Positions 1-64,000 of a stretch of 64,000 nt of DNA are shown here, piece after piece (position 1 is the stretch's first letter; each line of letters starts with the position of its first letter). A program made the position numbers and the translations under genes. Location of the stretch: assembly GCA_022181065.1 (NCBI GenBank), contig BQMY01000076.1, forward strand, positions 1-64,000, read 5' to 3'. Below the pieces are notes generated by a model that was given only the letters and a program-made list of their open reading frames with translations, was not told the DNA's origin and made no database searches. Source of the DNA: Melioribacteraceae bacterium (lineage in GTDB: Bacteria > Bacteroidota > Ignavibacteria > Ignavibacteriales > Melioribacteraceae).

Positions 1-33
1 TGATTTTCTCATACTGAAAGATAATAAATATTA

Positions 34-561
34 GTGTATCTTTCAAGGGGACTTCACACTAGACCAGGCTATTTGTGGGAACAATCAGTTAAAATTGTAA
101 TGCAACGAGTTAGTGGAGGGAAAACACCATTAGTGGCTGCTCTTGATACAAATAAATACAAATCTTTTGCCTCAGTGAACAATATTATTTTGCGTGACAA
201 GTATTCGGATTTCTATGAGGTTATTTTGGCTTTATTAAACTCAAAACTATTGAATTGGTTTTACGCAATTAATTTTTCGAACAATTCTGAGTTAACCGTT
301 AATATTTCAAAAACTTTGCTTAGTCAATTACCAATTCCAGACCTAAATTCTATTAACAAAATCGTTCTAAATAAACTCAAGAATATCGTTTCAGTGATGT
401 TGAACAAACAATTCAAAAATAGCGAGGTTATTAAAAATAAAATAGACTTGATTGTTTACAAACTCTACAATCTCACCTACGAGGAAGTAAAAATAGTTGA
501 CCCCGGTATCGGGGAGATAATAAGTGAGGAAGAGTACGAAAAGTTTGAGATAGAGAATTGA
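34..561 (+). CDS. C-terminal fragment of a TaqI/Eco57I-type restriction-modification enzyme
   Basis: The reading frame looks like the end of a fused methyltransferase-endonuclease. The stretch LLNSKLLNWFYAI followed by LSQLPIP is typical of the TaqI-like C-terminal specificity domain, which recognises the DNA target. No methyltransferase motif (NPPY) or nuclease motif lies in the window, so the catalytic part is upstream or lost. In this frame stops at 1-3 and 22-27 block extension. Bases 2-31 instead read openly in the next frame (DFLILKDNKY) before a stop at 32, so an indel near base 30 of a once longer gene is likely. The GTG at 34 is only the first in-frame start and is probably not a true start. 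Confidence 0.6.
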   Translation: MYLSRGLHTRPGYLWEQSVKIVMQRVSGGKTPLVAALDTNKYKSFASVNNIILRDKYSDFYEVILALLNSKLLNWFYAINFSNNSELTVNISKTLLSQLPIPDLNSINKIVLNKLKNIVSVMLNKQFKNSEVIKNKIDLIVYKLYNLTYEEVKIVDPGIGEIISEEEYEKFEIEN

Positions 562-589
562 AATAATATTCACTTTTAACGAGGGAGAG

Positions 590-1192
590 TTGAAAAATTT
601 TGAAGTAAAATATGAGGGTGGGCATCTTGTTGATATCAAAACCGGCAAGAGGATATTACTAAAAAGAGGGGGTAATTTCTCCATTCTCGGTGATGATGAC
701 CAGTTTGAAGAGCATGAGCAAATTTCACTGCAAAGAAAAATAATGGATAGTAAAGAAAAGGAAACATTTCTAATCAAAAAATATAGCAATCATATACTGC
801 ACAAAATTCTGGATAGCGGGACCGTGCTCTACTATAGAATTGGTATCCCCTCCGGTGCTAAAAAAGAGCTGAATCGATTTTATTATTTTAACGCGATACT
901 TCATGAAAACCTGTACCTTAAATCAAAAGATGGTAAAAGTCTAACTCTCTGCGATTGTATGTGTAAAACTACACAATGTATAGAGTGCAACATCCAGATG
1001 TTTGAGCACGTTGAAGGGTACTCGTTAAATAATCTGTTTTCCAATATGGTAGCGTTTTACTTTCCGCTTATACGCTCCGGAGCCTGTAACGCGTTTGATA
1101 CATTCTATACCAGGGATAAACAACCGAATAAACAAGTGGCATCCATTAAATACTTACGCGAATACAGGGATGAGATAAACTCCAATCTATAA
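590..1192 (+). CDS. Hypothetical protein with a clustered-cysteine segment
   Basis: I do not recognise this 200-residue protein. It starts at TTG 590 behind a purine-rich GAGGGAGAG and follows the restriction enzyme fragment by 28 bases, so the two may be co-transcribed. The middle carries a dense cysteine cluster, CDCMCKTTQCIEC (about residues 122-134), that could bind a metal. There is no signal peptide or membrane segment. The N-terminal 60 residues are charged (GDDDQFEEHE). A role as an accessory of the neighbouring restriction system is possible from position alone and is not supported by any domain I can name. Confidence 0.6.
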   Translation: MKNFEVKYEGGHLVDIKTGKRILLKRGGNFSILGDDDQFEEHEQISLQRKIMDSKEKETFLIKKYSNHILHKILDSGTVLYYRIGIPSGAKKELNRFYYFNAILHENLYLKSKDGKSLTLCDCMCKTTQCIECNIQMFEHVEGYSLNNLFSNMVAFYFPLIRSGACNAFDTFYTRDKQPNKQVASIKYLREYRDEINSNL

Positions 1193-1338
1193 CTGATTAT
1201 TACCCAAAATCATGCTTTGCAGTCAGATAATGACCGGTGAGTGCCACGTTTATACTACAATTCAGTATTTTTATCCTTTTATGACTCCACTGCTTTTTTA
1301 TCTAGAGTGTTCTCCATGAATTCCCGAAAAACCAATAA

Positions 1339-1377
1339 AAAAAAGCCGCTTGAGGAAAAACCTCAGGCGGCTTTTTT
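1339..1377 (+). terminator. Strong hairpin terminator just ahead of the 830-aa gene
   Basis: The arms 1339-1355 and 1361-1377 pair over 17 bases with one G-T wobble around a five-A loop and end in six T, which is a textbook intrinsic terminator. The run of A on the left arm makes it potentially bidirectional. It ends only 12 bases before the Shine-Dalgarno sequence of the next gene, so there is no room for a promoter in between. It may terminate the 590-1192 gene, act as an attenuator of the next gene, or both. Confidence 0.8.
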
Positions 1378-1400
1378 CATTTTAAATATGGAGGTCTGTA

Positions 1401-3893
1401 ATGACTAACAGCAAACTGGATTTATCTCCCGTTCTATTCAACGAAAAACAGGGTGATTATTACCCTCTGTTTTTTCAAAACCCGGACTTCAATCTTACCG
1501 AGGTTAATTTCAATTCATATTACTTCGATGAGAGTGATGTGGAAAAAGAGATTCTGCAAGGGGAGCATTCATTTGCCTACCTGAGAGATAACAAGCTCAG
1601 AACCATAAACGCCAGGACAGCATCCGTTGAAAATATCCGGAACAATGAGTTCCTCTCACGGACGTGCATTGAGGTTAATACCGATAATATATTCAAAGCA
1701 GGCAAGTACCTTAGCAGGGTATTCCGCGCCACCAAATATGGCGGTTTCTACAGCGATGTTGACATACACATCAACCGCAGTGATCGATATTCAAACAAAG
1801 TAACAGATGGTATAAGTCTGATATCTGTGAAGCTGGCAAAATCACTGGGATGGGAAAAAGCCCGTGCAGGCAAGTCAGCACAGTTTACACTCTTTTACAA
1901 AGGAGGTCTTGTTAAAGGGCATTGTGTTTTATCTGATAAGATAAGTCACGATGTTGTCCTCTATGGAGAACAGAACATCAAAAGGGAGATATCCTTCGAT
2001 AGTGAAAACTGTTACATAGCCATTGAACCTGTTAAGCTTGGTAAATCACTCAGACTGGATATACAGAGTCTGCTCAACCTTTGGCCGATGTTCGGTGGTG
2101 AACAATACCTGAAGTGGGCATATAGAGGTATTGAGAAGTACAAAGAGGATTTATTCGCAGGGAGATTATCAGACTGGCTTGATGATTTCGATATGATCTC
2201 GGAAGAAAAGTATAGTCAGGAGAAATGGGTTCTCAGGAAAGCGATCTATCACAAGATTGACTATACGAGATTCCCGGGACTACTAAGAAGCGCATGGACT
2301 ATGTTCCGCTCCTCCATCATGCGATACGCTAATGATATAAATGGCACCCCTGTATTCAGGATACCTGTCCCTGAAGGGAAGAGAGCTTATCTGAGAGTAG
2401 ATTTAAGAAACCACGATGAGCATGGTAATTTCACATCCAAGCTAAGTCATGATGAAGTTGAGTTGGATAAATATGGCAACCTATGGTTTTCACCAGATAG
2501 ACTTGAGGAGGATTTGGGTATTCTTGGCGGCGCTGATCTGGATGATCTTCTTGCCCTCATACCTGTTAAAGATGGAAAAGTAATTATATACAGGAACCCC
2601 AATCAGATAGGGGAATATATAGAGAAAAATCTGATGTTGAGAGAAGTTAAGATCAGACACAACAATGAAAAAATTTCAGATTTAACTCAGAAAGAGATAT
2701 CCACAATCCCGGACAAAGCTATAATCTCTGAGGTAAGTAATAACAGTCTCTTAGGCTCATTCCTGAAAAACAGAACTGTGACTCAAAGGAAAATACATCA
2801 TTTTACCAACATCAACCTTCTCAGAACTTATAGCAGAGTAAGTAAAAACTCTGCTAATATTGGTATAACCGCTAACGCCGAGATGATACTCGCCGCGATA
2901 AGAATATCGAATGAAGCTCTGTATAAGAAACTCTCTTCAATATATAAATGGGATCTGGAGAGGATTATAGATGCTACAGTTAAAGAAGGCGCGGATTCAA
3001 AAGAAGATTTTGAAGCGATATCCGCATTGTATGAATATATTATAGAGAACAAGATATGTATTCCGGCATCCTTAAAATCCAGAGCATCAGAAAAACACAG
3101 GGGGCTTATATCGTTTGATGATAATCACCCACTTTATGAGCTTCTTGAAGCAGTTGAGTTTCTCGTCAATGAGGCCGATACCGAGATTATGGGACGTGGT
3201 ACAGTCTCATCAGGTAACAGAATTCCGGGTCGTATAGACTCACTCGATATACCAATATCAGAAATTGGTATATCGGCTATAGACAGTCAGCTATATAGTT
3301 TGGGAGTCAACTCTTTACGGAAGTATAATCGCCAGATAGCCGAGATGCTTAAATCGATAGGCTTTATCCCTCAGAACGAACGGGAGACTGCAAGGATAGA
3401 AGGAACGAGGCAGATACAGGAAGAGTTGCTGCGGAGACTAAGCAGCTTCAAAACAGAAGACAGAGTTGAGCTGGCAAAAGTTTTTGCTTACGAGATATAT
3501 AAAACCGATAGATCAGTTCATGACAGCATCTTGTGGATGTCAAATACAGATGAACTCAGAGGTACAGCCTCGGATACGATAGATATGCTCTGTGATCTGG
3601 GGTTTGGTTATAGAATCACAAAGAAAAAAGAACGCAAAAAGATTATCGCAAATGTTAAATCCTCAATGCAGGTTATTCGTATCTGGGCAAGGCATGAGAT
3701 ATCCATCGATCAATTTACTCAAATTGACATGATTCAAATTGAAGGCAACAGACTTAATCTAAACAATAAGTCATTTAGACTTGGGGACGATACACCTGTG
3801 AGCGACGGACTTTACAAGGTAAAAGAGGTTGTTCCTTATAAAAGCAGAAAAAGTAAAGGAACTTCCAAAAACAGCCTGCTTATTTATATCTAA
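1401..3893 (+). CDS. Large accessory protein, possible double-psi-beta-barrel polymerase relative
   Basis: This 830-residue protein is not one I can name with confidence. The start at ATG 1401 is set by GGAGG at 1390-1394. There is no signal peptide or membrane helix. The central part reads GGADLDDLLALIP (residues 376-388) and then RNPNQIGEY (398-406). The first resembles the catalytic loop of RNA polymerase beta-prime (NADFDGD) and of YonO/QDE-1-like polymerases, but the glycine of DxDGD is absent. The second recalls the RNP segment that flanks that loop in cellular RNA-dependent polymerases, although there it comes before the loop. About 370 residues precede this part and about 420, largely helical in look, follow. 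It sits at the head of a run of plasmid- or phage-like genes. Relation to two-barrel polymerases is a hypothesis only. Confidence 0.75.
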   Translation: MTNSKLDLSPVLFNEKQGDYYPLFFQNPDFNLTEVNFNSYYFDESDVEKEILQGEHSFAYLRDNKLRTINARTASVENIRNNEFLSRTCIEVNTDNIFKAGKYLSRVFRATKYGGFYSDVDIHINRSDRYSNKVTDGISLISVKLAKSLGWEKARAGKSAQFTLFYKGGLVKGHCVLSDKISHDVVLYGEQNIKREISFDSENCYIAIEPVKLGKSLRLDIQSLLNLWPMFGGEQYLKWAYRGIEKYKEDLFAGRLSDWLDDFDMISEEKYSQEKWVLRKAIYHKIDYTRFPGLLRSAWTMFRSSIMRYANDINGTPVFRIPVPEGKRAYLRVDLRNHDEHGNFTSKLSHDEVELDKYGNLWFSPDRLEEDLGILGGADLDDLLALIPVKDGKVIIYRNPNQIGEYIEKNLMLREVKIRHNNEKISDLTQKEISTIPDKAIISEVSNNSLLGSFLKNRTVTQRKIHHFTNINLLRTYSRVSKNSANIGITANAEMILAAIRISNEALYKKLSSIYKWDLERIIDATVKEGADSKEDFEAISALYEYIIENKICIPASLKSRASEKHRGLISFDDNHPLYELLEAVEFLVNEADTEIMGRGTVSSGNRIPGRIDSLDIPISEIGISAIDSQLYSLGVNSLRKYNRQIAEMLKSIGFIPQNERETARIEGTRQIQEELLRRLSSFKTEDRVELAKVFAYEIYKTDRSVHDSILWMSNTDELRGTASDTIDMLCDLGFGYRITKKKERKKIIANVKSSMQVIRIWARHEISIDQFTQIDMIQIEGNRLNLNNKSFRLGDDTPVSDGLYKVKEVVPYKSRKSKGTSKNSLLIYI

Positions 3894-4022
3894 CCTGCAA
3901 TCTCGCTTCTAAATTCTAGACCTCATCATAAAAAACACTTACCCTAATTTTCAAATAATCCCACGTCCATAGAACACACACTATAAAAGAACCCGCGTTG
4001 GCAAAGCTCCGTCTTGCCCCGC

Positions 4023-4069
4023 CTCCGGCGTGATGCTCCACATCTCCGGCAAGTCCTCGCGCCTCCGGC
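4023..4069 (+). repeat. Three GC-rich CTCCGGC heptamers upstream of the RHH gene
   Basis: CTCCGGC occurs at 4023-4029, 4044-4050 and 4063-4069, in a GC-rich island inside otherwise AT-rich DNA. The bases that follow (4070-4090, CCAAAGTTTTGAAATTTAGA) resemble those at 7927-7946 (GCCAAAATTTGAATTTAAAT), so this may be part of a dispersed repeat family and not an operator. It lies between the 830-aa gene and the ribbon-helix-helix gene. Confidence 0.35.
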
Positions 4070-4115
4070 CAAAGTTTTGAAATTTAGATCAATCACAAAA
4101 ATGGAGAATACCACT

Positions 4116-4286
4116 ATGTATACACCAAAAATACCCGGAGACCTTGTAAGGCGGCTATACAGGCTTAAGCAGCAAAACCGGAAGCCTATGACTGTGCTTG
4201 TAGCCGAAGCTATAGAGATATATCTAAATGAACAGGAGAGCAAAATCAGCAAGGGAGGTAAAAATGACACAGCGCAAGAAGCTTGA
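4116..4286 (+). CDS. Small ribbon-helix-helix-type DNA-binding protein
   Basis: A 56-residue protein with a short beta-strand candidate (TPKIPGDL) followed by two helices (LVRRLYRLKQQN and MTVLVAEAIEIYLNEQ), the pattern of CopG/Arc ribbon-helix-helix regulators. I chose ATG 4116 because GGAG at 4103-4106 sits nine bases ahead; ATG 4101 is the alternative and adds five residues. Its end overlaps the next gene (ATG 4264), which points to an operon. Regulators of this type usually repress their own operon or act as plasmid-maintenance or relaxosome factors; which applies here cannot be read from sequence. Confidence 0.6.
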   Translation: MYTPKIPGDLVRRLYRLKQQNRKPMTVLVAEAIEIYLNEQESKISKGGKNDTAQEA

Positions 4287-4698
4287 GCTGCAGGTAAACA
4301 GACCGACCGAGATTGAGCTGCTATATGATGAATGTGTCTCCGGACAGAATCAATATGGTGCATATTTTCTTTACGCTGTGAAGTGTAACGGGCAGGAGTA
4401 TTCGTTCTTCCCTCCCGAGAGTTTACACAAAGAGCTCGACCAATACAGACGGGGAGACAGAGTCCTAATTACTCGCTTATCCGCCTTCAGAGGCGATAAG
4501 CTGGTATCCACCTATGATACACAGGCTGTTGGTACCGCTCAAAGCAATGATAAGCCGAAAGCCGAGGCTCGAGATGACCTTTCTGGTGTAATGCTTCAGT
4601 GCTACAAGGATGCTATCAATATCAACTCTCAAATTAACGGTCTCGGTGATATTGATAAAATAGCTGTTACCTTATACATATCGAGGAGTAAACGATGA
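4264..4698 (+). CDS. OB-fold-like small protein, possible ssDNA-binding protein
   Basis: A 144-residue protein starting at ATG 4264 behind GGGAGG (4253-4258). Residues 10-80 alternate short hydrophobic strands with the pattern NQYGAYFLYAVKCNGQEYSF, then KGD-like YRRGDRVLITRL, which resembles OB-fold single-stranded DNA-binding proteins of phages and plasmids. The C-terminal part (DDLSGVMLQCYKDAININ) looks like a separate helical tail. The stop overlaps the ArdC start as ATGA, a translationally coupled arrangement. The OB-fold reading is inference from pattern, not from a signature motif. Confidence 0.55.
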   Translation: MTQRKKLELQVNRPTEIELLYDECVSGQNQYGAYFLYAVKCNGQEYSFFPPESLHKELDQYRRGDRVLITRLSAFRGDKLVSTYDTQAVGTAQSNDKPKAEARDDLSGVMLQCYKDAININSQINGLGDIDKIAVTLYISRSKR

Positions 4699-4883
4699 AG
4701 AGTAAAGAAGAGATATTTGATCAGATCAATTCAGATATTATAGCAAAGCTCGCTGCGGGTACTTTACCCTGGAGAAAGGGATGGAAAGTGAGACTCCCTG
4801 CAAATTACATCAGCCGAAAAGTATATCAGGGTATCAACTTTTTAATCTTATTTGTCAGGATTACGGTGAGCCCTATTATTTGA
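4695..4883 (+). pseudogene. ardC: ArdC-type antirestriction protein, N-terminal part before frameshift
   Basis: This frame encodes the N-terminal single-stranded-DNA-binding part of an ArdC family protein: the segments LPWRKGWK and YQGINFL match the family pattern of a PWxxGW stretch followed by YxGIN. The family continuation (an SPYWLTYxQCKKxGGHIxKGE type sequence) is found in the next frame from about 4846. The frame breaks in the T run at 4840-4844. With six T instead of five the protein would read through as GINFFNLICQDYGEPYYLTY. The gene is therefore either inactivated or carries a sequencing deletion in a homopolymer. It overlaps the upstream gene by four bases. Confidence 0.75.
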
Positions 4884-5515
4884 CTTACCTCCAGTGCAAG
4901 AAGAAAGGCGGGCATATACATAAGGGAGAGCAGGGTTTACCGATCGTCTTCTGGGACATCAGGTCGAAAGAACCTGTGTCCGAGGATGATGAACCTGAGA
5001 GTTATCCGGTTTTCAAGTACAGTATAGTGTTTAATATTGAACAGACTAATTTGATTGCGGCAGAGGCTGCAGGTAGTGAAACTGATAACCTTGCAATCCG
5101 GCAAATTTTGGAAAACCTGATTGATCAGCCGATAATAAAACATAACCCTGCAAAAGCCTATTACTCACCTGATGGTGATTACATCTCTATCCCTCCCAAG
5201 AACAATTTCTACTCTGAAGAAGAGTACTACTCAACACTACTGCACGAACTGGTGCATTGGACAGGTCACACCGGACGACTTAACAGAACTTATGGGGGCT
5301 TGCAAAGATACGCCTATGCCTATGAGGAGCTCGTAGCGGAAATTGGGAGTGCATTCCTTTGTGGTACAGTCGGTATTACGCAGCAAACTATCGATAATCA
5401 GGCAGCCTATATAGCCGGATGGCTTGACCTTATCCATGAAGAGAAGGACGCGCTCTTGAAAGCGGCCGGCGATGCTCAGAAAGCTGTGGGTTATATCATT
5501 TCACACAAAAACTAG
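4781..5515 (+). pseudogene. ardC: ArdC-type antirestriction protein, main part after frameshift
   Basis: From about 4846 this frame carries the bulk of ArdC: TYLQCKKKGGHIHKGEQG, then a zinc metallopeptidase-like C-terminal domain with HELVHWTGH (near 5240-5266) and the downstream glutamate helix AYEELVAEIGSAFLCG. ArdC proteins of plasmids and integrative elements protect incoming DNA from restriction. The first residues of this open frame, before LICQDYGEP, are an out-of-frame reading of the N-terminal part. Real homologues join both frames into one protein of about 270 residues. Confidence in the family is high; whether the gene is alive depends on the single missing T upstream. Confidence 0.8.
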
Positions 5516-5638
5516 CTGATTTTGTATGATCTGAACGATTTTGAGTGTGATTTGACCAAAATGATGATTGACCTGTCCAATACCCATCCTCACCTTTAGA
5601 GCATAAATAAAATTTACAAACAATCTAAAGGAGTGAAG

Positions 5639-5806
5639 ATGGAATATATCTCAATCTCTGAAGCGGCCGAAATCCTTGAGGTTTCCAGAAGTTATATCTG
5701 GCAGCTAGTTAGACAGAGCCGTCTCGAAGCACAGAAAATCGGGAATACGTACATAGTCTCGAAAGCCAGTCTGCTCAATTTCAAGGAGGAGCGGAATGGA
5801 TTATAG
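5639..5806 (+). CDS. Excisionase-family helix-turn-helix protein
   Basis: A 55-codon gene beginning ATG 5639 behind AAAGGAG. The protein opens MEYISISEAAEILEVSRSYI, then WQLVRQSRLEAQKIG and IVSKASLLNF. This is the winged MerR/excisionase-type HTH (HTH_17) seen in Xis-like directionality factors and small regulators of mobile elements. It ends inside the first codons of the next gene (ATG 5796), so the two are coupled. The 120 bases upstream contain two copies of ATTTGACC/ATTGACC (around 5551-5573) that could be promoter or binding elements, but I see no well-spaced -10. Confidence 0.8.
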   Translation: MEYISISEAAEILEVSRSYIWQLVRQSRLEAQKIGNTYIVSKASLLNFKEERNGL

Positions 5807-6230
5807 GGTACTCAATAACTTCAAATGGGCTGAGTATCTCGATGATTCGGTCCCGTTTAATAGTCGGCTGATGTCTTCAACTATAACATCTGAACATAAT
5901 CCGATATTTGAGATGGTAGAGGATTTTTACGGCAGGCTTCCACTACAACGCCCTGATTATACCATCTCAAAGAAGAAGGCAGCTATGGAGAATATAATCA
6001 CCAATCTTTTACTGGCTGCAGACAAGGAGAAGGTTGTTTCGATAAGCAGAGACAGGAATAGATATTCAGCATCTACCTATCCTCACTACGCATACAGCAA
6101 TATCATTAAGATGGTTGACGCGCTTAAGCAATACGGCTTTATTAAAGAGGCTTGTGGATTCTATGATGCCGATAGCGGAAATGGGCATCAGATAAACTAC
6201 TTGCTGAGTATGACTACTATAAGCTGGTGA
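5796..6230 (+). CDS. Palm-polymerase-like protein, N-terminal part before a frameshift
   Basis: This is the N-terminal portion of the polymerase-like protein that continues in 6227-7174. It starts at ATG 5796 behind AGGAGG. A helical domain with basic stretches (SISRDRNRYS, DALKQYGFIKE) looks like the nucleic-acid-binding front part. After GFYDADSGNG (to about 6183) the frame runs into an unrelated tail ending TTISW. If one G were added to the GGG at 6183-6185, the reading would continue as NGASDKLLAEYDYYKL and straight into the next open frame with no start codon needed. I therefore read 5796-7174 as one gene of about 459 residues with a one-base deletion. Confidence 0.65.
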   Translation: MDYRVLNNFKWAEYLDDSVPFNSRLMSSTITSEHNPIFEMVEDFYGRLPLQRPDYTISKKKAAMENIITNLLLAADKEKVVSISRDRNRYSASTYPHYAYSNIIKMVDALKQYGFIKEACGFYDADSGNGHQINYLLSMTTISW

Positions 6231-7174
6231 GTAAATACAATTGTTTTGATTTTGGAACGGACCAAACAGAAACCCAACTGTATGGATGGAAGCTTTTTGA
6301 GAAGCTTCCATCTAAACAACTGATTGTGCTTAGAAGCTCAGGTGATGAGAAGCATAACTTGAACTTTGAGCTTACCGATCAGATCAGAGAGATGGATAGG
6401 CACCTGAATGAATATAATGAACTTGTGGCATGCTCAGATATAAAGGCACCGCTTACATCCATCCTGGGGAAAGAGGAGAAGAGAAGGTTAAGGGCTTATA
6501 GGGCGGATGGGGCCATTACTAAGAAAAACTTTTGGGAGGACGCTCGAATTAACCTGGACTGCAGGGTTTACAGGGTTTTTAATGATGGCTCTTTTGATAA
6601 AGGCGGGAGATTCTATGGGGCTGAATACCAGAAATTCGATGAGAGAGAGCGGGAGCCGATAGAGATCAATAACTCTCCTACCGTAGAAATTGATTTTGCA
6701 GGCCTTCACATTAATATGCTCTATAACATACAAGGGCTTCCAACTGTTGAAGACCCTTATGCCGTTTTTGAGGACTCTCCTCTAAGAAAGCTATTTAAGA
6801 AAGCTTTATTGATCATTCTCAATGCTGACAGTAGAAGAGGAGCGGTTGCGGCCTTCAACAAAGGGCTCAAGAGCGATTCTGAGGCACTTTCACTACTAAA
6901 GGCACACAATATTTCTGCCAAGAAAATATTCGGCCTCATAGACGCTTATTTTAGCTCAATAAGTCACTACTTCTATTCTGGTATCGGGCTGGAGCTAATG
7001 AATAAAGATTCCATTATTGCTGAGGCAGTCCTAAAATACTTCACTGAAAAAGGCATCCCATGCCTATGCGTTCATGACAGCTTTATTGTAGAGAAGCAGT
7101 ATTCTGATAAGCTCAAAGAGGTCATGTCTGACGCGTACTACAACCAATTCAAATTTATCCCCTACCTAAAATGA
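6227..7174 (+). CDS. Palm-polymerase-like protein, catalytic part (family A-like motifs)
   Basis: The 315-residue frame begins at a GTG overlapping the previous stop but is better seen as the second half of the same gene. Its layout resembles a family A or T7-like palm: VEIDFAGLH (Asp156, His161) as motif A; a lysine- and arginine-rich helix, LRKLFKKALLIILNAD (186-201), where motif B would lie; and VHDSF (282-286) as motif C. GRFYGAEYQKF precedes motif A and KDSIIAEAVLKYF follows the helix. Related, usually unannotated proteins occur on plasmids and phages as I recall them. Polymerase activity is inferred from motif order alone; the fingers and thumb would be much reduced. Confidence 0.65.
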   Translation: MSKYNCFDFGTDQTETQLYGWKLFEKLPSKQLIVLRSSGDEKHNLNFELTDQIREMDRHLNEYNELVACSDIKAPLTSILGKEEKRRLRAYRADGAITKKNFWEDARINLDCRVYRVFNDGSFDKGGRFYGAEYQKFDEREREPIEINNSPTVEIDFAGLHINMLYNIQGLPTVEDPYAVFEDSPLRKLFKKALLIILNADSRRGAVAAFNKGLKSDSEALSLLKAHNISAKKIFGLIDAYFSSISHYFYSGIGLELMNKDSIIAEAVLKYFTEKGIPCLCVHDSFIVEKQYSDKLKEVMSDAYYNQFKFIPYLK

Positions 7175-7184
7175 GGAGCCTACA

Positions 7185-7667
7185 ATGAAATACATTGAGA
7201 ACAAAGAATACACATTTCCGGAACAAGCAAATAAAGGAATGGAGATTTTATATACCGTAGATAAGAATGGCTGCTGGAATTGCAGATCTCATAGCAAGGA
7301 TAAAGATGGTTACTGCAGAATATCAAGAAAGGGACTCCAAACACGCATCCATCGATATATATTTATCTTACTGAATGGTAAACTAGGTGACGATATGGTT
7401 GTGCGTCATGTTTGCGATAATCCGGGCTGTATAAATCCAGAACACCTCGTAGCTGGAACAAATGATGATAACGTAAGAGATAGAGTGGAAAGAGGTCGAA
7501 GTGCCCAAGGCGAAAATCATGGTAGAGCAAAGTTCACAGAAAAGGATATTTATGACATCAGGAAGAATCCTAAACCCAATATTACCGAACTGGCAAAAGT
7601 ATACGATGTCGCCACGCATACAATAAGAGATATTTTACAAAGGAGGACTTGGAGACAAGTTGTATGA
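7185..7667 (+). CDS. HNH homing-type endonuclease
   Basis: A 160-residue protein with a phage-type HNH module: RIHRYIFILLNG, then RHVCDNPGCINPEHLVAGT with paired cysteines and the final histidine, then DNVRDRVERGRSAQGENHGRAK, the tail usual for free-standing homing endonucleases. The C-terminal ITELAKVYDVATHTIRDIL is a small helix-turn-helix for DNA recognition. It starts at ATG 7185 behind GAGGAG, ten bases after the polymerase-like gene. Such enzymes spread themselves by cutting the allele that lacks them; this one closes the co-directional run of the element. Confidence 0.85.
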   Translation: MKYIENKEYTFPEQANKGMEILYTVDKNGCWNCRSHSKDKDGYCRISRKGLQTRIHRYIFILLNGKLGDDMVVRHVCDNPGCINPEHLVAGTNDDNVRDRVERGRSAQGENHGRAKFTEKDIYDIRKNPKPNITELAKVYDVATHTIRDILQRRTWRQVV

Positions 7668-7750
7668 TTTATGGCTAGGCAAAAAGCTGTCCCAAAAGTT
7701 GGCAAATGGGGGTGAAATCCACCATAAGTCACCTAAATAAAAGAGGACAA

Positions 7751-7804
7751 AGGGTCTCATAACCCGAAGGTTGCAGGTTCATCCGCCCCGGCGGACCTGT
7801 CCCC
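7751..7804 (+). other. tRNA-Met-like 3' half interrupted by a small hairpin
   Basis: Bases 7751-7780 read like the anticodon arm (loop CTCATAA, anticodon CAT, flanked by GGG and CCC), variable loop GAAGG and the 5' strand of a T arm ending GGTTC of an initiator-type tRNA-Met. The expected 3' T strand CCTGTCCCC follows at 7796-7804, but 15 bases able to fold as TCCGCC/GGCGGA are wedged between (7781-7795). No acceptor stem or D arm is visible upstream and one T is extra before the anticodon loop. I read it as a tRNA remnant, possibly an attachment site, not a working tRNA. Confidence 0.45.
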
Positions 7805-7928
7805 TTCGCTGCGGCGAAACTAAAAAAGAAAACCTCATACGAAAGTGTGGGGTTTTTCTTTTTTAAATAGTGTTCAGGTAAAGGAATTATGTCCTGCCTG
7901 TCCCGCAGCCTTTTTGCGGGATCCCCGC
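7766..7928 (+). repeat. 163-bp direct repeat, copy 1
   Basis: This stretch recurs at 8233-8395 with two differences in 163 bases (TTCGCTGCGGCG here against TTCGCCGTGGCG there). It starts at the variable loop of the tRNA-like sequence and contains, in order, three small hairpins and a terminator: TCCGCC/GGCGGA, TTCGC/GCGAA, the terminator at 7822-7864, and CCCGCA/TGCGGG. The two copies bracket the GIY-YIG gene. Confidence 0.9.
7822..7864 (+). terminator. Terminator inside repeat copy 1
   Basis: CCTCATAC (7833-7840), a GAAA tetraloop, and GTGTGGGG (7845-7852) form an eight-pair stem with two wobbles. It is flanked by A-rich (7822-7832) and T-rich (7853-7864) arms that extend the pairing. This is the form of an intrinsic terminator, as expected behind a tRNA gene. 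The identical structure is at 8289-8331. Confidence 0.7.
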
Positions 7929-7997
7929 CAAAATTTGAATTTAAATCTATTCGTACTATTTTTCAGAATATATCATCTGGAGGGTATTATTTATTTC

Positions 7998-8234
7998 GTG
8001 TATGTGATAAAAAGCGCAGAAGGTTACCGATATACCGGTATGACTGAAAACCTTGAATTCAGACTATTACAGCATAACGACCATTCATTATCCCAATGGA
8101 CTCGCAGGGGTAAAAATTGGGAGATTATTTACATCAAAGTATTTGACAATAAATCGGAGGCGCTGAGATATGAAAAGTGGCTCAAGAGCGGTGTTGGGCG
8201 TGATTTTCTAAAAAACAGTGTGAAAAATTATTGA
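7998..8234 (+). CDS. GIY-YIG domain endonuclease-like protein
   Basis: The protein is a single GIY-YIG nuclease domain of the small UvrC-N-like family: VYVIKSAEGYRYTGMT, RLLQHN, then the helix KSEALRYEKWLKSG. It is about 80 residues, the usual size of these single-domain proteins. The start is uncertain: GGAGGG at 7979-7984 lies too close to the ATT codons at 7986 and 7989 that would give the family's usual first residues, so GTG 7998 is taken. The stop falls on the first bases of repeat copy 2. It is not part of the element's main operon; the direct repeats around it suggest it moved or duplicated as a unit. Confidence 0.7.
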   Translation: MYVIKSAEGYRYTGMTENLEFRLLQHNDHSLSQWTRRGKNWEIIYIKVFDNKSEALRYEKWLKSGVGRDFLKNSVKNY

Positions 8235-8395
8235 AGGTTGCAGGTTCATCCGCCCCGGCGGACCTGTCCCCTTCGCCGTGGCGAAACTAAAAAAGAAAAC
8301 CTCATACGAAAGTGTGGGGTTTTTCTTTTTTAAATAGTGTTCAGGTAAAGGAATTATGTCCTGCCTGTCCCGCAGCCTTTTTGCGGGATCCCCGC
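8233..8395 (+). repeat. 163-bp direct repeat, copy 2
   Basis: Second copy of the 7766-7928 repeat, displaced by 467 bases, with its own terminator at 8289-8331. Unlike copy 1 it is preceded by the end of the GIY-YIG gene and not by the tRNA anticodon arm, so the repeat boundary at GAAGGTTGCAGG is sharp on the left. Confidence 0.9.
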
Positions 8396-8402
8396 TACAA
8401 AT

Positions 8403-8435
8403 AAAGCCTTGTAAGTTATTATCTTGCAAGGCTTT
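8403..8435 (-). terminator. Hairpin downstream of the Sel1 gene
   Basis: AAAGCCTTGTAAG (8403-8415) and CTTGCAAGGCTTT (8423-8435) pair over 13 bases with one wobble around a seven-base loop. On the minus strand it follows the Sel1 stop by 33 bases and is followed by ATTTGT, a weak but plausible terminator. Confidence 0.5.
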
Positions 8436-8468
8436 AACTTTATACGGGTAACAAAATAGTAACAAAAC

Positions 8469-9272
8469 TTACTTATCATACTTCCATAATTCATTTTCTT
8501 TCCAAAAATCTGCTGCTTTTTCAGAAATCTCTGCTTCATCATTCTCATAAGCTTTCTTTATCCAGTAAGCAGCTTTTGACTTGTTCATCAATACACCATC
8601 TCCAAAAGAATAAAACACACCCAAATTATATTGTGCCTTAGTATCACCTTGTTCGGCAGCTTTGGAAAACCACTCAAATGCTTTCTTATAATCCTGATCT
8701 ACTCCTTCTCCATTATAATACATCACACCTAAATTATATTGTGCCTTGTCATATCCTTGTTCGGCAGCTTTGGTAAACCACTCAAATGCTTTTTTCTTAT
8801 CCTGATTTACTCCTTCTCCATAATCATACATCACACCCAAATTAAATTGTGCTGAAGCATGTCCTTGTTCAGCAGATATGGAATACCACTCAGCTGCTTT
8901 TTTATAATCCTGAAGTACTCCATATCCAATATAATACATCAGACCCAAATTTACTTGTGCAGAAACATGTCCTTGTGCGGCAGCTTTGGAAAACCACTCA
9001 AATGCTTTTTTATTATCCTGATTTACTCCCTCTCCATTATCATACATCCGACCCAAATTATATTGTGCATCGGCATTTCCTTGTTCGGCAGCTTTGGAAA
9101 ACCACTCAAATGCTTTCTTATTATCCTGATTTACTCCCTCTCCATTGACATACTTCATACCCAAAGCATATTGTGCAGAAGCATCACCTTGTTCAGCTTT
9201 TAACCTTAAACTATCAGCATCCTGACAGGACATTAATAAGACAAAAAATATTAAAAGTATCAAAATCCTCAT
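8469..9272 (-). CDS. Sel1-repeat lipoprotein
   Basis: 267 residues. The start MRILILLIFFVLLMSC is a lipoprotein signal with Cys16 as the lipidated residue, so the protein should be anchored in a membrane facing the periplasm or surface. The rest is a ladder of six Sel1-like repeats of 36 residues (pattern AxAQYNLGxMYxxGxGVxQDxxKAxEWFxKAAEQG), a helical scaffold for protein-protein contact. Several repeats are nearly identical at DNA level, so copy number may vary between strains. Sel1 lipoproteins often act in signalling or envelope stress; no partner is evident here. Confidence 0.9.
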   Translation of the reverse strand: MRILILLIFFVLLMSCQDADSLRLKAEQGDASAQYALGMKYVNGEGVNQDNKKAFEWFSKAAEQGNADAQYNLGRMYDNGEGVNQDNKKAFEWFSKAAAQGHVSAQVNLGLMYYIGYGVLQDYKKAAEWYSISAEQGHASAQFNLGVMYDYGEGVNQDKKKAFEWFTKAAEQGYDKAQYNLGVMYYNGEGVDQDYKKAFEWFSKAAEQGDTKAQYNLGVFYSFGDGVLMNKSKAAYWIKKAYENDEAEISEKAADFWKENELWKYDK

Positions 9273-9417
9273 TTTACACCTCTTTATATTTAATATGTGA
9301 TTGTAGCCTATGCACTCATTACAGCCCTGTAAAGGCTCTTAGTCATATCAAACAACCTCTTATGGTCAAACTTGTCCCTGAGTAGCTCTAATCGCTGTAA
9401 TCTAACCTGTTTTTGGG

Positions 9418-9909
9418 TTAACAGACCTCTATAATGGCTTTTAACTGTTTTCGACCTGATCCGCTTAATTTCATCTTCCAATTCCCAAAATCTGGTATTG
9501 TTGTAATTGAGTTTTTCACCTTCTGAGAAGGATAATATAATCGGTTTTGATATGCCACTCTACTTTTGAACTTAGGATAATTGTAAGCCATATACAAGTA
9601 CCTGCAGCGATTATATGTAACAGGACACAAAAAATATAATACATTTCCATTTCCCAAATTACTTTTAACCTCTGAAATATAAATTCTGTAATTATAAACA
9701 TCACTCTCACCATCAGAAGTAACCGAATAATTTAGCTCAATATATCTGCCTGTACTATCATTAAAGTGCTGAATACCCATTGTTGCACCATCGGGAAATG
9801 TTAATTTTGCCTTGCGGTTACTATTCAATATGCCTGATCTCTTTAGTTCCTGAATTGATAGCCTTCTTACCTGATATACTGTGAGTGCGCCCTTTGAGCT
9901 TTGTCCCAT
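9418..9909 (-). CDS. Hypothetical protein with a C-P..C-type motif, mobile-element associated look
   Basis: I chose ATG 9909 because GGGGAAAT lies just ahead, giving MGQSSKGALTVYQVRRLSIQEL and 163 residues; the open frame reaches 28 codons further up. The middle reads YFLCPVTYNRCRYLYMA and then SRVAYQNRLYYPSQ. A CPxxxxRCRxLY segment followed by an R-x-A...YxxQ stretch is common in uncharacterised proteins of prophages and transposon islands, where it probably forms a small zinc-ribbon-like fold. I cannot assign a function. Confidence 0.6.
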   Translation of the reverse strand: MGQSSKGALTVYQVRRLSIQELKRSGILNSNRKAKLTFPDGATMGIQHFNDSTGRYIELNYSVTSDGESDVYNYRIYISEVKSNLGNGNVLYFLCPVTYNRCRYLYMAYNYPKFKSRVAYQNRLYYPSQKVKNSITTIPDFGNWKMKLSGSGRKQLKAIIEVC

Positions 9910-10085
9910 ATTTCCCCAAAAGTGCAACCGATTACATTTGTTTATAAGAATAAAGGCTATCTTCTTAGTCAAGATTATATGTATTATGGACAAGAAATTA
10001 TATATTTCTTTAAATACCTTACTGAAATGTTTAAAAAGTGCTTTATTTTAAGTAGCTGATATCTGATTTTATATAGAGGACTAAT

Positions 10086-11210
10086 TTGATTCAAACTAAT
10101 TTATCACCAAAAAGCAAATTCTGGAAACATTTACCATTTAGTAGATATCTGATATTTATCTCGGCGATATTCTTCCTTTTTTCAGGAATTGGATTTATCA
10201 TCGATTTGAAGGTTCAGGGGGCATATTCTGAACGACTGCTTTTAATAAACGTATTTTATTCAGGGCTTGTTGCTGTATTCTACCTTTATAGTTTTACAAA
10301 AAATCTTAAATTTCTTCCTTTTACCATCATTTTTCAGATTGTAGCTGGAATAAACATTTGGAAAGAGGCTGACCAACCACTGCTTGCCGAATTTCCTGAA
10401 AGAGCGTATTGGGATGCCATGGGAATTTTAGTAACATTGGTTCTGGGATATATACTGCTTATTATTTTTATAAATAAGGAGGGAATCAGAAATTTAAGGA
10501 TTCAGGCTGAAATGAATCTTGCCCAGGAACTTCATTCCAACCTTGTTCCGAAAATTGAAATTGTCAATGACCGTTTTGAACTATATGGAGTATCCAATCC
10601 AACTGATGAAGTAGGTGGTGATTTAATTGACATTTTCGAAAATGAAACTACATACACCTGTTATATCGCAGATGTATCGGGTCATGGAGTCGCTGCGGGT
10701 TCGTTGATGGGAATGTTTAAGAGTACAATTCGAGTTTTATTGAACAAAGATGAACCGCTCAAATCAATTTTAACCGATTCTTCCAAGACAATTTATAACT
10801 TAAAAAAGAAAAACATGTTTCTTACATGCGCTTTTTTAAACTTTAAACCAAATCATACTGTAGAATATTCTACAGCAGGTCACCTTCCGATATTAAAACT
10901 CGCAAATGATTCAAACAATTTTGAGGATTTGTTGATAAAACAGATTCCAATTGCGGCGATAAAAGATTTTAATTTTACAACGAGTAGCACAGAATATAAC
11001 AAGAATGATTTATTTATTTTGCTGACTGATGGAATTACAGAAACGTCGAATAAAAAGAATGAATTCTTTGGAATAGAGAAAGTAAAACAGACTATTTTTA
11101 ATAATCGAAATGATAAATTATCCAATATATATGAAAAAATAAATTCGGAATTAACTTCATATGGCGCACAAAATGATGATCAGACAATTTTATTAATCAG
11201 ATGTTTATAG
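10086..11210 (+). CDS. Membrane-anchored SpoIIE/RsbU-type serine phosphatase
   Basis: 374 residues from TTG 10086 (AGAGGA just upstream). Four hydrophobic segments fill residues 20-145 (for example YLIFISAIFFLFSGIGFII and ILVTLVLGYILLIIFI). The cytoplasmic part is a PP2C-like SpoIIE domain: AQELHSNLVP, DEVGGDLID and DVSGHGVAAG carry the metal-binding aspartates, followed by TAGHLPIL, LLTDGITET and NDDQTILLI. Such phosphatases dephosphorylate anti-sigma antagonist proteins in partner-switching pathways. The membrane region would be the sensor. No anti-sigma partner is adjacent. It converges with the histidine kinase gene. Confidence 0.9.
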   Translation: MIQTNLSPKSKFWKHLPFSRYLIFISAIFFLFSGIGFIIDLKVQGAYSERLLLINVFYSGLVAVFYLYSFTKNLKFLPFTIIFQIVAGINIWKEADQPLLAEFPERAYWDAMGILVTLVLGYILLIIFINKEGIRNLRIQAEMNLAQELHSNLVPKIEIVNDRFELYGVSNPTDEVGGDLIDIFENETTYTCYIADVSGHGVAAGSLMGMFKSTIRVLLNKDEPLKSILTDSSKTIYNLKKKNMFLTCAFLNFKPNHTVEYSTAGHLPILKLANDSNNFEDLLIKQIPIAAIKDFNFTTSSTEYNKNDLFILLTDGITETSNKKNEFFGIEKVKQTIFNNRNDKLSNIYEKINSELTSYGAQNDDQTILLIRCL

Positions 11211-11281
11211 TCTTATCTAGTGTTGGTTTTTATCTTTAATTTGTGTTAAGAGATTTACTATTAAAATAGTTATCTGTACTC

Positions 11282-13315
11282 TTATTGTAACAACTCAACA
11301 AAAAACTTTGAACCGACACCTTCTTCACTTTCCACTCTTATGTTACCATTTAATTTTTCTACGTACTCCTTGCACAATATAAGTCCCAAGCCATTACTTT
11401 TTTCATCTCTGGTACCGGGTCTGGAAACCTTTTCACCAACCTTGAAAAGCTCGGGTATTATCTTTGATGGAATTCCAATCCCGGTGTCTTCAACACATAT
11501 CGAGATTGAATTATTCGATTTTTCGGTAAACACAGTAACTACATCCCCGGCGTCACAAAACTTGATGGCATTGGAAATTAGATTTCTTATAACAGCGCTA
11601 AACATATTTCTGTCAGTACTTATCGTAAGATTCTTATCTATTAAATTTTCTATTTTTACTTTTTTGTTAGTCGCAATAATTTTATGACTAACGGCAATGT
11701 CTTCAACGAGTTGTCTTAAATTAAATGTTTTCGTCTCAACATTAAGTTTATCCCTTTGCAAGTTTGCCCATTCGAGCAAATTAATTACTAAATTGTAAAC
11801 CCCGTCAGCGGAGTTTTTCACAAGCACCAAATGTTCCCGTACTTCTTCTTTTTTTAATTCATCAAAATCTTTAATTATTATTTCGATAATTCCCATTAGC
11901 CCTTGAAAAGGACTCTTTAAATCATGAGCGATTATAGAGAAAAAGCTATCTCTTGTTTCCAATACTTTTTTTAACCGCAGATTTATTTTCAACAATTCAT
12001 TTTTTTGATCTGTTACTTGCCGGTTAGTTTCTTCCAATTGTGTTGTAAGTTTTCTCTTGGAACTATATCCGAGATAAATGAAAATTGCGGCAAGAGATAA
12101 AATTGACAGCATGATAAGTAAATATGTTCGCTGATTTTTATGAATTGTATTTTCTTTCTGTAGAAGCAATATCTCCTGCTCACGGCGTTCAGAAGCAAAA
12201 GATTCCTGCAATTCAGCAATATTCTTTTGTTTTTGTTCATTCAGAAGAGAATCGTTTTGTACTTTATGCAGTTTTAAATATTCCAGTGATTTTTCGTAAT
12301 TGTTCATTTTGGCATAAATTTCAGAAAGCAGCTCGAGAGTAGTTACCACCCCCCGTCTATTTCGTGATTCTTTTCTAATATTATAAGCTTGAAGCAAATA
12401 CTCCAGAGCTTTTTTGTAATCCCCTGTAACATTGTAAATTCTTCCCAAACCGGTCAGAGAAAGAGCCACGCCTCCAATGTAATTTGCTTCTCTCTGTAAT
12501 GACAAGGCTCTTTCGTAATACTTGAGAGACTCCTCATAATTTTTTGTAATTCTTTTTATGAGAGCCATATTTGTTAAAGAACCGGCCATTCCAAGTTTAT
12601 CTTGATTCTTCTCTCTCAAATTATATGATCGATGTGCAAGTTCAAGAGCTTTATCATAATCGCGTTTCCAAATCCAATATATTGCGTAATGCTCCAGGGC
12701 TTGTGCAAGAATTAGCTCGTCATCAAGTTTTTCACAAAATTCAACTGCATTTTTAGTTAGCACTCCTGCTTTTTCTCGTTCACCAATTATATATTGAAGT
12801 ATCGCATAGAAATTATATGAATCTCCCAACGCGTTTTTCTCGTCCTGATTTTCAAGAATGCGAATTGATTCCTGAAGACTCTCAAGCGCTTCATCGTATT
12901 TTCCTCTACTGATAAGATTTCGGCCAATCTTGTTGAGTGATATGCCAATTCTTACGCTGTCTTTTTCTGCCCGGTAAAGACTATCAGCTATTTTGAAATA
13001 TCGCAAAGCAGTATCATAATCACTCAAGTTGTGATAGGAACTGCCGAAGGATAAAATTAGATCAGCATAACCAGGGTTATCATTTTGTGATTTCGCAAAC
13101 TGCAAGGCTTCATTTTCAATCAGATCATTTTTATCCGGGGAAGTTTTTGTGTAATACTTGACAAGCGATATGTAAGCCTTAACTTTTTCATCGGCTGAAG
13201 CTTTAGCCAGATTTGCTTTTAAGGAATCTGCAATTGTTGCGTTTAAGAGATTCACCGATAATAGCAAAAAGAGGTAAACGAATTTAATTTGTTTTGATGA
13301 AAATGAGTTTTTCAT
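11282..13315 (-). CDS. TPR-containing hybrid sensor: periplasmic TPRs plus histidine kinase
   Basis: From ATG 13315 the protein opens with a signal or anchor sequence (KFVYLFLLLSVNLL). About 330 residues of tetratricopeptide repeats follow (for example YDEALESLQESIRILE and YKKALEYLLQAYNIRK), then a transmembrane helix (LLIMLSILSLAAIFIYLGY), a coiled coil, a HisKA domain (FFSIIAHDLKSPFQGLMG, phospho-accepting His), and a HATPase domain with NLISNAIKF, DTGIGIP and SNGLGLILC. This architecture is common in Bacteroidota. An upstream ATG at 13351 would add 12 residues but lacks a ribosome site. No response regulator is adjacent, so it is an orphan kinase. Confidence 0.9.
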   Translation of the reverse strand: MKNSFSSKQIKFVYLFLLLSVNLLNATIADSLKANLAKASADEKVKAYISLVKYYTKTSPDKNDLIENEALQFAKSQNDNPGYADLILSFGSSYHNLSDYDTALRYFKIADSLYRAEKDSVRIGISLNKIGRNLISRGKYDEALESLQESIRILENQDEKNALGDSYNFYAILQYIIGEREKAGVLTKNAVEFCEKLDDELILAQALEHYAIYWIWKRDYDKALELAHRSYNLREKNQDKLGMAGSLTNMALIKRITKNYEESLKYYERALSLQREANYIGGVALSLTGLGRIYNVTGDYKKALEYLLQAYNIRKESRNRRGVVTTLELLSEIYAKMNNYEKSLEYLKLHKVQNDSLLNEQKQKNIAELQESFASERREQEILLLQKENTIHKNQRTYLLIMLSILSLAAIFIYLGYSSKRKLTTQLEETNRQVTDQKNELLKINLRLKKVLETRDSFFSIIAHDLKSPFQGLMGIIEIIIKDFDELKKEEVREHLVLVKNSADGVYNLVINLLEWANLQRDKLNVETKTFNLRQLVEDIAVSHKIIATNKKVKIENLIDKNLTISTDRNMFSAVIRNLISNAIKFCDAGDVVTVFTEKSNNSISICVEDTGIGIPSKIIPELFKVGEKVSRPGTRDEKSNGLGLILCKEYVEKLNGNIRVESEEGVGSKFFVELLQ

Positions 13316-13995
13316 TAGTTGATCCACGGTTTTGCTAATCTGGAACATCATATTAGCTCATACAAAGTCTGATTCACATATTTTATTAAATAGAAACTCA
13401 CCAATTCAGTAATTCAGTAATTCAAAAATGAATTAGGTTGGCGAAATTACCACATCCTCTAAAGTGTTGTTACTTTTTCATAATGATTTATAACCAAAAA
13501 CGTATCCCCATAACCTTTCTTGCCGGCATCAAAATGACCGCGATGTCTTTATCGACATTCTCATCCGGTTTACAAGCCTGAATTTATTGTTTGCCATATT
13601 GATAAAAAGAAACAATGATACATATCAATTTTTCTTGACCATAATTGATCTACTCTACCCTGATAATCGCAAACAATAATCTTCAGTTTAATATGGTTAT
13701 TAAAAATATGATACACAAGAAGATAAAATTGAACAGAGAATTATAAAACTATATACAATATAATCACCAAAAAAATAACAAAAACCACATTGGTATATAT
13801 GGAATATGTTAATATAATTCTTCAAAAGTTTGTTTTCTCTGCGCAAAAATAGACTTATTCCTAAATTGTACCCTCAGTCCGGAAGGTATCCTGATCCGAC
13901 AAATTCATAAAATTAATTTCATCCTTCACTTCCTTTTTGAACTAAGTTACCGAGAATTGAAGTTAATCAGGAAACTCATACTGAAAGGAAAACAG
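13316..13995. other. Gene-poor intergenic region
   Basis: AT-rich divergent intergenic region between the kinase and the M28 peptidase. A short tandem run of AATTCAGT (13399-13425) is present. I see no RNA gene and no open frame with a plausible ribosome site; the promoters of both flanking genes should lie here, but none has a convincing two-box match. Confidence 0.5.
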
Positions 13996-15591
13996 ATGAA
14001 AGTACTCTTCCTGGCAATCGCCTCTCTATTATTATTCTCGTGTTCACAGAATAAATCCGACATAGATAAAGCACTTCAGAGTATCAACGAAGCTGAATTG
14101 GAAACAATCATAAAAACGCTTGCTTCCGATGAATTTGAAGGACGCGCTCCATATTCCGAAGGGGAAAGAAAAACCATCAACTATCTAAAAAACAAGTTCG
14201 AAAATCTGGGTTTAAAACCTGTCAACGGGGATTCATACTTCCAGGAAATTGAGCTGGTAGAATTGATCTCCTCTGCCCCATCGATTATGACGATATCGGG
14301 TGAAAAAGGAAAAGTTGAACTCGATCACGCAAACGAGTTTGTCGCCCAAACCAGACATATAACGGATAAAATAATTGTGCAAAACGCTGAGTTTGTTTTT
14401 GCCGGCTATGGTATTGTAGCACCTGAATATAACTGGAATGACTACGAGCATCTCGATGTAAAAGACAAATTTGTAATTGTGATGGTGAATGATCCCGGAT
14501 ATCACTCACAGGATTCAACTCTTTTTACAGGTAACGCAATGACATACTATGGCAGATGGCGCTACAAGTATGAGGAAGCCGCGCGTCAGGGTGCAGCCGG
14601 TATTTTCGTGGTTCATGAGACAGGTGCCGCCGGTTACCCGTGGACTGTGGTAAGAAATGGCTGGACAGGTCCGGAGTTCTACCTCAAAACTGAAAATGGC
14701 AATAAAGATCGTGCTGAAATTGAAGGGTGGTTCAATCTCGAGAAAACCAGAGAAATATTCCGACTCGCAGGATATGATTTTGACGCGGAATTGGATAAAG
14801 CAAAAACTCCGGGTTACAAAGGATTAGAATTAGGATTAAAATCCTCGCTTTCTATCAGTAATCAAATCATAGAATCAACTTCAAATAATGTGCTCGCCAA
14901 ACTCGAGGGAAGTGAACGCCCTGATGAATACCTTGTTTATATGGGGCACTGGGATCACCTCGGAATTGACACGACTCTCGAAGGGGACCAAATCTACAAT
15001 GGCGCAAGGGATAACGCGGCCGGTATTGCTTCGATCCTTGAGATAGCGGAAGCATTTACTACACTACCTGAAAAGCCAAAACGATCGATTATATTTTTTG
15101 CTACCGCCGTTGAGGAACAAGGCTTGCTTGGCTCGTCATATTACGTTAAAAATCCTCTAGTCCCTCTAAACAAAACAGTTGCGGCGATAAATATCGACGG
15201 GCCAAATGTCTTTGGAAGAACGAAAGATATCACTCTCGTGGGGTACGGGCAATCCGAACTGGATAAATACGTAAAAAAAGCTGCGCGGGAACATGGCAGA
15301 TACATTCATGCTGACCCAACTCCCGAAAAAGGATTTTATTACAGGTCGGATCACTTTACTTTTGCGCTCGCCGGAGTACCGGCAATCTACCTGAAAGCGG
15401 GTATAAAACATGTATCCAAACCTGAAAGCTATATGCAGGATCAACTCGCAAAGTGGACTGCGGAATATTACCACCTTACTAATGATGAATATGATCCCGA
15501 ATGGTGGAACCTCGCCGGATTGGTGGAACCTCGCCGGATTGGTGGAAGATACCCGACTTCTAATGGAAATTGGTCACGAATTGAGCATTAA
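13996..15591 (+). CDS. M28-family metallopeptidase lipoprotein, frame broken at the C-terminus
   Basis: ATG 13996 (AAAGGA ahead) gives a lipoprotein signal MKVLFLAIASLLLFSC with Cys16. A PA-type insert (about residues 110-220) precedes the di-zinc aminopeptidase core: GHWDHLG, NGARDNAAG, VEEQGLLGS, NIDGPNV and SDHFTFA supply the ligands and the catalytic glutamate. Near the end a 19-bp sequence is duplicated in tandem (15502-15539), which shifts the frame and gives a spurious tail after EWWNLAGLVE. With one copy the protein continues EDTRLLMEIGHELS and ends at 15664 as a normal M28 C-terminus, 549 residues. It is probably a surface or periplasmic exopeptidase. Confidence 0.9.
   Translation: MKVLFLAIASLLLFSCSQNKSDIDKALQSINEAELETIIKTLASDEFEGRAPYSEGERKTINYLKNKFENLGLKPVNGDSYFQEIELVELISSAPSIMTISGEKGKVELDHANEFVAQTRHITDKIIVQNAEFVFAGYGIVAPEYNWNDYEHLDVKDKFVIVMVNDPGYHSQDSTLFTGNAMTYYGRWRYKYEEAARQGAAGIFVVHETGAAGYPWTVVRNGWTGPEFYLKTENGNKDRAEIEGWFNLEKTREIFRLAGYDFDAELDKAKTPGYKGLELGLKSSLSISNQIIESTSNNVLAKLEGSERPDEYLVYMGHWDHLGIDTTLEGDQIYNGARDNAAGIASILEIAEAFTTLPEKPKRSIIFFATAVEEQGLLGSSYYVKNPLVPLNKTVAAINIDGPNVFGRTKDITLVGYGQSELDKYVKKAAREHGRYIHADPTPEKGFYYRSDHFTFALAGVPAIYLKAGIKHVSKPESYMQDQLAKWTAEYYHLTNDEYDPEWWNLAGLVEPRRIGGRYPTSNGNWSRIEH
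15502..15539 (+). repeat. 19-bp perfect tandem duplication inside the M28 gene
   Basis: The 19-base unit TGGTGGAACCTCGCCGGAT occurs at 15502-15520 and again at 15521-15539, followed by eight bases of a third copy. Nineteen is not a multiple of three, so the extra copy moves the reading frame. Removing it restores an open frame to the stop at 15662-15664. Confidence 0.95.
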
Positions 15592-15758
15592 CAATGATTG
15601 GCCTGAATGGAGTAAAACCTCCGAGTTCAGAGCCGCACGTGAAAAAAGCATGGGAGAAAGGTAAAATCCATAACATTATTGCGGCAGTAAAGTTTGATCT
15701 CATTGCCCGCACAGCATGACAGCTATGTCTGTTATCGCGAGATGCCGGCAGAAGATTT

Positions 15759-17510
15759 TCATTTCAACAATACCAATTTTCTTGTGGAATTGAACAACGG
15801 TTTACCAATATCGTTACTCACATGAATGGTGAGAAGATATATCCCGCTTGCGAGATTATATTTGGCGGAGTTAAATTTAACCTCGTGATAACCTGCACTT
15901 TGAATGCCGGAGTAAATCTCGGCTACTTTCTCACCCTGTATATTATACAGACGTAATTTTACTCTACTTTCCTCTTTGATGCTGTATCTTAATGTAGTTT
16001 CAGGATTAAACGGATTCGGATAATTCTGCATCAGTTCATAACGTTCAGAAATTTTAACTTCCGGGTTTAATCCCACAAGTATATATTCTACTGTAGCGGA
16101 CATTTCACTTTTATGACCCGCCACATCCGTTGCAGAAATATTGAAGTACATATTCAGTTTGAGGAGACTGTCCGGTATTTGATAAAAATTTGTTGAACAT
16201 GTATCAATAAGCGTAAATTCATTGTTTTGGTAGTTTGGGGTATCGCTGCCGTAAACTGTAAAATGACTGAAATCAGCCTCATCACCCCCTCGCCAATGAA
16301 TGACAAAATTACTGTCAACATTAGTAATGTACAACCATTTTGGTATTGTTGGCGGAAGATCAGTATAAGCGTAAGTTTCACCACCTGGACCACCAAATGC
16401 TCCTATGTCGCTTATGCTCCCGTCAATATCCAATATATCAGGATCACCGGCATCAATGGCAGGGGAGTTTGCTTGCAAGTGTGAGTCGAATAATAATACA
16501 TCACTCGTATCAGCGTTCACAAACATCGGGTTTGCTTCTATATTGTGTCCGCCATCAATAATATTCCCTTGGAAGATATTTTGGACTTTATAAAACAGAT
16601 TGTAATCAGCGTGCGTTGGATAGGAACTTCCGAATGACCCCGTAATTCCCCATTGACGGTTGGTTAAAATATTATTTTTGACATCCGCGTTTTTTGCTAG
16701 TATTCCATTTAATCCCATATGGCTTGTATGTTCCAGTGTGATTACAGAATTATTATGTATGACCAAAGTATCGGCAAGATAAGCAATATTAATATCCCCA
16801 TTAAAATTGGAGATTATCATATTATTTTTAATTTCAATGAATGGACAAGATTCATCAACATACATAAGGTTAGACCCAAATCTTGAATTTAACATTATAT
16901 TGTTTCTGAATACTATTCTTGCCTGAGACCATACTCTTAGTCCGCCGCCTGATTCAGTTTTTAGCAAATTGTTGCTTACGAAAATATTCGGAATATTGTT
17001 CATCGCTATTTGGAAATTTATACAGGATACATCGGTAATAGAGATTACTGAATTTGCAATTTCTGCATCCGAGTTACTAATATAAATTCCTCTTCTAAAA
17101 TTTAGACAGTTTATATTATCCACAAATAAATAAGAGTCGTAGATTGTGGCAGCTCCATTATCATTGCCGGATAATCCAACTATTGACAGGTTTTGTAATA
17201 TTAAACTGTCTGTAGATGTAACAACAAAATAAGGTTCAGGATTTAAATTCGGTTGCCGAATAATGGTACTGTCGCTATCAACCCCGAAGACTATAAGGGG
17301 GCTGTTAATATTCAGGTTTTCTTCAAAAACTCCTTGACCAATAAGAACAGTATCCCATGGTTCACAGATATCTATTACTTTCTGGATAGAAGTTGAGGCT
17401 GTTTCCCATGAAGTAAATGGAAAAGTGTTATTACCCATTTTATCAACATAACGCGTAACCTGAGAAAATAGCAATGTAGAACAGAAAAATATTAATAAAA
17501 CAAAACGCAT
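15759..17510 (-). CDS. Secreted right-handed beta-helix protein with T9SS sorting tail
   Basis: 583 residues with a Sec signal (MRFVLLIFFCSTLLFSQ). Residues about 20-370 show the repetitive short-strand pattern of a parallel beta-helix (repeated VxxNxI and SxIxN elements) with a DUF1565-like start (DTVLIGQGVFEENLNI), as in pectate-lyase-fold proteins. A fibronectin-like stretch follows (about 385-480). The end has a type IX sorting domain, LMQNYPNPFNPETTLRYSI to SGIYLLTIH. It should be exported to the cell surface. No catalytic residues can be assigned. Confidence 0.9.
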   Translation of the reverse strand: MRFVLLIFFCSTLLFSQVTRYVDKMGNNTFPFTSWETASTSIQKVIDICEPWDTVLIGQGVFEENLNINSPLIVFGVDSDSTIIRQPNLNPEPYFVVTSTDSLILQNLSIVGLSGNDNGAATIYDSYLFVDNINCLNFRRGIYISNSDAEIANSVISITDVSCINFQIAMNNIPNIFVSNNLLKTESGGGLRVWSQARIVFRNNIMLNSRFGSNLMYVDESCPFIEIKNNMIISNFNGDINIAYLADTLVIHNNSVITLEHTSHMGLNGILAKNADVKNNILTNRQWGITGSFGSSYPTHADYNLFYKVQNIFQGNIIDGGHNIEANPMFVNADTSDVLLFDSHLQANSPAIDAGDPDILDIDGSISDIGAFGGPGGETYAYTDLPPTIPKWLYITNVDSNFVIHWRGGDEADFSHFTVYGSDTPNYQNNEFTLIDTCSTNFYQIPDSLLKLNMYFNISATDVAGHKSEMSATVEYILVGLNPEVKISERYELMQNYPNPFNPETTLRYSIKEESRVKLRLYNIQGEKVAEIYSGIQSAGYHEVKFNSAKYNLASGIYLLTIHVSNDIGKPLFNSTRKLVLLK

Positions 17511-17577
17511 CTATCCCTCAATCGTTCTGATAACAATATATCAGGTAAAATAACAATCTCCGTTTTAGTGAGTTAGC

Positions 17578-20178
17578 TTATCGCAGAAGAATCATTTTTT
17601 CGGTTTTGGTGAATTTTCCCGCTTCAATTCTATAAAAATAAACACCTGAACTTAATCCATCTTCCGCATTAAACCGCACTTTATGATTCCCTTCATCCAT
17701 TACTTTATTAACTGGAGTAGCAATTTTTTCACCCAATACATTAAATACTTCGAGTAACACTCTGGTTCTCTCCGGCAAATAAAATTCAATTATGGTTGAT
17801 GGATTAAACGGATTGGGATAATTCTGCGCGAGCTTAAAGTCGTGTGGCAGTTCCAGTTCTTCTTCAACCCCAACAAGGTGATAGGTAAAACGATCTTTTC
17901 TGAGCTTAACCTTCCCTAAATTTGTTTCACGATTTTTTTCAACATAAAACAGTAACGCTTCATCATTATTTACAAATAAATTTGGATACCCCATTTCTAC
18001 TTCATCTGTATCCCAATAATTGATTCTGTCACCATAAACATTATAATCCAAATCAAATACTTGCATTACGTATTCGAATGGTTCATAATAATTCCTGTAA
18101 ATCACGAAATAATGAATTTCGTCTGTTATTAGACGAATACTATTCTGCGGATTGGTACAGTTCTGAAATGTTTTTAATGTAATTGCTTCACTTGAACTAT
18201 TTCCAAGGGTATCAACAATAGTATTGAGTAATGTGTATGAATTCCCGAACCCGGTTTTTTGCCAGGAAAATAACATTTGCCCCATACCAATGTAATGGAT
18301 ATTCAAAACCTGAAACCAATAAGGATTCCCGAAATGCAGTAGTACTTTGCCATTAGAGCCTTCCGGAATACCCTCTCCATTTATTCTTCGGAAGTATACA
18401 TCGGGATCGTAGGTAGTTTTTGATCCCTCCCAGATTGCAAAATATTCGTTAGAATCAGCTTTTACAAGATGCAATCCAAGAAAATTTTGAGTGATCGCAC
18501 CATCAATATAATTCACAGGATGAACAGATTGTAGCTCACCCGTTGCAGAACTGTATCTCTCAACAGCAACTGTATCACCTCTCGTTTTTGTCAAAAACAG
18601 ATGTCTTTCTTCATTAATATCAATAATATAATTAAATGACATATTAAAGAAAGATAGCTCATGATTGAACTGTATGATTGATAAAATTGAATCTTCGTCA
18701 GCGGAGTATAAGGCAGAATAATAATTTGTTTCATCATCTGCAAATTCATTCCACAAAATCCTGAACTTGTTATCACCGATGTATTTAACAGCAGGATATA
18801 CCCTGTTTATTGTTGCGAATACCTCATTAAGTTCTCCAATTTTTTCGCCCTCTTCATTCATCATCTGACAATAAATCCTTGAAAGATTATCATCATGAGT
18901 CCAGATAACTAAAAATTCATTTTGTTCATTCTTTGCAACATTAATATTTTTTTCATTAGTAATAGATTTATTTCCCATCAGAATTTTTACTGCTAATGTA
19001 AGATTGGAAATGTTATATGTTTGATAAAAAGAATAATAATGCCCGCTTGTTTTATCCGTATAAATTAGTTTGATAGTATCCTGCCATAAAAACGAATTGA
19101 ATGATTCAATGCTCTTCGTATCAGGTGTCATTTCAAACGGAATGATTTCATGATTAGGGGTATCTTCGTTGGGTATCACCCCCCAATAAAACGAATCTCT
19201 ACCAGGAAGTTCGTGCGAAATAAATAAAATAATCAGCGTATTATTCCTCACCATTAAAGAAGCCTGACCATATGTATATTCACTGTTTTCGATTATTTGT
19301 TCACTCGCGATTAACTCACTGAAATCAGAATTATACTTTTTGAGAATTAGTTTTTCTCCAAAGCCTGAAGTTTCCTTGAAAATAATTACATTATTCCCGA
19401 AAGCATCAATAATATAATCCGCTAAAGCACCATCTGTGGAAATCAAATTTTCGTCCGAAATCAAACTTCCATCAGCGGCATTATAAATTTTTGATTTAAC
19501 AGAACCATATATTGAATATACCACTCTCAATTGCTGGTCGCTCAACTCGAATTTAAAGAATGACTGCTCCATTGGGAAATAATATACTGCGTGGATGACA
19601 TTAAAAAGCATTTCAAGATGTGTATTGAATCCAGCTATTAAATATTCACAATATGAACTGCTCTGGTTGGAAGCAAATCTTAAAAAGTAGGTCGAATTAT
19701 ACTCGCGTAATTCAAACTGATTTAATGTGAAATTATAGTCGTTATACAATTTTTTTGATTCGAGTATTACATTTCCGGATGTATCGATTATCTCTCCATA
19801 AATCCTGTCGGCTATAGATTCTTTTAACCCGTAAACAACCAAAATATACCCGTCATCGGTTAGTATGGCTTTGGCATCTGTTAATTCATCTTCAAAATTG
19901 TAGTATTTTGTGAATCGCAATGAGTCTTCTGAGGTATACAAATTTACGGTAAACGAATATGGTTTTAGACTCGATTTAGTCTTTAAAGTAATAAGATACA
20001 TACCCGTTGAATCGTGATCGATGGATGGATCATAGGTTTGCGAGGGTAACTCCTCCCACTCATTTAGCTGCTTCGGTGCCATGATATTCTCAACCAAAAC
20101 AGTATCGATGTTTTGAGCCGAAGATATACCGAACAGTGCGCCTAATAATATTGAGATTATTAATTTTACTGATTTCAA
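17578..20178 (-). CDS. Large secreted protein with T9SS sorting tail
   Basis: The start TTG 20178 is fixed by GGAGGT four bases ahead and begins directly with a signal sequence (LIISILLGALFGISSAQ); the open frame extends 21 codons further up without a ribosome site. The 866-residue mature part consists of repeated all-beta units with WxxxxxDxD-like and aromatic spacings reminiscent of beta-propeller or FG-GAP-like secreted proteins, but I cannot name a domain. The C-terminus LAQNYPNPFNPSTIIEFYL to SGVYFYRIEAGKF is a type IX sorting domain. It is in tandem with the preceding beta-helix gene on the same strand. Confidence 0.9.
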   Translation of the reverse strand: MKSVKLIISILLGALFGISSAQNIDTVLVENIMAPKQLNEWEELPSQTYDPSIDHDSTGMYLITLKTKSSLKPYSFTVNLYTSEDSLRFTKYYNFEDELTDAKAILTDDGYILVVYGLKESIADRIYGEIIDTSGNVILESKKLYNDYNFTLNQFELREYNSTYFLRFASNQSSSYCEYLIAGFNTHLEMLFNVIHAVYYFPMEQSFFKFELSDQQLRVVYSIYGSVKSKIYNAADGSLISDENLISTDGALADYIIDAFGNNVIIFKETSGFGEKLILKKYNSDFSELIASEQIIENSEYTYGQASLMVRNNTLIILFISHELPGRDSFYWGVIPNEDTPNHEIIPFEMTPDTKSIESFNSFLWQDTIKLIYTDKTSGHYYSFYQTYNISNLTLAVKILMGNKSITNEKNINVAKNEQNEFLVIWTHDDNLSRIYCQMMNEEGEKIGELNEVFATINRVYPAVKYIGDNKFRILWNEFADDETNYYSALYSADEDSILSIIQFNHELSFFNMSFNYIIDINEERHLFLTKTRGDTVAVERYSSATGELQSVHPVNYIDGAITQNFLGLHLVKADSNEYFAIWEGSKTTYDPDVYFRRINGEGIPEGSNGKVLLHFGNPYWFQVLNIHYIGMGQMLFSWQKTGFGNSYTLLNTIVDTLGNSSSEAITLKTFQNCTNPQNSIRLITDEIHYFVIYRNYYEPFEYVMQVFDLDYNVYGDRINYWDTDEVEMGYPNLFVNNDEALLFYVEKNRETNLGKVKLRKDRFTYHLVGVEEELELPHDFKLAQNYPNPFNPSTIIEFYLPERTRVLLEVFNVLGEKIATPVNKVMDEGNHKVRFNAEDGLSSGVYFYRIEAGKFTKTEKMILLR

Positions 20179-20319
20179 ACTTACCTCCGTGTGAACTTTT
20201 CCCTCAAGGGAGAAAATAATCTTTTTAATTAATAATTTCATCCATTTTTTGGGTCACTCCCGAAAAATCTTATTATTTTTGTATGTTTCGGTATTCATTT
20301 ATCAAAGAGGCCGGTTAAA

Positions 20320-21258
20320 ATGAAAATTACTCTATTAGCAATCTTCTTGTCGTTTGCAGGAACATTTATGGCTCAGAACATCAAAATCCCCGATTACCTT
20401 AATTTCAATGAAACATTAAATGATCAGATCACCCGTTTAGTTGAAAAATATAATATCGGCGGTGATTACGATGTGGGTGAAGACGGCATCGAACAAATTT
20501 CATTTGCTGTAATTGATATGACCAACGGCAAAAATGATTTCGCGGGATATAGCTACGATAATTTCATCTATCCAGCAAGCGTTTATAAAATGTACGCCGG
20601 CGCGGCTTTACTTAAAAAATGTTATGAGGGGGAGTATGATCTTTACCGGAATTATGTAGCTTCAGGGCATAACATTGTTGATAGAACCCGCGAAATTAAA
20701 TCTGATCCGCGGTCGCTAATTGAAGATGGCGACGAACTTACAATCCACTACCTGCTCGATCTGATGATCACGAGAAGTGATAATACCGCAGCCAATTGTG
20801 TAATTGATCTCGCCAACCGTGAATATATCAATAAAATGATGGCTGATAACGGTTGGGAAGGAAGTGAAGTAACAAGAAAATTCCTCAGCAGAAAGTATGA
20901 AGACCCCGGGTTTGAGAAGATACGTGGTACCGAAACTTGTGCATTGCATGCCGCCGATTTTATGTATAAAATTGCAAATGATAAACTTGAAAATCCATGG
21001 GTATCAAACCGTATGGAGATATTTTTAGGCGCTCAGATTGATAAATCAAAGCTTGCGTCCGGGCTGCCGAAAGATGCGGTGATGTATCATAAAACAGGCT
21101 GGTGGAGTTATTGGACAAACGATGTCGGATTTGTAAAAGCGGGTAATTTAACTTACGTTATTGCCCTTTTCACACCTATACCGGAGAAAGATGCACTTAA
21201 AATTTTCAAAGATATTTCCGGTGAAGTTTATAATATCATTAAAGAACGTAATAAATAA
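20320..21258 (+). CDS. Class A beta-lactamase-fold serine hydrolase
   Basis: 312 residues with a Sec signal (MKITLLAIFLSFAGTFMAQ). The three marks of the penicillin-recognising serine family are present: S87-V-Y-K90 (nucleophile and general base), SDN at 153-155 and KTG at 258-260. The equivalent of the class A Glu166 loop is not obvious, so it may be a D,D-peptidase or esterase and not a true beta-lactamase. Its position two genes before a D-Ala-D-Ala dipeptidase-like protein suggests a role in peptidoglycan turnover. Confidence 0.85.
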   Translation: MKITLLAIFLSFAGTFMAQNIKIPDYLNFNETLNDQITRLVEKYNIGGDYDVGEDGIEQISFAVIDMTNGKNDFAGYSYDNFIYPASVYKMYAGAALLKKCYEGEYDLYRNYVASGHNIVDRTREIKSDPRSLIEDGDELTIHYLLDLMITRSDNTAANCVIDLANREYINKMMADNGWEGSEVTRKFLSRKYEDPGFEKIRGTETCALHAADFMYKIANDKLENPWVSNRMEIFLGAQIDKSKLASGLPKDAVMYHKTGWWSYWTNDVGFVKAGNLTYVIALFTPIPEKDALKIFKDISGEVYNIIKERNK

Positions 21259-21342
21259 AAAGTGTAACTGAGACTATTTTTCACCGCATAATAGCACCAT
21301 AGGATGCCATTATACGCAAATATTATTACAAGGGGATATCAA

Positions 21343-21990
21343 GTGAAAACTGTAATAGTTGTTTTGTTCTGTAGTTTCTTAATTTCAGCACAAAGTATCG
21401 GTGTAAAATACTTACCTGCAGCAGTCGATAGCAATAAGTCACTTACAGCAGATTATCTTTACGACTTTGCGTTAGAATTTAGTCCTGCCTCCATCCTCGT
21501 TGGAACAGCAAGTGACGCGCTCACCCTTAGCGCCGGCTATCTCAACTACAGTCTCGACCGGAACGCGGAAATTGCAGTTCCATTTATGTTATATACTCAG
21601 CTCGGGGGACAGAATGATGATCATACTTTTATCGTCGATCTTTGCTACCGCAAATTTGTAACGGAGTATCAAAGGGGGTTTTATATTAACGCGGCGTTCA
21701 GGATAGCCAATTTTTCACACAACAGGGATGTCTATTATACTGTCCCGCTCAGTTATGACTGGCATTACAGGTCGGAGAGTGAAAATATTACAAAAATCGG
21801 ACTCGCGTTCGGGATTGGATACCGATTGATATCACGTAAGGGATTTGTCTGGGGTGTATCATTGTCGGTGGGTAGATATTTTAACGATCTTGATAAACAT
21901 TCCTACTCAACGGATGAAACATTTCCGGTATATGTTTCTGATAAACTTTATCTCGATATTGAACTGCTGAAAATAGGTTACGCCTTCTAA
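21343..21990 (+). CDS. Putative outer-membrane beta-barrel protein
   Basis: GTG 21343 behind AGGGGA (21331-21336) gives a protein starting with a signal sequence (VKTVIVVLFCSFLISAQ); an ATG at 21304 lacks a ribosome site. The 215-residue protein shows alternating amphipathic strands with aromatic girdles (for example FYINAAFRIANF and GFVWGVSLSVGRYF) and ends in a hydrophobic strand with terminal Phe (IELLKIGYAF), as in outer-membrane barrels assembled by Bam. I recognise no family. Confidence 0.75.
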   Translation: MKTVIVVLFCSFLISAQSIGVKYLPAAVDSNKSLTADYLYDFALEFSPASILVGTASDALTLSAGYLNYSLDRNAEIAVPFMLYTQLGGQNDDHTFIVDLCYRKFVTEYQRGFYINAAFRIANFSHNRDVYYTVPLSYDWHYRSESENITKIGLAFGIGYRLISRKGFVWGVSLSVGRYFNDLDKHSYSTDETFPVYVSDKLYLDIELLKIGYAF

Positions 21991-22130
21991 CCTCCCATTA
22001 AATGTAGTTGAACCGCTTCATATTTCTGCTTACTTTAATTTATTGCAGGAATTCTGTTTTTTCGTAATTTCGGTAGTTTAAATCTGTCGGAATATTCTTT
22101 TATTTTTTCAATACCAACAAAGGTGGATCG

Positions 22131-22790
22131 ATGAAATATTTGTTTTTACTGATATTTTCCTCTGCCCTTCTGTTCGCCCAGGATGGTGACGAGGAATTTG
22201 TCAACCCCAAAGATATCATTCCCAAAGTTGTAATCGACTTGAGATACAGTTCGCCTGATCACTCTTTTCTTAGTCTCCCGCAAGGTGATGTGGCACTTCC
22301 AAAATTTTATACCGCTAATGAATGCCTTATGACTTACAAACTTGCCAAGGCGTTAAAACTCGCGCAGGATTCTCTGATGAATATCCGCAATTTTAACGGA
22401 AACTTTTATCCTGAAGGTATCGGCATCAAGATATGGGATGGTTACAGACCTCGTGCGGTGCAGTATTTGCTTTTCGAAGTTTACCCGAATCCCGCTTATG
22501 TTGCTGATCCGGCTTCCGGTTCCAAGCATAACAGGGGCGGTGCTGTGGATATAACACTTATTGATCTTGCTACCGGTGAAGAATTGCAAATGCCAACCGA
22601 GTTTGATGATTTCAGCAACCAGGCTTCGCATACCTATACTTCATTGCCTGCGCACGTAATAAATAACCGCGATTTATTGAAAAATGTAATGGTAAACGTT
22701 GCCGGATTGTTGATCTATGGCGCTGAATGGTGGCATTATGAGGTTCCGGGTGCAAGTACTTATCCATTACGCGATTTCCAGATGAAGTAG
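22131..22790 (+). CDS. ddpX: D-alanyl-D-alanine dipeptidase (VanX/DdpX family)
   Basis: 219 residues with a Sec signal (MKYLFLLIFSSALLFAQ). The M15D zinc site is clear: SKHNRGGAVDITL gives the first histidine and aspartate, and EWWHYE gives the catalytic glutamate and last histidine; WDGYRP matches the arginine motif near the active site. These enzymes cleave the D-Ala-D-Ala dipeptide. In a genome without vancomycin-resistance neighbours the usual role is periplasmic salvage of the dipeptide released from peptidoglycan. A T9SS cargo gene follows after nine bases. Confidence 0.9.
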   Translation: MKYLFLLIFSSALLFAQDGDEEFVNPKDIIPKVVIDLRYSSPDHSFLSLPQGDVALPKFYTANECLMTYKLAKALKLAQDSLMNIRNFNGNFYPEGIGIKIWDGYRPRAVQYLLFEVYPNPAYVADPASGSKHNRGGAVDITLIDLATGEELQMPTEFDDFSNQASHTYTSLPAHVINNRDLLKNVMVNVAGLLIYGAEWWHYEVPGASTYPLRDFQMK

Positions 22791-22798
22791 GGGGAGTG

Positions 22799-25066
22799 AT
22801 GAAAAAACTATTGATAATTATACTGTTTTGCGCAAGTTCATTTCTTGCTCAAAGCTATACAAAAATTAACACATACAGCGACTCAACTCAGCGCGATCCG
22901 CAAATAGGATACAATTCTTCCGGTCAGTTTGTGGTCGTTTGGGATTCGGAAGATGAACTTGCCGAAGGAAGTCAGAGCGATATATTTTACAGAAAGTTTG
23001 ACGCAAGTGGAAATCCAACTTCACAACCGGCTCTTGTCAATGATATTACCGATAATGAACAGGAGAAACCTGCCATTGATATGAATGATAATGGCGCATA
23101 CGTTATCACCTGGGCTTCATACTCCGAGGATGGTGAAACAATCAGCGATATCAAAGCTAAATTTTTTAACGCGGGCAGTTCAAGTCAGGAATTCTCCGTA
23201 AATACCACAACCGCATTCTCCCAAACCGAACCTGACGTTGCAATTTTCGAGGATAACTCCTTTATCATTGTTTGGGAATCATGGAACCAGGATGGAAGTA
23301 ACCGTGGTGTTTACTACCAGAAATTCGATGCAGGTCAGAATAAAATCGGCGACGAAACCCTTGTTAACACAACAACAGATCTTTCACAGGCACGCCCCGT
23401 TGTTAAAGCTTTCCCCGATGGTAAGTTTATTATCGCATGGGAGAGCTGGGGACAAGTGGAAGGAATAACCCCCGGTTATGATATCTACGCGAAAATTTAT
23501 GATAATGATGGAACAGTCATAACTGATGAATTCAGACTTAATCAGTTTGTAAATGATTTTCAGTGGTATGCTGATATTGATATAAAAAATGATTCTGAAT
23601 TTGCCGCGGTTTGGTGCTCATGGTCGCAGGATGGTCATGACGGAAGTATCTTCATGAACCAATTTAACACCGCTGGTGAACGACTTTTCAGCGAAAAAAT
23701 GATCAACAAAACCACCGAAAAATATCAGTGGCTTCCAAATGTAAAATATACCAACTCGGATGACATCATGGTCGTATGGTCAAGCTGGAGACAGGATGGT
23801 AGCCGCGAAGGTGTTTACTGCCGCTTGTTCGATTCCGAACTCAAGGCGCTCAGTCTGGAAACCCTTGTTAACGAAAACAAGGAAGGTTATCAGTGGGAAC
23901 CGGTATTTATGCCGCTTCAGGATAACACCATCAGGGTTATTTACTCCGATTGGGAGAGTGACGAACTCGATTACGAAATCATCATGGCGGAGATGGAACC
24001 AACAATTTCTGTTGGCACTATAATTCCGGGTACGTATGAACATTCTGAAGGTACTTCTACAGTAAGATTTTATGTACATGTTATCGACAGTACAGCTCTT
24101 ACCGGAGATGAATATGAAATTTCATTTGATGTGGGTGAGACACCTACTGATATTGCAGCCAATATTAAAAACCTGAACACAACACAGATGGTGGTTGAAG
24201 ATTTTTCATTACGAAACGGTGAAAAAGTATTTTACCTTACACCGGTTTTTGATGGTATCGCCGTTGAAATAATCCCTGAATACAGTTTTGAAATAGATGG
24301 TGAACGCTCGAATTTTATCAATAATTCCGGCTCAAATCTTATCTTTACTGCAGCTGCTCCATCGGGAACACAATCACTTGCTCCAATCGATATAGCGGTT
24401 ATATGGGGTTCAACCGATACACTCGCCGGCGGTAACTGGGCAAACCCTATCGATACAGCGTATGCCTCCAATGGTCAGCTTGCGGTAAATATACCTTTTA
24501 CAGCCTGGAGCATTACCGATAATGAAAAAGTATATACTTACATACTTGAAGATAACCCGAAAAATAACAGATGGGATCCGGATGAAAGCATCGTATTTTT
24601 AACTCCAAGCAGATATGATCCCAACTTCCCCCGTTTTCACGGACAGTTGCTAAATGATCTTCCTGCCGGTGAGTTGATCCTTCCTCAGGAAGGTGATACC
24701 AATATGGTTCTTACTTCCAGACCGGTGACCGATGATGATAAATTTACATTTACAGCCTCTTCAGGAAATATGACTAACATTAGTGAATCGGGGATCCTTC
24801 CGGAAGAATTCAGCTTGAGTCAGAATTTCCCGAATCCGTTTAATCCCTCAACTAATATTTATTACAATCTGCCCGAAGCCGGACATGTAAAACTCTTTGT
24901 ATATAATATACTTGGCGAAAGGGTTGCCGAACTTGTCAATAAAGAAATGAACAAGGGAAATTACAAAGTTGAGTTTAACGCCTTACGTTTTGCCAGCGGA
25001 GTGTATATCTACACTCTTGAACACAAAAACAAAATATTATCGCGTAAAATGATGCTTGTGAAATAG
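22799..25066 (+). CDS. Secreted repeat protein with T9SS sorting tail
   Basis: 755 residues from ATG 22799 (AGGGGGAG directly ahead; GTG 22796 is possible). After the signal sequence (KKLLIIILFCASSFLAQ), residues 20-400 repeat a unit of about 55 residues with FVVVWDSxxxDGxxxDIFYxKFDxxG, a beta-propeller-like repeat often found in surface proteins. A second beta-rich region follows. The C-terminus LSQNFPNPFNPSTNIYYNL to SGVYIYTLEHKNK is a type IX sorting domain. A strong terminator lies 37 bases after the stop. Confidence 0.9.
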   Translation: MKKLLIIILFCASSFLAQSYTKINTYSDSTQRDPQIGYNSSGQFVVVWDSEDELAEGSQSDIFYRKFDASGNPTSQPALVNDITDNEQEKPAIDMNDNGAYVITWASYSEDGETISDIKAKFFNAGSSSQEFSVNTTTAFSQTEPDVAIFEDNSFIIVWESWNQDGSNRGVYYQKFDAGQNKIGDETLVNTTTDLSQARPVVKAFPDGKFIIAWESWGQVEGITPGYDIYAKIYDNDGTVITDEFRLNQFVNDFQWYADIDIKNDSEFAAVWCSWSQDGHDGSIFMNQFNTAGERLFSEKMINKTTEKYQWLPNVKYTNSDDIMVVWSSWRQDGSREGVYCRLFDSELKALSLETLVNENKEGYQWEPVFMPLQDNTIRVIYSDWESDELDYEIIMAEMEPTISVGTIIPGTYEHSEGTSTVRFYVHVIDSTALTGDEYEISFDVGETPTDIAANIKNLNTTQMVVEDFSLRNGEKVFYLTPVFDGIAVEIIPEYSFEIDGERSNFINNSGSNLIFTAAAPSGTQSLAPIDIAVIWGSTDTLAGGNWANPIDTAYASNGQLAVNIPFTAWSITDNEKVYTYILEDNPKNNRWDPDESIVFLTPSRYDPNFPRFHGQLLNDLPAGELILPQEGDTNMVLTSRPVTDDDKFTFTASSGNMTNISESGILPEEFSLSQNFPNPFNPSTNIYYNLPEAGHVKLFVYNILGERVAELVNKEMNKGNYKVEFNALRFASGVYIYTLEHKNKILSRKMMLVK

Positions 25067-25102
25067 TGCTGAGTACGTAGAGACATATAAATTATCATGT
25101 AG

Positions 25103-25129
25103 GGGATGGTCACCGACCATCCCTTTTTT
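25103..25129 (+). terminator. Terminator of the T9SS gene
   Basis: GGGATGGT (25103-25110), loop CACCG, ACCATCCC (25116-25123) and six T form a perfect eight-pair intrinsic terminator. Confidence 0.85.
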
Positions 25130-25277
25130 GTTTTATAGGGATTGATAAAACGAGATCCCTGATTTTATCGCCTTTCCCGCAACGCAGGGAAGGCCGGGAA
25201 TTGGGAAAAAGTTTCCTGTGATCGGGCCTTCGACTGGGCTCAGGCACCTTTAGTAGTCGAAAGATAAAAACAAAAAA

Positions 25278-25306
25278 CTGGATGCCCGATCGGGGTCGAG
25301 CATGAC
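25278..25306. repeat. 29-base dispersed repeat, inverse copy of 58801-58829
   Basis: The 29 bases are the exact reverse complement of 58801-58829. The core CCGATCGG is self-complementary. Both copies are intergenic. Confidence 0.85.
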
Positions 25307-25459
25307 AATGAGGCATTAGTTTGTCATTTCCGGCTTGACCGGAAATCTATCCTGTAACAGCTGGATAAAACGTTGTCATTCCCGCGAAATTCACCCACCT
25401 CGTGTGGGGCAGGAATCCAGAAATACAGTATTATCGCGATAAATCAATTAAAACCCACA

Positions 25460-25523
25460 AAATCATCCTCCGGCTTTCGACTATCGTCGAAATCCACCTC
25501 CTTCAAAAGGAGGACTTGAAAAC
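25460..25523 (-). repeat. CCTCC/GGAGG dispersed repeat, copy A (minus orientation)
   Basis: Read on the minus strand it contains GTCCTCCTTTTGAAGGAGG (first hairpin), then GTGGATTTCGACGATAGTCG (second hairpin, TTTCGAC/GTCGAAA) and GGAGGATGATTTT, the same order as the copies at 46060, 51425 and 56409. Confidence 0.8.
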
Positions 25524-25726
25524 TATTAACTTGTCCTTTCCTCGCAGGAGGGAATCCGGAAGATTTTCACAATTCAATGCGGTGATTTTCTACCTCACCT
25601 AACCTCTCCTTAGCAAAGGAGAGGAATAAAAATGTATTTTATTTTGCTTCTCTTATTCATCGGAGCCTGTGCGCCGTGGCGTAGGGGGATGAGGTAAAAA
25701 ACTGTGATTATCTTTGGCATCAATAC

Positions 25727-25793
25727 ATTAACCCACGGTTTTAACCGTGCGGTTCAGCGGAAATGCTGTGAGAACATAACGGTTTCAACCGTT
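25727..25793. repeat. Degenerate ACCCACGGTT palindrome
   Basis: ATTAACCCACGGTTTTAACCGTG at 25727 followed by ACGGTTTCAACCGT at 25780. It is a decayed or composite member of the family whose intact copies are at 38946-38975 and 60606-60635. Confidence 0.55.
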
Positions 25794-25951
25794 TTCAGGT
25801 CTTGACAGGGTCGGGGTGTTGATATAAAATAATTCGGTCACTTCACAAATATTTCCCCTTGCCACTCACTTTAAAAATCTGTATTTAGGACAAAAATTTA
25901 TTATTTTTGGACGTTTAATATTATTTGACGATTGAAATAGAAAGATTTAGT

Positions 25952-27301
25952 ATGAGCCACAATAAAGTATATATCGAAACGTATGGATGCCAGATGAACT
26001 TCGCCGATACCGAAGTTGTCATGGGTATTTTAAAGAATAAAGGTTACGAGATCACCGAAAATATAGATAACGCCAACGTAATTTTCCTTAATACATGCAG
26101 CATCCGTGATAACGCGGAGCAACGCATCTATGGCAGACTTGGCAACATTAAAACACACAAGGATACTCGTCCTGATACAGTTATCGGCATACTCGGGTGT
26201 ATGGCCGAACGTCTTCGCAAAGACCTCATTGAGGATAAAAAAATTGTGGATATTGTTGTTGGCCCGGATGAGTACCGCCGTCTACCAGAATTTATTGACG
26301 AAGCATTCGCGGGTGAGAAAGGTATCGGGGTGAAACTATCACGTACCGAAACTTACGACGATATCCTCCCATACCGTGAAGATGGATTAAACGCTTGGCT
26401 ATCTGTTATGCGCGGCTGCGATAAATTCTGTACATTCTGCGTAGTACCATTTACTCGTGGACGCGAAAGAAGTCGTAATCTCGATTCTATTGTGGAAGAG
26501 GTCAAACAGCTTTCTGTAAGAAATTTCCGGGAAGTAACTCTGCTTGGTCAGAATGTAAACTCCTACAACGATGAAGGACGCGATTTCGCCGATCTTCTCG
26601 CTGCCTGTGCGGAAGTTGACCCTTTGTTGAGAATAAGGTACACAACTTCACATCCGCAGGATTTGAACGATAAACTTCTCGAAACTATGGCGAAATACGA
26701 TAATATTTGCAAGTATATTCACCTTCCTGTACAATCAGGTTCAAACAGAGTGCTTGAGTTGATGAATCGCACCTATACCATTGAGCATTACTTGACAATC
26801 ATCGATAAAGCCCGCGAGCTTATGCCCGGAGTAAGCTTCTCCACTGATATTATTGCCGGTTTCCCGACAGAGACAGATGAAGATCACCAGAAAACTCTCG
26901 ACATCATGGCGAAAGTTCGTTACGATGGCGCGTATATGTTCAAATATTCACCACGCGAAGGTACAAAAGCCTGGAAGATGGGGGACGACGTTCCCGAAGA
27001 AGTTAAAACAAGAAGATTAACAGAAATTATCGACCTTCAGCAGAAAATTTCTGCCGAAATAAATCAGGCGGGAATCGGTAATGAAGAAGTTGTGCTCGTT
27101 GAAGGTTTTAGTAAAAAATCGAAAGAGTTTTTATCCGGACGTACAGACACCAATAAAATCGCGATTATCCCGAATGTTGACAACATCAAGCCGGGTGATT
27201 ACGTGAGGATTAAAATCCACCGCGCTACTTCGGCAACATTGTTCGGCGATATCCTTGAAGTTATTGGTGACGGTAAAAAGGAAGTCCAACTTACCGCGTA
27301 G
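25952..27301 (+). CDS. miaB: tRNA-2-methylthio-N6-dimethylallyladenosine synthase
   Basis: A radical-SAM methylthiotransferase that converts i6A37 to ms2i6A37 in tRNAs reading UNN codons. The N-terminal UPF0004 domain has the three cluster cysteines (TYGCQMN, LNTCSIRD, LGCMAERL). The radical-SAM motif is RGCDKFCTFCVVPFTRGRE. A C-terminal TRAM domain (GRTDTNKIAIIP to GDYVRIKIHRATSATLFG) binds the tRNA. ATG 25952 gives the family's usual start MSHNKVYIETYGCQMN and 449 residues; a TTG at 25925 is in frame but unlikely. It heads a long co-directional run. Confidence 0.95.
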   Translation: MSHNKVYIETYGCQMNFADTEVVMGILKNKGYEITENIDNANVIFLNTCSIRDNAEQRIYGRLGNIKTHKDTRPDTVIGILGCMAERLRKDLIEDKKIVDIVVGPDEYRRLPEFIDEAFAGEKGIGVKLSRTETYDDILPYREDGLNAWLSVMRGCDKFCTFCVVPFTRGRERSRNLDSIVEEVKQLSVRNFREVTLLGQNVNSYNDEGRDFADLLAACAEVDPLLRIRYTTSHPQDLNDKLLETMAKYDNICKYIHLPVQSGSNRVLELMNRTYTIEHYLTIIDKARELMPGVSFSTDIIAGFPTETDEDHQKTLDIMAKVRYDGAYMFKYSPREGTKAWKMGDDVPEEVKTRRLTEIIDLQQKISAEINQAGIGNEEVVLVEGFSKKSKEFLSGRTDTNKIAIIPNVDNIKPGDYVRIKIHRATSATLFGDILEVIGDGKKEVQLTA

Positions 27302-27306
27302 GTATA

Positions 27307-28050
27307 ATGATAAATAAAATAGTTTTGAGTTTATTGATAATCTGCGGCACAATTTTGTCGCAGGATATCAATTTGGTGCCATACCTGAAAGATATTGAAG
27401 CCGGAAAAGCAGATGAAGTTCGTACGCAAATTCCACAGATTCAGCGTGATAATCCCGGCTCTGTCAATCTTCGCTTTTTGCAGGCGATACTCACAGAAAA
27501 TGGTGAAGAAGCCCTTACCCGTTACGAGCAATTTTATATCCAGCATCCACAAAACGCGTACGCGGATGCGGCGTTATATCGCGTGTTTTCCTACTATTAT
27601 TCTTTGGGTATCTACAATAAGGCGCAGGATTATCTCGACAAACTAAAGAATGAGTACCCCCGTTCACCATACATAAAAGCGGCTGATCGTAATATCCCTG
27701 ACAAAATTGAAACTGATACGCCGGAAGAAAAAATCGTTTATACTCCGCCTCCGCCGCCCCCCGTTCAGAAGAAGGAACGACCAGCACCACTTCCTCCTGT
27801 TCGGGAAGAAGACGGAAAATTTACTGTTCAGGCAGGTGCTTTTCTTAACGCCGGAAACGCGGGTGAACTCGTTAATAAAATTGAAAAAGATGGCTACAAA
27901 TGCTCCATGTATCAAAAAAATGTCGGCGGCAGTATCCTCAACGTAATTACTGTTGGCAGTCTTCAATCAAAGAATGATGGAGAAGCCATTCTTGCGTACC
28001 TGAAGAGTCGTCATAATCTTAACGGACGAGTAGTTGAAAAATCCAACTGA
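27307..28050 (+). CDS. TPR/SPOR-domain envelope protein
   Basis: 247 residues with a signal sequence (IVLSLLIICGTILSQ). Residues 20-125 form TPR-like helices of the YbgF/outer-membrane-assembly type (HPQNAYADAALYRVFSYYYSLG, YDKLKNEYPRSPYIKAA). A proline-rich linker (PPPPPPVQKKERPAPLPP) leads to a C-terminal SPOR domain (FTVQAGAFLNAGNAGELVNK to VITVGSLQSKNDGEAIL) that binds denuded peptidoglycan. It likely acts in cell-wall maintenance or division. It begins five bases after miaB and overlaps the next gene by 17 bases. Confidence 0.85.
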   Translation: MINKIVLSLLIICGTILSQDINLVPYLKDIEAGKADEVRTQIPQIQRDNPGSVNLRFLQAILTENGEEALTRYEQFYIQHPQNAYADAALYRVFSYYYSLGIYNKAQDYLDKLKNEYPRSPYIKAADRNIPDKIETDTPEEKIVYTPPPPPPVQKKERPAPLPPVREEDGKFTVQAGAFLNAGNAGELVNKIEKDGYKCSMYQKNVGGSILNVITVGSLQSKNDGEAILAYLKSRHNLNGRVVEKSN

Positions 28051-28831
28051 TGTAAAGATAAAGTTTATCGGTACATCATCCGGAGTCACTTCTGCGGATA
28101 GATTTCACAGCTCTTTTGTGATTGAATCGGGGGAAAGTAAAATATTGATTGACGCCGGTGATTCAGTTTGCAAAGCTTTGTTGAACTCCGGTTATAAATT
28201 TACCGATATTACAGATATAATATTCACGCACTTCCACGCTGACCATGTTAGTGGTATCGCCCCGCTGCTTACCCAAATGAAAATTATCGGCAGAACCGAA
28301 CCATTGAGAATATTTTGTCCTGCCGGACTTATCGCAAGTCTGGAATATTACCTCGAAATGACAAATCTCTTTGCGGAAAACTTCGGGTATCAGTTTTCGA
28401 TTATTCCCATGAATGAACGAGAGACTCTTTCCATCGGCAATGGAATTTCTACACATTTTATTAAAAACACCCACATCCAACCAAAAGCACTAACAAACCG
28501 GAAATATGATATCCCGTTTTTATCAGGTAGTTTGCTTATTCGAACTGATGCTGGAAATATCTTTTACACCTCGGATGTGTGCGATGCATCAGATTTACAA
28601 CTGTTCGGAAATAATCAGATTGACTTATTCATCTCCGAAACCGCTCATGTTTCTCTCGATGATATAGTTGAAGCCTGGCTAAAATCGGGCGCAAAAAAAC
28701 TGATACTCACACATTATGAAGACGAGCAGTACGACACACTCAAACAATTTACCTCTACCTCTTACCCCGCGGGAAAACTCGCCGAAACGGCATACGACGG
28801 CATGGAAACTTTCCTGACTTCACAATCGTAA
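28034..28831 (+). CDS. Metallo-beta-lactamase-fold hydrolase, RNase Z-like
   Basis: 265 residues starting at TTG 28034, inside the previous gene. The MBL zinc motif is THFHADHVSG, with the later ligands in FYTSDVCDAS (Asp) and LTHYEDEQYD (His). The N-terminal IKFIGTSSGV...RFHSSFVIES resembles RNase Z/ElaC and other long-range MBL proteins, but the usual RNase Z exosite is not evident. Its substrate cannot be named; a tRNA 3' or a cyclic nucleotide role is possible. Confidence 0.8.
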   Translation: MKNPTDVKIKFIGTSSGVTSADRFHSSFVIESGESKILIDAGDSVCKALLNSGYKFTDITDIIFTHFHADHVSGIAPLLTQMKIIGRTEPLRIFCPAGLIASLEYYLEMTNLFAENFGYQFSIIPMNERETLSIGNGISTHFIKNTHIQPKALTNRKYDIPFLSGSLLIRTDAGNIFYTSDVCDASDLQLFGNNQIDLFISETAHVSLDDIVEAWLKSGAKKLILTHYEDEQYDTLKQFTSTSYPAGKLAETAYDGMETFLTSQS

Positions 28832-28903
28832 AATAATAGTTTATCTTTTCGATTTTTTTTGTATTATTTTAGTTTAAGCAATTTTTTCGATTATTCGGCC
28901 AAA

Positions 28904-30004
28904 ATGACAGTACGCGAGTTTCAGGAAAAACACGGGATTATCGGTAAATCCAAGGAGATACGCGACCTGATAGATATTGTACTTCAGGTGGCGCAATCAG
29001 ATATATCTGTTCTTATTCAAGGTGAAAGCGGTACGGGAAAGGAAGTTTTCGCGCGCGCCATACATGAAGCGAGTCGTCGCGCAAACAATAAGCTCGTAAG
29101 CGTGAACTGCGGCGCCATTCCCGAAGGAATATTGGAAAGCGAACTTTTCGGGCATGAAAAAGGCGCTTTTACCGGTGCAATTGAAAGCAGAAAAGGTTAC
29201 TTTGAAATTGCGGATAACGGAACGCTTTTTCTTGATGAAATTGGTGAAATGCCTCTTACTACACAGGTAAAGTTTCTCAGGGTGCTTGAAACACGTGAAT
29301 TTATGCGAATCGGTGGTGAAAAAACTCATAAAGTGAATATCCGCATTGTAGCAGCGACAAATAAAGACTTAAAAGATGAAGTTGCCGCGAAAAAATTCAG
29401 AAATGACCTCTATTTTCGTCTGAAAGCGGTTACACTTAATATTCCCCCTTTGCGTGAGCGGAAAGAAGATATTTCGGCGCTGATTTATCATTTTCTCGAT
29501 AATTATTCACTTAATAACAATATTCCGCAAATTTCTATCACACCCGCCGCAATGGATATTCTGGTGAATTATTCCTGGCCGGGAAATGTACGCGAGGTAA
29601 AAAACACCATAGAAACTGCCGTTGCTCTTACAAGAACAGGTGTTCTTGATGAAGCATCATTTCAGATGCTGCTGAGTGACGATAAAATAAACGAAGATAA
29701 TCGTTTTCTTCCTGTGCATTTGCGGAAATCACCTGACGCGCTTGATAGAGAAATGATTTATCGTGCGCTTATTGAGATCAAAAAAGATTTGATTGAACTG
29801 AAAAGTATGGCTTTTAACAATCAACATGATGAGCCCAAACAGGATTACGGTATCCATGAAGTTGTACCTCTTTCAGTGATGGAAAAAGACGCGATCATTA
29901 ACGCCCTCAACTTTTCCCGCGGTAATAAACGTAAAGCGGCAAAATTACTCGGCATCGGTGAACGTACGTTATATAGAAAACTTAAAGAATATGAAATTCA
30001 ATAA
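28904..30004 (+). CDS. Sigma-54-dependent transcription activator without receiver domain
   Basis: ATG 28904 gives 366 residues starting at once with the AAA+ domain: Walker A GESGTGKE (40-47), GAFTGA sigma-54-contact loop (87-92), Walker B GTLFLDEIGE, and the arginine-finger region FRNDLYFRLKAVTLNIPPLRERKEDI. A Fis-type HTH ends the protein (NALNFSRGNKRKAAKLLGIG). No phospho-receiver or sensor domain is present, so activity must be set by a partner protein or by level. Its last 14 bases overlap lptE, suggesting operon with envelope genes. Confidence 0.93.
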   Translation: MTVREFQEKHGIIGKSKEIRDLIDIVLQVAQSDISVLIQGESGTGKEVFARAIHEASRRANNKLVSVNCGAIPEGILESELFGHEKGAFTGAIESRKGYFEIADNGTLFLDEIGEMPLTTQVKFLRVLETREFMRIGGEKTHKVNIRIVAATNKDLKDEVAAKKFRNDLYFRLKAVTLNIPPLRERKEDISALIYHFLDNYSLNNNIPQISITPAAMDILVNYSWPGNVREVKNTIETAVALTRTGVLDEASFQMLLSDDKINEDNRFLPVHLRKSPDALDREMIYRALIEIKKDLIELKSMAFNNQHDEPKQDYGIHEVVPLSVMEKDAIINALNFSRGNKRKAAKLLGIGERTLYRKLKEYEIQ

Positions 30005-30503
30005 ATTTAAAATAGTGGCTTTATTACTTCTCGCGGCAATTAGTTTCTCCGCTTGCTCATACTCGTTTACCGGAGCATCGGTACCGCCGCATCTTCAAAC
30101 TATTGCTATTCCGATAGTGCAGGACAGGACCGGTTTCGGTGAAGCGGAATTAAGCGATCTTTTTACAACGGGACTGCAAACAAAATTCCTGCAGGATAAT
30201 ACTTTGCAAATAGCGGATCGCGACGTGGCAGACGCTCTGCTCGAATGCACTATCACTTCAATTAACGATCAGCCCGCGATTATTTCGGGTAACGAACAGA
30301 TTGACGCTCGCAAAATAACGGTTACGGCAAAAGTAGTTTACCGCGACCTTGTTATGAAAAAAGTTATGTTCGATAAATCGTTCAGTAACTTCGGCGAATA
30401 TACAAGTTCGGGTGATATAATCGCTGAACGAAGAACTGCAATCGAAACAGCAATAGATCAAATTACTGAGGATATCCTCATCGGGGTTGTTTCTAACTGG
30501 TAA
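29991..30503 (+). CDS. lptE: LptE-like LPS assembly lipoprotein
   Basis: ATG 29991 gives a 170-residue lipoprotein (FKIVALLLLAAISFSAC, Cys22) with the Bacteroidota-type LptE pattern: CSYSFTGASVPPHLQTIAIP near the start, LQTKFLQDNTLQIADRDVADALLECTI in the middle and AIDQITEDILIGVVSNW at the end. LptE plugs the LptD barrel and completes LPS transport to the outer membrane. The upstream TTG start would hide the signal peptide and is rejected. It is followed by a glycosyltransferase gene. Confidence 0.88.
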   Translation: MKFNKFKIVALLLLAAISFSACSYSFTGASVPPHLQTIAIPIVQDRTGFGEAELSDLFTTGLQTKFLQDNTLQIADRDVADALLECTITSINDQPAIISGNEQIDARKITVTAKVVYRDLVMKKVMFDKSFSNFGEYTSSGDIIAERRTAIETAIDQITEDILIGVVSNW

Positions 30504-30525
30504 TATTTTTAGGGAGATTATTAAA

Positions 30526-31998
30526 ATGGTATTGGATCAGATTATTCTGATATCATACATCATTTCGCTTTCGGTTTTGATGTTTTTCGCCAGTCACGGT
30601 TTTGTAATGATTTACTATCTTCGTAAATATTACACCACCGACCTTACGAAATCACAAGTTGAGGACGCAGGCAGAACTGTTACTATCCAGTTGCCTCTCT
30701 ACAATGAACTTTATGTGGTGGAAAGACTTATTAACGCGGTTTGTAAAATTGATTATCCGAAACACCTGCTCGAAATTCAGGTTCTCGATGATTCAACAGA
30801 TGAAACCGTTGACCTTGTCGCGAAAGTAGTCGAGGAAAAACAGGCGCAAGGATTTGATATTAAACAAATTAGACGCGAAAACCGTGTGGGATATAAAGCG
30901 GGCGCGCTTAAAGAAGGATTAAAAATCGCGAAAGGTGACTACATTGCCATCTTTGACGCCGATTTTATCCCTAACGCAGACTTTTTGCAGAAGACTTTAC
31001 CCCATTTTTACAACGATAAAATTGGTATGGTTCAGAGCAGATGGGAACATCTTAACGAAAGTTATTCACTCCTTACGAAAGTTCAGGCACTCGCTCTTAA
31101 CGGTCATTTTGTGATTGAACAGAGTGTACGCAATAAAGCCGGCTTTTTTATAAACTTTAACGGCACCGGCGGCGTATGGCGTAAAGGATGTATCGAGGAT
31201 GCCGGCAACTGGCACGACGATACCATTACCGAAGACCTTGATCTAAGCTACCGAGCGCAGCTCAAAGGATGGAATTTTATATATCTGCGCGATTTTACTA
31301 CCCCCGCGGAACTTCCTTCTGAAATGAACGCGCTCAAGGCACAGCAGTTTAGATGGACGAAAGGCGCAATCGAAACTATGAAAAAAATTCTTCCCGCTGT
31401 ATGGCGGTCCAAAGTACCGATGCGCGTTAAATTGCAGTCAACGTTCCATCTTTCGAATAACCTTGTATTCCCTTTTATTTTACTTGCCGGGATATTGAAC
31501 GTACCATTGATTTTTATCAAAAACGCTGGTCCGTACGATTACTTCTTTAATATTATGGCAATATTTGTACTGGGATTTATCAGTTCGTTTATGATGTATT
31601 TGTACGCGCAAAAGGAAGTGCATACAGACTGGCGGAAACGTATGGTGCTTTTCCCGTTGTTTATGGCAGGAAGCATGGGTTTCGCTCTCAACAACTCACG
31701 CGCTGTGGTAGAAGGACTCATGAACAAAAAAAGTGAGTTTGTACGTACACCCAAGTTTAAGGTTGAGAAAAAAAACGATAATATCAATATGAACAAATAT
31801 CTGAAGGGAATGAAGGTTGATTCTTCGGCATTTGTAGAGCTGCTTCTGGCAATATATTGTTTTATAGGTGTGGGGGCATCAATTTATTTCATGGAATTTG
31901 CGGCATTACCCTTCCAGTTGATGTTTTTTCTCGGATTTTCATTTGTTTCTTTATTATCTTTTAAGCATACCTATTTCAGCAGGATGAACAAACGGTAA
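30526..31998 (+). CDS. Membrane glycosyltransferase family 2, cellulose-synthase-like
   Basis: 490 residues from ATG 30526 (AGGGAG at 30511-30516). An N-terminal helix (QIILISYIISLSVLMFFASHGF) precedes the GT-A domain: VTIQLPLYNE, VLDDSTDET, IFDADFIP (DxD), ITEDLDLSYR and the QQFRWTKG motif (QxxRW) of processive enzymes. Four more hydrophobic helices follow. This order is that of membrane-embedded beta-glycosyltransferases that make polysaccharide or transfer hexose to lipid. It probably contributes to an envelope glycan; the sugar is unknown. Confidence 0.9.
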   Translation: MVLDQIILISYIISLSVLMFFASHGFVMIYYLRKYYTTDLTKSQVEDAGRTVTIQLPLYNELYVVERLINAVCKIDYPKHLLEIQVLDDSTDETVDLVAKVVEEKQAQGFDIKQIRRENRVGYKAGALKEGLKIAKGDYIAIFDADFIPNADFLQKTLPHFYNDKIGMVQSRWEHLNESYSLLTKVQALALNGHFVIEQSVRNKAGFFINFNGTGGVWRKGCIEDAGNWHDDTITEDLDLSYRAQLKGWNFIYLRDFTTPAELPSEMNALKAQQFRWTKGAIETMKKILPAVWRSKVPMRVKLQSTFHLSNNLVFPFILLAGILNVPLIFIKNAGPYDYFFNIMAIFVLGFISSFMMYLYAQKEVHTDWRKRMVLFPLFMAGSMGFALNNSRAVVEGLMNKKSEFVRTPKFKVEKKNDNINMNKYLKGMKVDSSAFVELLLAIYCFIGVGASIYFMEFAALPFQLMFFLGFSFVSLLSFKHTYFSRMNKR

Positions 31999-32004
31999 TT
32001 ATTG

Positions 32005-32604
32005 ATGTCCACCAAGATTGACTTGATATCGTTGATTTACGAATATAACCCCGAATCACCCCTTTTTGCCCGGATAGCAAAAAAGATGATTGATACGGGT
32101 GATTTGGAGAACGCAAAAGAAGTGATTGACAAAGGGATAAAACTTTATCCCGATTACGCAACAGCTTATTTTGTCTATTCTCTATTTTACAAAAGCCTCG
32201 GTGATGCTGATTCCGCCAGGATAATGGCGGAAAAGGGAAATGAAATACTTAACAACTCCGATACCCTCTCATATTACAAAAAAGAACCGGCTGATATAGA
32301 CAGTAATGAATTCGATGGTGCAGATCAACCTGAAGAAGCATTAAACGGAAAAGAATTCGATTCTATAATCAGTGAGTTTGGAGAAGCTTTCCCCGATGAA
32401 GTGGAGCCAGAACCTCAAGAACCCAAACCCTCTGCTTCTAACAAAATAATCTCCGAAACACTCGCTAACATCCATTATAGTCAGGGACACCTTCAAGAGG
32501 CTAAAGATATTTATGAACAACTCAAGAAGAAAAATCCTGACAGGGTCGATTTTTACAATAGCAAGATTGAAGAAATAGAAATAAAAATTGACAGCCAAAA
32601 TTAG
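32005..32604 (+). CDS. Tetratricopeptide-repeat protein
   Basis: 199 residues (ATG 32005; TTG 32002 one codon earlier). Two TPR pairs at residues 15-75 (PLFARIAKKMIDTGDLENAKEV, YPDYATAYFVYSLFYKSLGD) and one at 155-185 (LANIHYSQGHLQEAKDIYEQL) flank an acidic linker with FPDEVEPEPQEPKP. No signal peptide, so it is cytoplasmic. Such proteins are adaptors; its partner is unknown. It overlaps the open frame of the glycosylase upstream of that gene's proper start. Confidence 0.85.
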   Translation: MSTKIDLISLIYEYNPESPLFARIAKKMIDTGDLENAKEVIDKGIKLYPDYATAYFVYSLFYKSLGDADSARIMAEKGNEILNNSDTLSYYKKEPADIDSNEFDGADQPEEALNGKEFDSIISEFGEAFPDEVEPEPQEPKPSASNKIISETLANIHYSQGHLQEAKDIYEQLKKKNPDRVDFYNSKIEEIEIKIDSQN

Positions 32605-32620
32605 TTCCGGCTCCGTGAAT

Positions 32621-33226
32621 ATGGAACTCCCTCTCAAACTAAATCGAGAATTTTACAAACAACCTCTGCTGGATCTCGCTCGTAAATTACCCGGAAAATT
32701 ACTGGTAAAAAGTACCGGATCAGAACTCCTTGCCGGTAAAATAGTAGAAGTTGAGGCTTATGATGGCGCGACTGATGAGTCAGCGCATTCTTTTAACGGT
32801 AAAACCCCTCGTACCGAGGTTATGTTCAAAGAAGGTGGATATCTTTACGTTTATCTTTCGTACGGCGTTCACTACTGCTGCAATATCGTTACAGGCAACA
32901 AGGATGAAGGAACAGCAATACTTATTCGCGCACTCGAACCCGTAATCGGAATAGACCAAATGGCAATCAACAGATTTGGTAAAGATCAAATTTCAGTTAA
33001 AGAGAAATTGAATCTTACAAGTGGTCCCGGGAAACTGTGTAAGTCAATGGGTATTGTAAAAGGAGATAACGGAACTGATCTGGTAAAAGGAGAGATTTAT
33101 CTCACCGAATCATTCGAGACAAATCAGCCTGGAATTGTGCAAACCACGCGGATCGGTATTTCAAAAGCGAAAGAATTACCATGGCGTTTTTACATCAAAG
33201 ATAATCCTTACGTTTCCAGAAAATGA
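32621..33226 (+). CDS. Alkyladenine (3-methyladenine) DNA glycosylase, MPG family
   Basis: 201 residues from ATG 32621. The AAG/MPG family is recognised by LARKLPGKLLV, GKIVEVEAYDGATDESAHSF (catalytic Glu, and the residues that contact the flipped base), YLYVYLSYGVHYCCNIVT and LTSGPGKLCKSMGI. The enzyme excises alkylated purines in base-excision repair. It overlaps the next gene as ATGA. Confidence 0.93.
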   Translation: MELPLKLNREFYKQPLLDLARKLPGKLLVKSTGSELLAGKIVEVEAYDGATDESAHSFNGKTPRTEVMFKEGGYLYVYLSYGVHYCCNIVTGNKDEGTAILIRALEPVIGIDQMAINRFGKDQISVKEKLNLTSGPGKLCKSMGIVKGDNGTDLVKGEIYLTESFETNQPGIVQTTRIGISKAKELPWRFYIKDNPYVSRK

Positions 33227-34257
33227 GTATATATAAAAACATATTGATCGTCAGGACTGACAAAATTGGAGATATAGTCCTCACTTTACCACTGGCGGAA
33301 TTGATCAAACGCCACTACCCCGAATCAAAAGTAACATTCCTCGTAAAGAATTACACAAAAAACATTGTCGCGCTCAACAAATATGTGGATGAAATTATTG
33401 TTTTACCCGAAATTAAAGGCAAACCTGATTACAGATCATTGCTCAAAACACTGAAAATTAAACATTATGACGCTGCCGTAACTGTCTATCCCCGGGCTGG
33501 GATGGCGTGGGCATTATTTCGCGCGGGAATCAACCTTCGTATCGGTACCGGCTACAGATGGTATTCGTTTCTTTTTAACAAAAAGGTATATAAGCACAGA
33601 AAATACGGTACTGACCACGAGCTTGATCTCAATGTAGAACTTCTTACACATCTGAATATAAATTATACACCGGCTCCGAATAATGTACACTTTTCTATAC
33701 AGCCGAATCAGGTTGATCTATATAAAGTAAAAATGATTCTGGAAGAATCAGGCATACAAAACGCTGAAAATGCCTTAATTATCCACCCCGGCAGCCACGG
33801 AAGCGCTATTGACTGGCCGCAAGCTCATTTTAAATCACTTATTGAAATTCTGGCACGCGAGTTGAATATACATATAATAATCACCGGTTCTTTGAATGAA
33901 TTTGATATCTGCCAAAATCTGGTAACCAGCAAGAAAGTAAAAAATCTTGCCGGAAAATTTACACTTAACGAGCTTACTGCTTTGATCTCAAAATCAGCAA
34001 TGCTCGTTGCAAACAGTACAGGTCCTATTCACATAGCAGCAGCGATGAACAAAATGGTTATCGGGTTTTATCCCAAAATACCCGCTGCATCGGTAACACG
34101 CTGGGGTCCCTACACAGAAAACAGGATAATATTCGAACCGGAGATCAAGTGTAATAATTGTACCAGGAAACAGTGTGAAGAGTTTGATTGTATGAGCAGT
34201 ATCAAACCGGAAATAGTGGCAACTGAAATTATATCTTACTTTTCCGGAAAACAGTGA
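33223..34257 (+). CDS. Glycosyltransferase family 9 (ADP-heptose--LPS heptosyltransferase-like)
   Basis: 344 residues. The N-terminal NILIVRTDKIGDIVLTLPL and the C-terminal ANSTGPIHIAAAMNK are the GT9 donor-binding marks; IIHPGSHGSAIDWP is the central strand-turn. GT9 enzymes add heptose to the LPS inner core. A cysteine cluster (CNNCTRKQCEEFDC) near the end is common in this branch. It lies in a run with LPS and envelope genes. Confidence 0.92.
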   Translation: MSIYKNILIVRTDKIGDIVLTLPLAELIKRHYPESKVTFLVKNYTKNIVALNKYVDEIIVLPEIKGKPDYRSLLKTLKIKHYDAAVTVYPRAGMAWALFRAGINLRIGTGYRWYSFLFNKKVYKHRKYGTDHELDLNVELLTHLNINYTPAPNNVHFSIQPNQVDLYKVKMILEESGIQNAENALIIHPGSHGSAIDWPQAHFKSLIEILARELNIHIIITGSLNEFDICQNLVTSKKVKNLAGKFTLNELTALISKSAMLVANSTGPIHIAAAMNKMVIGFYPKIPAASVTRWGPYTENRIIFEPEIKCNNCTRKQCEEFDCMSSIKPEIVATEIISYFSGKQ

Positions 34258-34264
34258 GGTAATT

Positions 34265-35041
34265 ATGAAAAAGATATTGATTTTCGCGTCGTTAATGTTA
34301 ATAAATATTTCTCTTTTTGCGCAGAGTGATGAATTTCCGGTTATCGAAAACAACGCTTTTCGTGAAGGCGAACGGCTTGTATTTAATGTGAAGTATGGTT
34401 TTGTTACAGCTGGTGTGGCTGAACTCGCAATTCCAAAGGTGAAGAAGATCACCGGTAGAGATGTTTATCATATTACTTTCAGAGTAAACTCGGTTCCCAC
34501 ATTTGACCCTGTCTTTAAAGTACGCGACAGATACGAAACATACGTTGATACCAGGTCAATATTCCCGTGGAGATTTGAGCAGCATATTCGGGAAGGAAGT
34601 TTTTCAAAAGATTATTCCGCCTTTTTTGATCAGCGAAGAAACGTTGCGAAAACATCAAACGGAAGTTATGATATTCCTCCCGGCGTTCATGATATAATTT
34701 CAGCGTTCTATTACATCAGAACCGAGGATTTTTCCGATAAAAAAGTTGGGGACAAAGTTAGACTTCAGAACTTTTTCAACGGTAATGTTAACCCTCTCGA
34801 TGTTGTATATCGCGGTAAAGAAACAGTTTCTGTTGACGCGGGAAAGTTTGATTGTTTAATTGTAGAACCACTGGTTGTGGAAGGCGGGTTGTTTAAAAGT
34901 GAAGGTAGTATTTTAATCTGGCTCACAGATGACGAGGCAAAAATGCCTGTTAAAGTAAGCACAAAAGTTATTATTGGCTCTATTAACGCCGAATTATCAA
35001 GCTATCAGGGAGTAGCGGGCGAAGTATTTTCAAAAAAATAA
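34265..35041 (+). CDS. DUF3108 envelope protein
   Basis: 258 residues with a Sec signal (KILIFASLMLINISLFAQ). The DUF3108 pattern is present: FREGERLVFNVKYGFVTAGVAEL at the start of the mature protein, then YETYVDTRSIFPWRFEQ and DCLIVEPLV, then a DDEAKMPVKV turn. These are beta-rich periplasmic proteins of unknown role, frequently found with LPS genes, as here. Confidence 0.88.
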   Translation: MKKILIFASLMLINISLFAQSDEFPVIENNAFREGERLVFNVKYGFVTAGVAELAIPKVKKITGRDVYHITFRVNSVPTFDPVFKVRDRYETYVDTRSIFPWRFEQHIREGSFSKDYSAFFDQRRNVAKTSNGSYDIPPGVHDIISAFYYIRTEDFSDKKVGDKVRLQNFFNGNVNPLDVVYRGKETVSVDAGKFDCLIVEPLVVEGGLFKSEGSILIWLTDDEAKMPVKVSTKVIIGSINAELSSYQGVAGEVFSKK

Positions 35042-35121
35042 TTTTTTTTGCGTAAATTTAATTTTGTTGAATATCTCGTAAAAAATTTGTTTTTATTAAG
35101 TAATGATTATTCGGAATACCT

Positions 35122-36063
35122 ATGCCCTACAATCCTTACGACCCTGAAAAAAGTGATTTTATACCCGTATTGAGTCCTGTTGCCGCAGCGATAACAGGAC
35201 TCATATTTATTTTTTTCACCTACCAGATTGTAGGTGGATTGATAACGCTTGCACTATTCGGGTTTGATCTTGAGAACGCTCCTGTAAATGGTTTCAGATT
35301 CATGACCTCACTCGGACAGTTTCTTTTCATCCTCGCTCCTGCATTGCTGCTATCACATCTGGTTTACAGAAATATAACCGATATCATACGAATCAAACTT
35401 CCGGGCTGGAAAGAAATAGCCGTTTTTGTTGCGGGTATGTTAATAATAATTCCTCTTATGCAGGAATTGGTAACAGTACAAAATTATATTATTGATGTGA
35501 TCATAAAATCGGTGCCGGTTCTCGAAAGCGTCAAAGCAGTATTTGATGAGCTTAGCAAAACTCTCGAAGGCACCTACCTGAAACTTATATCAGCCGATAA
35601 TTTATTCGAGCTCTCCTGGGTTGTATTTATTATAGCGTTCACCCCCGCTATCTGTGAGGAAGTGCTCTTCCGTGGTTTTATCCAGAAAAGTTTTGAATTC
35701 CGAATGAAGCCTCTTTGGGCGGCTGTTATCACTTCAATATTTTTCGGAATGTATCACTTTAATCCGTTCGGATTGTTCGCGCTTATCCTGCTCAGTTTTT
35801 ATATCGGTTTTTCCGCGTACAAAAGTGATTCTATTTTCATCCCGATGATTTTACATTTTCTGAACAATTTTATTACAGTTTCTGTTTTTTATGCTTTGGG
35901 CGACACGGAACTACTCGACCCGACTGCCGTTCCTGAGGGTGAAATTTTATACTCCGTAATAAATGTTGTACTGTTATCAGTTTTATTTATATTCTTCCTT
36001 TACATAGTGAACAAAAACTACCATAAAATTAAGGGAGGTAACGATGATATGTCCGAAGTGTGA
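35122..36063 (+). CDS. CPBP-family intramembrane protease
   Basis: 313 residues with about eight hydrophobic helices. The Abi/CAAX protease motifs are EEVLFRG (Glu pair and Arg), FFGMYHFNPFG (His) and MILHFLNNF (His and Asn). These membrane glutamate proteases process prenylated proteins or give bacteriocin self-immunity; its substrate is unknown. Its end overlaps the next gene by 20 bases. Confidence 0.92.
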   Translation: MPYNPYDPEKSDFIPVLSPVAAAITGLIFIFFTYQIVGGLITLALFGFDLENAPVNGFRFMTSLGQFLFILAPALLLSHLVYRNITDIIRIKLPGWKEIAVFVAGMLIIIPLMQELVTVQNYIIDVIIKSVPVLESVKAVFDELSKTLEGTYLKLISADNLFELSWVVFIIAFTPAICEEVLFRGFIQKSFEFRMKPLWAAVITSIFFGMYHFNPFGLFALILLSFYIGFSAYKSDSIFIPMILHFLNNFITVSVFYALGDTELLDPTAVPEGEILYSVINVVLLSVLFIFFLYIVNKNYHKIKGGNDDMSEV

Positions 36064-36373
36064 GTACGAATTTGTAGAAGGTATAACCAAATGCTCCGAC
36101 TGCGGGTCTGACCTGATACATACTGAGGATTTTGAAGGCAATCTGGTTCACGCCGATGATTGGGTAATACTAAAAACTTTTGCCGAGCAGTATGAAGCTG
36201 ATATGCTAAAAGCCAATCTTGAAGGAGCTGAAATCGAAACACTGGTTTTGGGTCAAAAAGACCGTAGCTACCCAACTGTTGGCGACTTAGCCATTATCAA
36301 GATTTTGGTTAGAAAAGAATCTGCCGAAGACGCGGTAAAAATCCTGGATGATATTTATAACAATGAAAACTAA
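36044..36373 (+). CDS. DUF2007-type protein with zinc ribbon
   Basis: 109 residues. An N-terminal CPKC...CSDC zinc ribbon (residues 3-20) is followed by a ferredoxin-like DUF2007 domain (WVILKTFAEQYEADMLKANLEGAEI to ILVRKESAEDAVKIL), a putative signalling fold. Start ATG 36044 behind GGGAGG, inside the protease gene. It ends four bases before cdsA, so translation is probably coupled. Confidence 0.85.
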   Translation: MICPKCEYEFVEGITKCSDCGSDLIHTEDFEGNLVHADDWVILKTFAEQYEADMLKANLEGAEIETLVLGQKDRSYPTVGDLAIIKILVRKESAEDAVKILDDIYNNEN

Positions 36374-36376
36374 TAT

Positions 36377-37201
36377 ATGGCTTTGAGTAATACTTCAGTA
36401 AGGATAATCGTATCGATAATCGCAATCCCGGTTGTTGTGGGATTATGCATCCTGGGCGGTTATCCTTTTTGGCTTTTTATGATGGCTCTCGCTCTAATGG
36501 GCTACTACGAATTTGTCGGAATGACCAAACAAAAACAGGTTTACACAAACAAACCTGCAGGTTTCTTTGCCGTACTGGTAATAATGACCTCCGTGTTTTT
36601 CTGGTCTGTTGATACTCTCGATATTGTTGTAGGGCTATTCGTAATAATTATTTTTTGGGAATTATTCCGCAATAAAGGCTCGGCAATAAGTAATATCGGG
36701 GCAACTTTACTAGGGGTATTATATACAGGACTTCTGCCCGGTACAGTTGTTCTTATTCGTGAGCTTTACAGGTACAACGATATGCTCTACCCAACAGGCG
36801 GATACCTTATATTGTCGATACTCGTTTCTATCTGGGCATGTGATTCAGCGGCTTATTTTATCGGAAGCGCCATCGGAAAACACAAGCTTTTCCCGCGTGT
36901 AAGTCCGAAAAAAAGTTGGGAAGGAGCAATTGCCGGATTTGCATTTTCGATTATCGCAATGCTCGCGATGAAATACTTCCTGCTCGATTATATCTCCATG
37001 ACGGATGCTGTGGTGATTGGTTTGATTGTGGGAATTTTCGGGCAGACCGGCGACCTGATCGAAAGTCTGATCAAACGTGACGCGGGAGTAAAAGACTCAT
37101 CAAAACTGATACCGGGGCATGGCGGGGTTCTCGACCGCTTTGATTCACTCCTTCTTACGGCGCCTCTTGTTTACATGTACCTCAAACATTTTTCAATTTA
37201 G
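36377..37201 (+). CDS. cdsA: Phosphatidate cytidylyltransferase
   Basis: 274 residues, eight hydrophobic segments. The CdsA signature is clear near the end: SPKKSWEGAIAGFAFS, GQTGDLIESLIKRDAGVKDSS, and PGHGGVLDRFDSLLLTAP. The enzyme makes CDP-diacylglycerol, the precursor for all phospholipid head groups, at the inner membrane. It starts at ATG 36377 and is the last gene of the co-directional run. Confidence 0.95.
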   Translation: MALSNTSVRIIVSIIAIPVVVGLCILGGYPFWLFMMALALMGYYEFVGMTKQKQVYTNKPAGFFAVLVIMTSVFFWSVDTLDIVVGLFVIIIFWELFRNKGSAISNIGATLLGVLYTGLLPGTVVLIRELYRYNDMLYPTGGYLILSILVSIWACDSAAYFIGSAIGKHKLFPRVSPKKSWEGAIAGFAFSIIAMLAMKYFLLDYISMTDAVVIGLIVGIFGQTGDLIESLIKRDAGVKDSSKLIPGHGGVLDRFDSLLLTAPLVYMYLKHFSI

Positions 37202-37208
37202 ACAAACA

Positions 37209-37250
37209 GGCTATAACCTTATAAACAATATTCTCTGTATGGTTATAGCC
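37209..37250. repeat. 10-bp inverted repeat between cdsA and the mobile mystery genes
   Basis: GGCTATAACC (37209-37218) and GGTTATAGCC (37241-37250) are perfect complements 22 bases apart. They could form a terminator for cdsA (TTATATTTT follows) or an operator of the HTH protein. Confidence 0.6.
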
Positions 37251-37293
37251 TTATATTTTGATTGACTATTTAAATGTTTAGCCTTATATTTTT
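37246..37293 (+). promoter_or_regulatory. Promoter and paired direct repeats of the mobile mystery A/B operon
   Basis: TTGACT (37262-37267) and TATATT (37285-37290) are 17 bases apart, a good -35/-10 pair 27 bases ahead of the ATG at 37318. TAGCCTTATATTTT occurs twice, at 37246-37259 and 37279-37292; the second copy covers the -10. Such an arrangement fits autorepression by the HTH protein MobA encoded next; this is inference. Confidence 0.6.
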
Positions 37294-37317
37294 AAAGAAT
37301 ATTAAGGTCAGACATTT

Positions 37318-37782
37318 ATGATAAACTCTAAGCAGCAGCTTCTTATAGAACAAGTTGATAGAAAGTTACAAAAACTTAAAGAAATTGAAGATTTGTCCAT
37401 CCCGTCCGGTGGATGGATTAGAAACATTCGAATCGCATTAAAAATGTCGCTTCGTCAATTGGGTAAAAGGCTCAATATCTCACCACAAAGCGCCAGAGAA
37501 ATTGAAATACGTGAAGCTGATGGTGGAATCACGCTTAAAACGCTCAGAAATGTAGCGGAAGCGCTTGATATGAAATTTGTATACGGTTTTATACCGAAAA
37601 GTGAAAACATTGAGACTATGATAGAAAAGAGAGCTGCTGAAATTGCAAAAACAATTGTTGCAAGAACATCCGCGAGTATGATCCTTGAAGATCAGGCTAT
37701 TCCTTATGATAGAGTGGAAAACGCGGTAAAACTTAAATCACAAGAGATTAAAGATAAAATGCCATCATATTTATGGGATTAG
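37318..37782 (+). CDS. Mobile mystery protein A (HTH regulator, antitoxin-like)
   Basis: 154 residues. The TIGR-type mobile mystery A pattern is seen in QQLLIEQVDRKLQKLKE, SGGWIRNIRIALKMSLRQLG and then a Xre-type helix-turn-helix LGKRLNISPQSAREIEIREAD with a second helix TLKTLRNVAEALD. It is always paired with a Fic protein, and the two are found sporadically in genomes. It probably represses the operon and neutralises the partner. Start ATG 37318; it overlaps the next gene by 10 bases. Confidence 0.88.
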   Translation: MINSKQQLLIEQVDRKLQKLKEIEDLSIPSGGWIRNIRIALKMSLRQLGKRLNISPQSAREIEIREADGGITLKTLRNVAEALDMKFVYGFIPKSENIETMIEKRAAEIAKTIVARTSASMILEDQAIPYDRVENAVKLKSQEIKDKMPSYLWD

Positions 37783-38369
37783 ACTTCACTTACATTGACG
37801 GTCAAACACCGATTGATGAAGATGAAAAAGAGGGTTTGCTGATTAAAACAATCGAAACGCGTAGCGACCTCGATGAATTTGAACATCATAATATTGAAAA
37901 AGCAATTGAATGGACTCTCGGTAAAAGATGGAAGGCAGATTACATACTATCTGAAACCTTTATTTTAACTTTGCACACAAGAATGTTTGGTGATGTGTGG
38001 GCATGGGCCGGTCAGTTTCGAAAAACCAATAAGAATCTTGGTGTCGATAAATTTGAGATTGGTATTAGTCTTCGAAATCTGATTGATGATAGTATTGTCT
38101 GGTTTGAAAAAGAGATTTATGAACCTGATGAATTCGCGATTCGTTTTGGACACAGACTAGTACAAATTCATTGTTTTCCAAATGGAAATGGACGGCATTC
38201 ACGACTTGTATCAGATGTAATTTCAGAAAAAATATTTAATCGTCCCGTATTTACATGGGGACAAGGTAATCTAATTCAGGCAAATCAAAAAAGAGCGGAG
38301 TACATAAAAGCGGTTAAACTTGCGGATGAAGGTGAATTCGAAAATCTGTTAAAATTTGCCCGAAGTTAA
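37773..38369 (+). CDS. Mobile mystery protein B (Fic-domain protein)
   Basis: 198 residues with a Fic domain whose active-site loop reads HCFPNGNGRH (from residue 133), matching HPFxxGNGR except Cys for Pro at the second place. The conserved WAWAGQFRKTNKNLGVDKFEI stretch precedes it. Fic enzymes transfer AMP or another nucleotide moiety to target proteins. With the overlapping HTH gene it forms a toxin-antitoxin-like pair. The target is unknown. Confidence 0.9.
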   Translation: MGLDFTYIDGQTPIDEDEKEGLLIKTIETRSDLDEFEHHNIEKAIEWTLGKRWKADYILSETFILTLHTRMFGDVWAWAGQFRKTNKNLGVDKFEIGISLRNLIDDSIVWFEKEIYEPDEFAIRFGHRLVQIHCFPNGNGRHSRLVSDVISEKIFNRPVFTWGQGNLIQANQKRAEYIKAVKLADEGEFENLLKFARS

Positions 38370-38443
38370 TCTTATTTAAAATTAACTCCGGGGTAAAACT
38401 TGTATTTTCATCATAAATCTTGTACGAATTCGAAGTAATTTCC

Positions 38444-38899
38444 CTACCAAACTTTAGTCGGTTCGATATCGATGTATTGTGCTTCCCCTTCAATCTGGAA
38501 ATAAACCCTGAAGTTCATAAGTTCAATTTTATCTTTTGATGTCGCCTCATATTTACCTGTGTATTTGTTGAATGAGATAGAATATGAATTTTCATCCGGT
38601 ATATAAATATTTTTTATGGCGAGATAGACCATGCCATTCACACTTTGACCAGGTAGAACAGTGTTTTTCCTTAGTGCGCCATCGTTAAAATTAGTTTTTA
38701 CCTGACCGTATTTTTTATCAATCCTGTCGAGCTGGTTGTCAGTTCTTTCGGAAACCTGCTCCCTTTTTTGGTCAGAGTCATTTATAATTATTTGACCACC
38801 CTGGGGTGTTGTTGCAACTGTATTTCCGGTCGCGAAATATTGAAGTGTTCCGCTTAGGGATTCAGCAAACCTTTCGGCAGACTTCTCTTTTTTTACAAT
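38444..38899 (-). pseudogene. 5'-truncated gene, C-terminal fragment of an uncharacterised protein
   Basis: On the minus strand an open frame runs from 38899 (a stop lies at 38902) to the stop at 38444, 151 codons, with no usable start; the first ATG is at 38641. It encodes KKEKSAERFAESLSG, a segment GNTVATTPQGGQIIIND, a charged helix (ERTDNQLDRIDKKYGQV), and LRKNTVLPGQSVNGMVYLAI with a beta-rich end. The last part resembles the closing domain of uncharacterised envelope proteins where an NTxxPGxxVxGxVYF motif recurs. The front has been lost by deletion. Confidence 0.65.
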
Positions 38900-38945
38900 T
38901 CAGATATAAGAATTGTTCTGAATCCTCAAACATTTTTCGATATAG

Positions 38946-38975
38946 ATTAACCCACGGTTTAAACCGTGGGTTAAT
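38946..38975. repeat. 30-bp perfect palindrome with ACCCACGGTTT core
   Basis: ATTAACCCACGGTTT and its exact complement AAACCGTGGGTTAAT abut each other. It follows the saccharopine dehydrogenase-type gene on the minus strand and may serve as its terminator. Related copies are at 60606-60635 and, decayed, at 25727. Confidence 0.85.
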
Positions 38976-38991
38976 AGACTAAACCAATTAT

Positions 38992-40338
38992 TTACATCGG
39001 AATAACTTCTTTTTCAAACTTGATACCAAGTGTTTCCAGTTCTGCCATTACTTTTTTGTAGATCACAGGCTGAATTGGAATATGAGTTCCTTTAATTGGT
39101 AATTCATCGTTCAGTATCAGTTTTGCAGCTATTGCCGCAGGAGCGCCAACAGTTTTAGCTATTGCTGTAAATCCGTTTGGCACACCATAATCGATCATTG
39201 TAGAAATAATCTTTTCCTTACGGTTATTTTCATTCGGATAAACTGCTTCAATCTCATGACGCAGAATAACCATGTCACGCTTTCCTTCAGGGAGCGGCAT
39301 TTTTTTCTTAACCAAATCGGTCATAACGTCAACAGTTGTACGGAATTCTTTACCGATTTTTTCTGTACTAAACAGACCAAGCCATTTAAGATTATCCATA
39401 ATTTTTCCGGTCGGACTAATATTAAGATATCTTGCTACTCTTGCTTCAAGTGTTGAGCCGGTCATATTAAGAGGTAGAAACATTTCAATAAATTCCGCAT
39501 AACTTTTATCAGCGATACCTTTTAATACCATTGTATCGTTGGGTAAACCTAGTTTGATAATTTTTTCCCAGGTCTCACTCCAGCCGGGATATCTCAAAGT
39601 ACCACGTAACATAGTGTGAGCTTTTTTAAGATTGAAAACATCAAGATAAATGAGTGAATCGCGGTTCGGATATGCCTCGAACGTACCTACACCATCAATC
39701 TCAACATTCCATGTGCGCTGGAAACATTCCTGATGCGATAATATTTTCACCTGGCTATCTTCCATATACTGCGCGCCGTCACGGCCGGCCATGATAACGT
39801 TACGCGGATTCCATGTGATACAATAATCAAGCGGGTTCGATTTTACATCCGGTGCGGGTAATCCGCCGCCGTAAGAAACAAATCCGGCAACATATCCTCC
39901 ATTTTCACGGATTTTGTGGATCATTGCCATAGCGGACATATGATCAATGCCGGGATCAAGACCCATTTCATTCAGGATTATCATTCCTTTACGCATGGCG
40001 TCGTTGTTAAGATCCGCGACTCTTAAATTAGTGTAGGAAGCTGTTACTACATGTTTGCCGAAATGAAGACAATCGAGCGCAATCATGTACTGAAACTGTG
40101 GAGCTAATAAATTGAGGACTATATCCGATTCTGATATAAGTCGTTTTCTTAAAACTTCATCATTAACATCAAATTCAATGGCTGTGCCCCGGGTATTACC
40201 ATTTACACGCGATTTTGCAAGGCTGATATCCATATCACAAACCGTAACAAACCAATCATGTTTTTCGGCATTCTCGAGCATATAATTGATCATATAAGGC
40301 GTACTTTGTCCTGCGCCAAGGATAAGAACATTCTTCAT
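38992..40338 (-). CDS. Saccharopine dehydrogenase-type oxidoreductase
   Basis: 448 residues. The N-terminal Rossmann fold shows VLILGAGQSTPYMINYML and the aspartate CDMD for NAD(P). The middle has GLDPGIDHMSAM, SYGGGLPAPDVKSNPLDYCITWNPRNV and GWSETWEKIIKLG, all typical of the C-terminal half of the lysine-ketoglutarate reductase/saccharopine dehydrogenase family. It acts in lysine metabolism or in carboxynorspermidine-type polyamine chemistry; the exact reaction needs biochemical evidence. It stands alone on the minus strand. Confidence 0.85.
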   Translation of the reverse strand: MKNVLILGAGQSTPYMINYMLENAEKHDWFVTVCDMDISLAKSRVNGNTRGTAIEFDVNDEVLRKRLISESDIVLNLLAPQFQYMIALDCLHFGKHVVTASYTNLRVADLNNDAMRKGMIILNEMGLDPGIDHMSAMAMIHKIRENGGYVAGFVSYGGGLPAPDVKSNPLDYCITWNPRNVIMAGRDGAQYMEDSQVKILSHQECFQRTWNVEIDGVGTFEAYPNRDSLIYLDVFNLKKAHTMLRGTLRYPGWSETWEKIIKLGLPNDTMVLKGIADKSYAEFIEMFLPLNMTGSTLEARVARYLNISPTGKIMDNLKWLGLFSTEKIGKEFRTTVDVMTDLVKKKMPLPEGKRDMVILRHEIEAVYPNENNRKEKIISTMIDYGVPNGFTAIAKTVGAPAAIAAKLILNDELPIKGTHIPIQPVIYKKVMAELETLGIKFEKEVIPM

Positions 40339-40504
40339 TAAAACACCCCTAATGTGATTTCCGTAATTTTTGGCTATACCAAAATATGGAGATAATACAA
40401 GATTGCAAAACTATATCCCCTAATGTTGGCAACTTTTCTTTTATTTTTGTTTATAATAATTATATTGTCGGAATAATTATCTCGAACTTAAATTATCAGT
40501 TTAT

Positions 40505-41941
40505 ATGCAAGCAAAATTACGACTCATAATACCGATTATTATCTTACTATTATCCAGTGCTGTATTTGCTCAAAGAGTGGACAACAGCGCCAACACAAGA
40601 TTTTTGAGTAATCTTGAATTTTTCTATAAAGAGATAAAAGATTACTATGTAAACCTTGAGATGAAAGAGGATTTATACGGCTTTACCTGGAATCAGCTAT
40701 ATCATAAATACCGTGAAGAAATGATCAGCGCGAAAAACGAAAGTGATTTTTTCAGAATTATTTCATCATTCGCTTCCGAGCTGAATGATAAAAATTGCGC
40801 GGTTCAGTATAAGGCTCGTGTGTCGAGAGTCAACATTTTTAAATTTTCGGAAGGATTGTACAATCCTTTTAATTGCAGAATTATTGAGGGTAACGTATTA
40901 ATTGTTAATTCAACAACCAAACCGGATGTTTCAGGAAAATATATAATTGCGATAAATGATGTTCCAATAGAAGAAATTATCGAAAAACTTTCAGGTGTTT
41001 ACAAGTTATTCAGGACTAAAACCGGCACAAAAAAAGAATTGGTCAACAGGAAGCGTTTTATAGAATATTTTCAGCTTTTCAGGGACACCTATCCGGATAC
41101 CCTGGAATATAAGCTGAAAGATTATTATTCCGGTGAAATCAGTACGCTAAAAATCGGCAAAAACGCGAACTTCATGCCACCCCGCCCTTATGAAAAGCCT
41201 CACGTGTACCTCGGGTTTCACTATAATAAAATATTACCGGAATCGGAAATACTCGCCGGAAACATCGGGTATATCAGAATCCCCTCTTTCGACGCGAATA
41301 TAAAAGCGGTTGTAGAAAACTTTTCAAAGGAGGTTGACCTGCTCAGTAAACAAAAGGTTGGCGGTGTAATTATCGATTTGCGTTGGTCAAAAGGTAATAA
41401 TGAGGCTCTTCAGGAGCTTTTGAGCTATTTCACAACAAAAAGTTATACACCTTTTTATTTCAGATTCAAAGACAGTTTCAGGTTTAACGATATACTGAAA
41501 CAAAGAAATCTTTATGAAGATCAGAGATATTCAAGGGGTAATCGTAAGGCAGAGGATGGGTATTCTGATTGGTGGCAGATAGATGTTGACCCGGCTGTAA
41601 ATAAATTTCTTACCGAAGTTCCGGTTGTGCTTCTTACAAACGAATTAACCTCGGGCGAGGCTTCCCTGCTTGCGTTTGAGGCGGCAAAACGTAATAATAT
41701 CAGCCTTATTGGAGAGGAATTTGCACTTGAAGGTCACGGGCTCGCAACCCCGATTTTATTCCCGGATCGAATGTACTATACGCGTTATAGCTTCAGAGAA
41801 ACGGTTGATGCCGAATTTAATACTTTGGAAAATATAATTATTCAACCGGATGTTTCAGCCGTACAAACTATCTCTGATTATAAAAAAGGGATTGACTCGC
41901 AAGTTAACTCAGCCAAAAATTATCTATTGAAGAAGAAATGA
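40505..41941 (+). CDS. S41-like peptidase, secreted
   Basis: 478 residues with a Sec signal (LIIPIIILLLSSAVFAQ). The C-terminal half has the tail-specific protease fold: GNIGYIRIPSFD, KVGGVIIDLRWSKGNNEAL and VVLLTNELTSGEASLLAFEAAKR, where the serine of TSGEA occupies the S41 nucleophile place, then LIGEEFALEGHG. The N-terminal half (residues 25-240) is a lid with a PDZ-like segment (GKYIIAINDVPIEEIIEKLSG). It is probably a periplasmic protease. It overlaps mgsA as ATGA. Confidence 0.85.
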   Translation: MQAKLRLIIPIIILLLSSAVFAQRVDNSANTRFLSNLEFFYKEIKDYYVNLEMKEDLYGFTWNQLYHKYREEMISAKNESDFFRIISSFASELNDKNCAVQYKARVSRVNIFKFSEGLYNPFNCRIIEGNVLIVNSTTKPDVSGKYIIAINDVPIEEIIEKLSGVYKLFRTKTGTKKELVNRKRFIEYFQLFRDTYPDTLEYKLKDYYSGEISTLKIGKNANFMPPRPYEKPHVYLGFHYNKILPESEILAGNIGYIRIPSFDANIKAVVENFSKEVDLLSKQKVGGVIIDLRWSKGNNEALQELLSYFTTKSYTPFYFRFKDSFRFNDILKQRNLYEDQRYSRGNRKAEDGYSDWWQIDVDPAVNKFLTEVPVVLLTNELTSGEASLLAFEAAKRNNISLIGEEFALEGHGLATPILFPDRMYYTRYSFRETVDAEFNTLENIIIQPDVSAVQTISDYKKGIDSQVNSAKNYLLKKK

Positions 41942-42426
41942 GTAATAATATGAAAGCCAGAAAAAATCTTGCCCTCGTGGCGCATGATAATCGTAAAAAA
42001 GATATAGCTGAATGGGTTGAATGGAACTACCGGATACTCGCAAAACACAATATCATTTGTACAGGTACCACAGGAAAAATGATTGAGAGAGTACTCCTCG
42101 AAAAACATGAAGCCGAAGAAAGTGATGCCATATTGCATCCGGTACAGAAATTAAAATCGGGTCCTCTTGGTGGAGACCAGCAACTTGGAGCGATGATCGC
42201 CGAAGGAAAAATTGATGTACTTATATTTTTCTGGGATCCGATGGAGCCTCAACCGCACGATGTTGATGTTAAGGCTCTGTCAAGAATAGCCGTGGTTTAT
42301 AATATTCCTGTAGCAAACAACAGATCATCCGCTGATTTTATTATTTCATCACCCTTGTTTAATGAAGAGTATCAACCGAAACTTAAAGATTACACAGGAT
42401 ATATGAACCGCGCTACAGAGAGATAG
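41938..42426 (+). CDS. mgsA: Methylglyoxal synthase
   Basis: 162 residues; the initiator at 41938 and a second ATG at 41950 are both possible. The family marks are KNLALVAHDNRKKDIAEWV, CTGTTGKMIE, KSGPLGGDQQLGAMIAEG (with the catalytic Asp), FFWDPMEPQPHDVDVKAL and PVANNRSSADFII. It converts dihydroxyacetone phosphate to methylglyoxal and phosphate, a bypass of lower glycolysis under phosphate limitation. Translationally coupled to the upstream S41 gene by ATGA. Confidence 0.95.
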   Translation: MSNNMKARKNLALVAHDNRKKDIAEWVEWNYRILAKHNIICTGTTGKMIERVLLEKHEAEESDAILHPVQKLKSGPLGGDQQLGAMIAEGKIDVLIFFWDPMEPQPHDVDVKALSRIAVVYNIPVANNRSSADFIISSPLFNEEYQPKLKDYTGYMNRATER

Positions 42427-42539
42427 TAATACTGAAATTTATTTCCTTCTCATATTGTGGTTGTGGACGCGTATTTAAAAGTTGCCGGGATTCTTACCCC
42501 TATATGCAATTGTAGTACATGTCAACCCTGATAATGAGG

Positions 42540-43262
42540 TCATTCCCACTCAACAAAATAATTCACAACTATTTTACCATCAGCACTTTTTACCTCAATT
42601 GTATCATGAGGAACATCTGATGTGAGCTCCGAAAATTGTACAGTATTTGTATATCCTATACTTTCAGACTCCCCGTCATCCCGGTCGAACAACTTCAAGA
42701 GATACGGTTTATTCAGGTCAGGAAGAAGATATGGTGAAGCGAAAGACCAGTAAACATAATGTGATTCCGGATTCAGATCGTTAATAATATAGTTAATACC
42801 ATCCACTACCCTGATATTTTCCATAAATAACTCAAAATACAAGTCTGGGTCTGAATCGGTGTCCCATTTTTGACCCAACATATTCGTATCCGGGAAATCT
42901 TCTATGCCGATGCCTCGCATATAAACCCTGCCATACTCTATCATTACCGATTTTATCCTGATATCGCGGATACCTGTAGTTGTATCGGTAACATCGAGCG
43001 AAATATCGTAAAAACCTTTTTGCGTGTATATTTTTTCCGGTTCACGCTCCCTGGAATACATGCCATCACCAAAATCCCACAAAAATTTATTTGCCAGTTT
43101 TGAGCTATTTTCGAACTTGATTGTGCTATACGTTTTTAATTCACCCGTAATCGTAAATTCCGCAGATGTAAATTCTTCCTGTTCCACGATATTATCGTTA
43201 TCGCAAGATGTTGTCAAGAACAATAAAATAATTAAATTCAAAACTTTGATGCTATTTTTCAT
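42540..43262 (-). CDS. PKD-domain lipoprotein
   Basis: 240 residues starting MKNSIKVLNLIILLFLTTSC, a lipoprotein signal with Cys20. A single PKD domain at about 30-110 is marked by KFLWDFGDGMYSREREPEKIY. The rest is beta-rich with no further motif. PKD domains mediate carbohydrate or protein contacts at the cell surface. It stands alone between mgsA and the histidine kinase. Confidence 0.88.
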   Translation of the reverse strand: MKNSIKVLNLIILLFLTTSCDNDNIVEQEEFTSAEFTITGELKTYSTIKFENSSKLANKFLWDFGDGMYSREREPEKIYTQKGFYDISLDVTDTTTGIRDIRIKSVMIEYGRVYMRGIGIEDFPDTNMLGQKWDTDSDPDLYFELFMENIRVVDGINYIINDLNPESHYVYWSFASPYLLPDLNKPYLLKLFDRDDGESESIGYTNTVQFSELTSDVPHDTIEVKSADGKIVVNYFVEWE

Positions 43263-43526
43263 TTCCCCTCTTGCATGAAATTACCAGTAAAAACATTTAC
43301 TTCAATATAAATGGCGAATTGTGATACAAAACACTGACATCCAACAAGTGTGGCAACATATGTTACGTAACTTTCAACGAATTAGCTACTTTTATCTGGA
43401 AGAGTACTAGTTATTTTAGTAGCGTAAATCACAGCCCTTATTTACTCTGAATCAACTTTTGTCGAATATTTTCTCTTCTTTTCCCGAGTGGCTCTAATTT
43501 TATAAATTATAATTCTGGAATATTTA

Positions 43527-45881
43527 ATGTACAATATTTTACAGGGAACCTTAGACAGCTTTTACAAACTTCCTGATGAAATCAAATTTTCAAAAATTCT
43601 TGAAAACCTAAGTGAAGGTGTGTTAATCCTTAATCAGGAACTTACTATACTTTATGCATCCGAAAAAACTGTAAAATTTACAAATATTCCCCCTGAAAAA
43701 ATAGTATCACAAAATCTGCATGATATCTTCCCGCAGTTAACGAAATCTTCATTTTATTCGCAAATTGGAAATGCTCTAAAGTTTAAGCAGGACAGGAAGT
43801 TTAATGTTTTCAGTAGTGAAATGAATTACTGGTTAAAAGGCACTATCCATTATGATCATGGAATTTTAATTGTTGTCGTTCACGATCTCAACTCCAAAAA
43901 AGAATTTGAAGCCACCAATTACGATGAAAAAAATATAATCGAAAATCTGAATGACGCGATTTTTGTGATTGATTTGGAAAACCGTGTAAAAATGTGGAAC
44001 AGCGCGGCAGAATACCTCTACGGATGGAAAAAGGATGATATTCTGGGACGTAAAATTGATGATTTTATCCCCATGCGTATCGAGGGATATTCGAGCGATG
44101 AATTTAAGCAGATGATCCTTGGTAAGTCAGGATGGTCAGGTGAAACTTTTCAGTACGACAGGTATAAGTCGTTAAAAATAATACATTTAACAGCTTCACC
44201 AATCAATGGTAAGAATGATGAGATATCCGGGATAGCATTTTCGTGCAGAGATATTACATCCGAAAAACAAGGTGAGATTGAACTGATTGAGAGCAGGAAT
44301 CACTACAAAAAAGCAATAGATAATGTACGCGAAATAATTTTCAAAACAGATAAAAACGGTACACTTACTTACATCAATAACGCCTGGGAAATAATAACCG
44401 GTTTTTCAATAGAAAGCTCGATCGGTAAAAATCTTGCTAATTTCTCCCCCGGCGCTGAAACGATAAGTTTTAACACTTTATTGGAAGAGTCGCAAAAGTC
44501 GGGTAAAGCTGCCTTCGTAATTGAAACCAAAGATGGAAAGACAAAAGATTTCCTTGTTTATCTCTCCACTGAAAATGGCAGAGAGCTTGGTGCGTCTGGT
44601 ACAATGATCGACATAACAGCCTCAAAGGTTTTTGAAAAAGAATTACTACGACACGTAAAAATCCTTAAATCTATATCTAGAACCAGCAGAAATTTCCTTC
44701 AGAACAGAAACTGGAAAGAAAACCTTCCCGATATTTTATCAAGAATCGGATCCGCGGCAAATGTCGATTCATGTTTAATCTCCAAATTTGATGATTCTTC
44801 CGGGAACAATAAAATATTGTTTTTGTATGACTGGCTTTCCAAAGATTTTAAATCATCTCTCAAAAGTTTTTTCGAGGGTTCTGACACAGGTTTTGTAAAT
44901 GATCTAAAAGAGGCGTTAAAGAAAGACGCGATCTTTTGTAACTCTGAAAACCCTGTCTGTGACCGATTGAATATTGATATAAATAAATTAAATATTGACT
45001 CCCTTTTGGTAATTCCAATTCGCGTTTATGGAAAAGTATGGGGAGCAATCTACTTTGAGAACGTAGATAAAAATAAATTCTGGATTGAGGCGGAAATTAA
45101 GGCTCTATATACATTCTCCGAGCTGCTCGGAGCTGCGATTGAAAGAACCAGCTATGAGGAAAAAATAATTAAATCGAAAGTAGCGAGCGAAAAAGCTAAT
45201 AAAGTGAAATCAGAATTTTTGGCGCAGATATCACACGAAATCCGCACACCAATTAACGCACTGCTAAGTTTTTCCAGTTTCATCGGTGGTGAATTTCGTG
45301 AAAAAGTTGATGATGATACCCGTCAATCATTCAAAGTAATTGAAACATCAGGTAAACGAATAATAAAAACAATAGATCTAATACTACATATGTCAGAACT
45401 ACAAGCGGGAACATATGATTTCAGACCGGTAAATATCGATATTTACGAGGATATTCTTAATGATATCTACCTTGAACATTTTCATGAGGCAAAGAAAAAG
45501 GGACTCAGTTTTTCAATTTTACCATTAACTACCGATACTATTGTTAATGGTGATATATTCTCAATAACCCAGATTTTTGTACAACTCATTGAAAATGCTA
45601 TCAAGTACACCAAAAAAGGGAGTATCAGCATAAGAATTTTTCGCAATTCAGTCGATAACCTTGTTGTTGAGGTAAAAGATACCGGAATTGGAATTACAGA
45701 AGATTATCTTCCCAGGCTATTTGAACTGTTCTCACAGGAAGATCAAGGTTATACACGCCCATACGATGGTACGGGACTGGGTTTAGCTCTTGTGAAAAAG
45801 TACTGTGAACTTAATAATGCCAAAATTAATGTGGAAAGTGCAAAGAACAATGGTTCAGTATTTAGCGTAATCTTTCAGTAA
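43527..45881 (+). CDS. PAS/GAF sensor histidine kinase
   Basis: 784 residues, no transmembrane helix. PAS domains lie at about 25-115, 140-250 (NDAIFVIDLENRVKMWNSAA) and 265-370 (REIIFKTDKNGTLTYINNAW), then a GAF domain (about 385-555, with SLLVIPIRVYGKVWGAIYFEN), HisKA (LAQISHEIRTPINALLSF) and HATPase (LIENAIKYTKKGSI, DTGIGI, GTGLGLALVKKY). The cytoplasmic location suggests sensing of redox, oxygen or a small molecule. No response regulator is adjacent. ATG 43527 is the likely start. Confidence 0.93.
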   Translation: MYNILQGTLDSFYKLPDEIKFSKILENLSEGVLILNQELTILYASEKTVKFTNIPPEKIVSQNLHDIFPQLTKSSFYSQIGNALKFKQDRKFNVFSSEMNYWLKGTIHYDHGILIVVVHDLNSKKEFEATNYDEKNIIENLNDAIFVIDLENRVKMWNSAAEYLYGWKKDDILGRKIDDFIPMRIEGYSSDEFKQMILGKSGWSGETFQYDRYKSLKIIHLTASPINGKNDEISGIAFSCRDITSEKQGEIELIESRNHYKKAIDNVREIIFKTDKNGTLTYINNAWEIITGFSIESSIGKNLANFSPGAETISFNTLLEESQKSGKAAFVIETKDGKTKDFLVYLSTENGRELGASGTMIDITASKVFEKELLRHVKILKSISRTSRNFLQNRNWKENLPDILSRIGSAANVDSCLISKFDDSSGNNKILFLYDWLSKDFKSSLKSFFEGSDTGFVNDLKEALKKDAIFCNSENPVCDRLNIDINKLNIDSLLVIPIRVYGKVWGAIYFENVDKNKFWIEAEIKALYTFSELLGAAIERTSYEEKIIKSKVASEKANKVKSEFLAQISHEIRTPINALLSFSSFIGGEFREKVDDDTRQSFKVIETSGKRIIKTIDLILHMSELQAGTYDFRPVNIDIYEDILNDIYLEHFHEAKKKGLSFSILPLTTDTIVNGDIFSITQIFVQLIENAIKYTKKGSISIRIFRNSVDNLVVEVKDTGIGITEDYLPRLFELFSQEDQGYTRPYDGTGLGLALVKKYCELNNAKINVESAKNNGSVFSVIFQ

Positions 45882-46458
45882 AATGATTCATGGGAGAGCA
45901 TGTCTCTCCCGTTCCCTTCCTCAAAAACCTGATACATTTCCACATTCAATCAATCAGAACTATAATCCTCAATTTCATTTTTAAGAAATATTTCCTTTTT
46001 GTGAAATATTTGTTTGATTTATGTTGCCAAAAATATTCAGTATCTTACGGATACTCAGTCTGTTGACAAAGTCGTTTCGTTTAAAGTCCTCCTTGGAAGG
46101 AGGTGGATTCCGACGAATGTCGGAAGACGGAGGATGATTTATTGCATTTTTTGTGAATTTTGGTCATCCCCCATCACAAAATCCGCCGATGGCGGAGTGA
46201 TTTCCCCCTTCAAAAGGGGGGGCTGAAAATCAAAAACCAGGTTTTTCAACAATCGCAGTATCTTAATGATACTTTTTAAAGATATTTAGATTAAATTATT
46301 TATCTTGTTTTGAATAAACCGGTTACAATTTCGATAATTAGTCTTATTGTACCAATTTATATAGATGAATTAAAAATTGGTTTTACTCTTTAACTTATTG
46401 GCTTTATTTTTGCTAAAGTTATTTTAGTGTGTAAAATATTAGTTTTATTTGAGGAAAA
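45882..46458. other. Gene-free region with repeat copy B and promoter DNA of the haem cluster
   Basis: Just after the kinase stop, GGGAGAG/CTCTCCC (45892-45910) forms a hairpin without T run. Repeat copy B is at 46060-46143, followed by two further hairpins, TCCGCCGATGGCGGA and CCCCCTTCAAAAGGGGG (46180-46225). The last 230 bases are AT-rich and should contain the promoter of the haem cluster; I see no confident -35/-10 pair and no riboswitch. Confidence 0.55.
46060..46143 (+). repeat. CCTCC/GGAGG dispersed repeat, copy B
   Basis: Starts CTGTTGACAAAGTCG and contains GTCCTCCTTGGAAGGAGG, then GGATTCCGACGAATGTCGGA and GACGGAGGATGATTTATT. It matches copy C at 51425-51509 over its whole length with a few substitutions. 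Confidence 0.88.
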
Positions 46459-47283
46459 ATGTTAGACGCTATTCACGGACTTAATATTGCGTTACCGGTA
46501 ATGTACATTGTTACATTTGCCCTTTATGTAATTGCTTTCTTTAAAGACAATTCCGGATTGGAAAATATCAAGAGGGTAATTCTTTTTCTTACTTGCACTA
46601 CGCACGTATTTTATTTACTGGCAAGAACTATAGAATTTAATCATCCTCCGATAACAACCAAGTTCGAGATTTTTACAGTACTCGCTTTTTCAATCGCCTG
46701 CTCTTATTTTTTACTTGAGCTAGTTACTGATAACAGAGGAACAGGATTATTTATTTTACTTTTTTCAGTTCTGTTTCAGGTTATTTCATCTCTTTTTATA
46801 CAAGATTTAATTGAGGTGCGTGAAGTACTTAGAAACCGCATGCTTGGAATGCACGTTATCAGCGCGCTGTTAGGTTACTCAGGTATTACTATCTCGGCGG
46901 TTCATGGTCTGCTTTTCCTCATTTTATACAAAGATATAAAGCTCAACAAATTCAGCATCATATTTAACCGGCTTCCCAGCCTTGAGACTCTGGAAAAAAT
47001 GAGCTTCATCTCACTTATAATTGGATTTTTACTCCTTACACTCTCAATCTCGATCGGAATTATATGGCTTCCCGGAGCGTTCCCCGATTACAGTTTCCTG
47101 GATCCAAAGCTTATTTCAACCGCACTCGTATGGCTTGTGTACGGAACCGGTATAATTATTAAACTTTCGGGAATCTGGTACGGCAAGAAAGTTATTTGGT
47201 TTTCACTGGCAGGATTTATAATTGCAATGTTCTCATTAATGCTTTCAAATATTTTCGCAAGCAGTTTTCATTCATTTTATTGA
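46459..47283 (+). CDS. Cytochrome c assembly protein CcsA/HemX-like
   Basis: 274 residues, eight hydrophobic segments, with ATG 46459 behind TTGAGGAAA. Several segments carry conserved charged and histidine residues (ARTIEFNHPPITTKFEIF, GMHVISALLGYSGITI), the layout of the HemX/CcsA family that handles haem at the inner membrane. It sits at the head of the haem cluster in the place HemX has in Bacillus hemAX, and 20 bases ahead of hemA. It may help haem export or modulate glutamyl-tRNA reductase levels. Confidence 0.85.
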   Translation: MLDAIHGLNIALPVMYIVTFALYVIAFFKDNSGLENIKRVILFLTCTTHVFYLLARTIEFNHPPITTKFEIFTVLAFSIACSYFLLELVTDNRGTGLFILLFSVLFQVISSLFIQDLIEVREVLRNRMLGMHVISALLGYSGITISAVHGLLFLILYKDIKLNKFSIIFNRLPSLETLEKMSFISLIIGFLLLTLSISIGIIWLPGAFPDYSFLDPKLISTALVWLVYGTGIIIKLSGIWYGKKVIWFSLAGFIIAMFSLMLSNIFASSFHSFY

Positions 47284-47303
47284 GAATAGCAGAATAGATA
47301 AAA

Positions 47304-48608
47304 ATGAACATAATAGGTATTTCAATAAATCATAGAAACTCCCCTGTAGAACTCAGGGAAGAACTGCATCTTAATCGAGAAGAGATAATAGATTTTATCC
47401 CGAAACTGAAAGACCACATTTCTGAAGGATTTGTGCTCTCAACATGTAACAGGACTGAAATTTTCGGTGCCCCTCATTCCGAAAAAGTTGATGTTGCCGG
47501 TATAATCGACGGATTAAAAAGCTTCAAACCTGTTAATAACTTCGGAGAGAAAAACTTTGATCGCTACTTTTCATGCGGGGCGGTTAAACATATTTTTGCT
47601 GTCGCTACCGGAATTGATTCTCTCGTTCTCGGTGATAGCCAGATTCTCGGTCAAGTCAAAGAGGCAGTTGAGCTGTCAAAAGATCTCGATTTTGCCGGAA
47701 CAATCACTAATCGTCTTTTCGATACTACCATAAAAGTTGGAAGACGCGCTATTAAAGAATCTCTCATTGGTGAAGGTGCTGTAACAGTTAGTTACGCTGC
47801 CGTGCAGGTAATCGAAAAAATCTTCGCCAACCTCGATAAAAAACACGCTCTCATTATTGGAGCAGGAGAAACCGGTGAACTTGCCGCTATACATCTTCGG
47901 GATAAAGGGGTTGGCTTAATTACGATTGCTAACCGCACTTACGAAAAAGCGGAAAAACTGGCTGAGAAAATTCATGGCGATATTATCCCGCTTAAAAATG
48001 TGGCTGAAGATCTTCACCATTTTGATATCATCGTTAGCGCGACCAGCTCAAATGATTTCATTGTCAATTACGACGATGTAAAAAAAATGATGCGCAAACG
48101 CCGTGGTGCCCCTGTTTGTATTATGGATATCGCAATCCCGCGTGATATTGATCCAAAGGTTACAAACATAGAGAACGTATTTTACAACGATATCGATTCC
48201 CTTCAAATTATTGTTAAGCAAAACATGAAAAAGCGAGAGAAGGAAATCCCTGTCGTTGAAGAGATTATAATGGAAGAAATGGTTCAATATTTCAACTGGT
48301 ATAATACCCTCGAGGTTGTGCCGACCATTAAATCTATCCGGGAGTTTTTCGAGGATATCAGGCAGGATGAATTAAGCAAAATCAAGCATAAAGTTACAGA
48401 AGAAGATTACGCGAAACTTGAAAATATGACCCGCAGAATGGTGGGCCGATTATTACATAACCCCACAATGAAACTTAAAGAAATTGCCGAATCGGGTGCG
48501 AACGCTAACCAAATCACAACCCAAACGCTCATAGCGAAAGAGCTATTCGGAATAAATAATGAAAATCTCAGAACGGAAGAACAGGATTCAAATTGGCACA
48601 AAAATTAA
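47304..48608 (+). CDS. hemA: Glutamyl-tRNA reductase
   Basis: 434 residues. STCNRTEIF holds the catalytic cysteine; GAGETGELAAIHLRDKG is the NADPH-binding fold; SATSSNDFIVNYDDV, MDIAIPRDIDP and a C-terminal dimer helix complete the family pattern. It reduces Glu-tRNA to glutamate-1-semialdehyde, the first committed step of C5 haem synthesis. The end overlaps hemC by 16 bases. Confidence 0.96.
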   Translation: MNIIGISINHRNSPVELREELHLNREEIIDFIPKLKDHISEGFVLSTCNRTEIFGAPHSEKVDVAGIIDGLKSFKPVNNFGEKNFDRYFSCGAVKHIFAVATGIDSLVLGDSQILGQVKEAVELSKDLDFAGTITNRLFDTTIKVGRRAIKESLIGEGAVTVSYAAVQVIEKIFANLDKKHALIIGAGETGELAAIHLRDKGVGLITIANRTYEKAEKLAEKIHGDIIPLKNVAEDLHHFDIIVSATSSNDFIVNYDDVKKMMRKRRGAPVCIMDIAIPRDIDPKVTNIENVFYNDIDSLQIIVKQNMKKREKEIPVVEEIIMEEMVQYFNWYNTLEVVPTIKSIREFFEDIRQDELSKIKHKVTEEDYAKLENMTRRMVGRLLHNPTMKLKEIAESGANANQITTQTLIAKELFGINNENLRTEEQDSNWHKN

Positions 48609-49534
48609 TTATTGGTACCCGCTCCAGCGACCTGGCTCTCTGGCAGGCGAACTTTATCAAATCTGAACTGGAAAACGAATTTCCCGGTCTTACAGTTGAA
48701 CTGAAACTGGTTAAAACCAAGGGGGATAAAATACTCGATGTGGCGCTTTCCAAAATCGGGGACAAAGGTTTGTTCACCAAAGAACTTGAAGTTGCCCTCC
48801 TTACCGACGAAATTGACATCGCGGTTCACAGCCTGAAAGACCTCCAGACCGAAATCCCTGAAGGACTTAAACTCGCGGCGATTACAAAACGACATGATGT
48901 TGAGGATGTGCTTATCGCACGCAAAAAGGGTATGACTATCGCCGATATCAAGGAAGGTGGCACAGTAGCGACCGGTTCACTTCGTAGGAGATGTCAGCTA
49001 AAACATATGCGCCCCGACCTTAATATTGTTGAACTCCGCGGTAATGTACCTACAAGAATTCAGAAATTCCTCGATTCTGATTGGGATGCGATCATTCTTG
49101 CCCGCGCCGGAGTTGAAAGATTAAAACTGGAAAAACATATTTCTTCCATTATCCCCAAAGATGTAATGGTTCCCGCTGTCGGACAAGGAGCTTTGGGAAT
49201 CGAAATTAAAGCCGGTAATAAACTCGCCGAGGAAAAAGTATCAGCACTTCATGACCCGGATACCGCGGCGGCGGCTCTTGCGGAAAGAGCCCTTCTGAAA
49301 CATCTCGAAGGTGGATGCCAGGTGCCGATTGGTGCTCATGCTGAAGTTAAAACCAACGGATTGTACATCGACGCAATTGTAGGGTCAGTAGATGGCACTG
49401 TTACTTTCCGGAAGTTTATGCGTGGCAGCAAAAAATATCCCGAAAAATTTGGTGTTTATCTGGCTGAGGATTTGATAGCTGCCGGTGCGAATGAAATATT
49501 ACAGGCTATCTATGCCGAATCACGAGGAAAATAA
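48593..49534 (+). CDS. hemC: Porphobilinogen deaminase (hydroxymethylbilane synthase)
   Basis: 313 residues from TTG 48593, inside hemA. Marks: KLIIGTRSSDLALWQANFI, HSLKDLQTEIPEGL, ATGSLRRRCQL, VGQGALGIE and LEGGCQVPIGAHA, where the cysteine binds the dipyrromethane cofactor. It polymerises four porphobilinogens to hydroxymethylbilane. It overlaps hemD by 23 bases. Confidence 0.96.
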   Translation: MAQKLIIGTRSSDLALWQANFIKSELENEFPGLTVELKLVKTKGDKILDVALSKIGDKGLFTKELEVALLTDEIDIAVHSLKDLQTEIPEGLKLAAITKRHDVEDVLIARKKGMTIADIKEGGTVATGSLRRRCQLKHMRPDLNIVELRGNVPTRIQKFLDSDWDAIILARAGVERLKLEKHISSIIPKDVMVPAVGQGALGIEIKAGNKLAEEKVSALHDPDTAAAALAERALLKHLEGGCQVPIGAHAEVKTNGLYIDAIVGSVDGTVTFRKFMRGSKKYPEKFGVYLAEDLIAAGANEILQAIYAESRGK

Positions 49535-50303
49535 ACCCCTAGACGGAGTTAATATTGTCATCACCCGGGCTCTTGACCAGACCGGTGATGAAACAGATGT
49601 TCTTACAAATAATGGCGCGAATTTAATATTCTACCCCTCAATCGAAACACGATTGCATGAAGACGCTGAAGAATTCATTAAGGATTTACAGGATTTAAAC
49701 AATTTTGATTTTATCCTCTTCAGCTCTGTAAACGCGGTTCGGTTTTTCATTGAAACCCTGGAAAAATTGAATATCCCCTTTCCGCAAAATTGTAAAATTG
49801 GTGCGGTGGGTGATAAAACAGCCGCGAAGCTTAAGGATTACAATCTCACTACTGATGTAATCCCCGATAATTTTACTGCCGAGGGGATGTTGGATGTATT
49901 GTCTGAAACCGGTGTAGCAAGTAAAAAGATATTGCTCCCACAATCAGCAATCGCTCGTCCGGTTTTAAAGGAAGGACTCGCGAAACTTGGCGCGGATGTC
50001 ACAGTTTTCCCCCTTTACCAAACTGTAATACCGGATGAAGAGATATATAGGGAAGCTAAAATCGAATTGCATAAATTAGATTCCTGTTTGTTTTTATTTA
50101 CAAGTCCGTCAACTTTTGATAACTTCCTGAAAATTGAAGAAATTACAAACGCGCCGGAATATTTTCGCGACCATAAAATAGCCGTAATTGGTAGTATCAC
50201 TCAGGCGGCAATTGAGAAAGCCGGGGTATCAGTTGATATAATTCCCGATAAATTCACAATGGAAAACCTTGTAGAAAAAGTATTGAATTATTATTCTAAA
50301 TAG
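49512..50303 (+). CDS. hemD: Uroporphyrinogen-III synthase
   Basis: 263 residues from ATG 49512 inside hemC. HemD is divergent in sequence, but VNIVITRALDQTGD, FDFILFSSVNAVRFF, GAVGDKTAAKL, LLPQSAIARP and FLFTSPSTFDNFL give the two-domain pattern. The position between hemC and hemE supports it. It cyclises hydroxymethylbilane with inversion of ring D. Confidence 0.9.
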   Translation: MPNHEENKPLDGVNIVITRALDQTGDETDVLTNNGANLIFYPSIETRLHEDAEEFIKDLQDLNNFDFILFSSVNAVRFFIETLEKLNIPFPQNCKIGAVGDKTAAKLKDYNLTTDVIPDNFTAEGMLDVLSETGVASKKILLPQSAIARPVLKEGLAKLGADVTVFPLYQTVIPDEEIYREAKIELHKLDSCLFLFTSPSTFDNFLKIEEITNAPEYFRDHKIAVIGSITQAAIEKAGVSVDIIPDKFTMENLVEKVLNYYSK

Positions 50304-50313
50304 TGGAGAAAGT

Positions 50314-51375
50314 TTGGAAAAGCTTAAAAATGATCTCTTTTTAAGAGCTTGTTTGAGAAAACCGGTTGAAAGAACACCGGTATGGATGATGCGTCAGGCG
50401 GGAAGATACCTTCCTGAATATAGAGCCGTGCGCGCGAAAGCCGATTTTTTAACAATGTGCAAAACTCCGGAACTTGCGGCTGAAGTTACTATTCAGCCAA
50501 TCGACCTTATCGGCACAGACGCCGCGATTATATTTTCCGATATACTTGTCATTCCGGAAGCAATGGGAATGACACTAGAAATGCACGAAGGTAAAGGCCC
50601 TATTTTCCCTTCTCCGATTCGTGATGAAAACGCAGCGAAAAATCTCAAGCTTATCACACCGGAAGAAGATCTTGGCTATGTTCTCGACGCGATTAAGTTA
50701 ACAAAAAAAGAACTTGACGGACGCGTTCCTCTTATTGGTTTCAGTGGTGCGCCATGGACACTCCTCACCTACATGGTGGAAGGAAGAGGCTCTAAAAACT
50801 TTGCCGAAGTAAAAAAATTAATATACAATAACCCGAATCTTGCTCATGACCTTTTGAAAAAGATTTCTGACGCCGTTGCCGAATACCTGAACGCCCAGAT
50901 CGACGCGGGAGCGAACGCTGTGCAAATTTTCGATACATGGGGCGGGATTCTCACTCCGCGTGATTTCCGCAAATTTTCTCTCGATTACATTAGTGATATC
51001 GTTGGGAAAATTAAACGCCCGGATATCCCTGTTATTGTTTTCGCGAAAGGGGTACATTACAAGATTGAAAATATAGCCAAAACCGGGTGCGATGTTCTCG
51101 GTCTTGACTGGACTATGAGCCTTAAAAAAGTGAGAAAAGAAGTTGGCGACCATTGCGCTTTGCAGGGAAATCTCGACCCGACAACCTTGTATGCCGACCA
51201 TGAGGAAATCCGCAAACGTGTTAAACAGGTTCTTAAATCATACGGTAAAGGTTCAGGTCATATTTTTAACCTCGGGCATGGAATCTTACCCGATGTTCCA
51301 CCCGCTAACGCTAAAGCGATGGTTGAATTTGTAAAAGAAGAAAGTGTGAAATACCATATTCAGGATATAGATTAA
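50314..51375 (+). CDS. hemE: Uroporphyrinogen decarboxylase
   Basis: 353 residues from TTG 50314 (GGAGA ahead). Signatures are VWMMRQAGRYLPEYR near the start and IGFSGAPWTLLTYMVEG and FDTWGGILTPRDFRKF later, with the GHGILPDVPPANAKA end. It removes four carboxyl groups to give coproporphyrinogen III. It lies ten bases after hemD and is followed by repeat copy C. Confidence 0.96.
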   Translation: MEKLKNDLFLRACLRKPVERTPVWMMRQAGRYLPEYRAVRAKADFLTMCKTPELAAEVTIQPIDLIGTDAAIIFSDILVIPEAMGMTLEMHEGKGPIFPSPIRDENAAKNLKLITPEEDLGYVLDAIKLTKKELDGRVPLIGFSGAPWTLLTYMVEGRGSKNFAEVKKLIYNNPNLAHDLLKKISDAVAEYLNAQIDAGANAVQIFDTWGGILTPRDFRKFSLDYISDIVGKIKRPDIPVIVFAKGVHYKIENIAKTGCDVLGLDWTMSLKKVRKEVGDHCALQGNLDPTTLYADHEEIRKRVKQVLKSYGKGSGHIFNLGHGILPDVPPANAKAMVEFVKEESVKYHIQDID

Positions 51376-51424
51376 CTTTCGATATCCAAATTATTGAACC
51401 ACGTCTTCCGTTACGAGACGCATA

Positions 51425-51509
51425 CTGTTGACAAAGTCGATTGTTTTGAAAGTCCTCCTTCGAAGGAGGTGGATTTCGACGACAGTCGAAAGACGGAGGA
51501 TGATTTATT
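51425..51509 (+). repeat. CCTCC/GGAGG dispersed repeat, copy C
   Basis: CTGTTGACAAAGTCG, then GTCCTCCTTCGAAGGAGG (a perfect palindrome CCTCCTTCGAAGGAGG), then GGATTTCGACGACAGTCGAA and GACGGAGGATGATTTATT. It splits the haem cluster between hemE and hemN. Confidence 0.9.
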
Positions 51510-51550
51510 AGTTTTGAATTATAACACATGATGTGTTGATTGGAGTTACA

Positions 51551-52927
51551 ATGTTTGATATAGATATAGATCTGATTAAAAAATATGATAAACCGGGACC
51601 GCGTTACACAAGTTACCCCACCGCGCCCCATTTTCATGAAGGTTTTACCCCTGAAGACTACAAAACGGAAATAATTAAAACCAATTCCGAACCGAATGAT
51701 CGCGACCTTTCGCTTTATTTCCACATTCCGTTTTGTGATACTTTGTGCTACTTTTGCGGCTGTAACATGATCGTAACCCGCAACAGGGATCGTATTTCCA
51801 ACTACGTGGCGGCACTCAAAAAAGAGATCGACTTGTTACGCGGACTTATACGTGATGACCGGAAATCTGTTCAGCTCCACTGGGGTGGTGGTACACCAAC
51901 GCATCTTAATCCGGATGAAATAACAGATCTTATTTCCTATATCAACAACAAATTTGAATTTAAACCTGACGCTGAAAAAGGATGCGAAATTGATCCTCGT
52001 GAACTTACACGCGCCCATCTCGAAGCCCTTCGTGAAGGTGGTTTTAATCGTATCAGTATGGGCGTGCAGGATTTTAACCCGAAAGTTCAGAAAGCCGTGA
52101 ACAGAATACAGCCCGAAGGAATGACCAAACAGGTCGTTGACTGGGTTCGTGAACTGCAATTCGATTCAATCAACCTGGACCTTATTTACGGATTGCCATT
52201 CCAGACCACCGAAGAATTCGCCAAAACTGTAGATAAACTCATAGAACTTTCTCCCGACCGCGTTGCTGTGTTTAATTACGCTCACGTACCGTGGATGAAA
52301 AAACATATGAACCTTATCAAAGCCGAAGACTTGCCAGCTCCCGAGGAAAAACTTGAAATTCTCAAAATGACAGTCGCAAAACTTACCGCTGCAGGATACG
52401 AATTTATCGGGATGGATCATTTCGCTAAACCGAACGATGAAATGTCTGTCGCGCTTCGTGAGAAGAAACTTTACCGTAACTTTCAGGGTTACAGCACGCA
52501 TGCTGGCACAGACTTATATGGTATGGGCATTACAAGTATCGGTCAGCTTGAAAGAATTTACGTTCAGAATATCAAAACAGAAAAAGAATACATGACAGCC
52601 CTTGAGGCGGGAAATCTTCCAACCACAATCGGCTACATGCTCAACGAAGATGACCTGCTCCGCCGTGAGGTTATTATGAAAGTCATGTGTGATTTCGAAC
52701 TGGATTATTCTTTCTTTGAGAAGAAATATAAAATCGACTTTAAGGATTATTTCTCATACAGTATCAACAAATTGAATGATTTTACTGAAGACGGACTCGT
52801 AATGTTCAACAATAGCGGGTTTAAAGTAAGTGAAATGGGAAGACTTCTGATAAGAAATATTGCAATGAGTTTTGACGGTTACATGGAGAGAAAACAGGAT
52901 ACTGCAAGATATTCACGCACGGTTTAG
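51551..52927 (+). CDS. hemN: Oxygen-independent coproporphyrinogen III dehydrogenase
   Basis: 458 residues from ATG 51551 (GGAG at 51542-51545). The radical-SAM CxxxCxxC is PFCDTLCYFCGC and the GGGTPTHL and ERxxFN-type stretches SMGVQDFNPKVQKAVNRIQ follow; KHMNLIKAEDLP fits HemN. It oxidatively decarboxylates coproporphyrinogen III to protoporphyrinogen IX without oxygen. Its stop overlaps that of tyrA on the other strand by four bases. Confidence 0.95.
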   Translation: MFDIDIDLIKKYDKPGPRYTSYPTAPHFHEGFTPEDYKTEIIKTNSEPNDRDLSLYFHIPFCDTLCYFCGCNMIVTRNRDRISNYVAALKKEIDLLRGLIRDDRKSVQLHWGGGTPTHLNPDEITDLISYINNKFEFKPDAEKGCEIDPRELTRAHLEALREGGFNRISMGVQDFNPKVQKAVNRIQPEGMTKQVVDWVRELQFDSINLDLIYGLPFQTTEEFAKTVDKLIELSPDRVAVFNYAHVPWMKKHMNLIKAEDLPAPEEKLEILKMTVAKLTAAGYEFIGMDHFAKPNDEMSVALREKKLYRNFQGYSTHAGTDLYGMGITSIGQLERIYVQNIKTEKEYMTALEAGNLPTTIGYMLNEDDLLRREVIMKVMCDFELDYSFFEKKYKIDFKDYFSYSINKLNDFTEDGLVMFNNSGFKVSEMGRLLIRNIAMSFDGYMERKQDTARYSRTV

Positions 52928-53670
52928 TTCAGGAATATCTTCGTTATTTTGTTAAAACTCTCTTCAAACTTCTCCCTTATCTCATGTGAATAAGGGTTAT
53001 ACCTGTAAAAATCTTTGAATAAAGTATCCGAATCGTTCATTGTAAAATGGGCGATTCGGTTCAAATCTGAAAGCCCTCTCATCTTCAGAGGAACATTAAA
53101 GATATCCATATCACCCAGCGCGCGCCCCAAATGATGAATTAAACTCAGGTTATAAGCCATAAGTCGGTCATGCTCATGCGCGTCCATACTCAACGGGAGT
53201 AACCCTAGTTTGTCCTCAAAAAGCTGCACCAGGAATCTGTATCTTAAGGCAGCTACCCGTCCCGGCATCATGGTGATTTGATGACCTTTGAGACCTTTGC
53301 GCGCCGAATCAGGACCGAACAAAGGATGGGTAAGCACATATTCCACTCCCTCAGGCAGTGAACTTTTGAACCAGTTCAGCACCGAAACTTTCACAGAGGC
53401 GCAATCCACAACCACCGCTCCCGGCTTGATTTTAGCCCCATGCTCCCTGATAAAAGATTCAATTTCACTTATAGGAATTGTGAGAAAAATAAAATCCACC
53501 TGCAAACATTGTTCAAGAGTACCGAAATTTTCAAAGTTTTTTTTATTTCCAATCTTATCGTAAAACAAAACTTCTTCATACTGATTGATAAGACTTCCGA
53601 AGAAAAACCCGAACCTTCCGGCGCCGATAAACGCTATTTTGAAATTACCTTTAATCTTTTTCTCCCACAA
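52924..53670 (-). CDS. tyrA: Prephenate dehydrogenase
   Basis: 248 residues. NAD fold IAFIGAGRFGFFFG, followed by LTIPISEIESF, DCASVKVSVL and the prephenate-site pattern LTHPLFGPDSARKG, then SLIHHLGRAL. It oxidises prephenate to 4-hydroxyphenylpyruvate for tyrosine. It is monofunctional, with no fused mutase or ACT domain. The start overlaps the chorismate mutase gene by 20 bases; it is the last gene of the attenuated operon. Confidence 0.93.
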   Translation of the reverse strand: MWEKKIKGNFKIAFIGAGRFGFFFGSLINQYEEVLFYDKIGNKKNFENFGTLEQCLQVDFIFLTIPISEIESFIREHGAKIKPGAVVVDCASVKVSVLNWFKSSLPEGVEYVLTHPLFGPDSARKGLKGHQITMMPGRVAALRYRFLVQLFEDKLGLLPLSMDAHEHDRLMAYNLSLIHHLGRALGDMDIFNVPLKMRGLSDLNRIAHFTMNDSDTLFKDFYRYNPYSHEIREKFEESFNKITKIFLN

Positions 53671-53944
53671 TATTGTGCTGCATATAGTGTGATTCTTTCA
53701 ATATACACTCCCACAGCAAATCAACAAAATCGTGTCGCAATCCATTTTCCGATGCTTTAGTTTTCAATTTTTCGAGCAGCGCGGTTTCACGAATGGTATC
53801 AACAACATCAATATCAAGATTTTTTTTGAGATTACCAATCTTCCCCGCAATTTCAAACCTGTTCGCCAGAAGTTCGATAATTTTCAAATCTATGTTATCA
53901 ATTCCTTCGCGGAGTATGTCCAGTTCATTTTCTTCAGATTTCAT
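53651..53944 (-). CDS. Chorismate mutase (AroQ class)
   Basis: 97 residues. LDILREGIDNIDLKIIELLANRF with the charged KIGNLKKNLDIDVVDTIRE and DFVDLLWECILKESHYMQ is the all-alpha AroQ fold; Arg, Lys and Glu residues of the active site are in place. It rearranges chorismate to prephenate. A separate short mutase is unusual next to separate tyrA and pheA, where fusions are common. Confidence 0.92.
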   Translation of the reverse strand: MKSEENELDILREGIDNIDLKIIELLANRFEIAGKIGNLKKNLDIDVVDTIRETALLEKLKTKASENGLRHDFVDLLWECILKESHYMQHNIVGEKD

Positions 53945-53967
53945 TTAATGCTTTGTTTGTGTTAAAA

Positions 53968-55221
53968 TTATTGCCGTTTCTCCCAATGTGTAAAGTCGTT
54001 CCAGAACTCCGGATAAGATTTCTGAACACACTCGGGTTTATCTATTGTTATTTCCGGAATTTTACAACCGGCAACCGCGAAACTCATCGCTATTCTGTGA
54101 TCGTCGAAAGTTTTAATTTCAGCCGACTTGTAATTTTTTGCCGGATGAATAACCAGTGATCCGTTTTGGTATTCGGTACTGCCACCAAGCGCGGATATAT
54201 TTTGCTGAATTGCTGCCACACGATTGCTCTCCTTGTATTCAAGATGTCGGATATTCGAGAGTGCACTTTTTTCAGGCGCGAACATTGCCAATACCGCAAG
54301 CGCAGGGACAAGATCGGGGACAGCGCCGCAGTCCAGATTAATTCCCTTACTTATTCTGCCGGTAATTTCAGTTCGATCATCATAAAGCATCACATTACCA
54401 CCCGCAAGCTCCGCTATTTCCAGAATTTTATGATCTCCCTGAAGCGATGGCAGTGTTAATCCGGGCAAAATTACTTTTGCGTCATTTATAAGTCCGTAAA
54501 TCACCCAGTATGATGCTGCCGAATAATCCTTTTCAATTTTAAGATTCCAGTCATTTTCCGGTGGTTCGTTGGCAACAAAGATAGTATCTTGCTCGAACTG
54601 AACCTCCAGCCCCAATTGCTTCATCAGCTTGTACGTCATCGTAATGTATGGTAGCGATGGAGTATTGTGAGGGAGTTCAATTGTGAGTGGTTTTTCCATC
54701 CATAATCCCGAGATCATCAGACTCGTAACTACCTGTGATGAAGGGAGACTTCCAAATGATATACTTCCACCCGCGACTTTGGAAGGATAAACGACAACAG
54801 GCAGACCGTCGTTGGTTCTTGATAAATCGATACCCAGCATCATCATAGAATCGAGCAATTCGTTGAATGGTCGTTCATGCAGTCTGTCAACTCCGTAATA
54901 TTTGACCGGCTTTTTACAAAACGCGGCAAGAGGGAGCAAAAATCTTGCGGATGAACCCGAGTTACCTAGAAAAATTTCCGATCCCGGATTAGCACCTAAT
55001 ATGGTATTATTCCGGATAACACCATCCTTCTCAACCCAGTGCGCACCGAGGTTTTTTAATGCTTCCAGAGTGATTGTTGTATCTTCGGAAACCAGCTTTT
55101 CACGGATAGTGGTACTTCCCCTGTTCAGCGAACCGAGTATCAAACTTCTGTGTGTTAAACTCTTGGATGAAGGAAGATTTACAGTAATTTCAGATTTATA
55201 TTCCGGTTTTATCAGATACAT
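53968..55221 (-). CDS. aroA: 3-phosphoshikimate 1-carboxyvinyltransferase (EPSP synthase)
   Basis: 417 residues. LPSSKSLTHRSLILGSL and the GNSGSSARFLLPLAAF loop, later TFDDHRIAMSFAVAG, mark the EPSP synthase two-domain fold. It joins phosphoshikimate and phosphoenolpyruvate on the shikimate path. The start overlaps the DAHP synthase gene by ten bases. Confidence 0.95.
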   Translation of the reverse strand: MYLIKPEYKSEITVNLPSSKSLTHRSLILGSLNRGSTTIREKLVSEDTTITLEALKNLGAHWVEKDGVIRNNTILGANPGSEIFLGNSGSSARFLLPLAAFCKKPVKYYGVDRLHERPFNELLDSMMMLGIDLSRTNDGLPVVVYPSKVAGGSISFGSLPSSQVVTSLMISGLWMEKPLTIELPHNTPSLPYITMTYKLMKQLGLEVQFEQDTIFVANEPPENDWNLKIEKDYSAASYWVIYGLINDAKVILPGLTLPSLQGDHKILEIAELAGGNVMLYDDRTEITGRISKGINLDCGAVPDLVPALAVLAMFAPEKSALSNIRHLEYKESNRVAAIQQNISALGGSTEYQNGSLVIHPAKNYKSAEIKTFDDHRIAMSFAVAGCKIPEITIDKPECVQKSYPEFWNDFTHWEKRQ

Positions 55222-56261
55222 TCAAGTTCAACCTTTTCGAGTTTTTGTTTCCTGAGTGTGAGGATTCCGTCACGCAAAATATTCAGGTCTTTCAATAGCG
55301 CGTCATACTGTTGAAAATTAAGGGATTGGTCGCCATCAGAATACGCTTCGTAGGGTCTCGGATGTATTTCTACAATAAATCCGTCAGCACCTGCTGCCAA
55401 TCCCGCCAAAGTTACAGGACTTACTAAATCGGTTTTTCCGGTTGCGTGACTTGGATCAACAAGAATTGGCAAATGTGATACATTTTTCAAAGCCGGAATA
55501 ACATTGAGATCGAATGTATTTCGTGTGTGCTGAACAAAGGTACGGATTCCACGCTCACATAGTATCACCTTCTCGTTACCTTCAGCGAGAATATATTCCG
55601 CGCTCATCAGAAACTCATTCATTGTTGCCGACATTCCTCGTTTTAGTAGTACGGGCTTATCGGTTTTACCGAGTGCTTTCAATAGTTTGAAATGCTGCAT
55701 ATTTCTCGCGCCAACCTGAAAGATATCCACATAATCATAAAGCGCTTCAATATCATTTATTTCCATTACTTCTGAAACTATCCCGAGGTTATACTCCTTA
55801 CCTGCGTCATACATCCATTTCGCTCCTTCAAGACCAATACCCTGGAATGAATATGGACTCGAACGTGGTTTAAAAACTCCGCCACGAAGGATATGTCCGC
55901 CTTTTTCAGATACTTCTTTAGCGATTTCCCAAATCTGCTCTTCTGTTTCTACGGAGCAGGGACCCGCCATATGCACCGGCTCAAGTCCCCCTATCTGCAC
56001 ACCTTTCACATCTATAATAGTATTACGCGGATGGAATTTTCTTGATGCCAGTTTGTACGGCTCCAGGATTTGAATTACATGTTCAACACCCGGGAACGCA
56101 TTTAACGCGGTTTTATCGATAACACGTTTGTTTCCGATAATACCAATGATCTTTTTTTCAATTCCCTCAGATTCATGCACTTGCGCGCCTTTTCCAACAA
56201 TATAATCTTTTACAGCCTGGACATTTTCACGGGTGGCTGAATCTTTTAGAACTACTATCAT
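55212..56261 (-). CDS. aroF: DAHP synthase (type I-beta, with N-terminal regulatory domain)
   Basis: 349 residues. The N-terminal 90 residues form a ferredoxin-like domain (MIVVLKDSATRENVQAVKDY), usual in type I-beta enzymes and the site of Tyr or Phe feedback. The barrel shows HMAGPCSVETEEQI, GGVFKPRSSPYSFQG, VLLKRGMSATMNEFL and LVDPSHATGK. It condenses erythrose-4-phosphate with phosphoenolpyruvate, the entry step of aromatic synthesis. It follows repeat copy D on this strand. Confidence 0.95.
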   Translation of the reverse strand: MIVVLKDSATRENVQAVKDYIVGKGAQVHESEGIEKKIIGIIGNKRVIDKTALNAFPGVEHVIQILEPYKLASRKFHPRNTIIDVKGVQIGGLEPVHMAGPCSVETEEQIWEIAKEVSEKGGHILRGGVFKPRSSPYSFQGIGLEGAKWMYDAGKEYNLGIVSEVMEINDIEALYDYVDIFQVGARNMQHFKLLKALGKTDKPVLLKRGMSATMNEFLMSAEYILAEGNEKVILCERGIRTFVQHTRNTFDLNVIPALKNVSHLPILVDPSHATGKTDLVSPVTLAGLAAGADGFIVEIHPRPYEAYSDGDQSLNFQQYDALLKDLNILRDGILTLRKQKLEKVELECI

Positions 56262-56408
56262 TGGTTACTCCTAATCATTTATTTAATTATATTTTATTTC
56301 AGTTTAATTTGTCTAAAAACTTGGTCAATGCCAATATCTTTTTTGTTTATCTATTCATTTATATGAATAATCTCTGTTTACTATAAACATTTACCGAGCC
56401 CGTAAAAT

Positions 56409-56490
56409 TAAAGGTCCTCCTTCTGAACCCGTCCCGAAAACTTTCGGGAGGAGGTGGATTCCGCCGGATGTCGGAAAGCGGAGGATGATG
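56409..56490 (+). repeat. CCTCC/GGAGG dispersed repeat, copy D (hairpin interrupted)
   Basis: The first hairpin is enlarged: GTCCTCCTTCTGAACCC, then CCCGAAAACTTTCGGG and AGGAGG, so a smaller hairpin is inserted in the loop. The second part GGATTCCGCCGGATGTCGGA and GCGGAGGATGAT is as in the other copies. It lies between the aminotransferase and the DAHP synthase genes. Confidence 0.8.
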
Positions 56491-56509
56491 GTTTTTTCAT
56501 CCGTAAATT

Positions 56510-57664
56510 TTAACAAACCCTTGCAATCGCAGCCTTAATTATTTCAACCGGCTGACATAATGAAATCCTTACAAAACCTTCACCATTATTACCATATAAA
56601 GAACCGGGAGCGACAAATATTTTTTTATCTTCAAACAGGTCTTCAACAAAATTCTTGGAAGATTTCACATTATCCGGTAGCTTCGCCCAAATGTACATCC
56701 CCGATTGCTCCCTACTAAATGAACAACCCAGTATCTTGGCGAATTCCATTGCGGCAATCTGACGCTCGGAGTATATTCCGTTCAGATTTTCATACCAGCT
56801 TTCTTCAATACTCAACGCTTTGATAGCTGCCTGCTGGACTGGATTAAATATACCCGAATCAAGATTGCTTTTTACCTTCAACATTAAATTCAGCACTTCG
56901 CTGTTTCCTACTGCCGCCCCGACTCTCCAGCCCGCCATGCCATGCGATTTGCTAAGAGTGTTGAATTCAACAGCTGTTTCTTTCGCGCCTTCGACCGATA
57001 GCAAACTCAACGGCTCATTTTGATTTAATATAAATGTGTATGGATTATCGTTCACTACAAGTATATCATGCCTTTTGGCGAACGCGATTAACTGAGTAAA
57101 AAACTCTTTTGTCGCACCTGCTCCCGAAGGCATATTCGGATAATTGACCCACATCATTTTTACTTTGTCGTCGATTTTCTCACCCAGTTTGTCGAGATCT
57201 GGGAGCCATCCGTTTTTCTCCTCCAAATCGTAGAAAACCGGTTCTGCCTGCATCATTGTCGCGACAAATCTGTACATCGGGTAACCCGGGTCGGGTATCA
57301 GCACCTTGTCACCCTGGTTTAACAACGCGAATGACAGATGGAATATTCCTTCTTTCGAGCCTATAAGTGATAAAACTTCATCATCAGGATTTAGATTAAC
57401 ATTATATTTGTTTTTATACCACTTAGCAAAAGCTGAACGCAACTCCATCAATCCTCTGTGATGCTGATAACCGTGTACATCAGGTAACTCTGCGACGCGA
57501 TTTAATTCATCTATCACCGAATCATGAGGCTTCATATTGGGATTCCCTATAGCCAGATTAATTATATCAGCTCCCGCAGCATTCAGCCTGTTTATTTCGT
57601 TCATTTTCTTTGAGAAATAATACTCACTCGTTGTCGCTATCCTTACCGACGGACTAATTTTCAT
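56510..57664 (-). CDS. Class I/II aminotransferase, probably aromatic
   Basis: 384 residues. PLP fold marks: NLAIGNPNMKPHDSV, GYQHHRGLMELRSAFAKW, NYPNMPSGAGAT, and the lysine loop SKSHGMAGWRVGAAVG. A class I fold aminotransferase inside a Phe/Tyr operon most likely makes phenylalanine and tyrosine from their keto acids. Substrate preference is inference; aspartate or LL-diaminopimelate aminotransferases look alike. The start overlaps pheA by 11 bases. Confidence 0.9.
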   Translation of the reverse strand: MKISPSVRIATTSEYYFSKKMNEINRLNAAGADIINLAIGNPNMKPHDSVIDELNRVAELPDVHGYQHHRGLMELRSAFAKWYKNKYNVNLNPDDEVLSLIGSKEGIFHLSFALLNQGDKVLIPDPGYPMYRFVATMMQAEPVFYDLEEKNGWLPDLDKLGEKIDDKVKMMWVNYPNMPSGAGATKEFFTQLIAFAKRHDILVVNDNPYTFILNQNEPLSLLSVEGAKETAVEFNTLSKSHGMAGWRVGAAVGNSEVLNLMLKVKSNLDSGIFNPVQQAAIKALSIEESWYENLNGIYSERQIAAMEFAKILGCSFSREQSGMYIWAKLPDNVKSSKNFVEDLFEDKKIFVAPGSLYGNNGEGFVRISLCQPVEIIKAAIARVC

Positions 57665-58487
57665 ATGGGATTTTTCCTGCTTTGTACATACCTAAAAGTT
57701 TGAAATCCTGTGTTTTACTTTTTAATACATCAATCGCCCGTTGGCAAACCCCCTTATCCCGCCAGACAAAATCAATATGAAACGCGTATTCATTCGGGTA
57801 GCCCGGGATTGGTATTGATTGTATCAGCGACATATTGAGATTGTACTCCTGAAACAGATTCAATACACCGAACAACGCTCCCGGCTGATGCTGAACTTTA
57901 AAATTGATTGATGATTTATTTATTCCGTCGAGTTGATAATTATCTTTGGTGGAGAGGACCAGGAAGCGGGTGTAGTTTTGTTTAACATTTTCGATACTTT
58001 CAGCGAGAATTTCAAGTCCGTAAATTTCAGCCGCTCTTCTGCTTGCGATCGCCGCGGTTTTATTCAGGTTGCACTCTCTGATCTCCCTGGCGCTTTCGGC
58101 GGTATCGAAAGTTTCGATTCCCCGCATCTGAGGCTGTTCCTCGAGATACATGCTGCATTGATTAAGTGCCATGGGGTGAGATCTCACCGTACTGATATCC
58201 TCAATATTTTGCCCTGGAAGCGCCATAAGGTTTTGTTCAATTCTCAAGTAAACTTCACCGATAATATTGAAAGAGTACTCCTCAATCAAACCGTAGTTTG
58301 GCAATATTGAACCGGCAAGCGTATTTTCAACCGCCATAACCGCAAGATCAGCTTCTGCGTTTTTTAGTGAATTGCTCAATCCTCTGAAAGTGGGGCATTC
58401 GAGTAACTCATGGCTATTTTCGCCAAAGTAAGTCTGAACAGCTTCATCGTGAAAAGAGGCTTTTCCACCCTGAATCGCAATCTTCAA
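57654..58487 (-). CDS. pheA: Prephenate dehydratase
   Basis: 277 residues from TTG 58487 (GGAG at 58493-58496 five bases ahead). The dehydratase domain has KASFHDEAVQTYF, RSHPMALNQC, AAIASRRAAEIYGL and NYTRFLVLS (TRF catalytic motif). A C-terminal ACT domain (QHQPGALFGVLNLFQEYNLN) should bind phenylalanine, although the usual ESRP turn is QSIPI here. No chorismate mutase is fused. It is the first gene of the aromatic operon and lies directly behind an attenuator. Confidence 0.95.
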   Translation of the reverse strand: MKIAIQGGKASFHDEAVQTYFGENSHELLECPTFRGLSNSLKNAEADLAVMAVENTLAGSILPNYGLIEEYSFNIIGEVYLRIEQNLMALPGQNIEDISTVRSHPMALNQCSMYLEEQPQMRGIETFDTAESAREIRECNLNKTAAIASRRAAEIYGLEILAESIENVKQNYTRFLVLSTKDNYQLDGINKSSINFKVQHQPGALFGVLNLFQEYNLNMSLIQSIPIPGYPNEYAFHIDFVWRDKGVCQRAIDVLKSKTQDFKLLGMYKAGKIPYEN

Positions 58488-58499
58488 AATATCTCCGAT

Positions 58500-58529
58500 A
58501 AAAAAAAAGCCCCGAAAATTTTCGGGGCT
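58500..58529 (-). terminator. Attenuator terminator in the pheA leader
   Basis: AGCCCCGAAAATTTTCGGGGCT (58508-58529) is a perfect 22-base palindrome. On the minus strand it is followed by nine T (58508 to 58500). The structure lies 12 bases ahead of the pheA start codon and 24 bases after the stop of an aromatic-rich leader peptide, so transcription of the operon must pass it. Confidence 0.9.
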
Positions 58530-58553
58530 CGTTGGTCAAATTCTATTTTTATT

Positions 58554-58649
58554 CTAGCGCAAAACCATACAAGTCCCCTTCTTCGGGTAAATAAAATAAA
58601 AGTAACCGAAATAAAAGAATGGGCTGTATGTGCTAAAGTTTTTTGTCAT
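58554..58649 (-). CDS. Phe/Tyr-rich leader peptide of the aromatic operon
   Basis: On the minus strand ATG 58649 opens a 31-codon frame with stop at 58554. Eleven codons are Phe or Tyr (6 Phe, 5 Tyr), and nine of these fall within eleven residues, FFYFGYFYFIY (11-21). Such bias is the mark of an attenuation leader peptide whose translation measures charged tRNA-Phe and tRNA-Tyr. No clear Shine-Dalgarno sequence precedes it. A GGGG at 58575-58578 within the last codons could pair with CCCC of the terminator as antiterminator. Confidence 0.9.
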   Translation of the reverse strand: MTKNFSTYSPFFYFGYFYFIYPKKGTCMVLR

Positions 58650-58671
58650 TTTCAGATTTTCAATTGCGCAA

Positions 58672-58700
58672 AAATTAAAGCAATAACGACTAAATGTCAA
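58672..58700 (-). promoter_or_regulatory. Promoter of the attenuated aromatic operon
   Basis: On the minus strand TTGACA (58700-58695) and TAATTT (58677-58672) are separated by 17 bases, an excellent vegetative-type pair. The expected start of transcription lies about 15 bases ahead of the leader peptide ATG. Confidence 0.75.
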
Positions 58701-59045
58701 TAAATAATTTCAGAGGATACAAATAAATGTATTATGCTGTATAATTATACGTTAAAATAATGTTCTTATTTATTGAGGCTGTATCAAAAGCTATTGCTCT
58801 GTCATGCTCGACCCCGATCGGGCATCCAGTATGCAATTGGTATTATTCTTCTACTCACATAAATTACTTACCCTCATGTCGATCGGTTCACGAACACTGA
58901 AAATATTTGACAACCACTCCGTTCACTCAACCACTTTTTATGCAAATAGCAAGTCCATTAAATTTCCTCGAAAAAATATACTCTTGCGGTTTATTTTTTT
59001 TAGTGGCATTTTTGAACAAACGGGCAAACATTTATCGAGGGTAAC
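58701..59045. other. Intergenic region between aromatic operon and T9SS gene
   Basis: Carries one inverse copy (58801-58829) of the 29-base repeat and AT-rich DNA. The open frame read here by codon chance has no ribosome site. The promoter of the T9SS gene lies at the right end, with GAGGGT just ahead of ATG 59046. Confidence 0.5.
58801..58829. repeat. 29-base dispersed repeat
   Basis: Exact reverse complement of 25278-25306, with no mismatch over 29 bases. Confidence 0.85.
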
Positions 59046-60596
59046 ATGAAAAAGTTGTATTCAGTACTAATTGTTTTTCTCTTCATCCAGTCAATTAATT
59101 TTGCGCAAATTGACAACATTCAACATCAACAATTTTCTGTAAATAACCTGCAGGCTTATATTTCCAATGTCGGCTTTTATTATAATCATGGAATCAACAT
59201 TCCGCCTCTCAAGATTAAAGGTTTTGATTCCCGATGGACATATTTAAATTATATGGAATATCCAAGATGGGGTGGGAAAATTGATGGTGAGATATTCTAC
59301 GATGGCAAGTGGAATTATTCTTCCTATCCCGGATACATCGATGAGAATGGAAATACCAGCGATCCCAATGCTCCGGAAGCCGGATTGTTCTATCTTCCAA
59401 AAGAGTTGAAGAATTATTATTCCTATTCTGAATACCTCGAACTGATGAAACACTATCCTGTAGAAGCTGGTGCCCCATGGGAAGATATTGATGGTGATGG
59501 AAAATTTAATCCCGAAATTGACGCGCCGCTTATTACCGGGGACGAAATGGTATGGTTTATCGGGAATGATTATAATTCCTTACTCCGTAAAATTGAAGCT
59601 GGAATCGATGTAGCTATAAAAGTTTTCGCCTATGACCAAAATCAAATGTTCAACAATATTATTTTTAAGGAATATACCTTAACCAACAAATCTGGTAAAT
59701 TTATTGAAGATTTTTATTTTGGCTATTATTGTGATTCCGATATTGGCAACGTATCGGATGATGCAGCAGGCTGTTTGTCAGACGCAAATTTGGGATTTGC
59801 ATACGACCTTGATGATAATGATGAACACTATGGAATTAACACCCCTGTTTTTGCGCTTCAATGTATAAATCCTCCTGCAAATAAATTGGGCTCCGATAGG
59901 ATGAGCTCCTTTATAATTCCGAATTATTATCATGGCTGGGATATCGAACCTTATCCTGAGCAGATGAATCGCACAGTGTATAATCAGCTACAAGGAAAAA
60001 TAATTTACCTTAATGATCCTTACACCGACCCTGAGACAGGCGAAGAAATTAAATATGTTTTTGAAGGAAACCCCTATCAAGGTACCGGTAGTAATTTTAA
60101 AGAAGACAATCGTGAGCTATACCGGGATATTGATATAATGATGAATCTCGGTCCATATGACATAAAACCAGGGGAATCGTTAACATTTACATTTGCGTTT
60201 ATGGGTATTCTTGAAGAGGATAATAAAAAGGGTATTCAACTTGCGTATAATTACGCTAAAATACTTGAGAATAAATATTACGATCTTATAAAACCAGAAG
60301 CTGTCCCTTACTTTGAGGAGCCTGCGCCTCCAACAGAGTTTAAAGTAACATCAAATTATCCTAATCCGTTTAACCCTGTTACCAATGTATCTTACTCAGT
60401 GCCTGTGGAATCACACGTTAACGCAATAGTGTATGACGCGCTTGGCCGAAGGGTAATTACACTGGCTGATGAAATACAATCACCCGGTGAATATCATCTT
60501 ACATTTGATGGTACTGATTTATCGAGCGGATTGTACTTCCTCCGTTTTGATATCGATGGTGATATCAAAACCCTCAAAATGACTCTTTTGAAATAG
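59046..60596 (+). CDS. Secreted protein with T9SS sorting tail
   Basis: 516 residues with a Sec signal (LYSVLIVFLFIQSINFAQ). The central 400 residues are not a domain I recognise; WRxY and DDxDGDGKFNPEIDAP segments (the latter calcium-loop-like, IDGDGKFNPEID) are present. The C-terminus SNYPNPFNPVTNVSYSV to SSGLYFLRFDIDG is a type IX sorting domain. The protein is therefore surface-attached or released. Confidence 0.9.
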   Translation: MKKLYSVLIVFLFIQSINFAQIDNIQHQQFSVNNLQAYISNVGFYYNHGINIPPLKIKGFDSRWTYLNYMEYPRWGGKIDGEIFYDGKWNYSSYPGYIDENGNTSDPNAPEAGLFYLPKELKNYYSYSEYLELMKHYPVEAGAPWEDIDGDGKFNPEIDAPLITGDEMVWFIGNDYNSLLRKIEAGIDVAIKVFAYDQNQMFNNIIFKEYTLTNKSGKFIEDFYFGYYCDSDIGNVSDDAAGCLSDANLGFAYDLDDNDEHYGINTPVFALQCINPPANKLGSDRMSSFIIPNYYHGWDIEPYPEQMNRTVYNQLQGKIIYLNDPYTDPETGEEIKYVFEGNPYQGTGSNFKEDNRELYRDIDIMMNLGPYDIKPGESLTFTFAFMGILEEDNKKGIQLAYNYAKILENKYYDLIKPEAVPYFEEPAPPTEFKVTSNYPNPFNPVTNVSYSVPVESHVNAIVYDALGRRVITLADEIQSPGEYHLTFDGTDLSSGLYFLRFDIDGDIKTLKMTLLK

Positions 60597-60605
60597 CATT
60601 TTTGT

Positions 60606-60635
60606 ATTAACCCACGGTTTCAACCGTGGGTTAAT
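60606..60635. repeat. ACCCACGGTTT palindrome, second intact copy
   Basis: ATTAACCCACGGTT, two loop bases, then AACCGTGGGTTAAT. It lies between two convergent genes and can serve as a bidirectional terminator. Confidence 0.85.
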
Positions 60636-60654
60636 TTGAACAATCTATAAAAAT

Positions 60655-62493
60655 TTACATCCCGTATCTTACGTTCATTCTAAGATTTGTGCCCGGTTCA
60701 AACACTCGCATTCCCGAAGCAAACGGGTTTCTCAAATAACTTAAGTGCTGATAATACAATTCATTTGTTATATTCTCCGCCTCAAGTGAGAAAGTCACAT
60801 CACTAAACGAATACGACACACCCGCATCAAATTTATTAAACGCAGAGGTGCTTGTTTCACCAAGAAATTCATCCACTCTGGTCTGCGCGTTATTGTAAGT
60901 ATGTCGGATAAAAATATTGATTCCGCTGAACTCCGGCAGTTTAATCGTATTCTTCAACTGTAGGGGCTGAATTTCTGCTACCGGCCTGTCATCCGTTGTA
61001 TTCTGGGCGTAAGTATAATTAAGTTCACTATCTATATACTCCGATTGGAAGCCAATATTTACTCCCGCAAAGTACGCATTGATATTTTTATAAGTCAGAG
61101 CCGCTTTTGTAGTCATAACTTTGGTGAGTGAAACATAATTTGAGACATAATTACCGAAAACCTCAAAGTTTATTCTATCATAGATGAATGACGCGCGCAA
61201 TCCCGCTTTGAGTGGCTGATTCAATCCGGGATTTCCCGACCAATCCGGTTTTGCCGGAGGTTTTCCAACCGCGATAAAGAGCGCTTCGGTTTGCGGGGCT
61301 TCACTATTTACTTCAGCTATAAGTCCGTATCCCATTTTATCTGATAAAACTTTCGTATATGCTGCATTTAATCCGAAAGTTACAAATGCGGCTGTACTAT
61401 TAGCATCACTAACATACTTATCATAAAATGAAACTGTTGTCGGCTCAGCAATATCAAAATAAGAAACCCCTACTTTCCCTGATAAATCCAATCCGAAATA
61501 ATTCATTTCATGCAAAAGTGAAAATGCCGCGTTATTAACTCCCGGAATCAGATTATTCTCGAACAGATTGCCCATCGCCAGAATTTGGTTATCCGCTTTC
61601 CAGTTACGATAATAAAAATCATAGAAATGTCCCGTAACACCTACGGTCAAATTTTTAGCATCCGTTACCATAAGTCCGCCACCGGGTCTTAGAGTATTAT
61701 CCATCAAGTGAGATGTGTAATTGAAGTATGCCTTATGCCCTTTGTAGCTGACAAATCCGTTCGACACACGATTATATTTTTCATCCATCATAAGATACGG
61801 GAATGAAATATTCTCGTTATAAGCTCCCGATAAACCATATTTCATTTCACCTGTCTCACCGAGGAAACTTACTTCGCCAAGTTTATATTTGTAATCGTCA
61901 TTATACCCGTACAAATCTGAAAACTTTCTTGATTCCGCGTCTTCATATGGCAATCCTTCGGCGTACCTGAATGATATTCTATGATTAGATTTTTCTACAC
62001 TCACCGCTCCATCAATTCCCGACATTGCCGCTGCCTGATAAGTTAAACTGCTTTTTACCCTCAACGCGTCAGAAGGGGCTGAGCGTCTGAATTCAACTTT
62101 ACCTGCAAGTCCGCATTGATTTAATGAACCTGATTTACTTAATTCAACCGACTCCATATCCATCGGGTTTACCCTTGTTAAAGGGGAGTCCATCCTGTTC
62201 GGACACGCGCTGTGATATCTTTCTCCATCAACTACTACATTGATATCATCACGTTTAAAGCCGTCGCTGTAAATATCCTGAGCGAAAAAGACACCTTTCC
62301 TGATAAGGTTAAACCCGTTATTATTTAGTACAACACCGAGATTATCTTTATCCATCGGGTACATTCTGTCTGAAAGCGCAACTTTTTTGGATACTATTTC
62401 AACGGCTTCAAGATGATATACTTTTATGCTGTCTTTCTCCTGAGCGAACATAAGCACTGAGAGAAAGAGAAAAAGAATAAATTTGAATTTCAA
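60655..62493 (-). CDS. TonB-dependent receptor with OprC-type copper motifs
   Basis: 612 residues with a Sec signal (KFILFLFLSVLMFAQ), a plug domain (about 30-140) and a 22-strand barrel pattern ending in NLRMNVRYGM. Two motifs match the copper site of the Pseudomonas transporter OprC, which binds copper through CxxxM and HxM: here C97-P-N-R-M101 within VDGERYHSACPNRM, and H262-L-M264 within NYTSHLMDNTLR. It is therefore a good candidate for copper uptake. A small cysteine-bearing protein is encoded just upstream on the same strand. Confidence 0.88.
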   Translation of the reverse strand: MKFKFILFLFLSVLMFAQEKDSIKVYHLEAVEIVSKKVALSDRMYPMDKDNLGVVLNNNGFNLIRKGVFFAQDIYSDGFKRDDINVVVDGERYHSACPNRMDSPLTRVNPMDMESVELSKSGSLNQCGLAGKVEFRRSAPSDALRVKSSLTYQAAAMSGIDGAVSVEKSNHRISFRYAEGLPYEDAESRKFSDLYGYNDDYKYKLGEVSFLGETGEMKYGLSGAYNENISFPYLMMDEKYNRVSNGFVSYKGHKAYFNYTSHLMDNTLRPGGGLMVTDAKNLTVGVTGHFYDFYYRNWKADNQILAMGNLFENNLIPGVNNAAFSLLHEMNYFGLDLSGKVGVSYFDIAEPTTVSFYDKYVSDANSTAAFVTFGLNAAYTKVLSDKMGYGLIAEVNSEAPQTEALFIAVGKPPAKPDWSGNPGLNQPLKAGLRASFIYDRINFEVFGNYVSNYVSLTKVMTTKAALTYKNINAYFAGVNIGFQSEYIDSELNYTYAQNTTDDRPVAEIQPLQLKNTIKLPEFSGINIFIRHTYNNAQTRVDEFLGETSTSAFNKFDAGVSYSFSDVTFSLEAENITNELYYQHLSYLRNPFASGMRVFEPGTNLRMNVRYGM

Positions 62494-62537
62494 TTTTTCC
62501 TCCGTTATAAAATTAGTTATAGTTTTTTGATAGTAAA

Positions 62538-62924
62538 CTAAAACCTGGGAGGAGGTGAAGGGATTTCATCTGAGTAGGTTATGAGAGATGCATTTATATT
62601 GGTATATTTAATACTATTAGATATGGAACAGTTTGGAATATCTACCGATTTACCTGATAAATGATAAGATACAAGAACCGGTTTTACATCCGGTTTTTCT
62701 GAATTGTATTCACCATATTTCTGCTTCTTTACTGCTTCTTTCACCTGATTATTCAAATAGCAGCTGCCCATACAGAGATTTTCTTCGAGATCACGCTCTA
62801 CACAATAATTTTTAATAATTTCATCCAAATTGTAGTAATATTCAACGAAAGGCACGACCCAAAGATTATTCGTCAGCAAGTAGATTATAAGTAAAAGGAG
62901 AGATATTTTCTTGCGATAGCCCAA
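62538..62924 (-). CDS. Small protein with C-x-G-x-C-type motif next to the copper receptor
   Basis: 128 residues. A single membrane segment (ISLLLLIIYLLTNNLWVV) is followed by a periplasmic part with NYCVERDLEENLCMGSCYL, three cysteines in a pattern seen in short uncharacterised Bacteroidota proteins, and a proline-rich end PSPPPRF. Located 44 bases ahead of the receptor gene on the same strand, it is probably in its operon. A role in copper handling is inference from the neighbour and from the cysteines. Confidence 0.7.
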   Translation of the reverse strand: MGYRKKISLLLLIIYLLTNNLWVVPFVEYYYNLDEIIKNYCVERDLEENLCMGSCYLNNQVKEAVKKQKYGEYNSEKPDVKPVLVSYHLSGKSVDIPNCSISNSIKYTNINASLITYSDEIPSPPPRF

Positions 62925-63007
62925 TTATACGACCATTTGTCCCAAATTTATACTACAATAATACTATTTGAGTACAATATAATCAAGACGACCAGTATCA
63001 TTAAAAT

Positions 63008-63036
63008 AAAAACCCGGATTAAATTACCCGGGTTTT
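63008..63036 (-). terminator. Terminator of the MqnA/D-like gene
   Basis: AAAACCCGG (63009-63017) and CCGGGTTTT (63028-63036) pair over nine bases; on the minus strand the structure ends TTTTTATTTT, 12 bases past the stop codon. Confidence 0.75.
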
Positions 63037-63047
63037 ATAGAACAAAC

Positions 63048-63803
63048 TCACACAAAATTTACTTCAATTATATCTTTCAAGACTCCCTGATAAAAGGGCA
63101 TTCTGATCATCTCCTCGAAACCATTTATTTCATTTTCAGTAAGCTCAAAATATAACTGATTCAATTTAGATTTTATCATAGAAACAACTGATGCATCAAA
63201 TCCACTACTATCGAGGTATTTGCCAATGTTATCTTCTATTTTTTTATCGAGTGCGCTTAAACTTTTATTAAAGTCTTCTATCGCTTCTTTTGTTTTTGCC
63301 GCAACGAGATAGTTTACGTATGGAGCATCCAGCATATCGGCAACCTGATCAGAAAATGAAAGTCCCGATTTATACAAGTCATCTTCAAAGTTTTCTCCGC
63401 CGGCAATAATGTAGTTTTTATTTTCAAGATCAAGCTCGCCTGTATCGAGTGTTACAGTAATCTCTTTTTTCAGTTTTTCCTGAAAAATCAGCTTACTCAA
63501 GATTATATCATTGCTGGTCACATCACCCCGCATGAAAAAAGAATCGATAGCACCGCCACCATTAAAATATAAATAGCTGTTTGATAACTCTCCATCGAAA
63601 GAAATCGCTGCCTTTTTCGAAATGAAAAGCTCTTTATGCGTGAATAAATCGCATGAAGGTATAAGCGCAAGATCCAACTTTCCATCACTCAATTCTTTAG
63701 CGATCACCGCAGAAGACATTCCGCTTATTGCCGCCTGATATTTATCCGGAAGAGAAAAAGCAAAAATCGCGGCAAAAATATTTTGAGGTATTCCAAATTT
63801 CAT
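63048..63803 (-). CDS. Periplasmic-binding-fold protein resembling MqnA/MqnD
   Basis: 251 residues, ATG 63803, no signal peptide. KFGIPQNIFAAIF, then KELSDGKLDLALIPSCDL and GELSNSYLYFNGGGAID follow the strand order of the futalosine-pathway enzymes MqnA (chorismate dehydratase) and MqnD, which share the periplasmic binding protein fold. The similarity is weak and the C-terminal third (SLSALDKKIEDNIGKYLDSS) diverges, so it may be a paralogue with another substrate. Confidence 0.5.
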   Translation of the reverse strand: MKFGIPQNIFAAIFAFSLPDKYQAAISGMSSAVIAKELSDGKLDLALIPSCDLFTHKELFISKKAAISFDGELSNSYLYFNGGGAIDSFFMRGDVTSNDIILSKLIFQEKLKKEITVTLDTGELDLENKNYIIAGGENFEDDLYKSGLSFSDQVADMLDAPYVNYLVAAKTKEAIEDFNKSLSALDKKIEDNIGKYLDSSGFDASVVSMIKSKLNQLYFELTENEINGFEEMIRMPFYQGVLKDIIEVNFV

Positions 63804-63817
63804 ATTATATCCTGTTC

Positions 63818-63847
63818 AAAAAAAAAGCCGCTAAATTAGCGGCTTTT
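63818..63847 (-). terminator. Terminator behind rplS
   Basis: On the minus strand GCCGCTAATTTAGCGGC (63843-63827) is followed by nine T. It lies between rplS and the next gene downstream and is partly symmetric, so it may stop transcription from both sides. Confidence 0.85.
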
Positions 63848-63863
63848 GTAAATCCGTAAAATT

Positions 63864-64000
63864 TTATCTCTGGTTTTTATCTTTAATTCTCGCGGCTTTA
63901 CCAGATAGCTTCCTTAGATAATAAAGTTTAGCTCTTCTAACTTTACCTTCTCTCAACAATTCAATTTTAGCGATTTTTGGCGAATTAAAAGGAAATATTC
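63864..64000 (-). CDS. rplS: Ribosomal protein L19, C-terminal part (cut by the window edge)
   Basis: The 44 residues visible on the minus strand, from [20 protein letters not shown] through [19 protein letters not shown] to the stop at 63864-63866, are the conserved end of L19, which sits at the interface between the ribosomal subunits. The front of the gene is beyond the window. Confidence 0.96.

Follow-up and report, generated by a model that had tools for sequence, protein, structure and literature searches.

A six-gene aromatic amino acid operon and its leader region

Within the window, by which we mean the whole 64-kb stretch of DNA analysed here, six genes named by means of Pfam and NCBIfam share the minus strand, some of them overlapping. 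They are pheA, encoding prephenate dehydratase with a TTG start (57654..58487; PF00800, 9.8e-58), a class I/II aminotransferase gene (56510..57664; PF00155, 1.7e-62), the genes for DAHP synthase (55212..56261; TIGR01361, over the cut-off) and EPSP synthase (aroA, 53968..55221; TIGR01356, over the cut-off), a chorismate mutase gene of the AroQ type (53651..53944; PF01817, 5.1e-19) and tyrA, encoding prephenate dehydrogenase (52924..53670; PF02153, 1.3e-13). The operon thus combines the shikimate entry step and a later step with the Phe and Tyr branches, and all six products belong to the Phe/Tyr pathway, as a first-pass annotation of this DNA had claimed. The upstream neighbour (59046-60596) is transcribed from the opposite, plus strand. 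It is a secreted-protein gene with a terminal sorting domain of the NPFNPVT...GLYFLRF type, a hallmark of type IX secretion among Bacteroidota-like bacteria.

The region upstream of pheA, on the same minus strand, begins with a candidate promoter, TTGACA-N17-TAATTT (58672..58700), identified by consensus match only. Its TTGACA (58700-58695) is followed by a 17-base spacer and by TAATTT (58677-58672), which agrees with the sigma-70 -10 consensus at three of six bases, and for this reason the pair is absent from the list produced by a promoter scan of the region. The sequence TAATTTTTG also resembles the -7 element of Bacteroidota, TAnnTTTG, except for an additional T. The leader peptide frame comprises 31 codons and a TAG stop (58554..58649; ATG at 58649, TAG at 58556-58554) and encodes MTKNFSTYSPFFYFGYFYFIYPKKGTCMVLR, a peptide of 31 amino acids with 6 Phe and 5 Tyr; a clear Shine–Dalgarno sequence was not found at its ATG. 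Residues 11-21, FFYFGYFYFIY (58587..58619), are regarded as the regulatory codons on account of their Phe/Tyr density and its behaviour in shuffles: nine of the eleven codons are for Phe or Tyr, more than in any other stretch of the window, whatever the frame (the runner-up has seven), and when the T-rich 300 bases before pheA were dinucleotide-shuffled 5000 times, 2 shuffles reached this count.

After the TAG, 24 bases lead to a perfect 22-base palindrome, AGCCCCGAAAATTTTCGGGGCT (58529-58508), which is followed by eight further T, or nine counting its own last base. A terminator scan calls this element an intrinsic terminator hairpin with 10 pairs and a 4-base loop (58507..58530), and its T run extends to 58500. 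The TTG start of pheA (58487), preceded by CGGAGA, lies 20 bases past the palindrome and 12 past the T run. The first-pass annotation had listed these parts, from the TTGACA-N17-TAATTT pair through the frame with its eleven Phe/Tyr codons, the TAG and the 24 bases to the palindrome with nine T and the pheA start 12 bases on, and all were confirmed. A strong terminator as such would also be expected if a gene upstream had the hairpin as its ordinary terminator, or if the hairpin terminated constitutively but partially, with the Phe/Tyr frame arising by chance. We consider this highly improbable, since the neighbour at 59046-60596 lies on the opposite strand, leaving the hairpin no other gene to terminate, and since frame, spacing and complementarity are all conserved, as described below.

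Predicted alternative folds of the leader RNA

Two segments of the leader are predicted to govern the fate of the hairpin. Segment 2, GGGGACUUGUAUGGUU (58563..58578, minus strand), lies within the last leader codons and is the predicted 5' arm of an antiterminator; segment 3, GACCAACGAGCCCC (58524..58537, minus strand), is predicted to pair either with segment 2 (antiterminator) or, by means of the GAGCCCC within it, with segment 4 (terminator). For a ribosome stall at any of residues 11-18, the RNA left free is predicted to fold into the antiterminator at -20.3 kcal/mol (z -5.0; 0/200 shuffles as good), in which GGGG-A-CUUGU-A-UGGUU forms 14 pairs with GACCAACGAGCCCC in a helix that requires two single-base bulges. 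In predicted stability this fold beats the terminator (-17.4 kcal/mol). A previous reading of the antiterminator pairing as only partial was mistaken, as the GGGG/CCCC match on which it drew is just part of the 14-pair helix. In the strictest test, which scores the longest perfect complement, the GGGG pairing of this leader did not exceed what shuffles give (p 0.56); taken alone this test lends the pairing no support, whereas the full fold does.

With the ribosome at the stop codon, only the terminator (-17.4 kcal/mol) is left in the prediction, and with no ribosome an upstream segment is predicted to hold segment 2 while the terminator forms. In the untranslated RNA, segments 1 and 2 would accordingly pair as a pause or protector hairpin, a prediction that refers to the window's leader only. 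For a stall at Tyr21 alone the predicted equilibrium fold is the terminator, so this last codon may not count. Folding the leader in both ribosome states, as had been proposed, thus yielded mutually exclusive antiterminator and terminator structures, and the three fold states are those of the enterobacterial trp, phe and his attenuators. A short, putatively translated frame rich in codons for the products, a terminator before the first gene and, in the predicted folds, an exclusive antiterminator and a protector hairpin agree with ribosome-mediated transcription attenuators of the trpL/pheL/hisL class.

Conservation of the leader before pheA

Searches for the PheA of the window covered 58 relatives together with 391 genomes from the class and 396 from the phylum, which the relatives and the gene content suggest to be Bacteroidota. 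Within the window's PheA clade, a Phe/Tyr-rich frame together with a terminator was found before 18 of 20 class loci. Among pheA genes of this clade in the phylum, 25 of 26 are preceded by such a frame, all 25 with a terminator (the exception is L163), and frame and terminator occur at 51 of 55 further phylum pheA loci, the leader not being found at four of these 55. At two of these four (L208 and L212), a different frame, seemingly the last part of aroA, reaches up to pheA, which means that pheA is not the first gene there. The control set, consisting of regions upstream of hisG, trpE and ilvB, gave 2/90 positives, both of them Trp leaders that also hold Phe/Tyr. Example leaders are MKQNYKQARYYFYFYFYFFSSPGGYCLF (L007), MKFTFTFTFFFFSFSFFSQRGALYM (L044), MTTSRAYFYGYYFYFTSKSRD (L158) and MASNRFYFSNNFYFFFSRSQDCAMVI (L176). 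An intrinsic terminator lies between leader stop and first gene in 45 of the 46 loci examined, three of these terminators having been redefined by hand, and in the 45 leaders measured in detail 22-39 bases, with a median of 28, separate the stop from the terminator. The sequence of the leader changes between relatives, while the Phe/Tyr frame, the stop and the hairpin recur. This pattern is what the first-pass annotation had called for in relatives.

Conservation of the frame as a frame would also be compatible with a functional small protein. This explanation has very little probability in our view: outside the Phe/Tyr run neither the sequence nor the length of the leader is kept, and the codons after the run act as segment 2.

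Codon content and complementarity are kept while the sequence turns over

The terminators of the relatives vary (CCCC, ACCCGG, AATCCC, AATCCT, AAAGCCTC and CCCGCGCT among others), and the codons right after the Phe/Tyr run vary in step with the terminator of the same locus, leader by leader. For example, AGGATTGT is matched with AATCCT in one group and GGGATTGT with AATCCC in another. The segment following the run forms a better duplex with its own terminator 5' arm than shuffles do (z below -1.64) in 42 of 45 leaders, with a mean z of -3.9 and a mean energy of -16.0 kcal/mol, compared with -11.2 kcal/mol for segments taken from other leaders. Over 96 leaders, 53 distinct complementary cores were counted, with a median of 7 bases against 4.1 in shuffles.

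Among 516 cells at Phe/Tyr sites of 61 similar leader pairs, 41 losses were counted, fewer than the silent changes (33) and Phe-Tyr swaps (42) taken together (75), and 214 of 904 cells at other sites were replaced (24%); as the 61 pairs are not independent, these counts are descriptive. When the twelve codons up to and including the last Phe/Tyr are considered, 44 of 45 leaders contain both Phe and Tyr, with means of 4.2 and 3.4, respectively; Trp is also present in 10 of the 45. These mixed codons fit an operon that makes both amino acids. The slight excess of Phe codons in the last twelve would suit a sensor of Phe only, like E. coli pheL, with the Tyr codons explained by the single step that separates TTY from TAY in AT-rich DNA. 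However, such a sensor is not expected to retain almost half of its run as Tyr across these distances, both residues persist in 44/45 leaders, and tyrA enables the operon to make Tyr as well. We therefore regard sensing of Phe alone as unlikely.

An Rfam search of the window returned no family at threshold. The Phe_leader model (RF01859) reached 34.2 bits (E 3.4e-4), below its gathering threshold of 55 bits, which suggests a leader that works like RF01859 but is not filed there. A hairpin with an alternative fold would fit equally well if a ligand-binding riboswitch, a T-box or an RNA-binding-protein attenuator controlled it and the short frame were secondary. The lack of a match to Rfam families argues against all three, as does the fact that the only conserved sequence seen was in the Phe/Tyr run and complementary segments; what is kept is codon content. 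Control of this kind is thus very improbable.

Proposed attenuation mechanism

Based on its parts, the exclusive predicted folds, the conservation and the complementarity in relatives, we conclude with high confidence that the leader is a ribosome-mediated transcription attenuator sensing charged tRNA-Phe and tRNA-Tyr, in agreement with the reading given in the first-pass annotation, which these folds, the conservation and the covariation support. We propose the following hypothetical sequence of events, for which we infer where transcription starts, that the leader is translated, that the ribosome stalls, that the transcript terminates and how the system responds to each amino acid: (i) RNA polymerase would start near 58665, with a ribosome trailing it through the leader frame; (ii) with Phe and Tyr ample, the ribosome would proceed to the TAG and cover segment 2 in the last leader codons, so that segment 3 would pair with segment 4 and transcription would end at about 58500; (iii) with Phe or Tyr scarce, the ribosome would stall at approximately residues 11-18, leaving segment 2 free to pair with segment 3; (iv) this antiterminator would block the terminator, allowing transcription of pheA and the genes for the aminotransferase, DAHP synthase, EPSP synthase (aroA), chorismate mutase and prephenate dehydrogenase (tyrA). 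According to this scenario, a shortage of either Phe or Tyr alone would suffice.

Descent of PheA and history of the leader

In a tree of 84 PheA proteins, the leader is present in 45 of 48 members of one clade and in 0 of 36 of the other; its presence tracks PheA descent. Most of the window's own family has a different PheA without the leader, so that the majority of close relatives lack it. The PheA of the window clusters (support 100/98) with that of one genome of its own family and with those of two metagenome-assembled genomes (MAGs) labelled Calditrichaceae and Deltaproteobacteria, the remaining sampled family members having the leaderless PheA. The simplest reading is that the operon came from outside together with its attenuator; given the long branches, this reading is tentative. 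The pheA-aminotransferase-aroA operons of the Deltaproteobacteria MAG (L034) and the Calditrichaceae MAG (L035) are nearest to that of the window. Their leaders keep the terminator and the GGGGCU complement and contain few Phe/Tyr codons. Since the two contigs are nearly alike, one of the taxon labels is probably wrong.

Before distant PheA relatives (31-38%), which belong to the different PheA clade and are fused or operon-internal, leaders were not found. At the pheA loci L017-L033, L036-L041 and L159, PheA lies within open frames of about 670-730 codons and seems to be fused to other pathway domains.

We lean slightly towards a history in which a single dual Phe/Tyr attenuator, opening the operon upon either shortage, was ancestral to the Bacteroidota-type pheA operon, was kept by codon content and complementarity alone, and moved with the operon when it crossed phyla (Calditrichota) and replaced the leaderless pheA in the window's family.

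Relation to known systems

Like the E. coli pheA attenuator (pheL, RF01859), the leader combines a peptide enriched for the amino acid under control with segments 1-4 and an intrinsic terminator before pheA. The codons of pheL are those of Phe alone, and pheA is the sole gene under its control, whereas here Phe and Tyr codons are mixed and the operon comprises six genes including tyrA and the DAHP synthase gene. The mechanism is therefore already known, and its presence in one family has been glimpsed earlier: passages of a 2021 study on Flavobacterium psychrophilum describe leader-peptide clues before amino acid operons, for which attenuation was suggested, and conserved 5' elements before pheA and hisG, the pheA element being structured, conserved in Flavobacteriaceae and without an Rfam match (PMC9723704). 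A conserved structured pheA 5' region, leader-peptide attenuation and the lack of an Rfam match are thus common to both, whereas Phe/Tyr specificity, an antiterminator and a spread past the family are not named in those passages (PMC9723704). The earlier claim that such a leader is undescribed in this group has to be softened to this extent, as the Flavobacteriaceae pheA 5' element and leader-peptide attenuation appear in these parts of the 2021 study (PMC9723704); for Ignavibacteria or other sister groups, no literature on such a leader was found.

Among other leaders, the Bacteroid-trp motif (RF01692, PMC2864571) is likewise a cis-regulatory leader of Bacteroidetes, of the trp operon by its name, and scored below threshold both in the window and in the trp leader of the same genome. 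The candidate short frame uORFC-13-1 before aroF in Acholeplasma similarly combines Phe codons, a terminator and a DAHP synthase gene, but belongs to another phylum, is described as holding at least one Phe codon only and precedes a different first gene (PMC8632094). New in the present analysis are the specificity for Phe/Tyr, an antiterminator that covaries with its terminator, the spread across the phylum and the association with PheA descent; the lineage-wide Phe/Tyr version has hardly been described. Our analysis carries ribosome-mediated attenuation of Phe/Tyr synthesis beyond the enterobacteria, to most of the Bacteroidota that were examined, predicts a two-amino-acid sensor that is testable in Flavobacterium or similar bacteria, and supplies about 95 examples of a family lacking in Rfam.

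Leaders upstream of hisG, trpE and ilvB

Leaders elsewhere were sought upstream of hisG, trpE and ilvB only. In the same genome, hisG is preceded by MTAKKLNTTHMHWHHIITFELAGG, a leader rich in His that has a TTGACA upstream of it and is accompanied by a 13-pair terminator (L080; G000:C121 65688-66155, minus strand), and trpE by a Trp leader, MINSKKHGFNSIWFWWWSNP, with a terminator and the same layout (L117; G000:C115 117117-117539, minus strand), for which an Rfam match at threshold was not found. In relatives, such leaders occur at nearly all of 30 hisG and nearly all of 30 trpE loci, most of the trpE leaders sharing the terminator core CCCTTCT..AGAAGGG. With His and Trp leaders in the same genome and in relatives, leader-peptide attenuation seems usual in the lineage; together with the Phe/Tyr leader, they suggest that aromatic and His synthesis in these bacteria is controlled largely by leader peptides. 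Upstream of the genome's own ilvB (L151), an Ile/Leu/Val-rich frame was not found. Long Ile/Leu/Val-rich short frames, e.g. SLDIILGISIIISVLAIIILG, lie upstream of ilvB at L122 and L125, where they are possibly branched-chain leaders belonging to an operon that begins with a gene other than ilvB.
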